Assembly: GCF_023278185.1 (NCBI RefSeq)
Contig: NZ_CP066356.1
Location: 8,362,001-8,426,000, forward strand
Direction of reading: 5' to 3'
Origin: Bradyrhizobium elkanii USDA 76
GTDB taxonomy: Bacteria > Pseudomonadota > Alphaproteobacteria > Rhizobiales > Xanthobacteraceae
DNA: 64,000 nucleotides
Shown here piece after piece: positions 1 to 64,000 of the stretch. Position numbers and translations under genes: made by a program. The notes under the pieces were generated by a model. The model had not been told where the DNA came from. It saw only the letters and a list, made by a program, of their open reading frames with translations, and ran no database searches. The first letter of the stretch is position 1. Every line of letters starts with the position of its first letter.

Positions 1-134
1 GAAGCGGATTTTTGCGGAACTCGGTCACACTTCAGCCCAGCTTGCATTGCTCGTTGACCGCGTTCGAAGCCCAATTCTACGGCGCGTCGCCAGAGTGCCC
101 GCCGTCTAAGCCACTCTCATTGTGAAAGCAGCAC

Positions 135-836
135 ATGCCCACAATCGCCCTGGTCGACGACGACCGCAACATTCTCACTTCGGTTTCGATCGCGCTCGAA
201 GCCGAAGGCTATCGCATCATGACCTACACGGACGGTGCGTCGGCGCTGGATGGGTTTCGCACGTCGCCGCCCGACCTTGCGATCCTCGATATCAAGATGC
301 CGCGCATGGACGGCATGGAAACGCTGCGCCGGCTGCGCCAGAAGTCCGACCTGCCGGTGATCTTCCTCACCTCGAAGGATGAGGAGATCGACGAATTGTT
401 CGGCCTGAAAATGGGCGCCGACGATTTCATCCGCAAGCCGTTCTCGCAGCGCCTGCTGGTCGAACGGGTCAAGGCCGTCCTCCGCCGCGGCCAGCCGAAG
501 GATCCGACCGCCGCGCCGAAGGAGCCGGACGCCCGCGCCCTCGACCGCGGCCTGCTGCGGATGGATCCGGAGCGCCACACCTGCACCTGGAAGAACGAGC
601 CGGTGACGCTCACCGTGACCGAATTCCTGATCCTGCAGGCGCTCGCCACCCGCCCCGGCGTCGTGAAGAGCCGCAACGCACTGATGGACGCGGCCTATGA
701 CGACCAGGTCTATGTCGACGACCGCACCATCGACAGCCACATCAAGCGGCTGCGCAAGAAGTTCAAGGTGGTCGACGACGACTTCGAGATGATCGAGACG
801 CTGTACGGCGTCGGCTATCGCTTCAAGGAAGCCTGA
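135..836 (+). CDS. chvI: Response regulator ChvI, OmpR/PhoB type
   Basis: DNA-binding response regulator of 233 residues. The receiver domain (about 1-115) shows the acidic triplet DDD at 8-10, the phosphoacceptor Asp52 in LAILDIKMP and Lys101 in IRKPF. A winged-helix output domain fills about 135-230 and ends in the usual YGVGYRF. The sensor kinase gene chvG follows about 100 bp downstream, then the HPr kinase/PTS genes, which is the conserved rhizobial order. In rhizobia ChvG/ChvI controls envelope, acid-response and symbiosis genes; that role is family knowledge, not read here. The first 134 bases hold no gene that I can support. Confidence 0.95.
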
Positions 837-940
837 TCTGCGCTTCCCGGGCGGCTTGTTAACTGACAGGCTCCGCACGGCTGGGGTAAGCTCGGGCGAA
901 CGATTGCTTCGCGGGACGACATCCATACCAACCGGCAGCT

Positions 941-2755
941 TTGCCAGTGCTTGATCGAACGCAGCTCGAGCAAGGCCTGAATACCGAGGACGCGTCACAG
1001 CTCCTCGATCAGGACGCCGTTGCCGAAGATTTGGCGCAGGACAAGGGCTGGCGCCGTCCGCTCGGCTGGCTGCGCCGCGCCGGTCAGTTCTTTTTCGCGC
1101 TGTCGTTCTCGAGCCTGACGCGCCGCATCGTCTCGCTCAACCTTGCCGGCCTCGTCGCGCTGGTCGCCAGCATCCTCTATCTCTCGCAGTTTCGCGCCGG
1201 CCTGATCGAGGCGCGCACGCAGAGCCTTTTGGTCTATGCCGAGATCATCTCGGAGGCGATCGCGGCCTCGGCGACCGTCGAAGGCAATACCGTCACCATC
1301 GATCCCGATCGCCTGCTCGACCTCAAGCCCGGCGAAAGTTATGGCCAGCCGGATGAATCGGCTGACTTCCCGATCAATCCCGAGCGGGTCGCGCCGGTCC
1401 TGCGCCGCCTGATCGCGCCGACCAAGACGCGGGCCCGCATCTTCGACCGCGATGGCGGCCTGATCCTCGACAGCCGCAATCTGTTCGCGCGCGGCGACGT
1501 GCTTCGCATGGAGCTGCCGCCGCCGTCGGACAAGCCGTCGCTCTATGAGAAGACCAAGGCCACGATCAAGACCTGGCTCAACCGCGGCGACCTGCCGATC
1601 TACCGCGAGCTCGGTCCCGAAGGCGGCAGGGGCTATTCCGAAGTCGCGCAATCGCTCGAAGGCATGAAGGGCAGCGCCGTGCGCGTCACCGAACGCGGCG
1701 CGATCATCGTGTCGGTCGCGGTCCCGGTGCAGCATTTCCGCGCCGTGCGCGGCGCGTTGATGCTGACCACCCAGGGCGACGACATCGACCAGCTGGTGAT
1801 GTCCGAGCGCCTCGCCATCCTCAAGATCGGCGGCGTCGCCTCCGCCGTCATGATCATGCTGTCGCTGCTGCTGGCGAGCACGATCGCGGGCCCGGTGCGG
1901 CGGCTCGCCGACGGCGCCGAGCGCGTCCGCCACCGCATCCAGACCCGCGTCGAGATTCCCGACTTCACCGGGCGCCGCGACGAGATCGGCCATCTCTCCG
2001 GCGCGCTGCGCGACATGACCAACGCGCTCTACAGCCGCATCGAGGCGATCGAGATGTTCGCCGCCGATGTCGCCCATGAGCTGAAGAACCCGCTGACCTC
2101 GCTGCGCTCCGCGGTCGAGACGCTGCCTTTGGCGCGCAACGAGAACAGCCGCGCGCGGCTGCTCGCCGTGATCGAGCATGACGTCAGGCGGCTCGACCGC
2201 CTGATCTCCGATATCTCCGACGCCAGCCGGCTCGACGCCGAAATGCAGCGCCAGGACATGGCGCCGGTCGATCTGCGGCGGCTGCTGACGACGCTAACCG
2301 GCGTCGCCAACGAGACAAGGCTCGGCCACGACGTCGCCGTCGAAGCCCGCTTCGAGGGCCGCGGACCGACCGATACGCTCTCGGTGCCCGGCCATGATTC
2401 ACGGCTCGGCCAGGTGATCTCGAACCTGCTGTCGAACGCCCAATCCTTCTCCAAGCCGGGCGACAAGGTGCGCATCGTCTGCCGCCGCAGCCGCGGCGAG
2501 GTCGAGATCGTGGTCGACGATGACGGGCCCGGCATCGGCGAGGACGCGCTGGAGCGGATCTTCGAGCGCTTCTACACCGACCGGCCGCACCAGGGTTTTG
2601 GCCAGAACTCCGGTCTCGGGCTTTCGATCTCCAAGCAGATCATCGAAGCGCATGGCGGACGCATCTGGGCCGAGAACCGCCTCGGCCCTGCGGATGCAGA
2701 CGGCAAGCCCACCGTCGCCGGCGCGCGTTTCGTGGTCAGGCTGCCGACACTATGA
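941..2755 (+). CDS. chvG: Sensor histidine kinase ChvG
   Basis: Membrane histidine kinase of 604 residues, partner of ChvI. A cytoplasmic N-terminus precedes a membrane segment near 63-83, then comes a periplasmic sensor region, a second membrane segment near 300-325 and a HAMP linker. The H-box reads AADVAHELKNPLTSLR near residue 375. The N-box is SNLLSNAQSF, and the G boxes are DDDGPGIG and NSGLGLSISKQI. The start is a TTG. Its stop overlaps the next start in ATGA, so hprK is translationally coupled to it. Confidence 0.93.
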   Translation: MPVLDRTQLEQGLNTEDASQLLDQDAVAEDLAQDKGWRRPLGWLRRAGQFFFALSFSSLTRRIVSLNLAGLVALVASILYLSQFRAGLIEARTQSLLVYAEIISEAIAASATVEGNTVTIDPDRLLDLKPGESYGQPDESADFPINPERVAPVLRRLIAPTKTRARIFDRDGGLILDSRNLFARGDVLRMELPPPSDKPSLYEKTKATIKTWLNRGDLPIYRELGPEGGRGYSEVAQSLEGMKGSAVRVTERGAIIVSVAVPVQHFRAVRGALMLTTQGDDIDQLVMSERLAILKIGGVASAVMIMLSLLLASTIAGPVRRLADGAERVRHRIQTRVEIPDFTGRRDEIGHLSGALRDMTNALYSRIEAIEMFAADVAHELKNPLTSLRSAVETLPLARNENSRARLLAVIEHDVRRLDRLISDISDASRLDAEMQRQDMAPVDLRRLLTTLTGVANETRLGHDVAVEARFEGRGPTDTLSVPGHDSRLGQVISNLLSNAQSFSKPGDKVRIVCRRSRGEVEIVVDDDGPGIGEDALERIFERFYTDRPHQGFGQNSGLGLSISKQIIEAHGGRIWAENRLGPADADGKPTVAGARFVVRLPTL

Positions 2756-3192
2756 GCGACAATTCGAGCGTGCACGCATCCGCCGTTCTGGTCGGCGAGC
2801 GTGCGGTGCTGATCCGCGGCCCGTCGGGCGCCGGCAAGTCGCGTCTCGCCTTCGATCTGATTCTCGCCGGGCGCACCGGAGCGCTTCCGCCGGCCATTTT
2901 GGTGGGGGATGACCGTGTCCATCTCGACACAGCCGGCGAACAATTGTGGGTTCGTCCGGTCCAGCAATTGGCCGGTCTGATCGAGATCCGAGGCCTCGGA
3001 ATCCGCCATTGTCCGTTCGCAGGTGAGGCCGTCGTGGGGCTGGTCGTCGACCTCGCCGCTGACGACGCCGAGCGGCTGCCGCCACCTGAGGCGCTCACGA
3101 TTCGCCTTAATGGTGTTTTGATACCGCGAATTCCCGTCGGCATCGGCTTTCAACCCCTGCCGCTGGTTGTCGCTGCGCTGACGACAACCTGA
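2752..3192 (+). CDS. hprK: Short HPr kinase/phosphorylase
   Basis: A 146-residue HPr kinase made of the catalytic domain only, as is usual in alphaproteobacteria; the Firmicute enzyme is about twice as long. The P-loop GPSGAGKS lies at 23-30, followed by VGDDRVHLDT. It would phosphorylate HPr on the regulatory serine and link PTS phosphorylation state to other signals. The start overlaps the chvG stop by 4 bases (ATGA), which suggests one operon with chvG and possibly cross-talk between envelope signalling and the PTS. Confidence 0.9.
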   Translation: MSDNSSVHASAVLVGERAVLIRGPSGAGKSRLAFDLILAGRTGALPPAILVGDDRVHLDTAGEQLWVRPVQQLAGLIEIRGLGIRHCPFAGEAVVGLVVDLAADDAERLPPPEALTIRLNGVLIPRIPVGIGFQPLPLVVAALTTT

Positions 3193-3406
3193 AAGTTCAT
3201 GTTCCCGTAATCTTGCGGCCAATTGTGGGAAGGGAATTGGTAACCATATCACATCCACTATCGCGTCGGATTTTGCCGGCGCAGCCTCCCCTCTCTACCG
3301 CCAGGAACCGGGAGACTAGCCAAGATGCCCTCTTGCGCAGGGCCTCTGGATGGTCAAAGTGGCGCGTTCGTGCGGTGCACCAAAGGGCGCCCGCGAGGAG
3401 TTTCCG

Positions 3407-3808
3407 ATGATTGGTCTAGTGCTGGTGACCCATGGGCGCCTTGCCGACGAGTTCAGAGCGGCGCTCGAACACGTCATGGGTCCGCAGAAACAAATTGAAG
3501 CGATTACGATCGGGGCCGAGGACGATTCCGATCTCTGTCGAAGCGACATCATCGAGGCGGTGAACCGCGTCGATAGCGGCGACGGCGTTGCGATTCTCAC
3601 CGACATGTTTGGCGGCACGCCGTCCAACCTTGCGATCTCCTGCATGAGCCGCCCGAAGGTGGAAGTGCTCGCAGGCATCAACCTTCCCATGCTGGTCAAG
3701 CTTGCCAAGGTTCGCGAGGAGCGCTCGCTGCCCGACGCGATCGCGATGGCCCAGGAAGCCGGCCGCAAATACGTCACCATCGCCAGCCGCGTTCTCGCAG
3801 GCAAATGA
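3407..3808 (+). CDS. PTS EIIA component, mannose family
   Basis: A 133-residue EIIA-Man domain protein. Translation starts at ATG 3407, where a GAGGAG ribosome site precedes MIGLVLVTHG; an in-frame ATG 57 bases upstream lacks family homology. The predicted phospho-acceptor is His9. Also visible are ILTDMFGGTPSN, typical of the fold, and a C-terminal helix. There is no sugar permease (IIB/IIC) nearby, so this is the regulatory PTS branch seen in rhizobia and not a transporter. Its stop overlaps the HPr start (ATGA). Confidence 0.9.
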   Translation: MIGLVLVTHGRLADEFRAALEHVMGPQKQIEAITIGAEDDSDLCRSDIIEAVNRVDSGDGVAILTDMFGGTPSNLAISCMSRPKVEVLAGINLPMLVKLAKVREERSLPDAIAMAQEAGRKYVTIASRVLAGK

Positions 3809-4131
3809 GCGACGAGGCTCCGGGCGGAAATCAGGTCGGCCCGGGCGTGCCAGCGGGCGCCATCTCCCGTGAGCTTCTGATCGTCAACAAGCGCGGCCTG
3901 CATGCGCGGGCATCGGCCAAGTTCGTCCAGCTGGTCGAGCGCTTCAACGCCGAGATCTGGGTCACCCGCGGCACCGAGACCGTCGGCGGCACCTCGATCA
4001 TGGGCTTGATGATGCTCGCCGCCGGGCCCGGCACCTCGGTCGTGGTCTCCGCAAAGGGCGACGAGGCGCAGCAAGCGCTCGACGCCATCGCCGAACTCGT
4101 CGCCAGCAAGTTCAACGAGGAAGGCACGTAA
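3805..4131 (+). CDS. Phosphocarrier protein HPr
   Basis: A 108-residue HPr-family protein. A 20-residue N-terminal extension precedes the core. The phosphorylated His33 sits in KRGLHARASAKF, and the serine that HPr kinase would modify is Ser64 in GGTSIMGLMM. Both regulatory sites being present fits the linked hprK and EIIA genes. It is the last gene of the chvI-chvG-hprK-EIIA-HPr run. A dispersed repeat follows within 50 bp. Confidence 0.92.
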   Translation: MSDEAPGGNQVGPGVPAGAISRELLIVNKRGLHARASAKFVQLVERFNAEIWVTRGTETVGGTSIMGLMMLAAGPGTSVVVSAKGDEAQQALDAIAELVASKFNEEGT

Positions 4132-4173
4132 GCGCCGCCGCGCGCTCGTCCGCTACGCTAAGCGAAAGCCTTC

Positions 4174-4303
4174 CCCGTCATCCCCGCGCAAAGGCTTCGC
4201 CTTTGTCGCTGGAGGAGCGCGAAGCGCGTCTCGAAGGATGCACGGCCCGGCCGGTGGCCGTCGATCCTTCGAGACGCCGCTTCGCGGCCCCTCAGGATGA
4301 CGG
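4174..4303. repeat. Dispersed intergenic repeat, family B (copy 1)
   Basis: A 130-base element that begins with CCGTCATCCCCGCGCAAAGG and ends CCTCAGGATGACGG, so its ends are inverted (CCGTCAT/ATGACGG). Internal short hairpins include AAGGCTTCGCCTT. A second copy lies at 15868-16003 with the same ends and core. It sits between convergent genes, the usual place for such elements. Confidence 0.75.
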
Positions 4304-4332
4304 AACAGCACGGCACTGATGCCTGGCAATGG

Positions 4333-5946
4333 CTACTTCGCCGGCGGCACCAGATAGACCTTCCAGACCGTCGACGGACCGGGATGGCCGTTGAAGAAGC
4401 GCATGGTGGTCATCACCAGCGGCTCGGCATCCTTGGCGTGCTCCGCCATCCACGCCTCGCAGGGCTTCAGGAACACCGGATCGGTGGTGTCGCAGACGCC
4501 GATGAAGCCGAGACGCTTGGCTTCATCGAGCGACGTCAGCCCCGACGACCAGGCTTCGCCCGGCACCAGCGACGCCGGATGGTCCGGACTGTAGAACGTC
4601 ATCGGCTCGCCGATATCGGACCGCGCGACGACCACGGCCCAGCGCGAATGGAATCTGTCCTGCCAGGTCTGGGTGAGCTCGCGCGCGAGCTCGGAGCGCG
4701 CGGCGTAGGTCGAACCGCCGACATGGTTGGACGCGATCTCCTGCGTCGCGATGCTGGGCGCGGCGATCAGCGTGACGATCGTGGCCACGAACCAGATCGC
4801 GGTGATCGAGAACAGCGCCATGCGCGGGAAGCGAAGCGAGGGGATCGCAACCAGCGCAAGCGGCACCAGGAAGAACAGCGGGATGCCCCAATCGGTCTTG
4901 ATATAGACGGTGAACGCCAGCGCGCCGAGCGGCGGCCCGATCGCAACGATCAGCTGGATGATCCAGACGTTCAGTGCCTGCGAAAGATTGACGGCCGGAT
5001 TCGGTCCGCGCGACCAGATCCGCGCCAGCACGTCCGACGGCCGCCACGGCACCGACCCCAGCAGCAGCGCCACAAGGCCCAGCACGACGGGAATCGCGAG
5101 CAGCCCGAGATTGTGCACGACATAGCCGACCACGAGCTGCACATTGAGTGCGCGGCTCGACAGCGCGTAGACGTCACCGGCATAGATGAACGGCACGAAG
5201 TCGACCTCCTCCAGCCACACCAGATGCGGAATCATCGCCACCGCCATCGTGCCGATCGCAACCCATGGCGCCGGCGAGCGCAGGAATTGCGTCCGTTGCG
5301 GATGGATCAGCGCGGCCAGCCCGACGGCGCCGATCATCGTCACCACCCAGTACTTGGTCATCAGCGCCAGCATGCCGGCAAAGCCGAGCCAGAGACCCGA
5401 TTTGAAGCTGCGCTTCTCGAACGCGTTCAGATAGGCCAGCACCAGCAGCGGCAGCGGCACCAGCTGCGCGAGATCGGCATTGTATTTGAAGCCCTTGAAA
5501 TTGAAGATCGGGTAGAGCGCGAGCATCACCACCATGAAGAAGGCGCGGCGGCGATCGACGACGCGCAGCGCGATCAGCCAGCACACCACCAGCGCGAAGC
5601 TGACCGTCGTCATCGCAAGCGCATAGGTCGACCAGTTGGTGACGGGAAAAATCCTGAACCAGACCCCGGCGATCCAGCCCGACAGCGGCGGGTGCTTGCC
5701 ATAGCCGAGCAGGAAGCGCTGGCCCCAGGCATAGGCTTCCGCAACATCCATATGGATGTCCTGCGCGGCCTTGAGCTTGACCAGGATCAGCGTCCACAGC
5801 ACCGCATGAACCAGCGCGAAGCCGATCACGAACCACAGGCTGGTCCCGGGATCGGTGGCGCGCGAGGCGATCCAGGCGGCGATCCGCCGGATCGTCAGCT
5901 TGCGGTTGGTGCGCCGGGCGGCGGGGAGCGTGGAGGCGGTCGACAT
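4333..5946 (-). CDS. ArnT-like glycosyltransferase, family 39
   Basis: Integral membrane protein of 537 residues related to ArnT/PMT glycosyltransferases, which move sugars from polyprenyl-phosphate donors. I start at ATG 5946 (MSTASTLPAARR). The open frame continues 165 bases upstream, but that part reads through a dispersed repeat. The first extracytoplasmic loop holds the charged stretch DVAEAYAWGQ followed by GYGKHPPLSGW, as in the family, then about ten hydrophobic segments and a soluble C-terminal domain. The likely target is an envelope glycan or lipid. The substrate cannot be read from the sequence. Confidence 0.8.
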   Translation of the reverse strand: MSTASTLPAARRTNRKLTIRRIAAWIASRATDPGTSLWFVIGFALVHAVLWTLILVKLKAAQDIHMDVAEAYAWGQRFLLGYGKHPPLSGWIAGVWFRIFPVTNWSTYALAMTTVSFALVVCWLIALRVVDRRRAFFMVVMLALYPIFNFKGFKYNADLAQLVPLPLLVLAYLNAFEKRSFKSGLWLGFAGMLALMTKYWVVTMIGAVGLAALIHPQRTQFLRSPAPWVAIGTMAVAMIPHLVWLEEVDFVPFIYAGDVYALSSRALNVQLVVGYVVHNLGLLAIPVVLGLVALLLGSVPWRPSDVLARIWSRGPNPAVNLSQALNVWIIQLIVAIGPPLGALAFTVYIKTDWGIPLFFLVPLALVAIPSLRFPRMALFSITAIWFVATIVTLIAAPSIATQEIASNHVGGSTYAARSELARELTQTWQDRFHSRWAVVVARSDIGEPMTFYSPDHPASLVPGEAWSSGLTSLDEAKRLGFIGVCDTTDPVFLKPCEAWMAEHAKDAEPLVMTTMRFFNGHPGPSTVWKVYLVPPAK

Positions 5947-5963
5947 GGCCTGTGCCTGAGGCA

Positions 5964-6062
5964 TGCCCCGGAAAAGTGGAAAGCGGTTTCCCGGAAGGAT
6001 CATGCCCGAATGGAAGCGGAAACGCAGATGGGTGCTCATCTGCATTTCAGCGCGCTTTAGCG
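5964..6062. repeat. Dispersed REP-like repeat, family D (variant copy)
   Basis: Reads CCCCGGAAAAGTGGAAAGCGG then a GATCATGCCCG segment and ends with CAGCGCGCTTTAGCGCG. It is a diverged version of the repeat between modB and modC (27015-27116), sharing the GGAAAAGTG..AAGCGGTTT core and the GCGCTTTA end. Confidence 0.6.
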
Positions 6063-6395
6063 CGTTTTTGTGGCCAGTGAAATCAGCTTGGCGTGAGAAC
6101 GCCTCCAGCATGCGGCTTCACTTTCCGGGAAGTCCGGCCGGGACTCGAGATGCATGGTATCGCAGTGATACCATTTGCGGCCCCAGATGAAGCCGTGACG
6201 CGCGACGATGTCGACGATCTGGCGCGGCATCCGGTTGTTGCAGGGGATGGTCTTGCCGGCCCACAGCCAGTGATCCGAAACTTTCAGGTTGAGGTCGATG
6301 GCGGCGGCGTAGCCATGCATGCTCATCCGCCCGGTGCCGGCAACGCGAAAGACGATTTTCGGGCCGCCGGACCTGGCAGGAACAGGCCAGAAAAT
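6057..6395 (-). pseudogene. 5'-truncated M15 peptidase remnant
   Basis: The minus-strand frame reads RVAGTGRMSMHGYAAAID, then LWAGKTIPCNNRMP, IVARHGFIWGRKWYHCDTMH and ESRPDFP. This is the C-terminal half of an M15-type D-alanyl-D-alanine carboxypeptidase/endolysin, whose consensus keeps zinc ligands in SMHxxxxAxD and the final DTMHFEYRPEL. A stop near 6399 closes the frame and I find no N-terminal half upstream, so this is a broken gene next to the lepA promoter region. Confidence 0.65.
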
Positions 6396-6502
6396 CGATC
6401 ACGGCAACCCCGCCGGAAACGGTGTCGTGATTCGCCGTCACACCGCTGCAAAATACCGCAATTTGGTTGCCCGCGCGGGGGTGCGGATGCTATCCCGCGC
6501 CC

Positions 6503-8314
6503 ATGACAACTGCCCCGATTTCGAACATCCGCAACTTCTCCATCGTCGCCCATATCGACCATGGCAAATCGACCCTTGCCGACCGCCTGATCCAGATGAC
6601 GGGCGGCCTGTCGGATCGCGAAATGGCGGGCAAGGAGCAGGTGCTCGATTCGATGGATATCGAGCGCGAGCGCGGCATCACCATCAAGGCGCAGACTGTC
6701 CGGCTGAACTACCGCGCCAAGGACGGCAAGGACTACATCTTCAACCTGATGGACACGCCCGGCCATGTCGACTTCGCCTACGAGGTCTCGCGGTCGCTGG
6801 CGGCCTGCGAGGGTTCCCTGCTCGTGGTCGACGCCAGCCAGGGCGTCGAGGCGCAGACGCTCGCCAATGTCTATCAGGCGCTCGACAACAATCACGAGAT
6901 CGTGCCGGTCCTGAACAAGGTCGACCTGCCGGCGGCCGAGCCCGAGAAGGTCAAGCAGCAGATCGAGGACGTGATCGGCATCGATGCGTCCGACGCCGTG
7001 ATGATCTCGGCCAAGACCGGCGTCGGCGTGCCCGACGTGCTGGAAGCGATCGTCACCCGCCTCCCGCCGCCGAAGGGCGACCGCGACGCGACCCTGAAGG
7101 CGCTGCTGGTCGACAGCTGGTACGACGTTTATCTCGGCGTGGTGGTCCTGATCCGCGTCGTCGACGGCGTGATGAAGAAGGGGAGCCGCATCCGCATGAT
7201 GGGCACCGGCGCCGCCTATGACATCGAGCGCGTCGGCTTCTTCACGCCGAAGATGGAGCAGGTCGAGGAGCTCGGCCCCGGCGAGATCGGCTTCATCACC
7301 GCGGCGATCAAGGAAGTCGCCGACACCCGCGTCGGCGACACCATCACCGATGACAGGAAACCGATCAGCGAAATGCTGCCGGGCTTCAAGCCGGCGATTC
7401 CGGTCGTGTTCTGCGGCCTGTTCCCGGTCGACGCCAACGACTTCGAAACGCTCCGCGCGGCGATGGGCAAGCTGCGGCTAAACGACGCCAGCTTCTCCTA
7501 CGAGATGGAAACCTCCGCCGCGCTCGGCTTCGGTTTCCGCTGCGGCTTCCTCGGCCTGCTGCATCTGGAAATCATCCAAGAGCGGCTGTCGCGCGAATTC
7601 GACCTCAATCTGATCGCGACCGCGCCGAGCGTGATCTACAAGATGAAGCTGACCGACGGCACCGAGCTCGAGATCCACAACCCGGTCGACATGCCCGACG
7701 TGGTCAAGATCGCCGAGATCGAGGAGCCGTGGATCGAGGCGACGATCCTCACCCCCGACGAATATCTCGGCAGCGTCTTGAAGCTGTGCCAGGACCGCCG
7801 CGGCTCGCAGAAGGAGCTCACTTACGTCGGCTCCCGCGCGATGGTGAAATACGACCTGCCGCTCAACGAAGTGGTGTTTGATTTCTACGATCGCCTGAAG
7901 TCGGTCTCCAAGGGCTACGCCTCGTTCGACTATCATCTGACCGACTACAAGCCGGCCGATCTGGTCAAGATGCAGATCCTGGTCAACGCCGAGCCGGTCG
8001 ACGCGCTGTCGATGCTGGTGCATCGCACCCGCGCCGAAGGCCGCGGCCGCGCCATGGTCGAGAAGATGAAGGAGCTGATCCCGCCGCACATGTTCCAGAT
8101 TCCGATCCAGGCGGCGATCGGCGGCAAGGTGATCGCGCGCGAAACCGTCCGCGCGCTGCGCAAGGACGTCACCGCGAAGTGCTACGGCGGCGACATCACG
8201 CGCAAGCGCAAGCTTCTGGAGAAGCAGAAGGAAGGCAAGAAGAAGATGCGGCAGTTCGGCAAGGTCGACATTCCGCAGGAAGCCTTCATCGCCGCACTCA
8301 AGGTCGATAGCTGA
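6503..8314 (+). CDS. lepA: Elongation factor 4 (LepA)
   Basis: Ribosome-associated GTPase EF4, 603 residues, the normal family length. G motifs: AHIDHGKST (G1), DTPGHVDF (G3), NKVD (G4). The C-terminal LepA-specific domain ends in [21 protein letters not shown] chose ATG 6503 ([18 protein letters not shown]) over an in-frame codon 36 bases upstream because homology starts there. LepA acts on translating or assembling 70S ribosomes. It stands alone here, with no operon partner. Confidence 0.97.
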
Positions 8315-8414
8315 GACGACGCCGCCGGCGCGACTGTTGCGCATTCTTGTCCCAGCAACAAAACGCACCATGATTTGAATCGCGTTCACGCGGTGGCCGG
8401 ACTAAGCTCCGATC

Positions 8415-8747
8415 ATGTTGCGCATTCTGCCCCTCCTGATCGTCATCCTCGCATTGCTGCAGCCGGACCTGAGCTCGGCCGCGTCCTCGAAGAAGCGGCA
8501 CGGCAGCACGCGCTGGCACGGCTATGGCTTCCTGCCCGGCTACCGGCAGCCGCCGAACCAAACCATTCCGGTGTTCGGCCCGCGCGGCGCCGCGCGCGGC
8601 TACCCGGACTATTCGCCGCAATATTGGTATGGCGGGGATTGGTACTATTTCGGCCGCCCCGGATTCTATCGCGGCCGCTACAATGGCGGCAGTTTTGGCC
8701 CGTGCTGGACCTGGACGCCGATCGGCCGGGCCTGGCAGTGCGGCTAG
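8415..8747 (+). CDS. Small secreted Gly/Tyr-rich protein
   Basis: A 110-residue protein with a Sec signal peptide (about 1-22, LLIVILALLQPDLSSAAS). The mature part is rich in Gly, Tyr, Trp and Arg, with repeats such as YGGDWYYFGRPGFYRGRY, and has two Cys near the end. Small exported proteins of this kind are common in Bradyrhizobium and uncharacterised. Function unknown. Transcribed toward the dispersed repeat at 8746. Confidence 0.7.
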   Translation: MLRILPLLIVILALLQPDLSSAASSKKRHGSTRWHGYGFLPGYRQPPNQTIPVFGPRGAARGYPDYSPQYWYGGDWYYFGRPGFYRGRYNGGSFGPCWTWTPIGRAWQCG

Positions 8748-8846
8748 AGCGTTTTCGAGCGAAGTGGCTCCCGGTTCGCGTGAAGAAAACGCGTCAAAGC
8801 AAGTGTCTAGAGCCCCCGTTCCGATTCTATCGGAACGGGGCTCTAG
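8746..8846. repeat. Composite dispersed repeat, family A (copy 1)
   Basis: The first half reads AGAGCGTTTTCGAGCGAAGT then CGGTTCGCGTGAAGAAAACG. The second half (8807-8846) is an almost perfect hairpin, CTAGAGC..GTTCCGAT with a TCT loop and matching right arm (about 18 bp, one bulged C). The first half recurs inverted at 29117-29177. The hairpin may also act as a terminator for the small secreted protein gene, but no T-run follows. Confidence 0.75.
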
Positions 8847-8997
8847 CCGCGCGTCGCTGCGACATCCTGCGCACGCAACTCACAATCCGCTGATCCCGGA
8901 ATGAGAGGCATGTTGCCCGTCATGTTGCCCCTGGACCTCGGATAGGCCAGCATCCTCCCTGCGCGCACCACAACAAACAACAGCGCCGGGGAAACGC

Positions 8998-10224
8998 ATG
9001 AGCAAGACCGCTCGGTTGGATTATGGCTGGGTCGTCGTCGGCGCGGGCGCGCTGATGACTTGCGTCGGCTTCGGCACCATGCTGTCGCTCGCGGTGTTCC
9101 TGCAGCCGATCTCGGATGCGATGGGCTGGTCGCGCGCCGGCATCTCGGCGGCGGCGACGCTGGATTTCCTCTGCATGGGTTTTGCGGCGTTCGCCTGGGG
9201 CGCGCTGTCCGACCGCTTCGGCACCCGCATCGTGGTGCTGGCGGGCAGCCTGCTGCTCGGGCTCGGCCTCGTGACGGCAAGCCAGGCGCAGAGCCTGTGG
9301 CAATTCCAGCTCTGCTTCGGCGTGCTGATCGGGATCGCGGCCGGCAGCTTCTATGCGCCGATGATGGCGCTCGCCAGCGCCTGGATCGACAAGCATCGCA
9401 GCCTTGCCGTCGCGCTGGTGTCGGCCGGCATGGGCGTGTCGCCGCTGACCGTCGCGCCGTCGGCAAGCTGGCTGATCACGGCCTATGACTGGCGCTTCGC
9501 GATGCTCGTGATCGGCATCGCCGCATGGGCACTGTTGATCCCCGCGTCGTTCCTGGTGCGTCCGGCGCCGCAGGGAACGGACGTCGCAATCCCGACCGCC
9601 GCGAACGCGCCGCAGACCGAATGGACCGCGGCGCAGGCGCTGCGCACGCCGCAATTCATTACGCTGGCGCTGGCGCATTTCGCCTGCTGCGCGGCGCATT
9701 CCGGCCCGATCTTCCACATGGTGTCCTACGCCATGGTGTGCGGCATCGCGCCGCTCACCGCGGTCACGGTCTACAGCCTCGCCGGCTTCTCCGGGCTCGG
9801 CGGCCGGCTGCTGCTCGGCGTGCTCGCCGACCGGCTCGGCGCCAAGCCGGTGCTGGTCGGCGGCCTTCTGGTGCAGGCGCTGTCGATCGCGACCTATCTC
9901 GCGGTGGCGCAGCTCGGCGAATTCTATGCGCTGTCTGTCGTGTTCGGCCTCGCCTATGGCGGGGTGATGCCGCTCTACGCCGTGCTGGTGCGCGAGTTCT
10001 TCGGCGCGCGCATCATGGGCACGGTGTTCGGCGCGGTGTCGGCGTTCGCCAGCCTCGGCATGGCGCTCGGGCCGTGGGCCGGCGGTTACGTGTTCGACAC
10101 GTTCCACGGCTATACGTGGCTGCACGCCGGTTCGTTCGCGATCGGCCTCGCCGCGGTTGCGGTGGCGCTGAGTTTTTCCACCAAGCGCCAGCCGTCGCTC
10201 GATCTCGGCCGCGCCACCGCCTGA
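8998..10224 (+). CDS. MFS transporter
   Basis: A 408-residue, 12-helix major facilitator protein. The motif A equivalent ALSDRFGTR lies between helices 2 and 3, and its second-half counterpart is VLADRLGAK. The N-terminus (DYGWVVVGAGALM) resembles the monocarboxylate/oxalate-formate group. A flavin monooxygenase gene follows 136 bp downstream on the same strand, so it may import that enzyme's substrate; this is inference. Substrate unknown. Confidence 0.85.
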   Translation: MSKTARLDYGWVVVGAGALMTCVGFGTMLSLAVFLQPISDAMGWSRAGISAAATLDFLCMGFAAFAWGALSDRFGTRIVVLAGSLLLGLGLVTASQAQSLWQFQLCFGVLIGIAAGSFYAPMMALASAWIDKHRSLAVALVSAGMGVSPLTVAPSASWLITAYDWRFAMLVIGIAAWALLIPASFLVRPAPQGTDVAIPTAANAPQTEWTAAQALRTPQFITLALAHFACCAAHSGPIFHMVSYAMVCGIAPLTAVTVYSLAGFSGLGGRLLLGVLADRLGAKPVLVGGLLVQALSIATYLAVAQLGEFYALSVVFGLAYGGVMPLYAVLVREFFGARIMGTVFGAVSAFASLGMALGPWAGGYVFDTFHGYTWLHAGSFAIGLAAVAVALSFSTKRQPSLDLGRATA

Positions 10225-10360
10225 GCGCGGCAGCGTTCGTCGTTCGCGCGCGGCGGATGGCTGATCTGCATCGGCGCCGCCCCGCCTTGCCCTCCTTTGC
10301 CGGATGCGTCACCATCACGCACCCGCCCAACAAGAATGACAGAAGGCGCCGAGGACACGC

Positions 10361-11533
10361 ATGAACAGGCCGCAGGGAGTAGACCTTGTCGAGCGGGCGC
10401 GCGCGCTGACGCCGCTGATCACAAGTGAAGCCGACGAGATCGAACGGACGCGGCGGCTGACGCCGGCCGTCACCGCAGCGCTGGTCGAGAACGGGCTCTA
10501 TCGCGCGCTGCTGCCGAAGCGTTTTGGCGGCGCCGAGGCGACGCTGGACGCGTTCATGCAGATGCAGGAGGAGATCGCCAAGGCCGATGCCTCCACGGCG
10601 TGGTGCCTCGGCCAGTGCAGCGTCTGCGCCATGACCGCGGCCTATCTCGAGCCCGACGTGGCCGACGAAATCTTCAACACCGCGCCCGGCATCCTGGCAT
10701 GGGGCGCGATCGCCCATGAGGTGCGTGCCGAGCCCGGCGGCTATCGCGCCAGTGCGCGCTGGGATTTCGCCTCGGGCTCGCGACAGGCGAGCTGGCTCGG
10801 CGCCCATGTCCGCGTCGTCGAGGCCGACGGTTCACCGCGCAAGAGGGCCGACGGTTCGCCGGAGATCCGCACCATCCTGTTTCCGATGTCGCAGGCCGTG
10901 ATGTACGACGTCTGGGACGTGATCGGCCTGAAAGGCACCGGCACCGATTCCTATTCGGTCGACAACCTCTTCATTCCGGAAAAATTCGCCGCGCTGCGCG
11001 ACGATCCGGCCGCGTGCCGCGAGCCGGGGCCGCTCTACAAGCTCTCCACCAACATGGTGTTCAGCATGGGCTTTGCCGCCACCTCGCTCGGCGTCGCCCG
11101 CGCCATGCTGGATGCGACGACCGAGCTTGCCCGCGGCAAGACCCCGCAGGGCCTCAAGGCGATGCGCGACAACAATGCCGTGCAAGGCCAGATCGGCCGC
11201 ACCGAGGCGAGCCTGCGCGCCGCGCGCGCCTATCTGTACACGACGGCCCACGACGTCTGGAGCGATCTCGTCCGCGGCGATCCCATCACCGAGGCGCATC
11301 GCGTCGCGATCCGCATCGCCTCGACCTGGACCATCCACCAGTCGGCCGCCGTGGTCGACATCGCCTATCACATGTCGGGCGCGACGGCGGTATTCGCGAA
11401 AAATCCGTTCGAGCGGCGGTTTCGCGACATGCATGCGATCGCACAGCAGATCCAGGCCCGCGACACGCAATATGAGGACGCCGGCAAGGCGATCCTGGCG
11501 GGCAATCTCTCCGCGCCGCCGACGGCGCGATGA
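10361..11533 (+). CDS. Group D flavin-dependent monooxygenase, acyl-CoA dehydrogenase fold
   Basis: A 390-residue protein of the acyl-CoA dehydrogenase superfamily. It matches the HsaA/HpaB-like branch that hydroxylates aromatic compounds with reduced flavin from a partner reductase. N-terminal helical domain (ERTRRLTPAVTAALVENGLYRALLPKRFGG), middle beta domain (WDVIGLKGTGTDSYSVDNLFIP), and C-terminal helical domain with the Acyl-CoA_dh_2 signature (HQSAAVVDIAYHMSGATAVF). No flavin reductase is next to it, so the partner must be encoded elsewhere. Exact substrate unknown. Confidence 0.8.
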   Translation: MNRPQGVDLVERARALTPLITSEADEIERTRRLTPAVTAALVENGLYRALLPKRFGGAEATLDAFMQMQEEIAKADASTAWCLGQCSVCAMTAAYLEPDVADEIFNTAPGILAWGAIAHEVRAEPGGYRASARWDFASGSRQASWLGAHVRVVEADGSPRKRADGSPEIRTILFPMSQAVMYDVWDVIGLKGTGTDSYSVDNLFIPEKFAALRDDPAACREPGPLYKLSTNMVFSMGFAATSLGVARAMLDATTELARGKTPQGLKAMRDNNAVQGQIGRTEASLRAARAYLYTTAHDVWSDLVRGDPITEAHRVAIRIASTWTIHQSAAVVDIAYHMSGATAVFAKNPFERRFRDMHAIAQQIQARDTQYEDAGKAILAGNLSAPPTAR

Positions 11534-11635
11534 AGCATATCTGCTTCGGCGCTATGCGTCCTTCGGCACCCAAGCGCACGGCGGCGCTGTATGAGTGGCA
11601 GAACAATCCTGAGCCCTTCCTGCCGCGATTTGAGG

Positions 11636-11971
11636 TTATTTCGACTTGGGAGGTTCCTGAATTGACTTCATATAGCTGACGACCTCCTCCGCATCCTCCC
11701 TGCTGAAGCGGAAGGTCGGCATGGAGGGATGGATGCTGCTATAGCCGTCCTGCAGTCGTTGCAAGAAGTCGCTGTCGTAGAGTTTGGTTTCACTGAAGGT
11801 GCGAAAGGGCGGCGCCAGCCTGTTCGGGCTGTTCCCGGTCCTGCCAATGGAGTGACATCCGGCGCATAGCTTTTGCAACATCTCTTTGCCATGCCGCTGC
11901 TCCTCAGCCCGCGCCTGGGCCATGGTGCTCGAAAAGAGACATATGGTCAGTACCAGCAAGGATCGCGTCAT
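11636..11971 (-). CDS. Small c-type cytochrome
   Basis: Monohaem class I cytochrome c of 111 residues, counted from MTRSLLVLTICL (an in-frame ATG lies 27 bases upstream). Signal peptide cleaved after AQARA, haem-binding CAGCH, and the likely Met axial ligand in HPSMPTF. Predicted to be periplasmic. A second small cytochrome lies at 13238 on the other strand. Redox partner unknown. Confidence 0.85.
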   Translation of the reverse strand: MTRSLLVLTICLFSSTMAQARAEEQRHGKEMLQKLCAGCHSIGRTGNSPNRLAPPFRTFSETKLYDSDFLQRLQDGYSSIHPSMPTFRFSREDAEEVVSYMKSIQEPPKSK

Positions 11972-12190
11972 CGCAGTCGTTCCGCTGTTCTGTCGCATGG
12001 CGCAACCTTCCTTGCTACTTGTCCCAATTACGCCAGTGCGTCAGATGAACCTGAGCGGGATGGCCGGTTGATGTCTTGATCCAGCCCTCGAGGGCGCGAC
12101 GGCAGGGGAATCATCACGAAAGGCTAGAGAGCAACCCGCTACCAGCTATTGATCGGTATCAAAGTCCAGTAGTGATCCCCGGGGGAGCCT

Positions 12191-12355
12191 CTATTCTTTA
12201 GCAGGCGGCTGTGGATTTTTGGCCAGCCATTGGGCCAGCTTGCCTTCTTCCTCGGCCAACAGCTTGCGCAACGTCTCGATCTTCCGAGCGTCGGTTTCCG
12301 TTTCCAAAAGCTCTTTGTAATGAGCGATGTTCGCTCGAAAGACGAAGTCAGCCAT
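12191..12355 (-). CDS. Small helical conserved hypothetical
   Basis: A 54-residue protein starting MADFVFRANIAHYKELLE, followed by TETDARKIETLRKLLAEEEGKLAQW. It is highly charged and almost entirely helical, a pattern I recognise from many short rhizobial hypotheticals. No membrane segment or catalytic motif. An in-frame ATG lies 42 bases upstream. A decayed relative lies at 12930-13076. Bases 12356-12664 hold no gene I can support. Confidence 0.65.
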   Translation of the reverse strand: MADFVFRANIAHYKELLETETDARKIETLRKLLAEEEGKLAQWLAKNPQPPAKE

Positions 12356-12664
12356 GCTTGCCGCTGGTTGCCCGATTGCCGAGTTCCATCGTGCCACAGC
12401 CTACCGGTGATTAACATAAGTAATCAGCGGTGAAACTACTCGTGTCGAGGGCTGGGGAGGTCAGTTGAGGGTCAAACTCGGAAGTCGGAACGCGCAACCG
12501 TGAGGTCCGCTTCACCCCGACACCGGACTTTCGATCCGGGAAACCCCTTACGGACACCACCCGAATTTCAAATACGGCTCCGTCGGGCTAGATGATGCTC
12601 GATGAGGCCAGGATGCTCGGGCCATGATGAGCAAAGAGTGTCCGTTAGCGATGTTCGACGAACA

Positions 12665-12967
12665 ATGACCAAGCTTGAATTGATGAAGGTCAAAGACGCT
12701 GCCAAGGAACTGCCAGACCATTTTGCTATGGACTGGCAGACGATAGCGAGCGCACCGTTCGACCGTGATCTCGAAGTCGCGGTTCTCGACGCTGGAGAAA
12801 CCCACGCGGTTGTCTTTCCGTGCCGCCGTGTGCTTCGGGGTTGGGTAAGCGCAGAGACAGCCGCCCCCGTGGCCATTCATCCAACCCATTGGCGCGAATG
12901 GAAGGCCTCCAACTCGGCGCTTTTTGTTGTGCTCGGTCCGGGAATTGCGCAAGGCGGCGACCTTTAG
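12665..12967 (+). CDS. Conserved hypothetical, 100 residues
   Basis: Starts MTKLELMKVKDAAKELPDHF and contains DWQTIASAPFDRDLEVAVLD and HPTHWREW. This is a small soluble protein of the rhizobial type in which WxTIxSAPFD..LEVAVxD is followed by a Trp-rich end. Function unknown. Its 3' end overlaps a decayed gene on the opposite strand. An in-frame upstream start would add 21 residues that show no conserved pattern. Confidence 0.55.
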   Translation: MTKLELMKVKDAAKELPDHFAMDWQTIASAPFDRDLEVAVLDAGETHAVVFPCRRVLRGWVSAETAAPVAIHPTHWREWKASNSALFVVLGPGIAQGGDL

Positions 12968-13076
12968 TTTCTCCTCCGCCAGCAGACGTTCGATGGCGGC
13001 GCGCCTCTCTCCGCGTCTGTTTCGGTCTCAGCGTCTTGAAGTGCGCAATGTTGGCGTTCGCGATCTCTTCAGGCAT
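12930..13076 (-). pseudogene. Frameshifted relative of the 54-residue helical protein
   Basis: The minus strand begins MPEEIANANIAHFKTL, close to the ANIAHYKELL start of the gene at 12191-12355. The second half of the same protein appears in another frame as RRAAIERLLAEEKLKVAAL. At least two frame changes separate the parts, so the gene is dead. Confidence 0.55.
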
Positions 13077-13237
13077 CAGGAGAGGCGTCCAATCACTCGA
13101 CCAAGTTGATCCGACCCCGATCCCACAAGGAATACGGCCGTGCTGCAATGCGGCACGAAAGCATCGCAATCACCTGCCCCCTTCAAGCGGTGGCCGATCA
13201 GCGCTACAAGAGATCCATCGAGTTGGAATCTTGCTCA

Positions 13238-13549
13238 ATGCAAATCTGTCATGCAGCGATTCTTGCTGTCGCGTTTGAACTGACCGGATCGGCGGTCATT
13301 GCTGCGGATGCAAACCACGGGGCGGAGCTGGCAAAACGATGGTGCGCCACCTGTCACGTGGTGAGCGACGATCAGAAGCAGGCAGTCGCCGATGTGCCGC
13401 CATTTGCTGCGGTTGCGCGTAACCCAGATTTTAGTCCCGAGAAGCTGGCGTTTTTCCTGCTCGACCCGCATCCCAAGATGCCAAATTTTCCGCTGAACCG
13501 AGCCGAAGCAGCGGATATCGCCGCTTACGTCGCGTCGCTGCGCAAATAG
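13238..13549 (+). CDS. Small c-type cytochrome
   Basis: A 103-residue monohaem cytochrome c. Signal peptide about 1-22 (AAILAVAFELTGSAVIAAD), haem site CATCH, and a likely axial Met in HPKMPNF, with the C-terminal helix EAADIAAYVASLRK. ATG 13238 is preferred over an upstream in-frame ATG because the signal sequence starts there. Periplasmic electron carrier; partner unknown. The following 318 bases hold only a short CCCGCAAGCGGGAG hairpin and no gene. Confidence 0.8.
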   Translation: MQICHAAILAVAFELTGSAVIAADANHGAELAKRWCATCHVVSDDQKQAVADVPPFAAVARNPDFSPEKLAFFLLDPHPKMPNFPLNRAEAADIAAYVASLRK

Positions 13550-13867
13550 CGCGAAGCTGGCTGAGTGGCGCAGCAAGAACTCGAGACCTGAGGCGGCAAA
13601 GTAATGGCCACCTCAGTTGGCGGCTTCTTTCATTCAGCCGAACGACATCCCTGCGCTCGAGGCCGCGTGTCCGCTTACCCCCGCAAGCGGGAGACGACCG
13701 AGGTCCGGCCGATTCAACTCAACCTCATCTCGATTTGGGCTCACGGTACGAAAGCAGGCACCGGCGACGATGGCCCCCCGCACGAATACCGGCGGCGCAA
13801 CATCCGGTTGTTAAGCTTTTTCTGAGAGTTTGCGGACGGCGCTAATGCCTGGAGTTTCGCTGGTCCC

Positions 13868-15835
13868 ATGTTCACGCTTCGATCGATTGCCGCCCGCCTC
13901 ATTCTGGCGATTTCGCTGACCGTCGCGGTCGCCTGCGCCATCCTCGGCGGCTTCTCCATCAGCCAGCAGCGGGCGCTGACCCGGCTCGCGCTCGATCAGC
14001 AGCTCAAGCTGCAATATGACAGCGTGATTGCAGCGATCGACTACGAGGGGCGCGCCGCGCTCGCGGTCTCGGCGGTCATCGCCGCCCTGCCGCCGGTCGA
14101 GGACGCCATCGCCAAGGGCGACCGCGACGGCCTCGGCAAGCTGCTCGGCGCCTCCTGGGCGTCGATGAAGGCGCAGGGCATCCCGCTGATCTCGTTCTGG
14201 CAGCCCCCGGCGACCAGCTTCTACCGGGTCCATGCGCCGAAGACCTTCGGCGACGACGCCTCCACGCGGCGCATGACGGTGGTGGAATCGAACAGGACCG
14301 GCAAGCCGATCGTCGGCGTCGAGCCCGGCCGCGAAGCGCTGTCGATCTTCGGCATGACCCCGATCATGCACGAGGGCAAGACGCTGGCCAATGTCGACGT
14401 CGGCGCCGCCTTCGGCAAGGAATTCGTCGACCGCGCCAAGAAGCGCTTCGGCATCGATCTCGCGGTGCATTCCTTCGACGGCCAGAGCTTCAAGCGGCTG
14501 TCCTCGACCTTCGGCGATACCGTGGTCGCGACCCAGGACGAGCTCAAGCGCGTGATGAACGGTACGGCCCTGCTGCGCGACGCGGTTCTCGACGGCCATG
14601 CGGTGGAGCTCTATCTCGGCCAGATCAAGAACTATGCCGGCGAACCGGTCGCCGTGCTCGAGATCGTCAAGGACACCAGCGACTATGAAGCCGCCGCCGC
14701 GAGCGCGCAGCGCAATCTGATCCTCGGCGTGGTCGCGATCATGGCAGCCGCCGTGCTGCTCGCGTTCCTGCTCGGCCGCGGCCTGTCACGGCCGCTCACC
14801 GCGATCACCGCGGTCATGAACCGGCTGTCCAGCGGCGACACCAGCGTCACGATACCCGGCAGCGAGCGCCGCGACGAGCTCGGCACGATGGCGAAGGCGG
14901 TCGACGTATTCCGCCGCAGCATGGTCGAAACCTCCTCGCTGCGCGGGGCGCAGGAAGCCGACAAGGTGAAAGCGGAGGCCGACAAGCAGGCCTTGCAGCG
15001 GCAGATGGCCGACCGTTTCGAAGCCGACGTCAAGGGCATGGTCGCCGCCGTCGCACGGTCCTCGGGCGACATGCAGCGCGTCGCGGGCGAGATCACGGCC
15101 AGCGTCAACGGCGCCTCCGAACGGACCTCGGCGGCAGCCGCCGCGTCCGAGGAAGCCTCCGCCAGCGTCAACGCGGTCGCAGCCGCAACCGAGGAACTGG
15201 CGTCCTCGATCACCGAGATCGGCCGCCAGGTCACCCATTCCAGCCGCGTCGCCGACAGCGCCGTGACCAAGGCCATGGAGACCACCGAGATGGTGACGAG
15301 CCTCGCCGCATCGGCAGAGAAGATCGGCGACGTGCTGCGCCTGATCAGCGCGATCGCGAGCCAGACCAATCTGCTGGCGCTCAACGCCACCATCGAGGCC
15401 GCCCGCGCCGGCGAGGCCGGTCGCGGCTTTGCCGTGGTCGCCGCCGAGGTCAAGGACCTGGCGAGCCAGACCGCGAAGGCGACCGAGGAGATCGCCGGCC
15501 AGGTCGGCGCGATCCAGTCCGCCACCGGCAACTGCGTCAGCGCGATCGGCGACATCAGCGGCACCATCCGCGAGATCTCCGGTATCGCCACCGCGATCGC
15601 GGCCGCCGTCGAGCAGCAGGACTCGGCGACGCGGGAGATTGCCCGCAGCGTGCAGCAGGCGTCCACCGGGACCGTCGAGGTCTCCGCCAATATCGCGGGC
15701 GCGAGCGAGGCCGCCGGCCAGTCGCGGGCCCTCACCGGCAATGTGCTGGATGCCTCCGGCCAGCTCGGCGATCACGCCGCCGCGCTGTCGCACAGCGTCG
15801 ACACCTTCCTTGCCGGGCTGCGCAACGCGGCCTGA
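13868..15835 (+). CDS. Methyl-accepting chemotaxis protein
   Basis: A 655-residue membrane receptor. Membrane segment 1 is at about 10-30, then a large periplasmic Cache-like ligand domain (about 31-275), membrane segment 2 ([19 protein letters not shown]), HAMP, and a long signalling coiled coil. The hairpin tip reads [20 protein letters not shown] followed by [17 protein letters not shown]. It signals to CheA/CheW. No C-terminal CheR/CheB tether pentapeptide is present; it ends LAGLRNAA. Ligand unknown. No che genes are nearby. Confidence 0.93.
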
Positions 15836-15867
15836 TCTTGCCTTGTCATAGGCACAATACCCGTCAT

Positions 15868-16003
15868 CCGTCACCCCCGCGCAAAGGCTTCGCCTTTGTC
15901 GCTGGAGGTGGCCGCTTCTTCAGCGGCCCTCGAAGGGTCGACGGCCACCAGCGGGGCCGATCCATCGTTCGAGACGCCGCTACGCGGCTCCTCAGGATGA
16001 CGG
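15868..16003. repeat. Dispersed intergenic repeat, family B (copy 2)
   Basis: Second copy of the element at 4174-4303. Same start (CGCGCAAAGGCTTCGCCTTT), same GTCGCTGGAGG core, the same TTCGAGACGCCGC segment and the same CTCAGGATGACGG end. It lies between the convergent chemotaxis receptor and fatty acid hydroxylase genes. Confidence 0.75.
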
Positions 16004-16053
16004 GACAGAAAGCATACGCCTCGGAGCTATGACGCAGCAGGACCAGGCCGCGA

Positions 16054-16965
16054 TCATGGCCACGGCAACATGGGCGGCGGAGCCGATCGATCCGCCTTAT
16101 CGTCCGGCCCTGCCCCGGGCCGGCCCCAGTCGCGCATGAACGGCATCTTCAGCAGTCCGCGCAGCGACTGCTTCTCGGGATCATCAAAGCCGTCGAGGCC
16201 ATAGCGCAGCTCCGCGAAGCGCGGACCGCGATGATAGGTGCCGCCGAGCCGATCCCAGATCGAGAGCAGGTTCGAATAATTGGCGTCGGTCTCCGGCTGA
16301 TGACGCGAATGATGCATCTTGTGCATGTTCGGCGTCACGAAGACGAGCCGCAGCCAGCGGTCGAGCCGCTCGGGCAGGCGGATATTGGCGTGCTCGAACT
16401 GGGCGTTCAGCGCCGACAACGTCAGATAGCTGACCAGCACCCAGGCCGGCGTTCCGAACACCAGGACGCCGGCGATGTGCCAGCCGATCCGCCACAGCGT
16501 CTCGCCGGGATGCTCGCGGAACGCCGTGGTGACGTCGACGAAGCGATCGGCATGGTGCATGCGATGGAAGCGCCACATCCAGCCGAGCTTGTGCATGGAG
16601 ACGTGGGCGAAATAGGCGAACAGGTCGAGCCCCACGATGCCAAGCAGCAGCTGGCTCGGGGGTGACAGGCCGAGCCACCAGGACAGGCCGAATTTCGCAT
16701 CCAGCGTCCATTGCGCGGCCAGCGGCGACAGCGGGCTGAGCAGCAGGTTCACGCCGACGAAGATCACGGTGATGGCGGCGTTGCGGCCGATATTGCGCAG
16801 CCGGTCGCTGCGGCCACAGCTGAACAGCGGAAACGCAGCCTCGAACAGCAGCACGATCGCGAACGACGCGAGCAGGAACGCAATCCGCGCGCCGGTCGAC
16901 GGCAGCTCGATGTGAGCGGTCTCAGCCGTGCCCGGATGCCACAGAAGCTTTGCAAAGCCGATCAT
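16054..16965 (-). CDS. Sterol desaturase / fatty acid hydroxylase family protein
   Basis: A 303-residue membrane di-iron oxygenase. The eight-His signature is visible: HVSMH, HRMHH, and HKMHHSRH with QPETDANY after it. About four hydrophobic segments precede and separate the clusters. Family members hydroxylate or desaturate lipids at the membrane. Divergent from a TetR gene with a shared 107-bp promoter region that carries a palindrome, so it is probably a target of that regulator (inference). Lipid substrate unknown. Confidence 0.85.
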   Translation of the reverse strand: MIGFAKLLWHPGTAETAHIELPSTGARIAFLLASFAIVLLFEAAFPLFSCGRSDRLRNIGRNAAITVIFVGVNLLLSPLSPLAAQWTLDAKFGLSWWLGLSPPSQLLLGIVGLDLFAYFAHVSMHKLGWMWRFHRMHHADRFVDVTTAFREHPGETLWRIGWHIAGVLVFGTPAWVLVSYLTLSALNAQFEHANIRLPERLDRWLRLVFVTPNMHKMHHSRHQPETDANYSNLLSIWDRLGGTYHRGPRFAELRYGLDGFDDPEKQSLRGLLKMPFMRDWGRPGAGPDDKADRSAPPPMLPWP

Positions 16966-16981
16966 GCCGATGCCCCCCCTC

Positions 16982-17011
16982 TTTACAAAACGAATATTCG
17001 TTCTTTATAAT
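16982..17011 (+). promoter_or_regulatory. Promoter with embedded palindromic operator for tetR
   Basis: A -35 TTTACA (16982-16987) and -10 TATAAT (17006-17011) are separated by 18 bp. The spacer holds the perfect 14-bp palindrome AACGAATATTCGTT (16989-17002). A repressor dimer bound there would block this promoter. It could also block the divergent hydroxylase gene that starts at 16965. Confidence 0.7.
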
Positions 17012-17072
17012 GCCGGCAAATGATCGTCAAGCCCGCCGCATCGGCCGGCCGCGACCTGGCAAGGACCCGACA

Positions 17073-17678
17073 ATGCCGAAGGTGAAACCCGAGACGCTCG
17101 CGATCCGGCGCGAGGAGATCCTGCAGGCCGCGGAGATCTGCTTTGCCCGCCAGGGATTTCACCAGACCACGATCCAGGACGTGATCAAGCAGTCCGGGCT
17201 CAGTGCCGGCTGCATCTACGGGCATTTCACCGGCAAGGAAGAGTTGATCCAGGCGATCGGCGAAAGCCGCCATGGCCGCGACAGCGCGCTGCTGGCGCTC
17301 AAGGATCCATCGGACGATGTGTTGCAGAGCCTGCGGTCGATCGCCCGCACCTTTCTCGGCGACCTGCAAAGGGAAGAAGGCCTGCGCGCCCGCCGCGTCG
17401 CGTTGCAGCTCTGGGCCGAGGCGCTGCGCGACGACGTGGTCCGCGACCAGGTGGTGAGCGGAATCCGCCAGCCGATCGCCCTGATCGTGGACCTGCTGCG
17501 GCGCGGCCAGAAGAGCGGCGCGATCGATCCTCACCTGCAGCCGCGCGGCGCGGCGCGGGCGATGGTCGCGATGTTTCAGGGCATCGTGCTGCAACGGCTG
17601 TGGGGCGAAACCGTCTCGACCGCGGAGGCGATGCACGCCTTCGACATCTTCCTTGCCGGTCTTGCCGCCAGGCGCTGA
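17073..17678 (+). CDS. TetR/AcrR family regulator
   Basis: A 201-residue repressor. HTH at about 10-55 (REEILQAAEICFARQGFHQT, then SGLSAGCIYGHFTGKEELIQ) and a helical ligand-binding C-terminus. An ATG at 17010 is in frame but overlaps the -10 box of the clear promoter at 16982-17011, so ATG 17073, with AAGGA upstream, is the better start. Probably autoregulated and controlling the divergent fatty acid hydroxylase. The permease gene starts 11 bp downstream and is likely cotranscribed. Confidence 0.85.
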   Translation: MPKVKPETLAIRREEILQAAEICFARQGFHQTTIQDVIKQSGLSAGCIYGHFTGKEELIQAIGESRHGRDSALLALKDPSDDVLQSLRSIARTFLGDLQREEGLRARRVALQLWAEALRDDVVRDQVVSGIRQPIALIVDLLRRGQKSGAIDPHLQPRGAARAMVAMFQGIVLQRLWGETVSTAEAMHAFDIFLAGLAARR

Positions 17679-17689
17679 CGGAGGATGCG

Positions 17690-18472
17690 GTGATCGTCCA
17701 CGACCTGTTTGCCGGCATCGCCACCGGCCTTGCCGGCGGCCTCACCGCCGGGCTGCTCGGCGTCAGCCCCGGCGGTGGCCTCGTCGTGTTCTCGGTGCTG
17801 CTGCTCGGCGCCGGGCAGCATGTCGCGCAGGGCATCTCGCTGGTCGCGCAAGTGCCGCCGACCAGCCTCACCGGGATCCGGCGCTATTGGCAGAGCGGCA
17901 ACCGCACGCCATTGCGCTGGATCGCGCTGCTGACAGTCGGCTTCGTCGCCGGCGGCGCGGCCGGCGCGCTCGCCGCCAACCATGTCGCCGAGCCCGCGCT
18001 GCGCTGGACCTATGTGGCCTATCTCGTCGTGCTCGACGCGATGCTGATCCTGCGCGGCGGACGCGACGAGGCGAAGCACGACGACAAAGGCACCGCGCGC
18101 GACATATCCTGGCCGGCGCTGCTCGTTGTCGGGCTGCTGGCAGGCCTGTCGTCGGGCTTTCTCGGCATCGGCGGCGGACTGGCGACCGTGGTTGGACTGA
18201 GCGCCGTGCTCGGCATGCCGCAGCATCAGGCGCAGATGGCCAGCCTCGTGATGTCGCTGATCCCGACCACGATCCCCTCGGCCTGGATCTATTGGAGCGA
18301 AGGCTCGCTGGCGTCCTGGCCGGTGCTGGCGGGCGTGATCGTCGGCCTGCTGGCCGGCACCGATCTCGGCGCCCGCGCCGCCAACCGCATCGACCGCGCG
18401 CGGTTGCGCAGCGCGATGATCGTCTTCGTCACGCTGATGACGGTCTATATGACCTTCAAGGCGCTGTGGTAG
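17690..18472 (+). CDS. TauE/SafE family permease
   Basis: A 260-residue membrane protein with seven to eight hydrophobic segments and two related halves. Each half has the glycine-rich family turn: GLLGVSPGGGLVVF and GFLGIGGGLATVV. Starts at GTG 17690 behind GGAGG. TauE/SafE proteins export sulfite, sulfoacetate or other organic anions; which one is not readable here. It lies 11 bp after the TetR gene, so export of that regulator's ligand is possible. Confidence 0.82.
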   Translation: MIVHDLFAGIATGLAGGLTAGLLGVSPGGGLVVFSVLLLGAGQHVAQGISLVAQVPPTSLTGIRRYWQSGNRTPLRWIALLTVGFVAGGAAGALAANHVAEPALRWTYVAYLVVLDAMLILRGGRDEAKHDDKGTARDISWPALLVVGLLAGLSSGFLGIGGGLATVVGLSAVLGMPQHQAQMASLVMSLIPTTIPSAWIYWSEGSLASWPVLAGVIVGLLAGTDLGARAANRIDRARLRSAMIVFVTLMTVYMTFKALW

Positions 18473-18507
18473 ATTGACGTGGATACGCCCTCCTCGCGGA
18501 GCCCACC

Positions 18508-18963
18508 ATGCGCAAGCCGGCAACATCGACCAGCAAAGCGGCATCACGGTCGCACGCGAAACCACCAGCTGCGCTGTTCGACGCCTACCCTGCCCCGGTC
18601 AAGGCCAGGCTGCTGGCACTGCGGCGCCTGATCTTCGAGACCGCGAAGGCGACCAAAGGCGTCGGCGCGCTGGAAGAGACGTTGAAATGGGGCCAGCCGA
18701 GCTACCTCACGCCGGAGACCGGCAGCGGCAGCACGGTCCGGATCGATCAGGTGAAGCAGGCCGCCGACCGGGTCGCGGTCTACTTCCACTGCCAGACCAA
18801 TCTGGTCGAGACCTTCCGCGAGCTCTATCCCGAGCTCAGCTACAGCGGCAACCGCGCCATCCTGCTCGATGTCGCGGGCAAGCTGCCGGAGCCCGCGCTG
18901 CGCCATTGCGTGGCGCTGGCGCTGACGTATCACCTGAACAAGAAGGCGTCGCAGACTTCGTAG
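18508..18963 (+). CDS. DUF1801 domain protein
   Basis: A 151-residue soluble protein of the DUF1801/YdhG-like family, marked by YPAPVKARLLALRRLIFE and EETLKWGQPSYLT. The N-terminal 20 residues are Lys/Ser/Ala-rich and disordered. Biochemical role unknown. Starts 36 bp after the permease gene and may be the last gene of that run. Confidence 0.8.
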   Translation: MRKPATSTSKAASRSHAKPPAALFDAYPAPVKARLLALRRLIFETAKATKGVGALEETLKWGQPSYLTPETGSGSTVRIDQVKQAADRVAVYFHCQTNLVETFRELYPELSYSGNRAILLDVAGKLPEPALRHCVALALTYHLNKKASQTS

Positions 18964-19082
18964 GGCGGGCAAAGGCACGCAGCGACGTGCCTACCATTCA
19001 CGTGGTGCTCACCATGGTGGGCGCGCCAACCCCTTGTCCTCCCTACGACGTTGGCTTTCGCCAGCACGACAGAGAAATAATC

Positions 19083-19185
19083 GTCGTCCCGGCGAAGGCC
19101 GGGACCCATACGCCGCGGCGGATGTTGTGAATGGGACTCGTCATTCCGGCGGCGCGCAACGACCGGCATTTGGGTTATGGGTCCC
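19083..19185. repeat. REP-like palindrome pair (family C), left part, interrupted
   Basis: The left REP arm GTCGTCCCGGCGAAGGCCGG ends in GACCC at 19107. The inverted partner should read GGGTCCCGGCCTTCGCCGGG. Only GGGTCCC is present here (19179-19185); its continuation CCGGCCTTCGCCGGGACGAC lies at 20294-20313, beyond the IS110 element. The element therefore landed inside the second REP arm. Confidence 0.8.
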
Positions 19186-20293
<1,108 letters not shown>

Positions 20294-20313
20294 CCGGCCT
20301 TCGCCGGGACGAC
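20294..20313. repeat. REP-like palindrome (family C), right part
   Basis: CCGGCCTTCGCCGGGACGAC, the remainder of the REP arm whose first bases are at 19179-19185. Joined, they give the exact reverse complement of the left REP at 19083-19107. Confidence 0.75.
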
Positions 20314-20365
20314 ACTGAATTTGTTGCAGGATCCAGCGCAACGACGTTGTGGCCGGCGGCGCGCC

Positions 20366-22603
20366 CTACGCGACCAGCGCTGTGCCTGCCGCCGTCGCCA
20401 CGCGCTGCGCCTTCAAGAGTCTGATGACTTCGGCGTTGGGCCGGGCGCGGCTGAACAGAAAACCCTGGCCTTCGTGGCAGCCTTCGGCGCGCAGGCGGCT
20501 CAGCTCCGCCTCGGTCTCGACGCCCTCGGCGGTGATGGTGACGCCGAGCCCGATGCCGAGACTGACGATCGAACGCACGATCGCCTGCGCGTCGGGGTTC
20601 GCGCCGAGGTCGCGCACGAACGACTGGTCGATCTTGATCTTGTCGAACGGAAAGCTGCGCAGATAGCTGAGGCTCGAATAGCCGGTGCCGAAATCGTCCA
20701 TCGACATCCGCACCCCGAGCGCACGCAGCGCATGCAGCGTCGCCAGCACCTGGCTGCTCTTTTCGAGCAGCAGCGTCTCGGTGATTTCGAGCTCGAGCCG
20801 CCGCGCCGGCAGGCCGGATTGCCGCAGCGCGTCGGTGACCAGCGCCAGCAGATTGCCGGTGCGGAATTGCAGCGGTGACAGATTGACCGCAACGCGCACG
20901 TCATCCGGCCATTGCGCTGCGTCCATGCAGGCACGATGCAGCATCAGCGCGCCCAGCGGATTGATCAGCCCGGTCTCCTCGGCGACCGGGATGAACTCGC
21001 CCGGCGAGATCATGCCGCGCTCCGGATGCGGCCAGCGCACCAGCGCCTCGAAGCCGGTGATGCGCCCGGTCGCAAGATCGACCAGCGGCTGGTAATAGGG
21101 CCGCAGGCCTTCGTTCTGGATCGCATCGCGCAGGTCGATCTCGATCTTGCGGCGGCTTTGGGCGCGCGCGTCCATCTCCGCCTCGAAGAAGGAGAAGGTG
21201 CCGCGGAATTCGCTCTTGGCGCGCGACAAGGCCATGTCGGCGCTCTTCAGCAGCTTTTCGGAATCCTCGCCGTCGCCGGGCGACATCGCGATCCCGATGC
21301 TGGCGCCGATCACCACCGAATGCCCCTCGAGCAGATAGGGCTCGCCGATCGAGTCCAAAATCCGCCGCGCCAGCAACACCGCGTCCTCGGGCCGCATCAC
21401 GCCGCCCTGCACGATGGTGAACTCATCGGAGTTGAGACGGGCCAGCGCATCTTCCTCGCGCAGCGTCGAGCGCAGGCGCTTTGCGACCGCGCGCAGCAGC
21501 TTGTCGCCGATGCCGTGACCGAGGGTCTCGTTGACCGCCTTGAAATTGTCGAGGCCCAGCATCAGCACCGCGACCTTGTCGGTCGAGCGGCGGGTGTGCT
21601 GCAGCATCTCGTCCATCTGCTGGCGCAGCAGATTGCGGTTGGGCAGGCCGGTCAGGCTGTCGTGCTGGGCCATGAAGGCGAGCCGCGCCTCGGCGCGCTT
21701 GCGTTCGGTGATGTCCATCAGCGCGAGCAGCATCGCCGGCTGGTCGCCATGCATCAGCTGGCGCGAATAGATCGCAAGGTCGATCAGCGTGCCGTCGGCG
21801 CGCACATGCTTCCAGGTCCGCGCCGCCTGCTCGTCGCTGCTGCGGCCCGCCGCCCAGGGCAGCTCGGCATCGAACGCCTGCAGGCTCCTGATCGTCATCC
21901 GCTCGAATTCGGCCCGGACATAGCCGTAATGCGCGATCGCGGCGTCGTTGACCGCGAGGATCCGCTCGCCGTCGAGCGCGCACAGGATCATCGGCACCGG
22001 ATTGCCGTCGAACAGCAGGCGGAACGACGCCTCGCGCTGCTTCAGTTCGGTGATGTCGACGCGCAGGCCGACGATGCCGCCATCCGAGGTCAGCCGCTCC
22101 TCGATCAGCACCACGCGGCCGTCGGCCAGCACCTGCTCGTGCCGCTCGCCCGGTTGGTACATCTTCTTGAGCCGCTCGGCGATCCACTCCTCCTCGCGGC
22201 CGGCAGCCTCGGGATAGTCGCCGCGCGCGACGCCGATGCGGATGGTGTCTTCGAGACGCGCGCCGTGCTCGAACAGATCGGAGCTGCGCTTGTAGATTTC
22301 CGAGTATTTCTTGTTCCAGAGCGTGTAGCGGCCTTCGGGGTCGAGGAACACGATGCCCTGCGGCAGGATGTCGATCGCCTCACGCAGCCGCGCGTTGGAT
22401 TTGCGCGCCTCAGCGATCGCGGCCTCGGCCTGCGCGCGCTGGCGCACCAGCTCGCCGATCTCGACCGCGGGGCGGCGCGATCCGCCCGACACTTTCGGCA
22501 TCGGTGTGGGCCGGCGTCCCCGAGGACGGGACAGTTTGGCCTGGTTCGGCTTCTTGGTGTTTTTCTTCGGCCGCATCATCGGTATCGCACGCCCCACGCG
22601 CAT
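20366..22603 (-). CDS. PAS-GGDEF-EAL cyclic-di-GMP protein
   Basis: About 745 residues from the start chosen here (MRVGRAIPMMRPKK); ATG 22576 is also possible, and the open frame runs to 22819. A Lys-rich head and short coiled coil precede two PAS domains (IDILPQGIVFLDPEGRYTLW; then RLLFDGNPVPMILCALDGER), a GGDEF domain and an EAL domain. The GGDEF signature reads LNSDEF, so cyclase activity is doubtful. The EAL site is intact (FEALVRW, DDFGTGYSSLSYL), so net activity is probably c-di-GMP hydrolysis. No membrane segment. The 327 bases upstream to the next gene hold nothing I recognise. Confidence 0.9.
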   Translation of the reverse strand: MRVGRAIPMMRPKKNTKKPNQAKLSRPRGRRPTPMPKVSGGSRRPAVEIGELVRQRAQAEAAIAEARKSNARLREAIDILPQGIVFLDPEGRYTLWNKKYSEIYKRSSDLFEHGARLEDTIRIGVARGDYPEAAGREEEWIAERLKKMYQPGERHEQVLADGRVVLIEERLTSDGGIVGLRVDITELKQREASFRLLFDGNPVPMILCALDGERILAVNDAAIAHYGYVRAEFERMTIRSLQAFDAELPWAAGRSSDEQAARTWKHVRADGTLIDLAIYSRQLMHGDQPAMLLALMDITERKRAEARLAFMAQHDSLTGLPNRNLLRQQMDEMLQHTRRSTDKVAVLMLGLDNFKAVNETLGHGIGDKLLRAVAKRLRSTLREEDALARLNSDEFTIVQGGVMRPEDAVLLARRILDSIGEPYLLEGHSVVIGASIGIAMSPGDGEDSEKLLKSADMALSRAKSEFRGTFSFFEAEMDARAQSRRKIEIDLRDAIQNEGLRPYYQPLVDLATGRITGFEALVRWPHPERGMISPGEFIPVAEETGLINPLGALMLHRACMDAAQWPDDVRVAVNLSPLQFRTGNLLALVTDALRQSGLPARRLELEITETLLLEKSSQVLATLHALRALGVRMSMDDFGTGYSSLSYLRSFPFDKIKIDQSFVRDLGANPDAQAIVRSIVSLGIGLGVTITAEGVETEAELSRLRAEGCHEGQGFLFSRARPNAEVIRLLKAQRVATAAGTALVA

Positions 22604-22930
22604 TCCAGTTCGGCGACATTCTGCGATAAGTCTCTGAAAAATTGGTATCTCTTGGCGAGTAGCTGCGCTGCCTGAGAAGCCCTTGCATGCCTGCTTTGCA
22701 GGCGAATCACGCCGGGCGCGAGTTTGCTTCCGGCGCGCCGGCGGCGCACGGCACAGATTCACGGCATGGAAGCGCCTGCGCTTGGTGAAGGAAGCGTAAA
22801 CCGGCGCGCGATTGCACAATGAATGCGCCGAAGACGCTTCAAGCGCACCAATGTTTGTCAGCGTGCGGCAGGGTTATCGCGCGGTTAAGCCGCGGTGCGC
22901 CTCGGCCTTCGCATTTTGCCGGATCATACA

Positions 22931-23368
22931 TTAGTTGGTGATCTCGATCCGCGTGCCGCCGCGGCCATTGCGCTCGACCAGCCCATAGAGCATTGCGGCG
23001 TGCGAGGGATGCAGGCGCACGCAGCCATGCGAGGCCGGCCCGCCAAGGCGCGTGAGTTCGTATGTTCCATGGATGGCAAAACCGCCATGGAAGAAGATCG
23101 AATGCGGCATAGGCGAGTTATAGTACTTCTTCGAGTACCAGCGGCGCGCCAGCATCTGCGGACGAAAGACTCCACTCGGCGTGCCATAGCCGCGGCGGCC
23201 GGTCGACACCGGCCAGTTGTAGCGTCTCGCGCCGTCGACGCTGACCGCCATGCGCTGCGATGATTTATCGATGTGAACGACGACGTCGGCCCGCGCCGGG
23301 GAGAGCGCCAATATCGACGCAGCTATCGCGGCGGCAAATGCCGGCCGTACGCACGATACGCTTGTCAC
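22931..23368 (-). CDS. L,D-transpeptidase (YkuD domain)
   Basis: A 145-residue exported enzyme: signal peptide to about 27 (ASILALSPARA), then one YkuD domain. The catalytic region reads FAIHGTYELTRLGGPASHGC followed by VRLH, with the nucleophile in SHGCVRL. Forms 3-3 cross-links in peptidoglycan or anchors proteins to it. Its neighbour, mepA, is another cell-wall enzyme on the opposite strand. A second, unrelated L,D-transpeptidase lies at 50756. Confidence 0.9.
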   Translation of the reverse strand: MTSVSCVRPAFAAAIAASILALSPARADVVVHIDKSSQRMAVSVDGARRYNWPVSTGRRGYGTPSGVFRPQMLARRWYSKKYYNSPMPHSIFFHGGFAIHGTYELTRLGGPASHGCVRLHPSHAAMLYGLVERNGRGGTRIEITN

Positions 23369-23554
23369 AATAACGCCTACCCTGAAATTATTGCGGACAT
23401 GATGTCGCCCACAACGTGCGCTTGTAAAGTGGCGTGGCTCACATCGGAGCCTGGAAGCCGCGGGTAATCTTAATCCACCCTGTGGGCGATCAAGCGAATG
23501 GGATGAAAGCGCGGTCCGCCTGCTCCGAATCCATGCTAGCCTTGCGCCGACAGA

Positions 23555-24526
23555 GTGATCCGAATGACACCCCGCCTGCGTCTGTTCCCGCTCCTGATCT
23601 CAGCCCTCGTCACCTGCACCATCTCCGCGCGGGCGCAGGACAGGGGCTCGCTCAATCCGCAGCCGCTGCCGCCGCTCGCCAACCCTGACGATCCAAAGAT
23701 CGGGGCGAAGCAGCTGTTCGCGCGCAAGGTTTTGCCGGCGGCGTTGCCGACCCGGTCGATCGGCGGCTACACCAAGGGTTGTCTCGCCGGCGCCGCGCAG
23801 ATGCCGCTCAACGGCGACACCTGGCAGGTGATGCGCTTGTCGCGCAACCGCTACTGGGGTCACCCCAACATGATCGCGCTGCTGAAGCGGCTGGCGGCCA
23901 ACGCGCACAAGGACGCCGGCTGGCCGGGCATCCTGGTCGGCGATATCGGCCAGCCGCGCGGCGGCCCCGCGCTCTCCGGTCATGCCAGCCACCAGATCGG
24001 GCTCGACGCCGATATCTGGCTGACGCCGATGCCCGATCGTAAATTGTCGCGCGAGGACCGCGAGGAGATGTCGGCGGTGATGATGGTGCGCGACGACCGG
24101 CTCGACATCGATCCGCGCGTCTTCACGCCGGGCCACGTGCTGGTCATCCGCGACGCGGCGCGGGAGCCGGCGGTGCAGCGCATCTTCGTCAATCCCGCGA
24201 TCAAGAAGGCGCTGTGCCGCGAGGCCAAGGGCGATCGCGGCTGGCTGTCGAAGATCCGGCCGTGGTGGGGCCACGACTACCACTTCCACATTCGCATGCG
24301 ATGTCCGCCCGGCAGCCCGGCCTGCGAGGGACAGAAGCCGCAAGCGGAGGGCGAAGGCTGCAAGCCGTCCGATCTCGCCTTCTGGTTCAAGGATTCGGTG
24401 CTGCATCCGAAGCCTCCGCCGAAGCCGCCGAAACCCCGCCCGCCGATGACGCTGGCGCAGATGCCGGCGGACTGCAGGACGGTGCTGAACGCGCCCGACG
24501 CCAAACAGCAGCTGCCAGGGCAATAA
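23555..24526 (+). CDS. mepA: Penicillin-insensitive murein endopeptidase MepA
   Basis: A 323-residue periplasmic zinc endopeptidase (peptidase family M74) that cuts DD- and LD-cross-links in murein. Signal peptide to about 27 (SALVTCTISARAQ). Zinc-site motifs: GHASHQIGLDADIW and WGHDYHFHIRM. Several Cys (GC..C) fit the disulfides of the family. The C-terminus is proline-rich (PKPPPKPPKPRPP). GTG 23555 and ATG 23564 are both possible starts. Confidence 0.93.
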   Translation: MIRMTPRLRLFPLLISALVTCTISARAQDRGSLNPQPLPPLANPDDPKIGAKQLFARKVLPAALPTRSIGGYTKGCLAGAAQMPLNGDTWQVMRLSRNRYWGHPNMIALLKRLAANAHKDAGWPGILVGDIGQPRGGPALSGHASHQIGLDADIWLTPMPDRKLSREDREEMSAVMMVRDDRLDIDPRVFTPGHVLVIRDAAREPAVQRIFVNPAIKKALCREAKGDRGWLSKIRPWWGHDYHFHIRMRCPPGSPACEGQKPQAEGEGCKPSDLAFWFKDSVLHPKPPPKPPKPRPPMTLAQMPADCRTVLNAPDAKQQLPGQ

Positions 24527-24655
24527 CATCTTCGTCAGGCGGCTATGCCGGCCGGCTCGAACTGCGATATGATCTCGTGCCGTCGCGCCGTAAGCGCGTT
24601 CGGGCGATGGATCGGGGCCGCTGATCTATTATCCGTCATCATCAATGGATCAGAC

Positions 24656-25165
24656 ATGCGCAAATCGCTCCTCGCGGCATCGCTGCTGCTCGTCTCGGCT
24701 CCCGCTTTCGCGGCGGAAGAGCCGAGCGGCTGTGACAAGTTCAAATGGTCGATCGAGCGCGCACGCGCCGCGCTGACCGCGCCCGATCGTGCCAAGGTCG
24801 TATCGGGAAGCGAGCAGACCGCGCTGCCGGCGACCGCGATCACGCTGGCGCTGGTGGCCCCCGGCGACGCCAGATTGCCGACCCCGCCGGAGCGCGCGCC
24901 GAAGGAAGGCACCTTCGCCGGCTTCACCAGCTTCAAGGCCGCGCCGAAGGCCGGGCTCTATACCGTCAGCCTGTCGGCCGGGGCCTGGGTCGACCTGGTG
25001 CAGGACGGGCATTTCCTGAAGCCCAAGGCGTTCAGCGGCGCGACCGATTGCGACGGTATCCGCAAGACCGTGAAATATGACCTCGCCGCCAGCCCCTTCG
25101 TGCTGCAGGTCAGCGGCTCGAAAGAGAACTCGCTGTCGGTCGCGATCCAGCTGTCGGATGATTAG
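24656..25165 (+). CDS. Periplasmic hypothetical protein
   Basis: A 169-residue exported protein starting MRKSLLAASLLLVSAPAFAA (clear signal peptide). The mature part holds two Cys (GCDKF near the start; ATDCDGIRK late), mostly beta-type stretches and no catalytic motif I recognise. The frame runs 111 bases further upstream but without a signal sequence. Function unknown. Same direction as mepA, 130 bp away. Confidence 0.7.
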   Translation: MRKSLLAASLLLVSAPAFAAEEPSGCDKFKWSIERARAALTAPDRAKVVSGSEQTALPATAITLALVAPGDARLPTPPERAPKEGTFAGFTSFKAAPKAGLYTVSLSAGAWVDLVQDGHFLKPKAFSGATDCDGIRKTVKYDLAASPFVLQVSGSKENSLSVAIQLSDD

Positions 25166-25355
25166 GACGATCCGTTAGTCAAAGGGTCGCCTTTACCGCA
25201 AGCCCCAGTCTGCTATGTTTGCAGTGCGATATCCCTGAGGACCGTAAGTCCGTCGGGGACCAGCGGAACAGCGCTTCCGTCCGTCGCAGGCCAGACCTCA
25301 CCCAACGCCTGATTTGCGCGCCGGTTCGCGCGCGAACTCGTACGGAGCGCTTTCC

Positions 25356-26156
25356 ATGTCACGACTTTCAATTTTAAGGCTTGCCGGACTTTTCACCGCT
25401 TTCGTCATCCTGCTCGGCGCGCTGCATTCGCCTGCGAGCGCCGAGGACAAGACGCTCACCGTCTTTGCCGCCGCCTCGATGAAGAACGCGCTCGACGACA
25501 TCGATGCAGCCTATACCGCCAAGACCGGCGTCAAGATCACGGCCAGCTATGCCGCGAGTTCGGCACTTGCCAAGCAGATCGAGCAGGGCGCGCCGGCCGA
25601 CGTGTTCGTCTCCGCCGATACCGACTGGATGGACTATGCGATCAAGCAGAAGAACATCAATGAGCCGACGCCGGTGAACCTGCTCGGCAACTCGATCGTG
25701 CTGATCGCGCCGAAAGATTCCAAGATCGACAACGTCAACATCGGACCCGGCTTCGATCTCGCCAAGTTCGCCGGCGACGGCAGGATCGCAACCGGCGACG
25801 TCAAGGCGGTGCCGGTCGGCAAATACGCCAAGGCCGCGCTGGAGAAGCTCGGCGCCTGGCAGGCCGCCGAGCCGAAATTCGCGATGGCTGAGAGCGTGCG
25901 CGCGGCGTTGACTCTCGTGGCGCGCGGCGAAGCCGTGCTCGGCATCGTCTACTCGACCGACGCCAAGGTCGAGCCCGGCGTCAAGATCGTTGGCACCTTC
26001 CCGCCCGATACCCATCCGGCCATCATCTATCCGGTCGCGGCGACCACGACCGCGAAGCCGGAGACCGCCGACTATCTCGCCTTCCTGCGCTCGTCTGTGG
26101 CGAAGACGATCCTCGAGAAGTACGGCTTCAAGTTCCTGATCAGCCCGACGACTTAA
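25356..26156 (+). CDS. modA: Molybdate-binding protein ModA
   Basis: Periplasmic substrate-binding protein of the molybdate ABC transporter, 266 residues from MSRLSILRLAGLF. Signal peptide to about 29 (SPASA). The ModA opening KTLTVFAAASMKNALDDID and the ligand-pocket stretch YAASSALAKQIEQGAPADVF are clear. First gene of modABC. The 190 bases upstream contain some hairpin potential but no ModE box that I can defend. Confidence 0.93.
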   Translation: MSRLSILRLAGLFTAFVILLGALHSPASAEDKTLTVFAAASMKNALDDIDAAYTAKTGVKITASYAASSALAKQIEQGAPADVFVSADTDWMDYAIKQKNINEPTPVNLLGNSIVLIAPKDSKIDNVNIGPGFDLAKFAGDGRIATGDVKAVPVGKYAKAALEKLGAWQAAEPKFAMAESVRAALTLVARGEAVLGIVYSTDAKVEPGVKIVGTFPPDTHPAIIYPVAATTTAKPETADYLAFLRSSVAKTILEKYGFKFLISPTT

Positions 26157-26255
26157 GCCCAGCGCCCCCGAGTTGACATTCCTCCAGTGATAGCCGCGCG
26201 CACCGTGAGGAACGTCAAATCGATCAGCGGCACTGGGCTATTGACTCTTACTGGT

Positions 26256-26315
26256 GTCTGTTCCCGAAGTTCGTAACTGAGGAGCCGCACTTGCATACGA
26301 ACTTCGGGAACAGAC
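26256..26315 (+). other. Perfect 20-bp inverted repeat between modA and modB
   Basis: The left arm (26256-26275) begins GTCTGTTCCCGAAG and the right arm (26296-26315) is its exact reverse complement, with a 20-base loop. The right arm ends 5 bases before the modB GTG, so in the mRNA the stem would cover the ribosome-binding region. It is either an mRNA control element or a small inserted palindrome. No T-run follows, so it is not a standard terminator. Confidence 0.8.
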
Positions 26316-26319
26316 GCTA

Positions 26320-27015
26320 GTGTTTGAGATCTCGCCAGCCGAATGGACGGCGATCCTGCTGTCGCTGCGGGTCGCCGTCGTCGCAACACTGGTGGCGACC
26401 CCGTTCGGGGTAGCGCTCGCCTGGCTGCTGGCGCGGCGCGATTTCTGGGGCAAGTCGCTGCTCGATGCCGCCGTGCATCTGCCGCTGGTGCTGCCGCCCG
26501 TCGTCACCGGCTATCTGCTGCTGCTGACCTTCGGCAAGCGCGGCCTGGTCGGCGGCTGGCTGGCCGACCATCTCGGCATCGTGTTCGCCTTCCGCTGGAC
26601 CGGCGCGGCACTCGCCTGCGGCGTGATGTCGTTTCCGCTTCTGGTGCGGCCGATCCGTCTCTCGATCGAGGCGGTCGACCGCCGCCTCGAGCAGGCGGCC
26701 GAGACACTCGGCGCCGCGCCCTGGCGGGTGTTCGCAACGGTGACGCTGCCGCTGGCGCTGCCGGGGGTGCTGGCCGGCATGGTGCTCGGTTTTGCCAAGG
26801 CGATCGGCGAGTTCGGCGCGACCATCACCTTCGTCTCCAACATTCCCGGCGAGACCCAGACCATTTCGTCGGCGATCTATTCGCTGATCCAGACACCGGA
26901 TGGCGACACCGCCGCCGCGCGGCTCGTGATCATCTCGATCGTGCTCGCGGTCGGCGCACTGGTCGCGGCTGAAGTGTTCGCGCGCCGCGCCACCGCGCGC
27001 CTGCATGGGCAATAG
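26320..27015 (+). CDS. modB: Molybdate ABC permease ModB
   Basis: A 231-residue inner-membrane permease with five to six hydrophobic segments. The coupling-helix (EAA) region reads EQAAETLGAAPWRVFATVTL and is followed by PLALPGVLAGMVLGFAKAIG, typical of ModB. Starts GTG at 26320. Separated from modA by 163 bases with a perfect 20-bp hairpin, and from modC by a REP-like repeat, so the operon has been invaded by palindromes. Confidence 0.92.
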   Translation: MFEISPAEWTAILLSLRVAVVATLVATPFGVALAWLLARRDFWGKSLLDAAVHLPLVLPPVVTGYLLLLTFGKRGLVGGWLADHLGIVFAFRWTGAALACGVMSFPLLVRPIRLSIEAVDRRLEQAAETLGAAPWRVFATVTLPLALPGVLAGMVLGFAKAIGEFGATITFVSNIPGETQTISSAIYSLIQTPDGDTAAARLVIISIVLAVGALVAAEVFARRATARLHGQ

Positions 27016-27116
27016 AGCATGATCCGGAAAAGTGTGAAGCGGTTTTCCGAAGAGATCATGCTCAAACAAGGAGCTAAAGCGCGATGACGATTCAACTCAA
27101 TCTCATCGCGCTTTAG
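27015..27116. repeat. Double-hairpin REP-like repeat, family D, in modB-modC gap
   Basis: Two stems. GAGCATGATC (27015-27024) pairs with 27054-27063, and CTAAAGCGCGATGA (27074-27087) pairs perfectly with 27103-27116. The second stem ends two bases before the modC ATG. AAGGAG followed by ATG at 27084 opens a 10-codon frame inside the second stem. Confidence 0.8.
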
Positions 27117-27118
27117 CC

Positions 27119-27790
27119 ATGCTGCGCGTCGACATCACCAAGCAGCTCGGCGAGTTCTCGCTTGCGGCCTCGTTCACCAGCGAGGGCCGCGTCACCGGCC
27201 TGTTCGGCGCGTCCGGCTCCGGCAAGACCTCGCTGATCAACACCATCGCGGGGCTGTTGCGTCCTGACCGCGGCAGCATCGTGATCGACGGCGAGATCCT
27301 CGACGATACCGCAACCGGCATCCACGTTCCGACCTGGCGCCGCCGCATCGGTTACGTGTTCCAGGACGCGCGGCTGTTTCCGCATCTCGACGTCGGGCAG
27401 AACCTCGACTACGGCCGCCGCATGAACGGCCTCACCGAGGATCCCGCGCAACACCGGCGCGTCGTCGACCTGCTCGACATCGGCGCCCTGCTCGACCGCC
27501 GTCCCGGAAAGCTCTCCGGCGGCGAGCGCCAGCGCGTCGCGCTCGGCCGGGCGCTGTTGTCCAAGCCGCGGCTGCTGCTGCTCGACGAGCCGCTGGGCGC
27601 GCTCGACGAAAGCCGCAAGCTCGAGATCCTGCCCTATCTGGTCCGGCTGCGCGACGAAGCCGGCGTCCCGATGGTCTATGTCAGCCACGACGCGGCCGAG
27701 CTGCGCCAGCTCGCCACCCAGATCGTGATGCTGCGCCGCGGCCAGGTGACCGCGTTCGGCGGTGTCAAGGTGCTGACGGCGGGCGCGTAG
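27119..27790 (+). CDS. modC: Molybdate ABC ATPase ModC, short form
   Basis: A 223-residue ABC ATPase. Walker A GASGSGKTS, Q-loop VFQDARLFP, signature LSGGERQRVALGRAL, Walker B LLLLDEPLGAL, H-loop VSHD. It stops after the ATPase domain; classical ModC is about 350 residues with a C-terminal molybdate-binding TOBE/MOP domain, which is absent here. Starts ATG 27119 immediately after a REP-like double hairpin. Confidence 0.92.
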   Translation: MLRVDITKQLGEFSLAASFTSEGRVTGLFGASGSGKTSLINTIAGLLRPDRGSIVIDGEILDDTATGIHVPTWRRRIGYVFQDARLFPHLDVGQNLDYGRRMNGLTEDPAQHRRVVDLLDIGALLDRRPGKLSGGERQRVALGRALLSKPRLLLLDEPLGALDESRKLEILPYLVRLRDEAGVPMVYVSHDAAELRQLATQIVMLRRGQVTAFGGVKVLTAGA

Positions 27791-27883
27791 CTGGCCGTTT
27801 TTCCGAAAGTCGGCATAAGATAGCCAATCTTGTCTGCTAGGCCCGCGTCGGGACGTCCGATCGGGCATGGGGAAGGGTGAATT

Positions 27884-29107
27884 GTGCGACTGACTGGCTG
27901 GGTGTTGCTGCTGATCGGCGGGCTGCTGTGCGCCACGATTTCGTGGGCCGCGCTCGGCTTCCTGCTGATGGGCGTCGGCCTGATCGCGCTGCAGGTCGCC
28001 GAGCGGGGCCGGCGTCCGGCCGATGCTGCCGTGCCGGCCGCCGCCTCGGGATTTACCCCGCCTCACCTCAGCGACGGGCTGCAGCCGCCGACCCTCGACC
28101 CGGTCGCAGGCCAGAACAGCGGCCCTCAGCGGCCGCCCCGCCGGGTGGCCTGGCCCGACAAGAACAACGACGCGCCCTACGACCGCGAGGCGTGGCGCCG
28201 GCTGGTCGAGAGTGATCCTGATCTCGCCCAGATCGCCAATGTGCTCGCCGATTACGGCCCGCAATATGTCGACGAGCTGGCGGGCAGCTACCTCGCCGCT
28301 CCCGACAAGGGCCGCCTAGCGGCGATCGTCGACGGCATCATCGCGCGCGCGCGGGACGGTCAGCCGGTCCCGCCGCCGCCCGCACCAGTCGAAGCATCGC
28401 GGCCACCGCCGTTGCCGCCTCGGCCGGAGCCGAAGCCGGTGATCATCCCTGCCGCCAAGCCGGCGACTTCGCCAAGCAATCGCGCAGACGCTCTCGAAGC
28501 GTCGCTGCTCGCCACGGTCGAGGAGGCTTCCGCCAGGATCGCCGCCGAACGCGCGGGTCTGTTCAAGCCTGCCAAGGAACTTAATAAGGAGCCCGGCGAA
28601 GCAACCGACAGCCGGCCGCAGGCGGCGGGCCAGCGGGAGCCGCTGTTCGGTCGCGCAGCCCGGGACGCGAAGCCCGCCGGGCCGCCGCCGGTGCCGGTCA
28701 CACCGCCGCCAATGCCGGCGGCACCGCCACCGATGCCGGCCGACCTCGAAGCATCGTTGATCGCCGCCGTCAACGAGGCCGCGGTCCGGCGGGCGGACGC
28801 CAAGGACACCCCCAAGCCGGCGCAGGAGCCCGCGCCGTCGCCGGCAAAACACGAGCCCGAGGTTCGTGGCGTCGCGCCTGCCCCTCCACCGGCACCACCT
28901 GCGAAGACACCACCTGCGAAGACGCCTGCCGATCATCTCGACGAGACGCTGCTCGCGGCGCTGGCCGAGATTTCCGGTCAGAAAATCAAGGGCGAGCCCA
29001 AGCCGGACGCAGCGTCCAAGGGCCCATCCGGTCCGCCGGCCGACGACGGGCTGTCCGACATGATCAAGAAGTTCGCCCCGGATTCGAACTTCCTGCGCAA
29101 GACGTAA
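27884..29107 (+). CDS. Proline-rich membrane-anchored hypothetical protein
   Basis: A 407-residue protein starting at GTG behind GGAAGGG. Two closely spaced hydrophobic segments (about 3-20 and 22-40) anchor it, and the rest is cytoplasmic and of low complexity. Helical islands (DAPYDREAWRRLVESDPDLA; EASLLATVEEASARIAAERA; DLEASLIAAVNEAAVRRADA; LDETLLAALAEISGQ) alternate with Pro/Ala runs. The LEASL..AV.EA motif recurs three times, suggesting internal repeats. Function unknown; it could be a scaffold. Confidence 0.7.
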   Translation: MRLTGWVLLLIGGLLCATISWAALGFLLMGVGLIALQVAERGRRPADAAVPAAASGFTPPHLSDGLQPPTLDPVAGQNSGPQRPPRRVAWPDKNNDAPYDREAWRRLVESDPDLAQIANVLADYGPQYVDELAGSYLAAPDKGRLAAIVDGIIARARDGQPVPPPPAPVEASRPPPLPPRPEPKPVIIPAAKPATSPSNRADALEASLLATVEEASARIAAERAGLFKPAKELNKEPGEATDSRPQAAGQREPLFGRAARDAKPAGPPPVPVTPPPMPAAPPPMPADLEASLIAAVNEAAVRRADAKDTPKPAQEPAPSPAKHEPEVRGVAPAPPPAPPAKTPPAKTPADHLDETLLAALAEISGQKIKGEPKPDAASKGPSGPPADDGLSDMIKKFAPDSNFLRKT

Positions 29108-29116
29108 CGGCGCCGG

Positions 29117-29177
29117 TCTTGTTCTGACGCGTTTTCTTCACGCGAACCGGTATCCACTTCGCTCGAAAACGCTCTAG
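29117..29177. repeat. Dispersed repeat, family A (copy 2, inverted)
   Basis: TGACGCGTTTTCTTCACGCG, then AACCGGTATCCACTTCGCTCG and AAAACGCTCTA. This is the reverse complement of the first half of the repeat at 8746-8846, with only a few mismatches. It lies between convergent genes. Confidence 0.75.
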
Positions 29178-30967
29178 ACCCCCGCAACCGACGCCCAGAT
29201 ATCGGCGAGCTTGCGCTTGACGATCTGCATCCGCGTTTGCGGCGCGACCTTTTCCTCTTCCTCCGGCAGGCGCAGGCCGACGACGTTGACGCGGCCGCCG
29301 CTGATGCTGCGCGCCACCAGCACGATCTCGTCGAGCGCCAGTTCGGCCCCTTCCTTCGGCGCGCGGTCGAGATTGACGTCGAAATAGTCGGCGAGCGTCA
29401 GCTTGGCCTGGTGCTCGTCGACCTTGACGCCGTAGATCTCGGCGAGCTCGCCGAGCGTATGCTCCGCCGACACCATGAAGTCGCCGAGCAGATGCGGATC
29501 GGGCGCGCTCGACGGCGCCATGTCGACGAAGAAGCGGTCGAGCGCCTCGGCGCGCTCCGGCGGCGCCAGCAGGTAGATGTAGTCGCCGGGCGCGACCGGA
29601 TCGGCTTCGGTCGGCGTCAGGATCCGCTCCTCGCGGATCACCAGCGTCGGCTTCGACCAGGACGGGATCAGCCCGCGGCGGAAGTACAGGCTCTTCGGCC
29701 GCACCGGATAGCCGACCAGCTGCTGCTCGAGCTGGCCGGGCAAGTCGAGCTCGACGCGGCGCGGACCGCGTTCGGCGCGCGGCAGCGCGACATGCAGCCG
29801 CCGCGCCGCCGGCGCCAGCGTCCAGCCCTGCAACAGCAGCGAGATGATGACGACGACGAAGGCGACGTCGAAATAGAGATAGGCTTTCGACAGCCCGACC
29901 AGCATCGGGATCGAGGCGAGGAAGATCGCGACCGCGCCGCGCAGCCCGGTCCAGGCGATGAAGATCTTCTCCCGCCAGTTGAACTTGAACGGTGCGAGGC
30001 AGATCAGGACCGCCAGCGGCCGCGCCACCAGCATCAGCGCGAACGCCACCAGCACGGCGCCGCCGGCGCTGGAGAGCAGGCGATGCGGCGAGACCAAGAG
30101 GCCGAGCAGCACGAACATCACGATCTGCGCCAGCCAGGTCGCGGCGTCGAGGAACGTCACCACCGAATTATGCGCGCGGGTCGGCCGGTTGCCGATGATG
30201 ATACCGGCGAGATAGACCGCGAGGAATCCCGACGCATGCACGATCTGCGAGCCGCCGAAGATCACCAGTGCCGCTGTGGTGACGAACGGCGCATGCAGGC
30301 CCTGCGGCAGCGCCACATAGTTCAGCGCGATCACCACCAGCCGGCCGCCGATCACCCCGATGATGGCGCCGAACACAGCCTCCTGGATGAACTCGAGCGC
30401 GATGTGCGAGGCCGAGCTCTGGCCGATCGAGATGAACTCGACCAGCATCAAGGTGAGGAAGATCGCGAACGGATCGTTGGTGCCGGATTCCGCTTCCAGC
30501 GTCGCGCCGACGCGAGGGCGCAGGCGGAGGCCCTGGGTGTGCACCAGCAGGAAAACCGCCGCGGCGTCGGTCGAGGCCACGACGGCGCCGACCAGCAATG
30601 ACTCGGTCCAGTTGAGGTCGAGCACAAAGCGGGCGACCGGCGCAGTGATCAGCGCGGTCAACAGCACGCCGGCGGTCGCCAGCATCATCGAGGGCGCCAG
30701 CACGGTGCGGATGCTGGCAAACCGCGTCTTCAATCCGCCGTCGAACAGGATCAGCGCCAGCGCCACCGAGCCGACTAGATAGGTGGTGCGGACGTCGTCG
30801 AACTGCAGCCGGCCGGGGCCGGAATCGCCCGCCAGCATGCCGACCAGCAAGAACACCAGCAGCAAGGGGGCGCCGAACCGCAAGGCCAGCAGGCTCGACA
30901 GGATGCCGGCCATCACCAGCACCGCGCCGAGCAGGATCGCTATACTGACGGAGTCGAGGGATGCCAT
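29174..30967 (-). CDS. Potassium/proton antiporter, CPA1/NhaP2 type
   Basis: A 597-residue antiporter. The N-terminal Na_H_Exchanger domain (about 1-390, 12-13 membrane segments) includes LILFDGGLKT, VGAVVASTDAAAVF and LEAESGTNDPFAIFLT, the ion-translocation motifs. A TrkA-C-type domain (about 405-490) and a CorC_HlyC-like C-terminal domain follow, the NhaP2/CvrA arrangement. Exchanges cytoplasmic K+ for protons and may be gated by nucleotides through the cytoplasmic domains. Confidence 0.88.
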   Translation of the reverse strand: MASLDSVSIAILLGAVLVMAGILSSLLALRFGAPLLLVFLLVGMLAGDSGPGRLQFDDVRTTYLVGSVALALILFDGGLKTRFASIRTVLAPSMMLATAGVLLTALITAPVARFVLDLNWTESLLVGAVVASTDAAAVFLLVHTQGLRLRPRVGATLEAESGTNDPFAIFLTLMLVEFISIGQSSASHIALEFIQEAVFGAIIGVIGGRLVVIALNYVALPQGLHAPFVTTAALVIFGGSQIVHASGFLAVYLAGIIIGNRPTRAHNSVVTFLDAATWLAQIVMFVLLGLLVSPHRLLSSAGGAVLVAFALMLVARPLAVLICLAPFKFNWREKIFIAWTGLRGAVAIFLASIPMLVGLSKAYLYFDVAFVVVIISLLLQGWTLAPAARRLHVALPRAERGPRRVELDLPGQLEQQLVGYPVRPKSLYFRRGLIPSWSKPTLVIREERILTPTEADPVAPGDYIYLLAPPERAEALDRFFVDMAPSSAPDPHLLGDFMVSAEHTLGELAEIYGVKVDEHQAKLTLADYFDVNLDRAPKEGAELALDEIVLVARSISGGRVNVVGLRLPEEEEKVAPQTRMQIVKRKLADIWASVAGV

Positions 30968-31186
30968 GCGCCTTCGGAGGTCTCAAATACTTGCAATTGC
31001 ATCCTTATCGTCGCCACACTGGGACGCCAACCGATTTCTGACATGAGCGGCAATGTGCCCGGTCCCGATCCCTAGGTCGCCTCCACACTGTGTTGTATCG
31101 ATGGTCGCGTGCGCGGCTTTGTGGGATTCTCGCCGGGCATTCGAATCACATTTGGCTGACCCGCACTGCAAGTTGAGAATTTGCCG

Positions 31187-32503
31187 ATGGACATGAGCCT
31201 GAAGGACGTCCTGGAATCGATCCAAATGGCGGCGCGCTCGGTCGGCGCCGAGGTCGCCTCGCCCTGGTTCTATCTGCAGTTCGGCATCATCCTCGCCGCC
31301 GCGGGCCTCGCCTACGCCGCCGATACCGCCATACATGCGCGGGTCGACATGTCGTCGCTGGCGATGCGCTGGCCGCTGCCGCTCCGACACTTCGCCCGCG
31401 TGATGGTGAAGAGCGCCTCCACCGCGGTGTTCGCGGTCCTGATGATCATCTCGCGCATCGTGATGTGGCACGCGACCTGGCCGAGCCGCAGCTATCTGAT
31501 CGCGGTCTCCGCCAAGCTGGCGCTGGCCTGGCTGGTGATCCGCCTCGTCACCTCGGTGATCGACAACGCCTTCATCGTCAAACTGGTCTCGATCGCGGCC
31601 TGGGTGGTCGCCGCCCTCAGCATCATCGGCCAGCTCGACTGGGCCGCCGAGACGCTGGATTCGTTCGCCGTCGTGGTGGGCGGTCTGCGGCTGACGCCGC
31701 TGCTGCTGATCAAGGCCGGCGCGCTGCTGATCGTGGCGCTGTGGCTGAGCAATATCGCCAGCAATTTCATCGACGGCCAGATCACCCGATCGACCGACCT
31801 GACCCCGTCGATCCAGGTGTTGTTGGTCAAGATCATTCGCATCGGCCTGATGGTGGTCGCGGTCGCCATTGCCTTGAGCGCGGTCGGGATCAATCTGTCG
31901 GCGCTGGCGGTGCTGTCCGGCGCCGTCGGCGTCGGCATCGGTTTCGGCCTGCAGAAGATCGTCGCCAACTTCATCTCGGGCATCATCCTGCTGGTCGACA
32001 AGTCGGTGAAGCCGGGCGACCTCGTCACCATCGGCGACAGCCAGGGCCGCATCAGCGCGATGAAAACCCGCTACATCTCCGTCGCCGCCGGCGACGGCCG
32101 CGAGTTCCTGATCCCGAACGAGGACCTGGTGACGCAGAAGGTCACCAACTGGACCTATACCGACAAGAATACGCTGGTGAAGATCGCTTTCGCCGTCAAC
32201 TACGACGCCGATCCAAGGCTGGTCTGCAAGCTCGCGATCGATACCGCCGCGGCCCACGCCCGCGCGCTCAAGGGCAAGCCGCCGAACTGCATCCTCACCG
32301 AATTCGCCGAACTCGGCATGAAGTTCTCGCTGACCTTCTGGATCGCCGACCCCGACGGCATGGACAATGTGAAGAGCGACGTCATGCTGGCGCTGTGGGA
32401 CGCCTTCAAGCAGCAGGGCATCCGGGTGCCCTACCCGGTGCGGGAACTCCGCATCCGCGGCGGCGCGCTGCCGGTCGAGAGCGTGGTCGAGGTCTCCAAC
32501 TAG
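31187..32503 (+). CDS. Mechanosensitive ion channel, MscS family
   Basis: A 438-residue membrane channel. Several membrane segments precede the conserved pore helix and beta domain (LSGAVGVGIGFGLQKIVANF, then ISGIILLVDKSVKPGDLVTI). The long N-terminal membrane extension is larger than E. coli MscS, as in the YbdG/MSL-like group. Opens under membrane tension to relieve osmotic downshock. The next ATG, 6 bases downstream, is an equally good start. Confidence 0.9.
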   Translation: MDMSLKDVLESIQMAARSVGAEVASPWFYLQFGIILAAAGLAYAADTAIHARVDMSSLAMRWPLPLRHFARVMVKSASTAVFAVLMIISRIVMWHATWPSRSYLIAVSAKLALAWLVIRLVTSVIDNAFIVKLVSIAAWVVAALSIIGQLDWAAETLDSFAVVVGGLRLTPLLLIKAGALLIVALWLSNIASNFIDGQITRSTDLTPSIQVLLVKIIRIGLMVVAVAIALSAVGINLSALAVLSGAVGVGIGFGLQKIVANFISGIILLVDKSVKPGDLVTIGDSQGRISAMKTRYISVAAGDGREFLIPNEDLVTQKVTNWTYTDKNTLVKIAFAVNYDADPRLVCKLAIDTAAAHARALKGKPPNCILTEFAELGMKFSLTFWIADPDGMDNVKSDVMLALWDAFKQQGIRVPYPVRELRIRGGALPVESVVEVSN

Positions 32504-32670
32504 CGCTTGAGCGCGATCTTTTTGCAGGACCGGTGGCCGCTGTTCCGAATTGTGCCCGGAAATCAAGCCGTTTGGACATGTCCCCATGCTCAAGCTTGGC
32601 TTGCGCCGGGCGCGCCGATCATTAAATTAGGGCCTGAAATCAGCCCCTTGCCCGCAGAAACAGCCCGCCC

Positions 32671-33495
32671 ATGAGCTATATCGACGCCACCGACACCTCC
32701 CTTCGCAAGACCGGCCAGATCAAGCTGCACGGACCGAGCGGCTTTGCCGGCATGCGCAAGGCGGGCGCGCTGGTGTCGAAATGCCTCGACGCGCTCACCG
32801 ACATCGTCAAACCGGGCATCCCGACGTCAGTCATCGACGAGTTCGTCCGCAAGTTCGCCTTCGACCACGGCGCCTATCCGGCGACGCTGATGTATCGCGG
32901 CTATCGCTACTCGACCTGCACCTCGATCAATCACGTGGTCTGCCACGGCATGCCGGGCGACCGGCCGTTGAAGGAAGGCGACATCGTCAATGTCGACGTT
33001 ACCTTCATCGTCGACGGTTGGTATGGCGACTCCAGCCGCATGTATGCGATCGGCGCCATCGCGCGGAAGGCCGAGCGGCTGATCGAGGTGACCTATGAGG
33101 CGATGATGCGCGGCATTGCCGCGGTGAAGCCCGGCGCCACCACCGGCGATATCGGCCACGCCATCCAGAGCTATGTCGAACCGCAGGGCATGAGCGTGGT
33201 GCGCGACTTCTGCGGCCACGGCCTCGGCCGCCTGTTCCACGACGAGCCGAACATCATCCACATCGGCCGCCCCGGCGAAGGCGCGCCGCTGAAGCCCGGC
33301 ATGTTCTTCACCATCGAGCCGATGATCAATCTCGGCAAGCCGCATGTGAAGATCCTGTCCGACGGCTGGACCGCAGTGACCCGCGACCGCTCGCTGTCGG
33401 CGCAGTTCGAGCACTCGGTCGGCGTCACCGCCGACGGCGTCGAGATCTTCACGCTGTCCGAGCGCCATGGCGAGAAGCCGTGGGTTCAGGTGTAG
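32671..33495 (+). CDS. map: Methionine aminopeptidase, type I
   Basis: A 274-residue M24 metallopeptidase that removes the initiator methionine. The five metal ligands are in recognisable motifs: NVDVTFIVDGWYGDSSRM (two Asp), CGHGLGRLFHDEP (His), FTIEPMI (Glu) and QFEHSVGVT (Glu). The catalytic His lies in SINHVVCHGMPG. Full length. Essential housekeeping gene in the backbone close to radC. Confidence 0.95.
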   Translation: MSYIDATDTSLRKTGQIKLHGPSGFAGMRKAGALVSKCLDALTDIVKPGIPTSVIDEFVRKFAFDHGAYPATLMYRGYRYSTCTSINHVVCHGMPGDRPLKEGDIVNVDVTFIVDGWYGDSSRMYAIGAIARKAERLIEVTYEAMMRGIAAVKPGATTGDIGHAIQSYVEPQGMSVVRDFCGHGLGRLFHDEPNIIHIGRPGEGAPLKPGMFFTIEPMINLGKPHVKILSDGWTAVTRDRSLSAQFEHSVGVTADGVEIFTLSERHGEKPWVQV

Positions 33496-33583
33496 TCCTT
33501 GTTACCTCTCCCGCAAGCGGGAGAAGGGAGCGCAGTCCCGACGCGGACGTTACACCAGCCAACCTCATCGAGCTTTGCCGCGA

Positions 33584-34303
33584 TCAATAATCGCTCCGCG
33601 TGCGCTCGATGATCTCCTCGGGCGTATGGTTCTCTCCGATCGACATCGCGCAGATCCGCGACAGATGCAGATAGGACAGTCCGGTCTCCTCCGCCCAGGC
33701 GTTGAACTGCGCCTGCACCTTGGCGAGATCGCGCTTCGACTTGACCTCCTCGGCGATATCGAGGCCGGCATCGCGCAGGCAGGCGACGACGTCGCGCGAG
33801 GTGACGAAGCCGTCCCAACCGAGGAAGCGCAGCAGCATCTGCCCGGTGTTGCCGCCGAGCCGGCTGCCGCGCTTGGCCAACAGCTCCAGCAGTCCGACCT
33901 CATCCGATGACGGCCAGGCGCCAAGGAATTTGCCGAAGCTGCCATGCTCGCGCGCGATCTCCTGCACGAAGCGGCCGTTGTCGCGCACCGACATGATCTT
34001 GGCGCCGTTGCGCACGATCCTGGCGTCGCTGACGAGCTTCTCCCAGAATTCGTCGGGCTTGAAGGCGAGCTTGGCGGGCTGAAAGCCGAGAAACGCCTCC
34101 TCGAAGCCCGGCCATTTGGCGTCGATCACGCTCCAGGCAAACCCCGCGCAGAACACCCGCCTGGTCATCTCGGCCAGCACGCGGTCGTCACCGAGCTTTG
34201 CCAGCGCCTTGGCGCCCGCCGGTGGCCGCAGCAGCTTCTCCAGCGCCTTCGGCCCGCCCTTGCGCTTCTCGGCGCGCGAGCGGATCACCTTGAATGATGT
34301 CAC
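33584..34303 (-). CDS. 3-methyladenine DNA glycosylase I family protein
   Basis: A 239-residue protein starting at GTG 34303 ([17 protein letters not shown]), behind a GGAGGG site. The helical HhH core includes [20 protein letters not shown] and [14 protein letters not shown]. These match the Tag-like glycosylases, which excise alkylated bases, but it lacks the zinc Cys/His set of classic Tag. Divergent from radC, another gene of the repair type. Substrate range unknown. Confidence 0.75.
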
Positions 34304-34440
34304 GCCGCCCTCCCCCTCTTTGCTATCGAACCGTTGTCGCCGACGGTAATTCGCTGGTCGCGTCGTGGCAAACCGGAGCGGCATCGCCCCTTCAGCATCG
34401 CCCCTTGCAAAATGCGGCCGGCACGGCATGGTTGTGGGCG

Positions 34441-35052
34441 ATGCCCGCCAAACCCGATACCAGCGACGACGAAGCCGGCGAGACGCCGCATTATCACGGC
34501 CATCGCGAACGGCTGCGCGAGCGCTTCTATGCGGCCGGGCCCGACGCGCTGACCGACTACGAGCTCTTGGAAATGGCGCTGTTCGCCGCCATCCCGCGCC
34601 GCGACACCAAGCCGTTGGCCAAGGCCCTGATCAAGAAGTTCGGCTCGTTCGCCGAGGTGGTGCACGCGCCGGTGGCGCGGCTGCGCGAGGTCGAGGGCGT
34701 CAAGGATGCCTCGATCAACCAGATCAAGCTGCTCGCCGCCGCCGCCGGCCGGATCGCCAAGGGCGAGATCAGGCGCAACATCGCGCTGTCGTCCTGGAAC
34801 GACGTCATCGACTATTGCCGCACCGGCATGGCGTTCGCCGACAAGGAGCAGTTTCGCCTGCTGTTCCTCGACAAGCGCAACCGGCTGATCGCCGACGAGG
34901 TGCAGCAGACCGGCACCGTCGATCACACCCCGGTCTATCCGCGCGAGGTGATCAAGCGCGCGCTTGAATTGTCCGCCACCGCGCTGATCCTGGTGCACAA
35001 CCACCCCACTACCCACCCTATGATCACGTTGGATCACGTTCAATACCGATGA
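34441..35052 (+). pseudogene. radC: radC, 3'-truncated by integrative element
   Basis: JAB/MPN-domain protein of the RadC (UPF0758) family. The N-terminal HhH part and most of the MPN domain are intact ([29 protein letters not shown]). After HNHP the normal continuation, which should supply the Ser and Asp of the metal site in HPSGDP..S..D, is replaced by [14 protein letters not shown] and a stop. A tyrosine integrase gene follows, so this is an integration site within radC. The lost 3' end should lie at the other edge of the element. Confidence 0.9.
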
Positions 35053-35209
35053 ATCATCAACGATATATCCGATTTTTTCTTCATTGCACACAGGGGGCGG
35101 CTATGGCAAATTGGGAGCGGTAAGAGGGGTTGAAAGCGGCTTTCCGATCCCAGCAAACGATCCCCGTTTCTCCTCGACCGATCCCAGTTGCGGCACAGGA
35201 GGAAACGCC

Positions 35210-36451
35210 ATGCCAAGCCTGACCGACACCGCGATCCGACATGCGTTGAAGCGGGTGGAGCTAAGTCAGAAACAGGAAAATCTCGCCGACGGTGAAGGGC
35301 GCGGCACCGGCCGCCTCGTGCTTGTCCTCAAGCCCATGCCGAAGCGCGTCACCGCCGACTGGATGGCGCAGCAATGGCGCGATGGGAAGCGGACCAAGAA
35401 GAAGCTCGGGGCTTATCCCTCCATATCGCTCGCCCAGGCACGCGAAATATTCAAACGCGACTTCGCCGACGTCATCCAGAAGGGTCGCAGCATCAAGATC
35501 GCTACCGACACGCGCCCCGGCACCGTCGCTGATCTGTTCGAAGGCTATGTCGCCGCGCTCAAGGATGCGAGCAAGCCGTCCTGGAAGGAAACGGAAAAAG
35601 GCCTTAACAAGATCGCCGACACGCTCGGACGCAACCGCCTCGCTCGCGAGATCGAGGCCGAGGAAATCATCGAGCTGATCCGCCCGATCTACGAGCGCGG
35701 TGCCAAATCAATGGCCGACCATGTGCGCTCCTATCTCCATGCCGCCTTTAGCTGGGGCATGAAGTCTGACAACGACTATCGGCAGCAGTCTTCCAGACGC
35801 TTTCGACTCCCTTTCAATCCGGCAACCGGCATTCCTACCGAGCCTAAGATCCAGGGCACGCGCTGGCTTGACGAAGACGAGTTTGTGCAACTCTATCGCT
35901 GGCTGGAGAGCCCCGACACGCCGGTCCACCCCTCCTATCCCCGCGCGGTGCAACTCATCATGCTGACAGGGCAGCGCGTCGAGGAGATCGCGCGGTTTCA
36001 TGTCAATCAATGGGACGCCAGTGAGCGAATCATCGACTGGTCGAAGACCAAGAACCTCCAGCCGCACGCTGTCCCAGTGCCATTGCTTGCCGCCGAGCTG
36101 ATCGAAAAGATCAAGCCGAACGAGTATGGCTGGTTCTTCCCCTCCGCCAAGGACCCCTCGAAGCCTGTCAGCCACGGCACTCTTTATAGCTTTGTTTGGC
36201 GGCAGCGAGATCGCGGCGTGATTCCATATGCGACAAACCGCGATCTCCGGCGCACGTTCAAGACGCTCGCCGGCAAGGCAGGCGTGTCGAAGGAAATCCG
36301 CGATCGCCTCCAGAACCACGCGCTACAGGATGTCAGCTCCAAGCACTACGACCGCTGGCACTATATGATCGAGAAACGCGCTGGCATGGCGAAATGGGAC
36401 AAATTCGTGCGCGCCATGCTGGCGAAGAAGCGACTGAAAGAGGCCGCATGA
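35210..36451 (+). CDS. Tyrosine integrase, P4-like
   Basis: A 413-residue recombinase from ATG 35210 behind AGGAGG. The N-terminal region (RVTADWMAQQWRDGKRTKKK, LGAYPSISLAQAREIF) is an arm-binding/DUF4102-type domain, followed by a core-binding domain and a catalytic domain. Catalytic residues: Arg in TGQRVEEIARFH, the H-x-x-R box as RDLRRTFKT (Arg in the first His position), and QDVSSKHYDRW with the nucleophile Tyr. Its position next to the radC break makes it the likely driver of insertion. Its stop overlaps the nuclease gene start (ATGA). Confidence 0.92.
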   Translation: MPSLTDTAIRHALKRVELSQKQENLADGEGRGTGRLVLVLKPMPKRVTADWMAQQWRDGKRTKKKLGAYPSISLAQAREIFKRDFADVIQKGRSIKIATDTRPGTVADLFEGYVAALKDASKPSWKETEKGLNKIADTLGRNRLAREIEAEEIIELIRPIYERGAKSMADHVRSYLHAAFSWGMKSDNDYRQQSSRRFRLPFNPATGIPTEPKIQGTRWLDEDEFVQLYRWLESPDTPVHPSYPRAVQLIMLTGQRVEEIARFHVNQWDASERIIDWSKTKNLQPHAVPVPLLAAELIEKIKPNEYGWFFPSAKDPSKPVSHGTLYSFVWRQRDRGVIPYATNRDLRRTFKTLAGKAGVSKEIRDRLQNHALQDVSSKHYDRWHYMIEKRAGMAKWDKFVRAMLAKKRLKEAA

Positions 36452-37791
36452 GCTCGCGGCCGCGAAAGCCCCCTCGCCGCAGCGATGCGCTCGGTTCCGC
36501 TGGCGAAGTGGACGCGCAAAGCTACACGGCGTTCGTCGGGGATCTGAAGCAGAAGATCGCGGCGGCACGCCACCGAGCCAGCTTGTCGATCAACCGCGAG
36601 CTAGTGACGCTCTACTGGACGATCGGGCGCGACATCCTGGAACGGCAGGAGCGCGAAGGTTGGGGTGCCCGGGTGGTCGACCGTCTGGCTGGCGATCTTC
36701 GCCTGGCTTTCCCGGAAATGACCGGTTTATCGCCCCGGAATCTGAAATACATGCGCTCGTTCGCCGAGGCCTGGCCCAACGGCGAATTTGTGCAACAGGT
36801 TGTTGCACTATTGCCATGGGGGCATAACGTCCGTTTGCTCGACGCCGTCAAAACGCAGGAAGAGCGCACCTGGTACGCGCGGCAGGCAATTGAACACGGC
36901 TGGAGTCGTAACGTTCTTGTCCATCAGATCGAAAGCAAGCTTTTTGCCCGGCAAGGAAGCGCCCTCACCAATTTCTCGCGAACCCTGCCCGCAGAGCAGT
37001 CCGAGCTTGCCCAACAAATCCTCAAAGACCCCTACACGTTCGACTTCCTCTCGCTTGGCCCAGACATGCTGGAGCGCGACCTCGAGCGTGGTTTGGTCGA
37101 GCATCTGCGTTCACTCATCCTCGAGCTCGGCAAGGGCTTCGCATTCGTCGGCAGCCAATATCACCTCGAAGTCGGCGGGCAGGATTACTACTTGGACCTT
37201 CTTTTCTATCATCTGCGTCTTCGCTGCTTCGTGGTGATCGAGCTGAAGATCGAAGACTTCAAACCCGAATTTGCGGGAAAGATGAACTTTTACCTCTCGG
37301 CCGTGGACGAGCAATTGCGCCATCCCGACGACAAACCGACCATCGGCATCATCTTGTGCAAAGGGCGCAACGAGGTGATCGTGGAATACGCGTTGCGAGA
37401 CTCCAGCAAACCGATGGGGGTCGCCCAGTATCAGCTCTCGGCTGCGTTGCCGCCACAACTCGAGGATGCCCTCCCGACGGCCGCGGAGTTCGCGCGAGAA
37501 TTTCCACTGATGTCCGTGGTCAAGCTACGCATCGAAATCGAGCGCGCGGTACGCGATCTCGCGGACAAGCGAGGCGTCGCTTTCGACCGGCCGACCGGCA
37601 TCATGAAAATGCTCCGTGATCTGCATCGAAATGGATCGGTGCCAAGTAGCACAGAGCAGATGCTCGACGCCCTCCACACCATGAACGAAGCTACGCATGG
37701 CATGGATGTGGACCCGGAGACCGCTGAACGCGCCGTCGAAATCGGCACGATCTTCCTTGGGGAACTCCAGAAACTGAATACAGACGAGTAA
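36448..37791 (+). CDS. DUF1016/YhcG-type PDDEXK nuclease with C-terminal extension
   Basis: A 447-residue protein. DUF1016_N at about 25-190 (INRELVTLYWTIGRDI, GLSPRNLKYMR). PDDEXK domain at about 195-345 with Asp250 in GGQDYYLDLLFYH and Glu265-Lys267 in VVIELKIEDF. An extra helical domain (about 352-447, RIEIERAVRDL..MNEATHGMDVD) is not part of usual YhcG proteins of about 340 residues. Members are linked to recombination or defence. ATGA overlap with the integrase couples their translation. Confidence 0.85.
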   Translation: MSSRPRKPPRRSDALGSAGEVDAQSYTAFVGDLKQKIAAARHRASLSINRELVTLYWTIGRDILERQEREGWGARVVDRLAGDLRLAFPEMTGLSPRNLKYMRSFAEAWPNGEFVQQVVALLPWGHNVRLLDAVKTQEERTWYARQAIEHGWSRNVLVHQIESKLFARQGSALTNFSRTLPAEQSELAQQILKDPYTFDFLSLGPDMLERDLERGLVEHLRSLILELGKGFAFVGSQYHLEVGGQDYYLDLLFYHLRLRCFVVIELKIEDFKPEFAGKMNFYLSAVDEQLRHPDDKPTIGIILCKGRNEVIVEYALRDSSKPMGVAQYQLSAALPPQLEDALPTAAEFAREFPLMSVVKLRIEIERAVRDLADKRGVAFDRPTGIMKMLRDLHRNGSVPSSTEQMLDALHTMNEATHGMDVDPETAERAVEIGTIFLGELQKLNTDE

Positions 37792-37792
37792 G

Positions 37793-39046
37793 GTGCTTTT
37801 CGCGGCAAATCCGACACCGACAAAACCCCAGAAAGCACAGGACAATCTCGTGGAAGACAGCTGGCCGACGTGGCTCAAAATTATGGAGAACGGCGCCGTC
37901 GGAGAAGCGCGTACGCGTTCTTTTCTCATCGACCGGTTCTGGGTTCTCGAGCGGAGCGTAGATACCGACGGGGCCGATTTTCTCATACAGCGACGCACCA
38001 CCACGCAGCGATTTACCGATAGAGTCCCGCCGCGCGTCGGAGTGATACAGGCAAAATATTTTCAGGATCGCCGCACAACGCACTACATTCCCAAAAGCTA
38101 CGTGGTTGACGACAAAGGAATGCCGCTCGAAGGCTTCTTCGCGCTTCTTCACGTCGGCCGGGAGGACGACGGCGAGATGTACCTGCTGTCGGCCCGGCAA
38201 ATCGTCAACACGCTATCCATCAGCAGCACCCATTCACCGGAAAGCTACGTCGTCGGCACGACTGCGCTCCAAGGCACTTTTAGATTTAATGCCCGTAAGC
38301 TCGCACTCGATCAGATCGAGCATAGCTTGAAGAGCCAGACCTACTACCAGTCGGCCGCCTTCCTGGACAAGCTCAACATTCCCTATCGGCGCTTCAGCGA
38401 AGACGACATCGACTTTCCTTGGACACTTCCGCTTCCGAACCCCGTCGGTGAAATCCCGAAGATGTTTGTTGAGCAAAAAGAGGAGCTCAGAAAGATCGTT
38501 TTCGACATGGAGGAGGTGTTGGGAGCCATCGACGCGGTCCTTACAGAAAAAGACCCGCGTCGAGCGCTCGAGCTGATGGACGCGCTGCGTTACCATGTCG
38601 ATGGTTACGGCAAGATCACCTTCGGCGGCCGGGGAGACTTCAACTGGGGCGATTTTCCAGACGCCCTCGACACCCACGACCGCTGGCGCCAAGGCCTCCA
38701 GACAGACGGACTGCTAGAGCCTTACATCGCAATGGGCGATAAACTGCAAGTGGCTCTTGTATCCCATACAGCCGCTCATCCGCTAACCGATAAGGGCAGC
38801 TTCCTCCAGGCGATCATTGAATATGATCGGGATACGCTCAACGTCATTGAGCTGTCGGTCAAATCGGGCACGGCCGCCGAGAGGGAACCGGAAATCAAGA
38901 CCCCCGGGCATGTCCGCATGGCAAGCTCGCTCGGCGAGTGGGTCCCACGCAAAATCAAACCGATGGACTACACGATCGAGAACGTCTGGTGGAATGTCAT
39001 GCGCTACGTCATCGAAGAGCGCTATCCCGACCCACACTTCGACTAG
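37793..39046 (+). CDS. DUF4365-like putative nuclease
   Basis: A 417-residue protein starting at GTG, two bases after the nuclease stop. Residues 33-150 look like a DUF4365/PDDEXK fold: GAVGEARTRSFLIDRFWVLE, Asp in TDGADFLIQRR, then VIQAKYF with Q-x-K. The rest has no family I recognise; it contains a charged helix (KEELRKIVFDMEEVLGAIDA). Together with the upstream gene this looks like a two-nuclease module. Function unknown; a defence role is inferred from context. Confidence 0.6.
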   Translation: MLFAANPTPTKPQKAQDNLVEDSWPTWLKIMENGAVGEARTRSFLIDRFWVLERSVDTDGADFLIQRRTTTQRFTDRVPPRVGVIQAKYFQDRRTTHYIPKSYVVDDKGMPLEGFFALLHVGREDDGEMYLLSARQIVNTLSISSTHSPESYVVGTTALQGTFRFNARKLALDQIEHSLKSQTYYQSAAFLDKLNIPYRRFSEDDIDFPWTLPLPNPVGEIPKMFVEQKEELRKIVFDMEEVLGAIDAVLTEKDPRRALELMDALRYHVDGYGKITFGGRGDFNWGDFPDALDTHDRWRQGLQTDGLLEPYIAMGDKLQVALVSHTAAHPLTDKGSFLQAIIEYDRDTLNVIELSVKSGTAAEREPEIKTPGHVRMASSLGEWVPRKIKPMDYTIENVWWNVMRYVIEERYPDPHFD

Positions 39047-39136
39047 CTTGCGGCAACTCCCTGCACGCGCAACGCCAGGGCCTTCGGCCCTGTTGTTGCT
39101 TGATCGCGAGATTGTCGCGTAGCCTCCGTGAGTCGC

Positions 39137-41626
39137 TTAACGGCGATCTAACCGGCGATAGTATCGCTTCTGTCCGTTACTCGGATCAACGTAGGTAAAG
39201 CAGTCCGCGAGACTATCAATGCTCTGCAACACCCCCAGCAAGGCGTAGGCGTTGAAAGGCGTCCCCGCGCCGGTCTCGTAGTGGCTGACGAAATTCCCAA
39301 CGATCGATGGCACATGATGGTTTTGGAGATCGGCGATCTGCTGAGGCGTCAGCACACACCGATTGGCCGCATGATAAAGCTTCACGGCCTCGCCGATTGC
39401 GTCGATGTAGGTCGAAAGCGTCCGCTTGTCACCACGGGTGGCATAGTCCGGTGGAACAGGGATCTCCAACTTGGCGATAATCTGTCCCAGCTTGTATTCG
39501 AGATATTGCCGCAGGATCGGCGCACCAATATCGATCTGGCCAGCATTCAGGTGCTGCAACGCCTGCGCCTTGAGACGATCCGCCTCCTGGGCCGATACCA
39601 TGAGCCGCCCCTTTGGAGGCATGCCTTGGAGCTTCTGGTGATGCCAATCCGCAGTGCCATTGAGCTTGTCGAAGTACTTCTCCAGGCTGGTGTCATGGCT
39701 CAGGAAAATGAACTGCAGCCCGTCCGGCACAGCGCCATAGCGTAGCAACGTCCGCACGGCGTCCATCAACGCGAACTGGTGACCAGCGTCAAAGCTCGAT
39801 GTCACGTCGTCGAGCACCATGAAGCGCGGAACACCGCTGTGCTTGGTCGCGGCCGCGAAGAAAATCGCAGCCGCCACAGCGTTCCGATAGCTTTCCGAGA
39901 GTAGAGCCCGGGCACTGAGGTCCTGTAGGCCGAAGAAGTCCGCGAGCTTTAGATCAACGTTTTCGCTGTTCTGCGCGCGGCTCAGGGTCGGCTTCACATC
40001 GGGACCGCCTCGCACGAACCGGCCGAACAGATCCTGACAAGCGGTCTGAATCTCGCCAATCCGCTCGTTGGCCAGTTCGGCTTCGGCATCAGCAAAGCTT
40101 TGGCCGGCGCGCGTGATGAATGTCTTCCAGCGATTCAGAACCTTGAGCTTGTCCTGTTTCACCTTGAGCACCGGCTCGCCGCTCTCGTATTCCAGCACGG
40201 CATCGCGGAACTGCTTTGCGAAGCTGAGGATGCGGGTTACCTGCACCAATGAGGGAGGCAAGCGCGCCTGCAACGCGTCGGCCTCACCTCGCACCCGAGC
40301 AAGAGTTTCGCCACGCTGCGTTTCAAGAACCCCGAGGCGCGCCTTGATGATCTCCAGGTCGGAGGTCGCCAAATCCCCCTTCTTGGCGGCCAAATCGAAC
40401 GCTACGTGCAAGCGATCACCCGTCGCGATCGCCATGGCCGGCGCCTCTTCAAGCTTGCGTAGCTTCGCGATCCCAGGCGCTGTGGCGACATCGTTGATGA
40501 GTTCGGCCCCGAGCTGAGCGGCTACATCGTATTTAGCGATCTTGCCTTCCAGCCGCGGCTTTAGAGCATCACTACCTTTCGCCTCGCAAACTGGGCATTG
40601 ATTCGGGTCGTGCCAATCGGAGCCGGACACCACAGCCAGCGCATCGCGCAAAAGGGCGTGCAATGCTTCCGCGCCGACGCTGCGCACGGCCTCGTCTCTT
40701 CTTCCGGCCAACTCGAGCAGCCGATCAACGTCGGCCAATTCCTCTACCGTGACCTCAAGCCCCGCCAGCGACGTGGCGGAGGTCGTTAGCGTGTCCAGCG
40801 TCTTTCGCGCTTCGCCGCCTTCCTGTTTCTCGATCGCCAACTCTGCCGCTTCGAAATCGAGATCCATTACCGAGGCCTCGCCGATCAATGGCTTGAGCAA
40901 GGCGATGGCGGATAAGGCGGCGGTTACCGCCGCCTTCAGATCGGAGAGTTTATCGACGGCGGCGCTTCCCGCTCCGGCGACCTCGTCATGCGCCGCAATG
41001 ACACGCCGCTCGATCGCACTCAACGCGCGCGCGCCTGTGGTCACCTCGGCATCAAGCGCGGAGAGGCCCAGATCACTGTTGACGTTCTGCGTTCGCTTGG
41101 CGCCGTCCAGAGCCTGACGTAGCCGGGAGTATCGGCTCAGTCCCACGAGCGATGCGAAAGAACGTCCCCGCTCCAAGGCGGAGATATCGATGAGCTTTGC
41201 GAACCGATTATAGTCGACGAGGACGAAATCCTCCTGCAGGCTCGCGAGGAACTGCTGCGGGTCGGCATGACCGCTCGGCGAAGTCACTAGGCGCGCACCG
41301 TTGGCAGCCCGCACCACCTTGATCGCCACATCTGGCGAGGCGTCATCGCTGGCGAATATCAGATCAACCGTCGCTTGCTGCCCGGGATGGAAGCGATTCA
41401 CGATATAGCTGTCGCCCTGCTCGGCTTCCTGGAGCGCCTTCAGGCGCGGGACAATGCCGTGGATCGCGAAGCAAACGGCTTCGAATATGGAGCTTTTACC
41501 GACGCCGTTCGGCGCATGCACCGAGTTGACGGCGTCAGATTTGAACTTGAGGACGAGCGGGTCACCGTCATTATTGATCCCACGAAAACCCTCGATGGAC
41601 AGGCTGCCCAGGAAATACCGCGTCAT
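39137..41626 (-). CDS. SMC/Rad50-like ATPase with zinc hook
   Basis: An 829-residue AAA/ABC-type ATPase. Walker A APNGVGKSS at 38-46. Two coiled-coil arms surround a Rad50-like CPVC at 344-347. A signature-like LSARALLSESYRN lies near 570-582, Walker B FMVLDDVTSSFD at 602-613, and the H-loop LSHD at 642-645. After the ATPase head a separate domain of about 150 residues (675-829) ends in NHHVPSIVGNFVSHYETG and has no family I can name; it may be the effector. The start overlaps the 74-residue gene stop by 4 bases. A defence function is likely by analogy to other SMC-like ATPases. Confidence 0.75.
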   Translation of the reverse strand: MTRYFLGSLSIEGFRGINNDGDPLVLKFKSDAVNSVHAPNGVGKSSIFEAVCFAIHGIVPRLKALQEAEQGDSYIVNRFHPGQQATVDLIFASDDASPDVAIKVVRAANGARLVTSPSGHADPQQFLASLQEDFVLVDYNRFAKLIDISALERGRSFASLVGLSRYSRLRQALDGAKRTQNVNSDLGLSALDAEVTTGARALSAIERRVIAAHDEVAGAGSAAVDKLSDLKAAVTAALSAIALLKPLIGEASVMDLDFEAAELAIEKQEGGEARKTLDTLTTSATSLAGLEVTVEELADVDRLLELAGRRDEAVRSVGAEALHALLRDALAVVSGSDWHDPNQCPVCEAKGSDALKPRLEGKIAKYDVAAQLGAELINDVATAPGIAKLRKLEEAPAMAIATGDRLHVAFDLAAKKGDLATSDLEIIKARLGVLETQRGETLARVRGEADALQARLPPSLVQVTRILSFAKQFRDAVLEYESGEPVLKVKQDKLKVLNRWKTFITRAGQSFADAEAELANERIGEIQTACQDLFGRFVRGGPDVKPTLSRAQNSENVDLKLADFFGLQDLSARALLSESYRNAVAAAIFFAAATKHSGVPRFMVLDDVTSSFDAGHQFALMDAVRTLLRYGAVPDGLQFIFLSHDTSLEKYFDKLNGTADWHHQKLQGMPPKGRLMVSAQEADRLKAQALQHLNAGQIDIGAPILRQYLEYKLGQIIAKLEIPVPPDYATRGDKRTLSTYIDAIGEAVKLYHAANRCVLTPQQIADLQNHHVPSIVGNFVSHYETGAGTPFNAYALLGVLQSIDSLADCFTYVDPSNGQKRYYRRLDRR

Positions 41627-41847
41627 GCCTTGTCCTCGCCCAGAGGGATGGACATGCCATCAAGCGCATCCAGTACCGCCTTATGAAACTCGCCGATTGT
41701 TGCCCGGCTTGGCGCGGTGTCACCTCCCGAATCCAGCAGATGCAAATTGTCGAAGAGGATCTTCGCGCATTCGGGATCGATCTGTACAGCCTCGGCCCTA
41801 AACAAAGCGAGATTGTCCTCGAAAGTATTTTCCAGCTTAAACTTCAT
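41623..41847 (-). CDS. 74-residue partner of the SMC-like ATPase
   Basis: Small acidic protein, MKFKLENTFEDNLALFRAEA, then DPECAKILFDNLHLLDSGG and IGEFHKAVLDALDGM. Predicted helical. No recognised family. It lies between the XRE regulator and the ATPase with an ATG/TGA overlap to the latter, so the two are almost certainly made together. It could be an adaptor, inhibitor or antitoxin. Confidence 0.7.
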   Translation of the reverse strand: MKFKLENTFEDNLALFRAEAVQIDPECAKILFDNLHLLDSGGDTAPSRATIGEFHKAVLDALDGMSIPLGEDKA

Positions 41848-41936
41848 ACGCTCCCCCGACTTCCGCCCAATGCACTTCTATTTGATTTCAGTGCGCGCGT
41901 GCAATTCTGCGACGATCAAGCGATTGCGTCTCATCA

Positions 41937-42713
41937 TCAGGCTGTCTCTGTTTCGTTGTCGCTCTTGCGAAGCTTCCGCCATGCCGGAAGGATGAACGGC
42001 TGCCCATGATCGATCGGCACGCGCATGGTGGTCTCGCCATATTCACCCGGCGGCCCTAGTGCTACGACCTGACGGCTTTGATAGGAGAACGGCTCGTCCG
42101 GCGGTGCGACCGTGTAGCGCTCCGGCAATCGCCTCAGAACCGAGGTTCGATAAATCCAGATGTCGTTGCCCTTGAGAAGGACGATGAGCTGTCGCAGGCG
42201 CCGGCGAACCGCGATCTCCGTCGCGGGGGGAATGTCGACGAGAATATCTCGCTGCGACCAGGACAAGCCAACGAGGATATCGAAAAGCTCCTGCGCATAG
42301 GCTCCAGTTTCCTCATCGAGCGTTGTCTCGATAATGCAGGCCACGTCGTGCGAGCGGGCCGCCTCCGTATAGAGCGCGCCCTCGTCCGCTGTCGCACTGG
42401 CGATGTCATAGTCGTTGCGGGGGATGAGCCGGTCCTCATCTTCCATCAGCGCGGAAAGGACTTCCGGCGCACTTACGGTCGGCGTCATTTCCGAAAGCTC
42501 GGAGCCAAGGATAATGCGTTCACGATGAACTTGCAGCGCTTTTGCCAACCGTTCAGCCGTTGTCACTGCAATTGGCGCATTCTCATTCTCGATCATACGA
42601 AGCATGCGAATGCTGACACCGATTTCACTCGCCATTTCCTTTTGGGTCGACAGCCTTTCAAGCTGCTCCCTCAGGGCTTTCACCGCCTTCCCGTTCGGCA
42701 CGACCTTCCTCAT
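41937..42713 (-). CDS. XRE-family regulator with unknown C-terminal domain
   Basis: A 258-residue protein from MRKVVPNGKAVKALREQLER. An HTH of the Cro/C1 type (TQKEMASEIGVSIRMLRMIE, AERLAKALQVHRERI) at about 12-65. The remaining 190 residues contain no family I know (IIETTLDEETGAYAQELFDI; LRQLIVLLKGNDIWIYRTS). First gene of the operon with the 74-residue protein and the ATPase. Divergent from the gene at 42900, with a tandem repeat in the shared promoter. Confidence 0.75.
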   Translation of the reverse strand: MRKVVPNGKAVKALREQLERLSTQKEMASEIGVSIRMLRMIENENAPIAVTTAERLAKALQVHRERIILGSELSEMTPTVSAPEVLSALMEDEDRLIPRNDYDIASATADEGALYTEAARSHDVACIIETTLDEETGAYAQELFDILVGLSWSQRDILVDIPPATEIAVRRRLRQLIVLLKGNDIWIYRTSVLRRLPERYTVAPPDEPFSYQSRQVVALGPPGEYGETTMRVPIDHGQPFILPAWRKLRKSDNETETA

Positions 42714-42846
42714 CTCAACCTCATCCCGTGTATTCGATGACTCAAAATTTACATGAGGGAGCCTGGCAGCGTGAGGCAGCCGACCGGAATCGGAGCGGCA
42801 CACTGGCGGCAAACCAGCAAACTGGGCAATTCAACGTGCAGTACCC

Positions 42847-42882
42847 TTGACTAGGCATTTATGACCGGCCATTTATGACCGG
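42847..42882 (+). promoter_or_regulatory. Tandem 13-bp repeats at a divergent promoter
   Basis: CATTTATGACCGG occurs at 42856-42868 and again at 42870-42882, a 14-base period. TTGACT at 42847-42852 could be a -35, with an AT-rich ATTTAT near the right distance for a -10. The repeats lie between the XRE regulator and the 42900 gene, so they are the best candidate for the regulator's operator. Confidence 0.6.
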
Positions 42883-42899
42883 TCAAGGAGACCTTTATC

Positions 42900-43454
42900 A
42901 TGCTTCGTTACAATCCGGAGAAATTCGCCTCGCTCTCGGAGTCCGACATCGGTCAGCGGATTTGGTCGTTTCTTACGAAGCCCGCCACTATCGCTCGCTT
43001 GGAGACGGCCTCGGAGCTCGGAAAGCCTGCCGTCGAGGGCATCGAGGAGCAGCTTCTGGAGGAGTTTCGCGAAGATGTTCTGGTTGACCGCGTCAAGCAG
43101 ATGGTCGGCCACATGGTCAGGCAGATATTGGAACAGCGCGATTGGGTTCTCGACCAAAGCGACGTGAAGGTTCAGTCGGTGCCCTTCAGCAAGGCGGCAC
43201 GTTACAGGCGGCCCGATTGGATCACCTTCCATGCCTTCCGCAATACCAAAGACCCGCGCGACGTCGTCATCACCGACCGTCGGCAGAACGCGCCTCTGCC
43301 GAAAGACGCTCGCTGGACCTTCTACGCAACCTTTGCCAGCCCCTTGAAGGCGGCGGTTGCGTTCGGCGTCAATGACACCCCCAAACTTCGCCGACAAGTG
43401 CAGACCCACGGTTTTCACCGTGTCCACATCCCGCGAATGCTGCGACGCGCCTAA
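42900..43454 (+). CDS. Conserved rhizobial hypothetical, 184 residues
   Basis: Starts MLRYNPEKFASLSESDIGQR, preceded by AAGGAG. Helical N-terminal half (PATIARLETASELGKPAVEG, VDRVKQMVGHMVRQILEQRD). A beta-rich C-terminal half with RYRRPDWITFHAF and ARWTFYATFASPLKAAVAFG. I recognise similar hypotheticals in rhizobia but know no function. No membrane or catalytic motif. It lies between the SMC-ATPase operon and the STAND gene, so it may belong to either. Confidence 0.6.
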   Translation: MLRYNPEKFASLSESDIGQRIWSFLTKPATIARLETASELGKPAVEGIEEQLLEEFREDVLVDRVKQMVGHMVRQILEQRDWVLDQSDVKVQSVPFSKAARYRRPDWITFHAFRNTKDPRDVVITDRRQNAPLPKDARWTFYATFASPLKAAVAFGVNDTPKLRRQVQTHGFHRVHIPRMLRRA

Positions 43455-43572
43455 TCCAGGAGAAATTGAAGGCATGATGCAGTTCAACGACAGGTGCGAC
43501 AGAGCGGATACCCATCGCCGAACGCGAGCGGCCATCGCACGCTTTTATTGAGCCATAACGAGACCGCCAGAT

Positions 43573-45360
43573 ATGGAAACGTTCAACCTTGATCCCCGTC
43601 AACTTGCCCGGATCGAAGCCGTTCATCGCGGGTTCCTCTATCAGCACCTCTATGCCGCCGCGTGTCTGTTTGATGCTGCCCGGGCCGGTGTGACCCATGT
43701 CATCGTCGAGAATGATGAAGACGTCGAACTCGTCCAGCCTGACAGACGAATCTACCTACAAGTCAAAACTCGGGCATCTAACCTTATTCTAAGCGACATT
43801 GATGGCGCACTCTCAAGGTTCGCGGCTATTAGACAGGAGCACGAGGAAGGTCGACGGAGCGGTTCATGCCAGTTCGTCATAGTATCGAATAGTGCGCCTG
43901 GGCCGGAATTTGCCAAGCTTATCACAGGTAAAGAATGGCCGTCCGACACCAGGCTCCATTGGCCGCAATCACCGGCGGTAGACGAAGCCCTTCCCTTGCC
44001 GTGGAGGACCATCGCGGATGGTTTCGAGGCGTGCCGAGCGGCTGCCGAAACGCTTCCTTTTTCCGTATTGGCTCCAGAAACCCTCGTCTGGAAAATCGCT
44101 GGCCGGATGATGGCAGCAGCGGGTGGGATTGAGCCAAGCTCCAATCACACGTTCACGGTTGAGGAATTACCGGCACTCTTCGAGCAGCTTGTTGTCCAAC
44201 TCCAAGATTTTCCTGCTCCGCCGCTTCGATATCGTCCGCAGGAACATGAACCAAATCTGGCAAATGGCCAACGCGTGCGGCTCGTCGTCGGCCTCTCCGG
44301 TGCAGGAAAGACGTCCTGGGTTTCTCAGACAGCTCTGCATACTTCTGACCGTCTGGCATATTACGATATTGCCGAGATATCCGGCCCTGCGCTGGCCAAT
44401 GCCGTCGCACGCGAACTTGCAGCTCGCATCTTCGGATCGCGTGGCGGCAAGCTAGGCGAGATCTTGTTACCGGGCGCAAGCGGCACCGAAATCCTGTTTG
44501 CGATCGGTCGCCACCTAGCCGAGGACAAACTCACCGCGACTGTGGTGTTGGATAACGCGCATCGCATTGCAGCCGCGGATTTGGTTTCGCTGGTCGGGGC
44601 CTCCGATCAGCTGCAGTTTGTGCTTCTCGCCCAGCCCAGCGCAACGATCGCCCGAATCGAGGCAACGCTTGGCGTGAAGGCGGAGTTGCTTCTCGGCTGG
44701 TCCAATGAGACGGCCGCGGCCGAGGGAGCGTCGCTCGGATGCCGTGGGGATTTCTCAGACTATGAGCGCTTGTTGAAAATCACTGGTGGGCTGCCGCTCT
44801 ACGTCCAGAATGCGCTGAAAATTGCGGCTGAAAGCTACGAGGGGGTGGTCACCCGAGTCTGCGCGGCGCTTGAGGACCGCACCCATATTGTCGAGACTGC
44901 GCAAGAACTTATTCTGTCAGATGTCTTCGACAGATTTAACGACCCTGAGCGCCGCGCTGTCGCGGCGCTCAGTCTCAGCGACGTCCCACTGACTCAATCC
45001 GAAGCCAGTGTCGTATTGAAGCGCGCCTTCGACCTCGAGCCGGAGATCGCGGCCACGGCATTCAGGCGATTGCGAACAAGCGGTACAATCCAGATTTTCG
45101 GTGTCGATCGTTTCAAGATTCACGATGCGATGAGACCGCTCGGCCGCACCTACCTGAGTGACGCCGGGGGTGAGCATCTGCAAAATGCACGCGAGGCCAT
45201 TCGCGACCTCCTTATAAAGGCACTACCCAACGATCACGACCGTCAAAGAGTTTTTCTTCTCCTGAGGATGTTTGTCGCTCTTGGGAACGTGAAGCCTCTC
45301 GTTGAGATGGCCACCGACGAGATATTTCACGAACTAGTCATCTGGAACGGAAGTTCGTGA
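43573..45360 (+). pseudogene. Nuclease-STAND ATPase (Avs-like), C-terminus removed by IS630
   Basis: 588 gene-derived codons and then seven codons from the IS. The N-terminal nuclease domain is DUF4297/Cap4-like: GFLYQHLYAAACLF, Glu46/Asp50 in VENDEDVEL, and Q63-V-K65 in YLQVKTR. A STAND NTPase follows: Walker A VGLSGAGKTSW (239-249), Walker B TVVLDNAH, and GGLPLYVQNAL. The start of a helical repeat sensor (FLLLRMFVALGNVKPLVEMA) is cut at the TA at 45335-45336. Avs-type defence proteins have this order and a long C-terminal sensor. The first part could still be expressed. Confidence 0.75.
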
Positions 45361-46521
45361 CATTAGTTGATCGCTCGGATCTCTAGAGAGGAGAGCGCTC
45401 GTGGCGAATGCAGGTGTGAAAGGCCGGCCGATCGCGCCGTTGGTGCTGAGTTCGCAGGAGCGGGCGTACTTGGAGAGGCAAGTTCGTCGTCATCGTGTAG
45501 CCCGATCGCTATCTGAGCGATGCCGCGCGATCCTGCGGTGTGCAGATGGTCTGCCAAGCAAGTCTGTGGCTGCCGAACTTGGCATCCATGAACACACCGT
45601 CGGCAAGTGGCGCCGCCGATTCTTGAAGGATCGTTGTGATGGCCTGCTTGACGAAGCCCGCCCGGGCCGCCCTCGAACCATCGACGATGATCAGGTTGCC
45701 GAGGTAATCGAGCGGACATTGCGTACGACGCCGCCCGACGCAACGCACTGGTCGATCCGCTCGATGGCTGCGGATACTGGCTTTTCTCACACCACGATCC
45801 GCCGAATGTGGACGGCGTTCGGCTTGCAGCCGCACCGCAGCCAGACATTTAAACTATCGAGCGATCCGCTATTCGTCGATAAGGTGCGCGATATTGTCGG
45901 GCTTTATCTGTCGCCGCCTAACCGAGCCGTTGTCCTCAGTGTCGATGAGAAAAGCCAGATCCAGGCACTCGATCGCGAGCAGCCGGTCTTGCCGATGATG
46001 CCTGGGGTGCCGGAACGTCGCACGCATAGCTATGTGCGGCATGGTACGACCACGCTGTTTGCCGCGCTCGATGTCGCTTCCGGCTTCGTCATTGGCAAAT
46101 GCTACAAGCGCCATCGGGCGCTCGAGTTCTTGAAGTTTCTCAAAGAGATCGACGCTCAAATCCCTGAGGGGCTCGCTGTCCATATCGTCATGGACAACTA
46201 CGCTACCCACAAGACCCCCAAGATTAAAGCGTGGCTCGCTCGCCGGCCGCACTATCATGTCCACTTCACGCCGACTTCCGCGTCGTGGATCAATCAGATC
46301 GAGCGCTGGTTCGCTGAACTCACCAGAAAGCAGATCCGGCGAGGTGTTCACACCTCCGTCAGGCAGCTCGAAGCCGACATCCGTACCTTCATCGAATTGC
46401 ACAACAACAACCCGAAGCCCTTCAAATGGACCAAGTCCGCAGACCAGATCTTGGCTTCCGTCAAACGCTTTTGCCACAAAGCCCAGCAGACTTTATGTGG
46501 CGAACTTTAGATTCATGTGAC
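45337..46521 (+). mobile_element. IS630-family element, complete, TA duplication
   Basis: 1185 bp. The left end GTCATCTGGAACGGAAGTTCG matches the inverted right end (GTCACATGAATCTAAAGTTCG) at most positions. Flanked by TA on both sides (45335-45336 and 46522-46523), as IS630/Tc1-type insertion gives. It inserted in the STAND ATPase gene. An IS5 element abuts its right end. Confidence 0.85.
45401..46510 (+). CDS. IS630-family transposase
   Basis: A 369-residue DDE transposase, apparently intact. N-terminal HTH (SERCRAILRCADGLPSKSVA, HEHTVGKWRRRF). Catalytic residues: Asp in LSVDEKSQ, Asp in IVMDNYATHK, Glu in SWINQIERWFAELTRKQIRRG. No frameshift. It is inside an element with matching ends, so it is probably active. 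Confidence 0.92.
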   Translation: MANAGVKGRPIAPLVLSSQERAYLERQVRRHRVARSLSERCRAILRCADGLPSKSVAAELGIHEHTVGKWRRRFLKDRCDGLLDEARPGRPRTIDDDQVAEVIERTLRTTPPDATHWSIRSMAADTGFSHTTIRRMWTAFGLQPHRSQTFKLSSDPLFVDKVRDIVGLYLSPPNRAVVLSVDEKSQIQALDREQPVLPMMPGVPERRTHSYVRHGTTTLFAALDVASGFVIGKCYKRHRALEFLKFLKEIDAQIPEGLAVHIVMDNYATHKTPKIKAWLARRPHYHVHFTPTSASWINQIERWFAELTRKQIRRGVHTSVRQLEADIRTFIELHNNNPKPFKWTKSADQILASVKRFCHKAQQTLCGEL

Positions 46522-47285
46522 TAGGGCGCGGACTCATAACGAGCGGCGAGCCATAGCCGGATAGATGCAAGTTGGATGAAGGCAAGGTAGTTTCCAGCAA
46601 GCCTGTCGTAGCGCGTCGCCACCCGACGGCATTGTTTGATCCTGTTGAAGAACCGCTCGACGCGGTTGCGGGCGCGGTAGAGATACGGGCTGAAGCAGAT
46701 CGGATCGGTCCGATTGCTTTTCGGCGGGATATTGGCCCATGCGCCCTTTTTCATGGCAAGCTCCCTGATCCAGTCAGCGTCGTAGCCGCGGTCGGCGAGC
46801 AGCATTGATCCGGATCTCAAACGAGAGAGCAGTTTACCGGCAAGTCGAACGTCGTGCACCTCGCCAGGACTCAACGCAAGTTGTACCGGTAGACCATTGC
46901 TGTCGACCACCGCGTGGATTTTGCTCGTCAGACCGCCGCGTGACCTTCCCATCGATTGACGCCAGTTTCTTGTGATGCAGGCCCCATGTTGATGTACGCG
47001 AACAATGGAAGTGTCGATCATCTGCACGGCAGCATCATGGGCGCCGGCCAGTGCGCTCATGAGCTTGGCCCACACGCCGGCCCGTCGCCAGCGAACGAAT
47101 CGATTGTAGCAAGTGGTGTACGGACCGAAGTTTTCTGGCAGGTCGCGCCATGGCGCTCCGGATCGCAAGACCCAGAAGATGCCGTTGAGGACACGACGGT
47201 CATTCACCCGCGGCACGCCGCGCGACTTATTCGGCAACATCGGCTTAATGACGGACCACTCATAGTCCGTGAGTTCGTAGCGCAT
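46521..47285 (-). CDS. IS5-family transposase
   Basis: A 254-residue DDE transposase in one frame (many IS427 relatives need a frameshift): MRYELTDYEWSVIKPMLPNK, GIFWVLRSGAPWRDLPENFG, QMIDTSIVRVHQHGA (Asp), LLADRGYDADWIRE (Asp) and YRARNRVERFFNRIKQCRRV (Glu). It appears intact. Confidence 0.9.
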   Translation of the reverse strand: MRYELTDYEWSVIKPMLPNKSRGVPRVNDRRVLNGIFWVLRSGAPWRDLPENFGPYTTCYNRFVRWRRAGVWAKLMSALAGAHDAAVQMIDTSIVRVHQHGACITRNWRQSMGRSRGGLTSKIHAVVDSNGLPVQLALSPGEVHDVRLAGKLLSRLRSGSMLLADRGYDADWIRELAMKKGAWANIPPKSNRTDPICFSPYLYRARNRVERFFNRIKQCRRVATRYDRLAGNYLAFIQLASIRLWLAARYESAP

Positions 47286-47296
47286 GATTCGGCCCC
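46521..47296 (-). mobile_element. IS5-family element (IS427-like)
   Basis: The left end GGGCGCGGACTCATAA resembles the inverted right end (GGGGCCGAATCATGCG), giving limits near 46524-47296. It abuts IS630 directly. A matching target duplication was not seen, so one flank may be rearranged. Confidence 0.6.
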
Positions 47297-47639
47297 TTCC
47301 GTTGTGTGGCTTGAATCATGGCTCGGCTGTCGGGCTCAACTGGTCGCTATGCACTCGAAAGCCGACCGATTATGCTCACCTTGAGTTTTGTCGTTCCTGA
47401 CCCAATGTATGGTCCGGCCGTGCGTAGCAAGAGGTTCGTCGATCAGGTGGTGAGTGGTCTTGCATCAATGTATCCGGCCTTTGATTGGAGCATTCTCTCC
47501 GGGCCATCATGGATATCAGCGCGCGTGCGTTCTCATTAGCGGACAGGCCTCGATTGGGCCATTTGGGTCACCAGTGTTCGCATGCGCCGGGAAGACCGAA
47601 CCTCCATCTCGTCTCATCCTCTCGCAGACCTTGGCTGGA

Positions 47640-48985
47640 ACCTGTTGATGGGGTTACGTCATCGCTTGCTCCTCCTACCTCGCAGTTCCTGTGTTCGAGC
47701 CGGGGGCCGTTCCTTCGTCCCGGCCCGCAGGACGTGCGTCGCGTCGCGCGCACGGGCGGTCAAGGCCGGCCGTTGCGCTTTGCTTGCGGCTGGCTCCGGC
47801 GTTGCCAGGCCGCGCCTTGACCGCCCCGAGCACGGCGCGACGATCAAGCGGATTGGACGTCTGCATCGTTGGTCCTTGTCAGCTCGAAGGCGCGTCCTTT
47901 AGCCAGCACCGCCCAGGCGATGCGGGCAAGCTTGTTGGCGAGTGCGATCGCTAGCACGTTGTGGTGCAATCGCTTCTTGGCGGCTTCGATCCAGGATCTG
48001 AGTCCGTAACGTTCCCAGTTCTTGATCCTGACCAGCACCACCCATGCCGCCTGCACGAACAGAACGCGCAGGTAGCGATTGCCGCGCCTTGAGATTTTGC
48101 CGAGGATCGTGCGGTCTCCCGTCGAGATCTGCTTGGGCACCAGTCCGAGCCAGGCGCCGAAGTCACGGCCTTTGGAGAAGACGTCTCCAGTGCCGATCGC
48201 GGCTACCATGGCGCTCGAAATGATCGGCCCGATGCCAGGCACCGTCATCAGGCGCGAACATGCCTGATCTTGACGGGCCAGTGCTTCGATCTCGCCGGAG
48301 AGGCTATCGATGCGCTGATCCAGCCGGCGCCAGTCGCCTGCCAACTCCTCGATGACACGCAACATGCGTGGCGACAGGGCATCGGTGCGCGTGGCAAGGA
48401 TGGTGGGCAGTTCTGTGCGCAGGAAGCCGATACCCTGGCGCACCGCGATCCCGCGTTCCAGCATGAAGGCGCGAATCTGGTTGATGATGCCGGTGCGTTG
48501 CGACACCAGCCGCTCGCGCACCCGATGCAGCGCCTGCAGATCCAGTTGCTCCGCGGTCTTGGTCGCCACGAACTTCATCGTCGGGCGTTGCACGGCTTCG
48601 GCAATCGCTTCGGCATCATTGAAGTCGTTCTTCGGTCCTTTGCTATAAGGGCGGACATATTTGGCCGGCATCAACCTGGCATCGTGACCTAGCGATGCGA
48701 GTTTGCGGCTCAAATGATGTGCGCCGACGCAGGCTTCCATGCCGATCAGGCAAGGCTGCATATTGGCGAGCCGCGCCTCCACCTGGCCACGCGACCACTT
48801 TTGCCGCAGCACGATGGCGCCGCGCGTATCGTGGCCCACGACGTGGAACGAGTTTTTGCCGATATCGATGCCGATCACGGCGATCGCAGTACTGGGTGTC
48901 TGGGACATGGCGTGCTCCTTGTCTTGGCGCCCCTGGCCAGCTTATCGCTGGCGGGGCAGGAGCACGGCCGGACCATCCCATTAGC
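47640..48985 (-). mobile_element. IS110-family element, IS1111 type (limits approximate)
   Basis: The transposase is followed by about 200 bases of GC-rich non-coding DNA. This contains a perfect 13-bp inverted repeat (GGGCGGTCAAGGC at 47754-47766 with 47814-47826). That is where IS1111-type elements encode their bridge RNA. Upstream of the start, 48915-48970 also folds: CGTGCTCC pairs with GGAGCACG around a second stem that holds GCTGGC/GCCAGC. Bases 47297-47640 between the IS elements hold no gene I can support. Confidence 0.6.
47844..48908 (-). CDS. IS110-family transposase, IS1111 type
   Basis: An intact 354-residue DEDD recombinase: GIDIGKNSFHVVG (Asp), GMEACVGAHHLSR (Glu), SKGPKNDFNDAEAIAEA (Asp pair). 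A helical linker (LHRVRERLVSQRTGIINQIR) and Transposase_20 (LMTVPGIGPIISS, ISTGDRTILGKISRRGNRYL) follow. It differs clearly from the IS110 transposase at 19346. It inserted next to an SDR gene remnant. Confidence 0.93.
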   Translation of the reverse strand: MSQTPSTAIAVIGIDIGKNSFHVVGHDTRGAIVLRQKWSRGQVEARLANMQPCLIGMEACVGAHHLSRKLASLGHDARLMPAKYVRPYSKGPKNDFNDAEAIAEAVQRPTMKFVATKTAEQLDLQALHRVRERLVSQRTGIINQIRAFMLERGIAVRQGIGFLRTELPTILATRTDALSPRMLRVIEELAGDWRRLDQRIDSLSGEIEALARQDQACSRLMTVPGIGPIISSAMVAAIGTGDVFSKGRDFGAWLGLVPKQISTGDRTILGKISRRGNRYLRVLFVQAAWVVLVRIKNWERYGLRSWIEAAKKRLHHNVLAIALANKLARIAWAVLAKGRAFELTRTNDADVQSA

Positions 48986-48989
48986 AGAT

Positions 48990-49115
48990 CTGAGGCGTTG
49001 CGCCGAGCCCCGCGAAGTAGCCAACGTGGTGATCTTTCTCGATAGGACGGCGCCAGCGCGATGGCTGGGCCGTCCTGACGGCTGATGCGGGGACCATCAA
49101 TCGGCTAACCGGCGG
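48990..49115 (+). pseudogene. SDR C-terminal remnant
   Basis: Translations in successive frames read RRCAEPREVANVVIFLDR, then ASAMAG, then AVLTADAGTINRLTGG. This is the end of a short-chain dehydrogenase (EVANVVxFLASD..SAMAGAVLTADAGT). It is broken by at least two frame changes and cut off on the left by the IS1111-type element. Confidence 0.65.
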
Positions 49116-49165
49116 TATCGAAGACAGCTGCCGGTCCTTCATGATGAAGGTCCGTCAAACGTGTG

Positions 49166-49750
49166 CTACGCAGTGGTTTGCACAGAAGAGCGACGCAAGC
49201 CGGTGCTCCATAGCCAAACGGCCGAAACCATAAAGTAGAAGGCACCGAACGCGGCGTAGCCGGCAACGTCACTAATCCCGACATTGGTAACAACCCCCGC
49301 CCGGTAGACGAAGAAGCACCCCGCCAGCGCCGACTGTGCGCCGCTGAGGATCATCGCCCATTGTGCGCCGGCCGATCCCCAGCGGCCCACGCCGGTCGCA
49401 AGCTGAAGAAGCCCCGCGACGACCGCCCATGCCCCGAAGATCAAAAGCACGGCATTCATGCTCCGCGTCAGCGCGATGGTGACCGCTATTGCAGTAATAA
49501 TGCTAATGATGACATTGACCATCTGGCTCTTGCTCGAAGCAAGCCCACTGCTGCGTTGCGCGTCGAGATAGTTGGCGAGGGCATCCCACAAGGGATAGGC
49601 AACCAGCAGGATGGCCGCGAGATGGGAACGGTCTCTGGCGATCGTCAAGGCCGCAACCGCCCATAGAGCCGCGACGGCAGAGCGAATGAAATAGTAGCGC
49701 TTGAGCCAGGCATTGGCTTTCGGAGAAGGACGTGTAGTGCTGAGCGTCAT
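49166..49750 (-). CDS. DUF308-like membrane protein
   Basis: A 194-residue protein from MTLSTTRPSPKANAWLKRYY with six hydrophobic segments (SAVAALWAVAALTIA, IISIITAIAVTIAL, LLIFGAWAVVAGLLQLATG, MILSGAQSALAGCFF). The GAWAVVAG pattern and six-helix layout resemble HdeD/DUF308 proteins. Function unknown. Divergent from the TetR gene, with 264 bases between, so it may share that regulator. Confidence 0.7.
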   Translation of the reverse strand: MTLSTTRPSPKANAWLKRYYFIRSAVAALWAVAALTIARDRSHLAAILLVAYPLWDALANYLDAQRSSGLASSKSQMVNVIISIITAIAVTIALTRSMNAVLLIFGAWAVVAGLLQLATGVGRWGSAGAQWAMILSGAQSALAGCFFVYRAGVVTNVGISDVAGYAAFGAFYFMVSAVWLWSTGLRRSSVQTTA

Positions 49751-49986
49751 GTGGTCTCTTCCTGGATGGCAGTTACCCGTCCGCCTGGTCATTATGTTTT
49801 CACGCCACGGCGTAGCAGAGGGGAAGCATCATGATTGTCGTTTCGCCTCCTTTGCGAGGCGGCGTCGGACAGGATGTAACCAACTACGAGGCGATGCCGG
49901 GAGCCGTTACTGAGGCCGAACGAAAATTTTGGACGGTCCTCACAGCCTGAGCAACGCAGGCCTGCATATAAATCGACTATTGCAAT

Positions 49987-50006
49987 TAGGAACCGTTTGG
50001 TTTATA
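49987..50006. promoter_or_regulatory. Operator 1 of the TetR regulator
   Basis: TAGGAACCGTTTGGTTTATA, matching the downstream perfect palindrome (50633-50652) at 16 of 20 positions. It lies just upstream of the regulator ATG. That argues against the in-frame TTG at 49997, which falls inside it. Confidence 0.7.
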
Positions 50007-50014
50007 TTGCCCGT

Positions 50015-50623
50015 ATGATGACCATCAATACCAAACTTCCTGTGGGACGCCCCCGTGAATTCGATCTCGACGAGGCGGTGAGGCGAGCGATGCAAATCTT
50101 TTGGGATCGTGGGTTTCACGACGCATCGTTGCCTGATCTGCTTGCCGGAATGCAGCTTTCGAAGGGCAGCTTCTACAAGGCTTTCGGTGACAAGAAATCT
50201 GTCTTCCTGCGCGCCCTCGAGTTCTACACCGACGATGGCGTACGAAACGTCCAGGAGGTTCTGCGATCAGCCCCCTCGCCGAAGGCGGCAATCCGCAACG
50301 CGTTGGTGCGGTATGCGGATTTGTCGTCTGGGAAAAAAGGGGTGCGCGGTTGTTTCGGTGTGTTGACGGCTGCCGAGATGTTGCCGGGAGATCCCGACAT
50401 CGCAGAGGTGATCAAGCGTCTTTTCTCCAGGCTTCAAGCCCTGTTCGCTGCAACGATCGCGAAAGGACAGGCCGCCGGCGAAATCGCCAATAGGTCCGAT
50501 CCTGAAGTCATCGCGCACTTTATCGTCTCACATGCACAAGGCATGCGGGTGCTTGGTAAAGTTGGATCACGCCGCGACGAGATGCTGAAAGATGCCGATC
50601 TCCTGATGGAGATGCTTTTTTAA
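50015..50623 (+). CDS. TetR/AcrR family regulator
   Basis: A 202-residue repressor from ATG 50015 (MMTINTKLPVGRPREF). HTH: DLDEAVRRAMQIFWDRGFHD, then MQLSKGSFYKAFGDKKSVFL. The C-terminal ligand domain is of the TetR_C type found in oxidative or aldehyde-responsive members (VRGCFGVLTAAEMLPGDPDI). Near-identical operators lie just before and just after the gene, so it probably represses itself and the downstream genes. Inducer unknown. Confidence 0.9.
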   Translation: MMTINTKLPVGRPREFDLDEAVRRAMQIFWDRGFHDASLPDLLAGMQLSKGSFYKAFGDKKSVFLRALEFYTDDGVRNVQEVLRSAPSPKAAIRNALVRYADLSSGKKGVRGCFGVLTAAEMLPGDPDIAEVIKRLFSRLQALFAATIAKGQAAGEIANRSDPEVIAHFIVSHAQGMRVLGKVGSRRDEMLKDADLLMEMLF

Positions 50624-50632
50624 AAGCAAAAT

Positions 50633-50652
50633 TAGGAACCAATTGGTTCCTA
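50633..50652. promoter_or_regulatory. Operator 2: perfect 20-bp palindrome
   Basis: TAGGAACCAATTGGTTCCTA, fully symmetrical, 10 bases after the TetR gene and about 100 bases before the L,D-transpeptidase gene. It matches operator 1, and is probably where the regulator controls the downstream operon. Confidence 0.8.
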
Positions 50653-50755
50653 TTGCAGTTGTGCCGATGGCACGCTTGGCTTTCCTGGGAGCTTCAATGT
50701 TCGGATATCAGCAACAGAGTCACCGATTGGACTGCGGCGAAGGTTACGGTTCGAT

Positions 50756-51430
50756 ATGAGGAACTCAGATGCCAGGCGCTCTATGCGGTTCTCGGTATTC
50801 GGTGCAATGGCGATCGTTCTCTCGGGTTGTGCCAGTCGCAGCGGCCTCGTCGAGGCCGATATCATCAGCACGCCGAGTGAGTACGCGCAACTCGTCGACG
50901 GAGTTTACACCTTACCAGCCGTCGACATATCCGGCGTCGATCCGGCGATGTTGCGCCAGCGCGTGGACTATACGACGAATGAGCCTGTCGGGACGATTGT
51001 CATCGATACGGCTGCTCATCAGCTCTATCTTGTCGAGGGCGACGGAAAGGCCATGCGCTACGGCATTGGCGTTGGCAAGGATGGTCTCGCTTTCGCAGGC
51101 ACCGCGACCATTAGGCGAAAGGCGGAATGGCCGCATTGGACTCCGACCAAGAACATGATGAATCGGGAGCCTGCGCGCTATGGCCATCTCGCCAGCGGAA
51201 TGGCCGGCGGGCTTGGCAATCCCCTTGGACCACGCGCGCTGTACCTCTTTCAGGGCGAACGGGACACGATGTTCCGCATTCATGGGACGACCGAGCCGGA
51301 GACGATCGGTCGCGCCGTTTCGAGCGGATGCATTCGACTCATCAACCAAGACATCATCGATCTCTATAGCCGGGTCAAGATCGGCAGCCGCGTCGTCGTC
51401 ATCCAGGGCGGCCGAGCGGTGAGTTCTTGA
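50756..51430 (+). CDS. Lipoprotein L,D-transpeptidase (YkuD)
   Basis: A 224-residue lipoprotein: signal with lipobox VLSGC at about 22-26, linker, then a YkuD domain (GTIVIDTAAHQLYLVEG). The catalytic stretch is FRIHGTTEPETIGRAVSSGC followed by IRL. Works on peptidoglycan in the periplasm. It sits first behind a TetR operator and before an SDR/hydrolase run. A cell-wall enzyme is an odd companion there, so the shared regulation is uncertain. Confidence 0.88.
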   Translation: MRNSDARRSMRFSVFGAMAIVLSGCASRSGLVEADIISTPSEYAQLVDGVYTLPAVDISGVDPAMLRQRVDYTTNEPVGTIVIDTAAHQLYLVEGDGKAMRYGIGVGKDGLAFAGTATIRRKAEWPHWTPTKNMMNREPARYGHLASGMAGGLGNPLGPRALYLFQGERDTMFRIHGTTEPETIGRAVSSGCIRLINQDIIDLYSRVKIGSRVVVIQGGRAVSS

Positions 51431-51534
51431 GCATGGCCTCTGATCGCAGAGAGTCGGTCGGCCTTGGCCGATATCACGGGTCGCAATAGCGGCGAACGAT
51501 TTGCATCGTCTGATAACAACTCGGAGAAGAAAGC

Positions 51535-52413
51535 ATGAAGACTTGGCTCATCACAGGCTGCTCAAGCGGCTTCGGCCAGCGGCTCGCGCTCGCGGCGGCG
51601 GAGCGCGGCGATCAGGTCGTCGCGACGGCCCGCAGTGTCAAGACGATCGAGGATATGGCCGAGCCTTTCGACGGCCGCATGATCACCGTGCCACTGGACG
51701 TGACCGATGCGGCGGCAGCCAAGGCCGCGGTCGCAAAAGCGGTCGAGACCTTCGGCGGGTTCGACGTGCTCGTCAACAATGCCGGATACGGACTGCATGG
51801 CGCGATTGAGGAGGGGACGTCTGACGAATACCGGCCGATGTTCGAGGTAAACCTCTTCGGTTTGATCGAAGCCACCAGAGCCGCCCTGCCCGTCATGCGG
51901 CGCTCGGGCGGAGCGATCGTCAATATGTCGTCCGTCGCCGGCATCTCGGGCGGCGGAGGCGGCGGTTACTACAACGCCGCCAAGTTCGCCGTGGAAGGGA
52001 TTTCCGAAGCGCTCGCCAGCGAGTTGAAGCCGTTCGGCATCCGAGTGCTGATCGTGGAGCCTGGGCCGTTTCGCACCGATTTCCTCGGCCGTTCGATCAC
52101 AGTCGCCGCCAACGAGATGCCGGAATATGCCGGGACCTCGCGCAGGCACTATCGCGAAACCAATAACGGCAATCAGGCGGGCGACCCCGACAAGGCGATC
52201 GCAGTGATCCTGCGCGCCGTCGACGACGACGACGCCCCGCTTCACCTGCCGCTCGGCCCGGTCGCGCATGCTGCCGCCGAGCGAAAGCTGGCTGCCTTCC
52301 GCAGCGATATCGACGCCTGGCACGACATCACGATCGCTACCGATTTCGACCCGCCCGGAACGCGGGTCGCGAGCTCCGATCGAACGTCAACATCGACGGG
52401 ACAGCGACCATGA
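51535..52413 (+). CDS. Short-chain dehydrogenase/reductase
   Basis: A 292-residue classical SDR. Cofactor site TGCSSGFGQRLA at 8-19, NNAGYG, catalytic Ser in NMSSVAGISGGG, YYNAAKFAVEG (Tyr-x-x-x-Lys) and VEPGPFRTDF. Probably NADP(H)-dependent; substrate unknown. It is preceded by GGAGAAGAAAGC. Its stop overlaps the next start (ATGA), so it is coupled to the hydrolase. Confidence 0.93.
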   Translation: MKTWLITGCSSGFGQRLALAAAERGDQVVATARSVKTIEDMAEPFDGRMITVPLDVTDAAAAKAAVAKAVETFGGFDVLVNNAGYGLHGAIEEGTSDEYRPMFEVNLFGLIEATRAALPVMRRSGGAIVNMSSVAGISGGGGGGYYNAAKFAVEGISEALASELKPFGIRVLIVEPGPFRTDFLGRSITVAANEMPEYAGTSRRHYRETNNGNQAGDPDKAIAVILRAVDDDDAPLHLPLGPVAHAAAERKLAAFRSDIDAWHDITIATDFDPPGTRVASSDRTSTSTGQRP

Positions 52414-53258
52414 TCGCGACTCTGAAGGGTTTTGCCCAACAGCTGGTGCCGGTGAACGGCATCAAGATCAACGCCGTCACGGGCGGCTCAGGCCCGTCGA
52501 TTCTTCTGCTGCATGGCTGGCCGGAAACATGGTGGGAATGGCACCATGTGATGCCGCAACTGGCCGCGCATTTCAGCGTGGTCGCGATCGATCTGCGCGG
52601 CGCCGGCTTTTCCGACTGTCCGCTCGGCGGCTACGACAAGGCGACAATGGCGCGCGACGCGCACGAAGTGATGGCTGCCCTTGGCCATCAACGCTACGCA
52701 GTGTGCGGCCATGATATCGGCGGAATGGTGGCCTTGCCGCTGGCTGCTGTCTATCGAGAGGCCGTAACCCACCTGGCCGTTCTGGACGTTCCGCTTCCCG
52801 GCTGGAGCGGATGGGAGGCGACGATCGCAACGCTCTGGCACTTTGGTTTCCACATGAGCCGGGATCTCCCCGAGCGCCTGATCCATGGCCGTGAATACGA
52901 CTATGTTTCGAGCTTCATGGCCGAGCGGTTCTACGATCACAGCAGCTTCGATCCGGCGGATGTCGAGATCTACGCCAAAGCAATGGCGCTCCCCGGCCGC
53001 ACCCGCGGCGGCATGGAATGGTATCGCACCCTCGCCGCCGACCACGCAGCGGCGCTTGAGTACAAGAAGCAACCGCTCGAGATCCCGGTGCTGGCTCTCG
53101 GCGGGGATCATCGCTTTGGTCCGCATATGGTGCCGATGGTCGAGGAATTCGCCAGCAACGTAACGGGCGGCTCGATCGCCCGCTGTAGCCACTATGTCGC
53201 GGACGAGCGGCCGGATGCAGTCGCAGCCGCTCTGATCGAGTTCATCGGAGCCCATTGA
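52410..53258 (+). CDS. Alpha/beta hydrolase, epoxide hydrolase-like
   Basis: A 282-residue alpha/beta-fold enzyme. Oxyanion motif LLHGWPETWWEW. The nucleophile elbow reads VCGHDIGGMVALPLA, with Asp as nucleophile (G-H-D-x-G), typical of epoxide hydrolases and haloalkane dehalogenases rather than esterases. Late Asp in LALGGDHRFG and catalytic His in CSHYVADERPD. Coupled to the SDR gene by overlap, so both may act on one substrate. Confidence 0.9.
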   Translation: MIATLKGFAQQLVPVNGIKINAVTGGSGPSILLLHGWPETWWEWHHVMPQLAAHFSVVAIDLRGAGFSDCPLGGYDKATMARDAHEVMAALGHQRYAVCGHDIGGMVALPLAAVYREAVTHLAVLDVPLPGWSGWEATIATLWHFGFHMSRDLPERLIHGREYDYVSSFMAERFYDHSSFDPADVEIYAKAMALPGRTRGGMEWYRTLAADHAAALEYKKQPLEIPVLALGGDHRFGPHMVPMVEEFASNVTGGSIARCSHYVADERPDAVAAALIEFIGAH

Positions 53259-53363
53259 AACTCGGCGCCCGTGTCGTTGTGGGCCGGAGAAATCGCGACA
53301 CTGCGGCAACAGAGCCCCGCACTCATCACGATCGATCAATTCAATCAGAAAGGACAACCCGTC

Positions 53364-53894
53364 ATGACCACACCTATCATCCGCGGCGTCAACCATATCG
53401 GCATCACGGTGCCCGACATAGAAGCCGCGAAATCGTTCCTGGTGCAAGCTTTCGGCGGCCAGGTGATCTATCAGTCCTTCGGGCCGCAGGATCCGCCGCG
53501 GCAAGGCCCCGAATTCGAGCGGGCCGTCGGAGCGTTCCCGGGAACGGTCGTGCGTGGACAGGCGATGGTCAAGATCGGCACCGGACCCGACATCGAGCTG
53601 TTCGAAATGCACGGCCCCCAACAAGCCCAGCCGATCCGAGCGAGCGACTTCGGCATCACGCATTTCGGTGTCTACACCGACGACATCGACGCCTCGGTCA
53701 CGCGCTTCGAAAAGGCCGGAGGCACACGCCTCACCGCGCCGCGCGCGATTCCTTACGCAACCGAGAAAGGTCTTGGAAACAAGGTCTGTTACTGCCGAAT
53801 GCCATGGGGCACCACGATGGAATTCATCACCACGCCAGATCGCATGCCTTACCACGACCAGACGGCCTTGCGGAGGTGGCAAGACGAGGATTGA
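53364..53894 (+). CDS. VOC/glyoxalase family protein
   Basis: A 176-residue vicinal-oxygen-chelate protein from MTTPIIRGVNHIGITVPDIE. Candidate metal ligands: His in VNHIGI, Glu in DIELFEMHG, His in ITHFGVYTDD and Glu in MEFITTP. It could be a dioxygenase, lyase or isomerase; the exact reaction is not readable. Third gene of the SDR-hydrolase run, with 106 bases upstream that carry AAAGGACAA near the start. Confidence 0.85.
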   Translation: MTTPIIRGVNHIGITVPDIEAAKSFLVQAFGGQVIYQSFGPQDPPRQGPEFERAVGAFPGTVVRGQAMVKIGTGPDIELFEMHGPQQAQPIRASDFGITHFGVYTDDIDASVTRFEKAGGTRLTAPRAIPYATEKGLGNKVCYCRMPWGTTMEFITTPDRMPYHDQTALRRWQDED

Positions 53895-54166
53895 GATGAG
53901 CGGGACGGCGCCGGCTCGCGCCGTCGACATGCAGGTTGCACGGCACCGGCTGGGCGCTCGGTCCTCCGCGCGTCTTTTCGAAACAGAGTCCAAGCCGCCG
54001 TCTCATCCTCGATATGTGCCCGAATCGGCGGGGCAGCGCGATGCCGGACGATTCACACGGTTCGCGTAAACCGGGCAAGGGCCGTCCGGCGGCCGACATA
54101 CATATCGATCGCAATCATAAACAGCGGACGCGCGCTGAATGCGAAGGTTCTGTAGAAAGTCGTCTG

Positions 54167-54466
54167 ATGGCAAATGCAACAATGGTCGTGACCTGCAGCG
54201 GCGGCACATACTTCGATCGCGACTATTATGTCGACGTGCATCTACCGTTGGCGCTCGCATGCTGGCAGAAGCATGGCCTCGAAAGCGCCGCCGCCTTCTT
54301 CCCTCGAGACGTCAATTCGGTAGATGTTTCCGTCGGGTTTTATCGGTTTCGCGATGAGGCTTCGCTTCACGCTGCGCTTGCATCCGCCGACACCGACGCA
54401 ATTATGGACGATGTCCCCCGATTTACTGACGCCAACGTTACCCGAATGATCGGAGCCCCGCTCTGA
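54167..54466 (+). CDS. EthD domain protein
   Basis: A 99-residue protein from MANATMVVTCSGGTYFDRDY. It contains the EthD pattern: YYVDVHLPLALACWQKHGL early and DVPRFTDANVTRMIGAPL at the end. EthD-like proteins accompany catabolic oxygenases and act in small-molecule breakdown. The frame is open far upstream, but the homology begins here. Last gene of the catabolic block. The next 359 bases hold nothing I recognise. Confidence 0.8.
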   Translation: MANATMVVTCSGGTYFDRDYYVDVHLPLALACWQKHGLESAAAFFPRDVNSVDVSVGFYRFRDEASLHAALASADTDAIMDDVPRFTDANVTRMIGAPL

Positions 54467-54825
54467 CAGGCGGATGTCGCGATGCATCCCGTTAACTCGT
54501 CAATTCCGACTGGCAGGATCATACGCCTTACCAGTGGACGAAATTCCTGACATTGACGCCGGTCGCGGCCAAGCGTCGACCCATCTCGGAAGTCCGACAA
54601 TGTCCGCTTTCGCGCCGTTGTTGGGGGACAAGCGGACATAGGTGCGCCTACTCTCAGCGGCAGAGTTTATGAGTACGCACCCTAGTTTACAAATGATCGT
54701 TTTACGTTCTTGCGGCGCCCATGGTTGTCTTTGGGCACGAGAGGGCGATCGGCGGACAGTCGAAGCGGATCTCGTAGTGCGGTGGCCAGAAAGCGACATC
54801 GCAAATACATAGGAAGAATCCGGAC

Positions 54826-55345
54826 ATGAACAAAACCCAGATACATTCCTTCGTGCTTCCCGATGCAGCAAAAGCATTTTTGCAGAAGGAACTAGCTCCC
54901 ATCAAATATCCTGCCACCGCCTACGGATCTTATCTTGCGCAGATCTCCGCAGTGCGGTCGAAGATCGCCGTTGCGTTGACCGATATCCTGCCGTTTCTCT
55001 CGGAGCAGGTTCCTCCGTCAGCTCGCCCCGCGGCTATCGAGATTACGAATCTGCCGGTCGATGCGAACATCGACCGCCCTCCGTCCAATGGCGCGAAGCT
55101 AAAGCATATCCCAAAGGCGTCGTACTTGTCTGAGAATCTACTCGTTCTCTTCGCCGGGCTGTTCGGCACTCCCTTCTCGATGTCGTTCGAAAGCGAGAGC
55201 CTAGTGAACAACGTCATTCCCTTGCCGTCCGCCAAGTCGGACTTTAGCGCCCTCAGCTCTTCGTCGGATCTGAGCTTCCACATCGAGAACGCGGCCTTGA
55301 GATTTCATGACAATGGCCGCGACTGTGCGCCAATGGCGCTGTTCT
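54826..55345 (+). pseudogene. Fe(II)/2-oxoglutarate oxygenase, 3'-truncated
   Basis: About 170 residues of a clavaminate-synthase-like oxygenase (the AsnO/VioC type that hydroxylates amino acids). EITNLPVDANIDRPPSNGAK, LSENLLVLFAGLFGTPFSMS and LSFHIENAALRFHDNGRDCA, where H-x-E gives two iron ligands. After APMALFFTG the family sequence stops and the frame runs into antisense IS5 sequence. The last His and the Arg that bind iron and oxoglutarate are lost. Confidence 0.7.
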
Positions 55346-55349
55346 TCAC

Positions 55350-56251
55350 TGGAGTTGTAAGGCGCGGCTGCCTTGCCCTTGCCGATGCACTCCACCTCCG
55401 GGGCGTGGAAAGAATAATGCTTCCAGCCACGCTGACGCTGCTGTTGCGAGCGGATCTGCGAAGCGCGGCTGAGCGGGAGGACGAAGGCGTTCTCGAGCAC
55501 AGCTCGACCTTCGATCTTGCGGCCGATATCGCGGATGATCGTACGCCTCCGACGGGGATCTCGTCGTATGCGTACGGATGATCCGGCCCAGCCGGCTGTG
55601 CAGGATGCGCAACTGCCGCTGATGCCGCCTGAATTGCTTGGCATGGGCGTAGCGTCCCGCCATCATTGCCGCGGTCTTGGCGACGCGAAGATAGGACTGC
55701 CGCAGCTTGACCCCGTGCTTCCTCGCCATGCGGTTGAGCCCCTTGATGGCCGCGTGCAGCAGCTTAGCATCGGTCGGAAAGGTGATCGCCTTCGGCTGCA
55801 CGGTGGTATCGACCGTGACACGCTTGAGGTCCTGGCTGCGTAACGCGCCGGCTTCGTGCGCCACCCGCAGGCTCTCGGCCAACAGCAGCTCCAGCTTGTC
55901 GCCGAGCCGCTTGCGCCAGTGGCTCAGGTCCGAGCGCTCGTGCGGAAATGAATGCTGGAAGAACTCTTCGCCGGTGAAGTACTGGAAATACGGGTCGTGG
56001 ACCCAGCGCTCGCACACCCCTTCGTCGGACAGGCCGTAAATCTGCTTGAGCAGCAGCAGCCCAATCACGAAGCGGGTCGCGATGCCTGGCCGGCCGTTCT
56101 CGCTGTAGAGCGGGGCGATCTCCCCATCGATCCAGTCCCAGTCGACCCTGCCGGCGAGCTGAACCAGCTCGTGCTTCATATTGATGATCTGGTCCAGCCT
56201 GGCCCGGAACAGATCGCCCGATCCCGTCGCCTTCTGCTTCTTCGGCCGCAT
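55350..56251 (-). pseudogene. IS5-family transposase, frameshifted and 3'-truncated
   Basis: Starts MRPKKQKATGSGDLFRARLD. The N-terminal two thirds is normal (VIGLLLLKQIYGLSDEGVCE, TVDTTVQPKAITFPTDAKLL, with the first Asp). Around 55540-55585 roughly 40 extra bases with a repeated GATCATCCG shift the frame. The rest continues as DIGRKIEGRAVLENAF..SFHAPEVECIGKGKAAAPY and ends where the oxygenase fragment begins. Not functional. Confidence 0.8.
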
Positions 56252-56589
56252 CACCCCCTCCGATGCGACCACGGAATCATGACTGGCGATTCGACGGAAT
56301 CTTGAAAATGAAATTGGAAGGTTCCGATCCCTGAAGCATCAAAACCCTGCAATCGCAAAAAAGCCGGTCTGTCAGATTACGATTCCACATCAGTCGCTTG
56401 GTCGCTCTTAACGGACGACTGCCTACTTCATGTTCACGCCGATGATGCGGTTGCTTTCAGCGATTATCCTGCGGAAGGGCTGAACCGCCATTTTGCAAAG
56501 CATTCACGTTATCGTACCCCGTCGTCGTGACGGCCGCTAAGCACATCGCTGTCCTGGGCCTGGTCGCCGATCTCCGCAGAACCGCTTCC

Positions 56590-56698
56590 AGAATCCGGCG
56601 CGTCGCAGTAGGCTTGCGACCGGTCGTCTATCGATAGCGCGCTCCTCCAGAAAGTGATTGCGGATGCGTTCCCGTTGCTCATCCGTCAGCCAAATCAT
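56590..56698 (-). mobile_element. IS5-like N-terminal fragment
   Basis: The minus strand reads MIWLTDEQRERIRNHFLEER followed by AIDRRP, the start of an IS5/IS427-type transposase (LTDEQWERIRPHFPE..GRP). Homology fades after about 30 residues. Other sequence between 56300 and 56916 shows no gene. Confidence 0.5.
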
Positions 56699-56916
56699 TC
56701 TTTTTAGCGTCCTCGTCGTCGAAGGTTTCGGTCGCGCGACTAAGCCGAGATTAGGAATATATCCGTAACGAAGATTAGCCAGTACGCTACTTACAAGCCA
56801 CGAACTTCTATAAACGCTTGGTCCATTGCTAGCATGACTTTGTCGAAGGCCGAATGTCCCTTGAGGTCACTTCGCATGGAACGACGCCGCCCGACAGCCT
56901 CAGCTTGCCGCTTACA

Positions 56917-57201
56917 CTATTTCTTCTTCCTGCGACGTGGACGCGCCGGCTTGCGACCTCCAGGCAGGGTCTTGGGAGTCGTCGCACTTTTAGACGGCCG
57001 AATAAACAACTCGGACAAATGAACGTCCAGCGTCTCGGCGATGCGTTCGAGAAGATCAATTGTCGGGTTCTTCGATTGCCGCTCAAGAGCCCCCATATAC
57101 GAGCGGTCAACCCCCGCTTCGTAAGCCAATTTCTCTTGCGAAATACCTCGCTCTACGCGGATTCGACGCACATTCCAGGCCACAATCGCACGAGTTTTCA
57201 T
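56917..57201 (-). CDS. XRE-family DNA-binding protein
   Basis: A 94-residue regulator. HTH at about 8-62: NVRRIRVERGISQEKLAYEA, GVDRSYMGALERQSKNPTID, LLERIAETLDVHLSELF. The C-terminal tail is basic (GRKPARPRRRKKK). Small XRE proteins of this kind regulate restriction-modification or other defence genes. No partner is intact beside it: an IS21 fragment lies upstream. Confidence 0.85.
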   Translation of the reverse strand: MKTRAIVAWNVRRIRVERGISQEKLAYEAGVDRSYMGALERQSKNPTIDLLERIAETLDVHLSELFIRPSKSATTPKTLPGGRKPARPRRRKKK

Positions 57202-57270
57202 GCGTAAAACATGTCATGAAGCCGGGGCTTCAAACCACTGGCTATAGTCCCGCTATTAATTTCTTCGCGA

Positions 57271-57930
57271 AAGCCGCCTGCAGCGCACACTCGCCTAAGC
57301 TTCCTCCGACCACGGCTTCGTATTCGGCAAGAGTGCGTATATAGCGCGACAATCAGGATGAGAGTCTCACCCTGATCGCCGCCGCGCATGCGTAACAACG
57401 ACGGCGGTGGGGACGCCGCCAGCTCCGCCGCGATCTCAGCCGGGCGGACCGCGCCATTGCGACTAACAACTCCATCGAGATGAGCGGAGTCGACGACCCG
57501 CAGCCGGCGCCCATCCGATTGCAGTGTGGACGGCAACCTGGTGCAATCCATGGCGGATCCGCACTTCCCCGGCCACGATCGTCACCGCCATGCGCTCGCC
57601 AATAAGGCGCCATGGCACGGAGTAGCTGTTCGCGTCGATCTCGACGGCGCAATCATTGCCGACGACGTGGGTCAGTTCACGCAAGGGTCCGAACGACGGC
57701 TGTCCGCCGAGCGGTTTCAACCGATGTATCTCATCACGCGCAAAGCGGATGATCGGGGCGCCTCGCCGGTCGCGCCCTGGATGCGAACGTTCGCAACATC
57801 ACGCTCCCATCTGTCGAGATGCGCCTCGAATGCTTCCCAACTTGGGAAGGAATGACCGGCGATCGCGTTCTTCTTCACGTAGCCGACGCCATTCTCCGTC
57901 TCGCCCTTCGTGCGCGCCCGATACGTCTGC
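57271..57930 (-). mobile_element. IS21-family istA fragment
   Basis: Minus-strand pieces in several frames: YRARTKGETENGVGYVKKNA, SFPSWEAFEAHLDRWERDVA, LRELTHVVGNDCAVEIDANS, YSVPWRLIGERMAV, RIRHGLHQVAVH, and AHLDGVVSRNGAVRPAEI. This is the C-terminal half of an IstA transposase with at least two frameshifts. No istB follows. Its left end cuts the kinase-like gene. Confidence 0.75.
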
Positions 57931-58762
57931 AAACAATCTCGGCGTCGACCGCCCGATGGCGCGCAGGCTCGATCAACCATCTGAGCGTGTCTCGCTCACC
58001 GGCCTCGAGGACGGCCAGCCGCTCACCTGCCGCATCAGATTCGTTCTCCACGGCTGAGAGCCCACGGCTGAGGCTCGAGGCATCGAGCTTCAGGAGACCG
58101 GCGAGCAACAGGCCGAGCGCACGCCAATCGTCGAGGAACGACATGATAATCGGTGCACCTGCGGATTTCGCAAAGACGACGAGCGGCGCTTTGTCCGCCT
58201 CCGACAATCGGACGCACCACTCAAAGCTGCCAAGCCGGAAGTCGGGCGCTGTGGCAGACGCCGTGAAGACCGAAGAACTGTCGAGACGGCCATAGACCAG
58301 TCCCTGGTTGTGGACGGCTTCAAGCGCCTTCGCCAGACGCTCGGCGTTGCGCCAGAGAACGATGCGCGAGCGCGGGACATCAAGATTGTTCAGCCAGTGA
58401 TCGGGGCGCGCATGCTTGACCATGGTATCGAGTGGCGCGAGATCTCGCGGCATGGCCAGAAAGAAGGCATCCGACGCCTCGCCGTACCGCAGCAGTTCGA
58501 CGATGACCTTGTCGGCGCCTGGATAGGCGAGCACACGCTGTGCCTGGCGCATTTCATGCTGCCAAATTTCACGAAGATCATCGTCGACCGCTGAGCCGGT
58601 CTTTTGCCAGTATTTGAGCACGACTGGCTGGTCGTCGCGCTTGTCGTGGGCCGAAATGATCGCCGATTTGAGCGGCTCACCACCGGGGGCCGAGAGGTAT
58701 TGGTCCCCAAGGTCGAACTGATCCGTCAACGGCCGCAGTTTTTTCAATGTGCTCGGCATCAA
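57875..58762 (-). pseudogene. Protein kinase-like gene, truncated by IS21 fragment
   Basis: About 275 native residues of a Ser/Thr kinase-like protein. VVLKYWQ fits the beta-3 lysine and WQHEMRQAQRVLAYPGA the C-helix glutamate. Then LVYGRLDSSSVF stands where HRD(L)KPxN is expected, and DFRLGSFEW in place of DFG. The altered HRD and DFG sites suggest a pseudokinase or a divergent defence-type kinase. Past about 57,930 the frame is antisense/off-frame IS21. Large proteins with such N-terminal kinase domains occur in phage-defence clusters; the assignment here is inference. Confidence 0.6.
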
Positions 58763-59153
58763 CTATGAGCTCAAATGGAGCATCTGCTTTGGCGCGGCGG
58801 GCGTTTGCACATGCAATGATTTTCAGTATTCGCAGCCAACTAACGATGGTATCGAAATTTGCGTCGGCAACGTCCCGAGCAGCGGGATAGCCTGATTCGG
58901 CGAGCTGAATTTAACAAGAATTGTCACCGGCATCCGCCGGTCGCAGCAGTATGTCTGAAATATCCCCTGCGAGCCCTTCCGCGTCCGCACCCGCTCTGGT
59001 AGCTACCCGCCTTGCCGGGGCCGCCGCAGGCAGCCACCCGGCACCGGTTCAGATTAAGCCAGAAATACCGCAAATTAACTTTTTATATCAACCACTTATA
59101 GCTATACTGCCTGATTCTTCGTCGCCTTGGATGAGCTTCTTTGGGGAACGGAA

Positions 59154-59225
59154 CGTCCGAAAAATGCTGCATAGTTCGGACGGACAAATCTTGCCGACGA
59201 CCGAAATTTGCATCATATTTCGGAC
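59154..59225 (+). promoter_or_regulatory. Repeated half-sites upstream of abiEi
   Basis: CGTCCGAA (59154-59161) and its inverse TTCGGACG (59175-59182), plus a third TTTCGGAC (59218-59225) that touches the ATG at 59226. AbiE antitoxins of known systems repress their own promoter through inverted repeats, so these are the likely sites. Bases 58763-59150 hold no gene I can support. Confidence 0.65.
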
Positions 59226-59891
59226 ATGCTTGATCAACCGACCACAGACCTCCGCCCGCGGCTCATTGCCCGCATCGACGCAACGCCGACAGAGGTATGG
59301 ACACCCGGTGATTTCGCTGATCTCGGCAGTCGCGCGGCCGTCGACAAGACGTTGCAGCGTCTCGTTGCGGCTGGCGAGTTGCGCCGCATCGACCGCGGGC
59401 TCTACGACCGGCCGCGAAAGAGCAACCTCACAGGCAAGCCGATGGTCCCCGACTATCGCGCGGTCATCAGGGCTGTGGCGCGCCGCGACCAGGCCCGCGT
59501 CGTGGTCGACGGGATGACTGCCGCGAATGATCTCGGCCTCACCACGGCCGTGCCGGCGCGCATCGAGGTCCTGGTCGACGCTCGCCTGAAGCCGATCAAA
59601 CTTGGAAAGCAGGTCATCAATTTCAAGTCGGCGGCACCTAGCCGTCTTTATTGGGCCGGACGTCCGGGCATGCGCGTCGTTCAGGCGCTCTATTGGATGC
59701 AGGATATGATGGCGGGGAAGGACGATCGACAAGCGGTAGAGAACGTCCTCAGCAAGCTGTTCGCAAACCCGCAGCATGGAAAGGAGATTCGCGACGATCT
59801 CCGTGCAGGTCTTTCAGCTATGCCGATCTGGATGCAGGACTTTCTCAGGCCCTTGCTCGAACCTGACGACGCGGCGGAGGATCACGCGTGA
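59226..59891 (+). CDS. AbiEi-type antitoxin (DUF6088)
   Basis: A 221-residue protein. N-terminal winged helix: [46 protein letters not shown]. The C-terminal antitoxin domain contains [20 protein letters not shown] and [17 protein letters not shown]. It is the antitoxin and autorepressor of a type IV toxin-antitoxin pair used in abortive infection. ATG 59226 ([12 protein letters not shown]) follows an operator half-site; a TTG 18 bases upstream is possible. The stop overlaps the toxin start. Confidence 0.85.
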
Positions 59892-60935
59892 GTAGCGCAG
59901 CCTACAAGGAGGTCATCTCCGCCGCACCCGGCGAGAAGCTTGATCTTTTCCTGACGACGGCGAACCGGCTCGGTGCGCCGATCGGAAACGTCGAGAAGGA
60001 TTTTTGGGTCTGCTGGACCCTCAATGCTCTCTATCACGAACGGCCCGCAGGAGGTCCGCGCCTTCTCTTCAAGGGCGGGACGTCGCTGTCGAAGGCATAC
60101 GGGCTGATCGAAAGATTTTCCGAAGACATCGATATAACGGTGTTTCGCAACGATCTCGACGAGTCTGCTTCAGTCGAAGAACTCGAGATCGATCTTGTCG
60201 AATAAGAAACGCCGCGCTCGATTGGATGCGATCCGGGACGCTTGCCGCAGCTATATTAGCGGTCCGCTATACGCCTTCCTGACCGAACATCTCGCCGAAG
60301 CGACGAGTGGACGCGGACGCCTCGAGATCGACGCGTCGGATGCCGACGGGCAGACGCTTCTCGTCTGGTATCCCGAGGTTGAACCGCGCGACGAGGCCTA
60401 TGTGCGGCCGGCAGTCCGGATCGAGTCCGGAGCGAAGTCGGCGCTTGACCCGAACCACCTGGCGAATATCCGTCCTTACATTGCCGACGACGTGGCAGGC
60501 CTCGAATTGACGGTGCCGAACGTCACGACGATCGACGCCGAGCGCACGTTCTGGGACAAAATCGTGATCGCTCACGGGCTGCGCCGCTGGTTCGAGCGCC
60601 GCGGTGAGCTGCGCCAGGAAGGCCAGCGCATTTCGCGGCACTTCTACGACCTGTATTGCCTCTTCGCCTCCGACATCGGCCGGTCGGCGGTCAAAGATGC
60701 CGAATTGGGGGCCGACTGCGTCCGTCATGCTCTCATGTTCTTCAACCGGCCTGATTACGATCTCGTCTCGGCCGTGACCGGATCGTTTGCGCTTGCGCCG
60801 ACTGCGGCAATGATCGACGCGCTCGCGCGTGACTATACGAACATGACGCCAATGATCTTCGGCGAGGCTCCTCGGTTCGAGCAAATCCTCGCGTCGATGG
60901 AAAAGATCGAACGCGCGGTGAATAGGACGCGCTAG
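59888..60935 (+). pseudogene. AbiEii-type nucleotidyltransferase toxin, frameshifted
   Basis: Two frames together make one AbiEii toxin. Part 1 (59888-60205) holds the nucleotidyltransferase core [20 protein letters not shown] followed by EDIDITVF. Part 2 (from about 60195) continues [20 protein letters not shown], then PNVTTIDAERTFWDKIVIAH and SRHFYDLYCLFASD. The switch lies in GAGATCGATCTTGTCG near 60185-60200, consistent with one indel. Known AbiEii is about 300-350 residues. The first part would lack most of the toxin, so the pair may be inactive, unless this is a sequence error. Confidence 0.8.
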
Positions 60936-60978
60936 CAAACGAGCAGAATTCGACAACCGCCGATGATAGGATCATGGC

Positions 60979-62079
60979 ATGGCTGACGCTCCAGAGAACA
61001 TCCCAATGCGATTGCCCGATCCCGCCTCGATCGAGGCGGTTCTCGCACGTCTTCCGACCGGATCTGACGAAGCGGCGCTGGCGGCCGCGCTCACAGAGGC
61101 GTTTCCGGGATTTCCGTTTTCGACATCGGGCATTGACGAGCAGTATTGGCGCGACACGCGCTCGGTGGTCGCCGCCGACGGGACACGGATCGCAGAATAC
61201 CGGCCGTGGATGGAAGCGGAGCTTGCCAAGGACAATGGCGACATTGGCGCGCTCTGGACGCGACTGCGCGAGAGCGACCTTCAGATCTCGGAATGGCACG
61301 GCAACAGTGTGTATGCCTTCGCGCCAACTGGACCGGGCGCGGCGGACTATGTGCAAATCCGTCTCGGTCTGGAAGTTGAATGGCGTGCCGGGCCGATCGT
61401 CAATCCGACATATCGCCCTTGGGGCAAGGGCGAATTACTCGATCCGTCATGGATCACGCACGAAGATATGTCCGACGACAAGGTAATCGCTGGTCCGCTC
61501 TATCGGATGCTTGGGCGCCCAGGCAGCAGCGTCGTCCATGTCCGGAGCTTCCTGACGCGGTGTGCCCGCCTCGAGCGCGAGAAGCGCGAGGCGCAGCGGC
61601 CAGAGATGGAACGCCGTGTGGTACGTGAAACGACACGCGAGGGCACGACCGAGACGCCGTTTCTTGAACTGGTGCCGGACTGGTTCGAGTTCGTGCCGCG
61701 GGAGACGCGCTTCTTCCAGGATTGGGAAGAATCAAGCGCTTCGGCCGAGCGGGTCTATGTGCACTGGGCGCTCGACATTTACGACTACGACGATAAAGGC
61801 ACACGCGAGATCGGATTCGTGCCGCGCCCGCGGCATCTGCCGGAAGAGAGGCTGATCGCTGGCGACGCCTCGGTTCATATCCTGATGGATCGCGTCGAAG
61901 CCATCGACCGTGAGGTCGGCGTCCCATTTGGTTGGTTCTTCTTGATGACCCATGGTAATCGAGTTGCGCCAGAGGTTGGCCAAGCGATCGCCAAGGGCCT
62001 GCGTAGTCAGCGCGTGGTCTTACCCGATCGGGATGCGCGTGTGCTTCTCCGCTGGGCCGAACGGTCCTATGGATTCTAG
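60979..62079 (+). CDS. Hypothetical protein downstream of AbiE, 366 residues
   Basis: A soluble protein, MADAPENIPMRLPDPASIEA. Notable stretches: DYVQIRLGLEVEWRAGPIVN, LFRMLGRPG-like turn at YRMLGRPGSSVVH, LVPDWFEFVPRETRFFQDWE, VYVHWALDIYDYDDKGTREI. Rich in Trp, Arg and acids; no membrane segment and no motif I recognise. It starts 43 bases after the toxin on the same strand and so may belong to the AbiE operon. Function unknown. Confidence 0.65.
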   Translation: MADAPENIPMRLPDPASIEAVLARLPTGSDEAALAAALTEAFPGFPFSTSGIDEQYWRDTRSVVAADGTRIAEYRPWMEAELAKDNGDIGALWTRLRESDLQISEWHGNSVYAFAPTGPGAADYVQIRLGLEVEWRAGPIVNPTYRPWGKGELLDPSWITHEDMSDDKVIAGPLYRMLGRPGSSVVHVRSFLTRCARLEREKREAQRPEMERRVVRETTREGTTETPFLELVPDWFEFVPRETRFFQDWEESSASAERVYVHWALDIYDYDDKGTREIGFVPRPRHLPEERLIAGDASVHILMDRVEAIDREVGVPFGWFFLMTHGNRVAPEVGQAIAKGLRSQRVVLPDRDARVLLRWAERSYGF

Positions 62080-62084
62080 GAAGA

Positions 62085-63003
62085 CAGGGCCGCGGCGGAA
62101 GGCCTCAGTAAACCTAACGCCACACTATCGGAGCTCTGGAAAGAGCGTCGCGACCAATCTGCTTGAGGTAGTCAGGCCTCCTCTCACCTGTTGTCGCCGC
62201 TTCCAGAAGCCGGCACGCTGCGGGCTTTCGTTCGCTACGTCGAGCGATCTCAGCTGGGTGCGCCCGCCACCCGGACGATGGCGCTGGACTTCGTCCTGTC
62301 GTTCGGTGGCGCCGCCGACAGCCGCGCGGTCCGTCACGGCGTGCTCCGCCGATTCTACGAGTACCTGGTCGTCTACGACCCCCAGACCGAGGTCTTGGAG
62401 CGCAGAGCTTTCCCGTGGTCCAGGGCGATTCCGCCGCCGCGCATCCCTAAGTGAGGCTGAGCTGACGTCGCTTATCGACGCATGCAGCTTCATTTCGCCA
62501 GGGACCCCTCTCAGGGGCCGCACGATGGCGACGCTAATCGGATTGTTGGCCAGCACGGGGTTACGATCGGGCGAAGTGGTCAGGCTTGATCGCGGCGACG
62601 TCGATCTGACCAACGGGGGCATCCTCGTCCGTAAAACCAAGTTCCGTAAAGACCGCCTGATTCCTGTTCACCCAACGACCCAGGCAGCCAAACTTCGTCG
62701 ATACGCCCGTGAGCGCGACACCGTGTTTCCCAGGCCCAAAGGCGAGGCGTTCTTCCTCAGCTCGCGAGGCTGCCGTCTGTCGGCAACCGGCTTGCAAAGC
62801 AACTTCGCTAAGGCCCGCAAGCTCGCGGGCCTTGACAATGGCAAGCCTCTGCGACCGCACGATCTCCGGCACCGGTTCGCGGTGACCAGGCTGAGGCTGT
62901 GGCACCACGAGCGCGCGGACGTCCAAGCGCTGCTGCCCTTACTCGCCACCTACCTCGGCCACGCCAACTATAGCGACACAGCCTACTACCTCACCGGCTC
63001 GTC
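62085..63003 (+). pseudogene. Tyrosine recombinase, frameshifted and 3'-truncated
   Basis: The N-terminal core-binding domain is in one frame (GTLRAFVRYVERSQLGAPAT, LRRFYEYLVVYDPQTEVLER). The catalytic domain is in another after about 62448 (SLSEAELTSLIDACSF, STGLRSGEVVRLDRGDVDL, RPHDLRHRFAVTRL, YLGHANYSDTAYYLTG). Arg, His-x-x-Arg and His are visible. This type belongs to recombinase-in-trio or Tn554-like sets. It stops abruptly at a second recombinase. Confidence 0.75.
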
Positions 63004-63610
63004 GGATCCCCACCAAACGGGCCCACATCGAGGTGACGCATCATCTCACCAACGCCGAGGTGGAGGCTATCATCGCAGCCCCTGATCAGACGACGTCCCG
63101 CGGTCGGCGCGACCGGGCCTTTCTGCTCTTCTTGGCGAGAACCGGCGCTCGCGTGTCCGAAGCGACCGGCGTCAACGCGAACGACCTTCAGTTGGAGCGA
63201 GGACGCCCGCAGGTGCTGCTTCATGGCAAGGGACGCCGAGATCGCGTCGTTCCCATTCCTCAGGATTTGGTGCGATCGCTGACCAACCTATTGAGCGAAC
63301 GCGGCCTCGCCCATCATGAACCGCGGCCAATCTTCGTCGGGGTCCACAACGAGCGCCTGACGCGTTTCGGCGCGACACACATCGTGCGGCGTGCCGCCTC
63401 CCAGGCCGGGTCCACGAGGCCAAGCTTGGAGGGCAAGCCGATATCGCCGCACATCTTCCGGCATTCCCTCGCCATGAAGCTTCTCCGGTCAGGCGTGGAC
63501 CTCCTGACGATTCAGGCTTGGCTTGGCCATGCTCAGGTCGCCACGACCCACCGATACGCCGCTGCGGATGTCGAGATGATGCGCCGGGGACTTGAGAAGG
63601 CGGGCGTCTC
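63004..63610 (+). pseudogene. Second tyrosine recombinase, N-terminus missing
   Basis: Starts in mid-protein at PTKRAHIEVTHHLTNAEVEA. The catalytic domain is complete: TGARVSEATGV (Arg), LLHGKGRRDRVVPI, PHIFRHSLAMKLLRSGVDL (His-x-x-Arg), WLGHAQVATTHRYA (His, Tyr). It ends at GLEKAG, then runs into IS66 sequence. The lack of a core-binding domain and the direct join to the previous recombinase point to a deletion. Confidence 0.75.
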
Positions 63611-63612
63611 AG

Positions 63613-64000
63613 GCGACGGAAGCGCTTCTGGCCCAGATCGCCGTCGCCAAATATGCCGATGGCCTGCCGCTCTACCGGCAGGAGGCTATCTACGCCCGCG
63701 ACAAGGTCGAGCTCGACCGCCAGTTGATGGCGCAATGGATGGGCAAGCTCGGCTTCGAGCTCGAGATCATGGCCGACTACATCTTCAGCGAGGTCAAGAA
63801 GGCCGAACGGGTCTTTGCCGACGAAACCACTTTGCAGACGCTCGCTCCGGGCTCCGGATCGACAAAGACGGCCTATTTATGGGCCTATGCCAGGGATGAT
63901 CGAACGTTTGGCCGCAACGGTCCCCCGATGGTGGCTTATCGCTTCGAAGACAGCCGCTCCGGTGAATGCGCGGTCCGCCATCTCAATGGTTATCGCGGAA
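63613..64000 (+). mobile_element. IS66-family tnpC fragment, runs off the window
   Basis: An open frame without a start reads ATEALLAQIAVAKYADGLPL, YRQEAIYARDKVELDRQLMA, FADETTLQTLAPGSGSTKTA, YLWAYARDDRTFG and SGECAVRHLNGYRG. This is the central part of an IS66 TnpC transposase, with the first catalytic Asp probably in FADETTL. The 5' part is missing; it joins the recombinase fragment at about 63,612. The 3' part lies outside. Confidence 0.85.

What the first reader, a model, noticed from the sequence alone, without database searches (positions are those of the whole stretch)
39137..42713. Candidate undescribed defence operon: XRE + 74-residue protein + zinc-hook ATPase
Three genes in one operon with a 4-base overlap. 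The ATPase has Rad50-like CPVC, complete Walker and H-loop motifs and an extra 150-residue C-terminal domain (NHHVPSIVGNFVSHYETG) in place of a known nuclease. The XRE protein has a 190-residue domain of unknown type. It does not match a defence system I can name.
Basis: partly seen in the sequence, partly recalled or inferred. Interest (0 to 1): 0.8.

Follow-up and report, generated by a model that had tools for sequence, protein, structure and literature searches.

The report
RloC-like ATPase with small partner protein
Two overlapping bacterial genes encode a Rad50-like DNA-sensing ATPase, which probably carries its own RNA-cutting domain, and a tiny partner protein; they look like an undescribed relative of the phage-defence enzyme RloC, travelling on mobile DNA.

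Summary
The three genes are real. The conserved unit is two genes, not three: the 74-residue protein and the zinc-hook ATPase. In 36 of 36 distinct loci holding the ATPase gene's 5' end a small protein is present, 32 as a separate ORF (29 with a 4-nt overlap) and 4 fused to the ATPase N-terminus. XRE accompanies 10 of 36; elsewhere it precedes a RloC-like AAA_13 ATPase, so it is an exchangeable regulator. The ATPase head and coils are Rad50/SMC-like. The "extra" C-terminal domain is probably the nuclease: it keeps R706-x3-E710 and N778-x3-H782 in 62 of 62 rows, like the RloC/PrrC anticodon-nuclease triad (PMC2610378, passages), in HEPN-like helix positions (PMC3710099, passages). But the E-H spacing (70-72) exceeds RloC's 36-52 and profile comparisons of this domain alone were not significant, so I say "works like RloC", not "is RloC". 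It lies on a low-GC island beside an integrase-like ORF and YhcG; close relatives carry Hachiman-type genes next to it. Verdict: probable two-subunit RloC-like ABC-RNase defence module, a new variant of a known kind; no activity shown.

The parts
39137..41626 (-). Rad50-like zinc-hook ABC ATPase (829 aa) with a C-terminal helical domain carrying R706-x3-E710 and N778-x3-H782
39140..39604 (-). C-terminal domain (residues about 675-829), predicted HEPN-like RNase effector: E710 in its second helix, H782 near the end of the helix 761-785
   Evidence: motif definition from PMC2610378 and layout from PMC3710099 (passages)
40586..40597 (-). codons of the zinc-hook motif CPVC (C344-C347) between the two coiled-coil arms
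   Evidence: residue n starts at 41626-3(n-1)
41623..41847 (-). 74-aa partner protein; 4-nt overlap with the ATPase; helical in the fused homologue (helices 16-30, 32-39, 42-47, 52-64 of P0161)
41848..41936 (-). 89-nt gap between XRE and the small gene, partly similar in close relatives; possibly a separate promoter (no consensus hit inside the gap)
41937..42713 (-). XRE-family regulator (258 aa) with a conserved C-terminal domain of unknown type; accessory, exchangeable
42714..42899 (.). divergent intergenic region with a conserved imperfect palindrome (42845-42888), candidate operator
35084..36451 (+). integrase-like ORF at the edge of a low-GC island (context, not part of the module)
   Evidence: named integrase by inspection, no family scan was run on it; start codon uncertain
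36478..37791 (+). YhcG/DUF1016 PDDEXK nuclease (PADLOC PDC-S02), island neighbour; start approximate (the ORF opens at 36196)

Best explanation
It is a two-subunit, RloC-like ABC-RNase defence module. The ATPase dimerises through its ABC heads and through the CPVC hooks at the tips of its coiled coils, and the small helical protein is a permanent subunit near the ATPase N-terminus. Binding of abnormal DNA (ends or structures made during infection or restriction) with ATP changes the head conformation and releases the C-terminal R-E-H RNase domain, which cuts RNA (most likely tRNA) and stops translation, and so phage or plasmid spread. The XRE protein is an accessory repressor that keeps expression low. 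Shown here: gene arrangement, two-gene conservation and natural fusions, predicted Rad50/SMC-like head, conserved hook and R-x3-E/N-x3-H residues, mobile and defence-gene context. Inferred: RNase activity, DNA trigger, zinc binding, dimerisation, role of the small subunit, repression by XRE, antiphage effect.
Against: Profile comparison of the C-terminal domain alone with AAA_13/RloC-like C-terminal domains was not significant: with 9 sequences probability 0.06%, score 2.50, beaten by 2 of 5 column shuffles (2.58 and 3.91); with 22 sequences probability 1.6%, score 17.8 against a best of 17.0 in 40 shuffles, and nothing in global mode. The E-H spacing is 70-72, not 36-52. The HEPN Rx4-6H arginine is absent (N at -4). 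No Pfam HEPN match in any of 21 C-terminal domains and no convincing PDB relative. The ATPase scores 18.1 bits against a 36-bit cut-off for AAA_13. pTM is only 0.50 and 0.59. 5 of 11 annotated plasmid members have no defence-like name nearby. No activity data exist here.
Confidence: 0.57

Rival explanations
1. A Lamassu/ABC-3C-type sensor: the SMC-like ATPase with a small middle component recognises DNA structures and controls an effector encoded elsewhere; the C-terminal domain is only a docking platform.
For: Best PADLOC profile is LmuB (PDLC03859, 1.8e-17, residues 18-653), next MADS Mad3 (4.1e-16); Foldseek lists Lamassu chains high (9uxh_F, 9hqx_B, 9hqu_B); zinc-hook LmuB homologues exist (PMC10586767, passages). 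A Cap4-like protein at 43573-45360 scores 2.5e-7 to a LmuA model.
Against: No LmuA- or LmuC-like gene was seen as a constant neighbour; the Cap4-like gene is in the window's lineage (window, L012, L013) but was not found in the held flanks of the 8 other XRE-bearing relatives. 17 small-family members matched no middle-component Pfam family. A docking platform does not explain R-x3-E and N-x3-H being kept in 232 of 240 homologues.
Confidence: 0.2
2. A toxin-antitoxin-like pair: the ATPase-RNase is the toxin and the 74-aa protein (or the XRE protein) is a labile antitoxin.
For: Small gene upstream with 4-nt coupling in 29 of 32 loci with a separate ORF; the XRE HTH resembles, among others, PezA and HipB-type antitoxin HTH domains.
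Against: In 4 of 36 loci and in at least 110 of 120 listed homologues of the fused type the small domain is covalently part of the ATPase, which does not suit an antitoxin that must be degraded; XRE was not found in 26 of 36 loci.
Confidence: 0.1
3. A plasmid- or island-borne DNA repair or maintenance ATPase (SbcC/RecN-like), not a defence system.
For: Rad50 fold; 19 plasmid records carry it; some neighbours are conjugation or metabolic genes.
Against: No Mre11/SbcD gene was seen paired with it in the loci read (L041 has a separate SbcCD pair nearby); far below the SbcC cut-off (16.8 against 478.5 bits); sparse, patchy presence (8 of 296 family genomes, the window's own included) with 93-96% identical copies in other genera, as for mobile accessory genes.
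Confidence: 0.13

Closest known systems
RloC (Rad50-like zinc-hook anticodon nuclease; stood in for here by AAA_13 proteins with RloC's Arg-X3-Glu...Ser-His pattern, one of them scored as PADLOC PDC-S06)
   Same: ABC head split by coiled coils with a CxxC hook; C-terminal Arg-X3-Glu ... (Ser)-His residues; size within 658-897 aa; mobile context and occasional R-M linkage
   Different: Separate sequence family (below the AAA_13 cut-off), E-H spacing 70-72 rather than 36-52, constant small partner or fused domain, LSESYR signature
PrrC anticodon nuclease
   Same: ABC ATPase with C-terminal Arg-X3-Glu...His nuclease; some members here lie beside R-M genes
   Different: PrrC lacks the hook and coil insert and is 341-416 aa (PMC2610378, passages)
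Lamassu LmuB / ABC-3C
   Same: Rad50/SMC-like ATPase, hook in many homologues, multi-gene defence loci
   Different: No LmuA effector or LmuC seen as constant neighbour; own C-terminal candidate effector; LmuB is about 650 aa (PMC10586767, passages)
Rad50/SbcC
   Same: Head fold, coiled coils, zinc hook
   Different: No paired Mre11/SbcD gene seen; extra C-terminal domain; below family cut-offs

Membership tests
RloC | Rad50-like ABC ATPase head interrupted by coiled coils | tested here: met
RloC | CXXC zinc hook at the coil apex | tested here: met
   CPVC 344-347; CPxC in 238 of 240; zinc binding itself not tested
RloC | C-terminal Arg-X3-Glu-X36-52-His triad | tested here: inconclusive
   Arg-X3-Glu and His invariant in 62 rows, kept in 232 of 240, but spacing 70-72 is outside the published range
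RloC | sequence homology over the whole protein to AAA_13/RloC-like proteins | tested here: not met
   AAA_13 18.1 bits against cut-off 36 and only residues 574-655; C-terminal domain alone not significant; one relative, L028, passes at 40.5 bits but only over residues 342-655. No characterised RloC sequence was at hand to compare directly
RloC | tRNA anticodon cleavage | not testable with these tools
   no experiment
HEPN superfamily | acidic residue in helix 2, catalytic His at the end of helix 3, insert between them | tested here: met
HEPN superfamily | Rx4-6H motif | tested here: not met
   no Arg 5-7 residues before H782 in the window protein; N778 at -4. The RloC-like proteins listed also show no constant Arg there (by eye)
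HEPN superfamily | fold match of the C-terminal domain | tested here: inconclusive
   searches aligned only the ATPase part; the domain was not folded alone
Lamassu | LmuB with LmuA effector and LmuC | tested here: not met
   LmuB profile 1.8e-17 for the ATPase, but no constant LmuA/LmuC-like neighbour seen
ABC-3C middle component | small protein belongs to a described middle-component family | tested here: inconclusive
   no middle-component Pfam match among 17 members; remote homology not excluded
SbcC/Rad50 | equivalog score and Mre11/SbcD partner | tested here: not met
   neighbourhoods

The most novel reading that the evidence does not exclude
An undescribed defence family: a Rad50-like hook ATPase that carries in cis a diverged R-E-H RNase and needs a dedicated small helical subunit, split or fused, which gates DNA sensing or silences the nuclease; one XRE regulator family is shared between this family and RloC-like AAA_13 proteins, pointing to a common control circuit for translation-stopping ATPases.
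Probability: 0.5. Interest if true: 0.66.

Novelty: new variant of a known kind. Interest (0 to 1): 0.56.

Why it matters
How DNA state is passed from a Rad50-like head to an attached RNase, as in RloC, is in my view still open. A family in which a small subunit is separable in some genomes and fused in others would give a handle on that control. The module is mobile (plasmids, islands) and occurs from Alphaproteobacteria to Actinomycetota. For the window's proteins Pfam, PADLOC 2.0.0 and NCBIfam 20 give only partial ATPase or HTH similarity, so surveys based on these would probably overlook it.

Tried and rejected
Three-gene operon: rejected as the general unit (XRE in 10 of 36 loci). Lamassu membership: no constant LmuA/LmuC-like neighbour. 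Direct RloC/AAA_13 membership: whole-protein hhalign is driven by the signature/Walker B/D-loop/H-loop stretch (residues 523-655), and the C-terminal domain alone is not significant. XRE C-terminal domain: no Pfam family; in the PDB profile search only weak hits (RsbU, E 0.2-0.7), not pursued. Class-wide draw of 385 genomes: only the window's own. XRE in the plasmid collection: no match at 1e-8. XRE in the family of G650: 1 of 39 genomes, that one itself. Rfam: nothing at gathering score in the window. Promoter scan: two consensus hits in 41600-43000 (mean 0.6 in shuffles), neither inside the 89-nt gap. Literature: eight searches; from the listed titles and abstract beginnings (up to 15 shown each) I recognised no paper on this pair. 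The library lacks most subscription papers and all bioRxiv preprints. The 2020 ABC-ATPase classification and the 2012 RloC paper were not held, so whether either covers this family could not be checked.
Full report
What is there. On the minus strand lie an XRE protein (42713-41937, 258 aa), a 74-aa ORF (41847-41623) and an 829-aa ATPase (41626-39137). The small ORF and the ATPase overlap by 4 nt; XRE and the small ORF are 89 nt apart. The window comes from a 9.5-Mb genome; contigs of Bradyrhizobium huanghuaihaiense and Bradyrhizobium sp. CCBAU 43298 carry ATPase, small and XRE at 100% protein identity.

The conserved unit. Loci came from three sources: genome searches, the genome-contig scan (21 loci) and plasmids (19 records, of which I fetched 12). 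Collapsing identical genes gave 38 groups. Two were dropped: the decayed second copy in the window's own genome (L002 group) and L031, which matches only residues 490-829. In the 36 that remain a small protein is present: 32 as a separate ORF, and 4 (L010, L041, L043, L044) as an N-terminal part of the ATPase. In the most distant loci the small ORF was recognised by position and a loose pattern, and identity to the window's falls to 16-19%. Of the 32, 29 show exactly the 4-nt overlap; L034 overlaps by 1 nt, L037 has a 12-nt gap, and L040 counts 7 nt from the aligned start (4 nt by its annotated start). The fused form is common: at least 110 of the 120 listed homologues of the L041 protein have it (the other 10 escaped the pattern). 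Split and fused small domains are homologous (hhalign probability 98%, E 5.6e-14, score 85; best of 40 shuffles 12.3). XRE is found in 10 of 36: window group, L005, L006, L014, L016-L020, L022. The other 26 gave no match: the genome loci by tblastn at 1e-3 within held flanks of about 1.5 to 6 kb, the plasmid loci by tblastn of the whole plasmid collection at 1e-8.

XRE is a shared regulator. This is one locus; a search of 385 genomes of the class found XRE only there and in the window.

The C-terminal domain. Among its invariant residues are R706, E710, N778 and H782. Across 240 listed homologues, 232 keep both R-x-Y-x-E and N-x3-H. RloC was defined by Arg-X3-Glu-X36-52-His with Ser often before His; G. 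kaustophilus RloC uses R692, E696 and H737, and mutating each abolished activity (PMC2610378, passages). RloC and PrrC nuclease domains are HEPN domains; in HEPN the acid, when present, lies in helix 2 and the His at the end of helix 3, with a variable insert between (PMC3710099, passages). In the model E710 lies in helix 698-720, the insert is 721-760, H782 is near the end of helix 761-785, and helix 793-808 follows; the fused homologue gives the same order. The insert can account for the longer spacing (70-72). Of 27 AAA_13 entries collected here, 22 gave a C-terminal domain with R-x3-[ED] followed by SH within 30-48 residues; the other 5 were L081 and L086 (one frame-broken gene), L072 and L077 (cut before the domain) and L076 (longer gap). 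The statistical side is weak: the real score (2.50) was beaten by 2 of 5 shuffles, with 22 sequences, the real local score (17.8) was just above the best of 40 shuffles (17.0), with a probability of only 1.6%, and global mode gave nothing. In that local alignment N778-x2-S-H782 falls on the N-x2-S-H of AAA_13. No Pfam HEPN family matched and no solved chain matched convincingly. I put the RNase reading at about 0.6 and the whole mechanism at 0.57.

Context. GC falls from about 0.65 to about 0.58-0.59 at 35-36 kb, where the integrase-like ORF starts, and stays at 0.575-0.635 to the window's end. Next come YhcG (PADLOC PDC-S02) and an unassigned 417-aa protein, then the module. In 8 of 8 XRE-bearing relatives with the upstream flank held, outside the window's lineage and L022, a HamB-like gene and the gene before it (HamA by position, not scanned) lie divergently beside XRE, after a 184-aa ORF (the HamB-like protein of L055, the same locus as L015, scores 1777 bits to PADLOC HamB); 7 of these 8 also keep YhcG and the integrase-like ORF (L017's contig ends first). 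In the window's lineage (window, L012, L013) these two genes were not found and a Cap4-type ATPase gene takes their place. L022 has XRE and the pair without these neighbours. L057 has a type III restriction gene and a DPPY-type methylase gene (read by eye) before the pair and a HATPase after it; L021 has FRG and HD-CE/HATPase proteins. Of 11 annotated plasmid members, 6 (L034, L036, L037, L038, L041, L044) have restriction-modification, Abi or anti-phage-associated names within 8 kb and 5 do not (L042 carries no annotation). Presence is sparse: 8 of 296 genomes drawn from the family, the window's own included, and in a draw of 385 genomes of the class only the window's own.

Mechanism. The most economical reading is RloC-like: heads and hook sense DNA state, ATP drives the change, and the C-terminal RNase disables translation. 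RloC is activated by linear DNA and by break inducers (PMC3874168, passages). The small protein, fused in some lineages, is best seen as a permanent subunit rather than a labile antitoxin. XRE probably limits expression; a conserved palindrome lies in the divergent region, but it is nearer the 184-aa ORF, so its user is unknown.

Comparison with known systems. By PADLOC score the nearest profiles are LmuB (1.8e-17) and MADS Mad3 (4.1e-16), but no constant LmuA/LmuC-like neighbour was seen. By architecture and residues the nearest is RloC. Because one RloC feature was not met (homology over the whole protein) and one was inconclusive (spacing), I do not file it as RloC; it is best called a RloC-like, two-subunit variant. 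Novelty: new variant of a known kind; interest 0.56.

Noticed in passing
window 42900-43572: The Hachiman-type pair that close relatives carry here was not found in the window: similarity to L055 runs through the 184-aa ORF and stops a few dozen bases into the next (HamA-position) reading frame; a Cap4-type ATPase gene follows.
   Followed up: partly
window 43573-46510: Cap4-nuclease/AAA protein (595 aa; weak LmuA-like N-terminus) followed directly by a transposase-like ORF at 45401-46510 (IS630-like by inspection); its C-terminus may be cut.
   Followed up: no
P0013, P0016, P0017, P0018: Four near-identical ATPases (97-99.9% over the aligned part), one of them named Bradyrhizobium, lose the reading frame or end at four different points between about residues 718 and 751 (by eye; blastp alignments end at 724-751), after E710 and before H782; intact copies exist. 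Possible selection against the last domain, or sequencing error.
   Followed up: partly
G000:C1:1336321-1337134 (L002-L004, L054): A decayed second copy of part of the ATPase gene, with stops, elsewhere in the same genome.
   Followed up: no
window 42845-42888: Imperfect palindrome well conserved in the 9 aligned intergenic regions between XRE and the 184-aa ORF.
   Followed up: partly
window 37793-39046: 417-aa protein without Pfam, PADLOC, NCBIfam or PHROG match, replaced by an unrelated-looking 253-aa protein at the same island position in L015, L016, L020 and L026.
   Followed up: partly
L053:8032-11039: XRE gene overlapping the probable start of a PDC-S06/RloC-like ATPase gene; the same XRE family as in the window.
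   Followed up: partly
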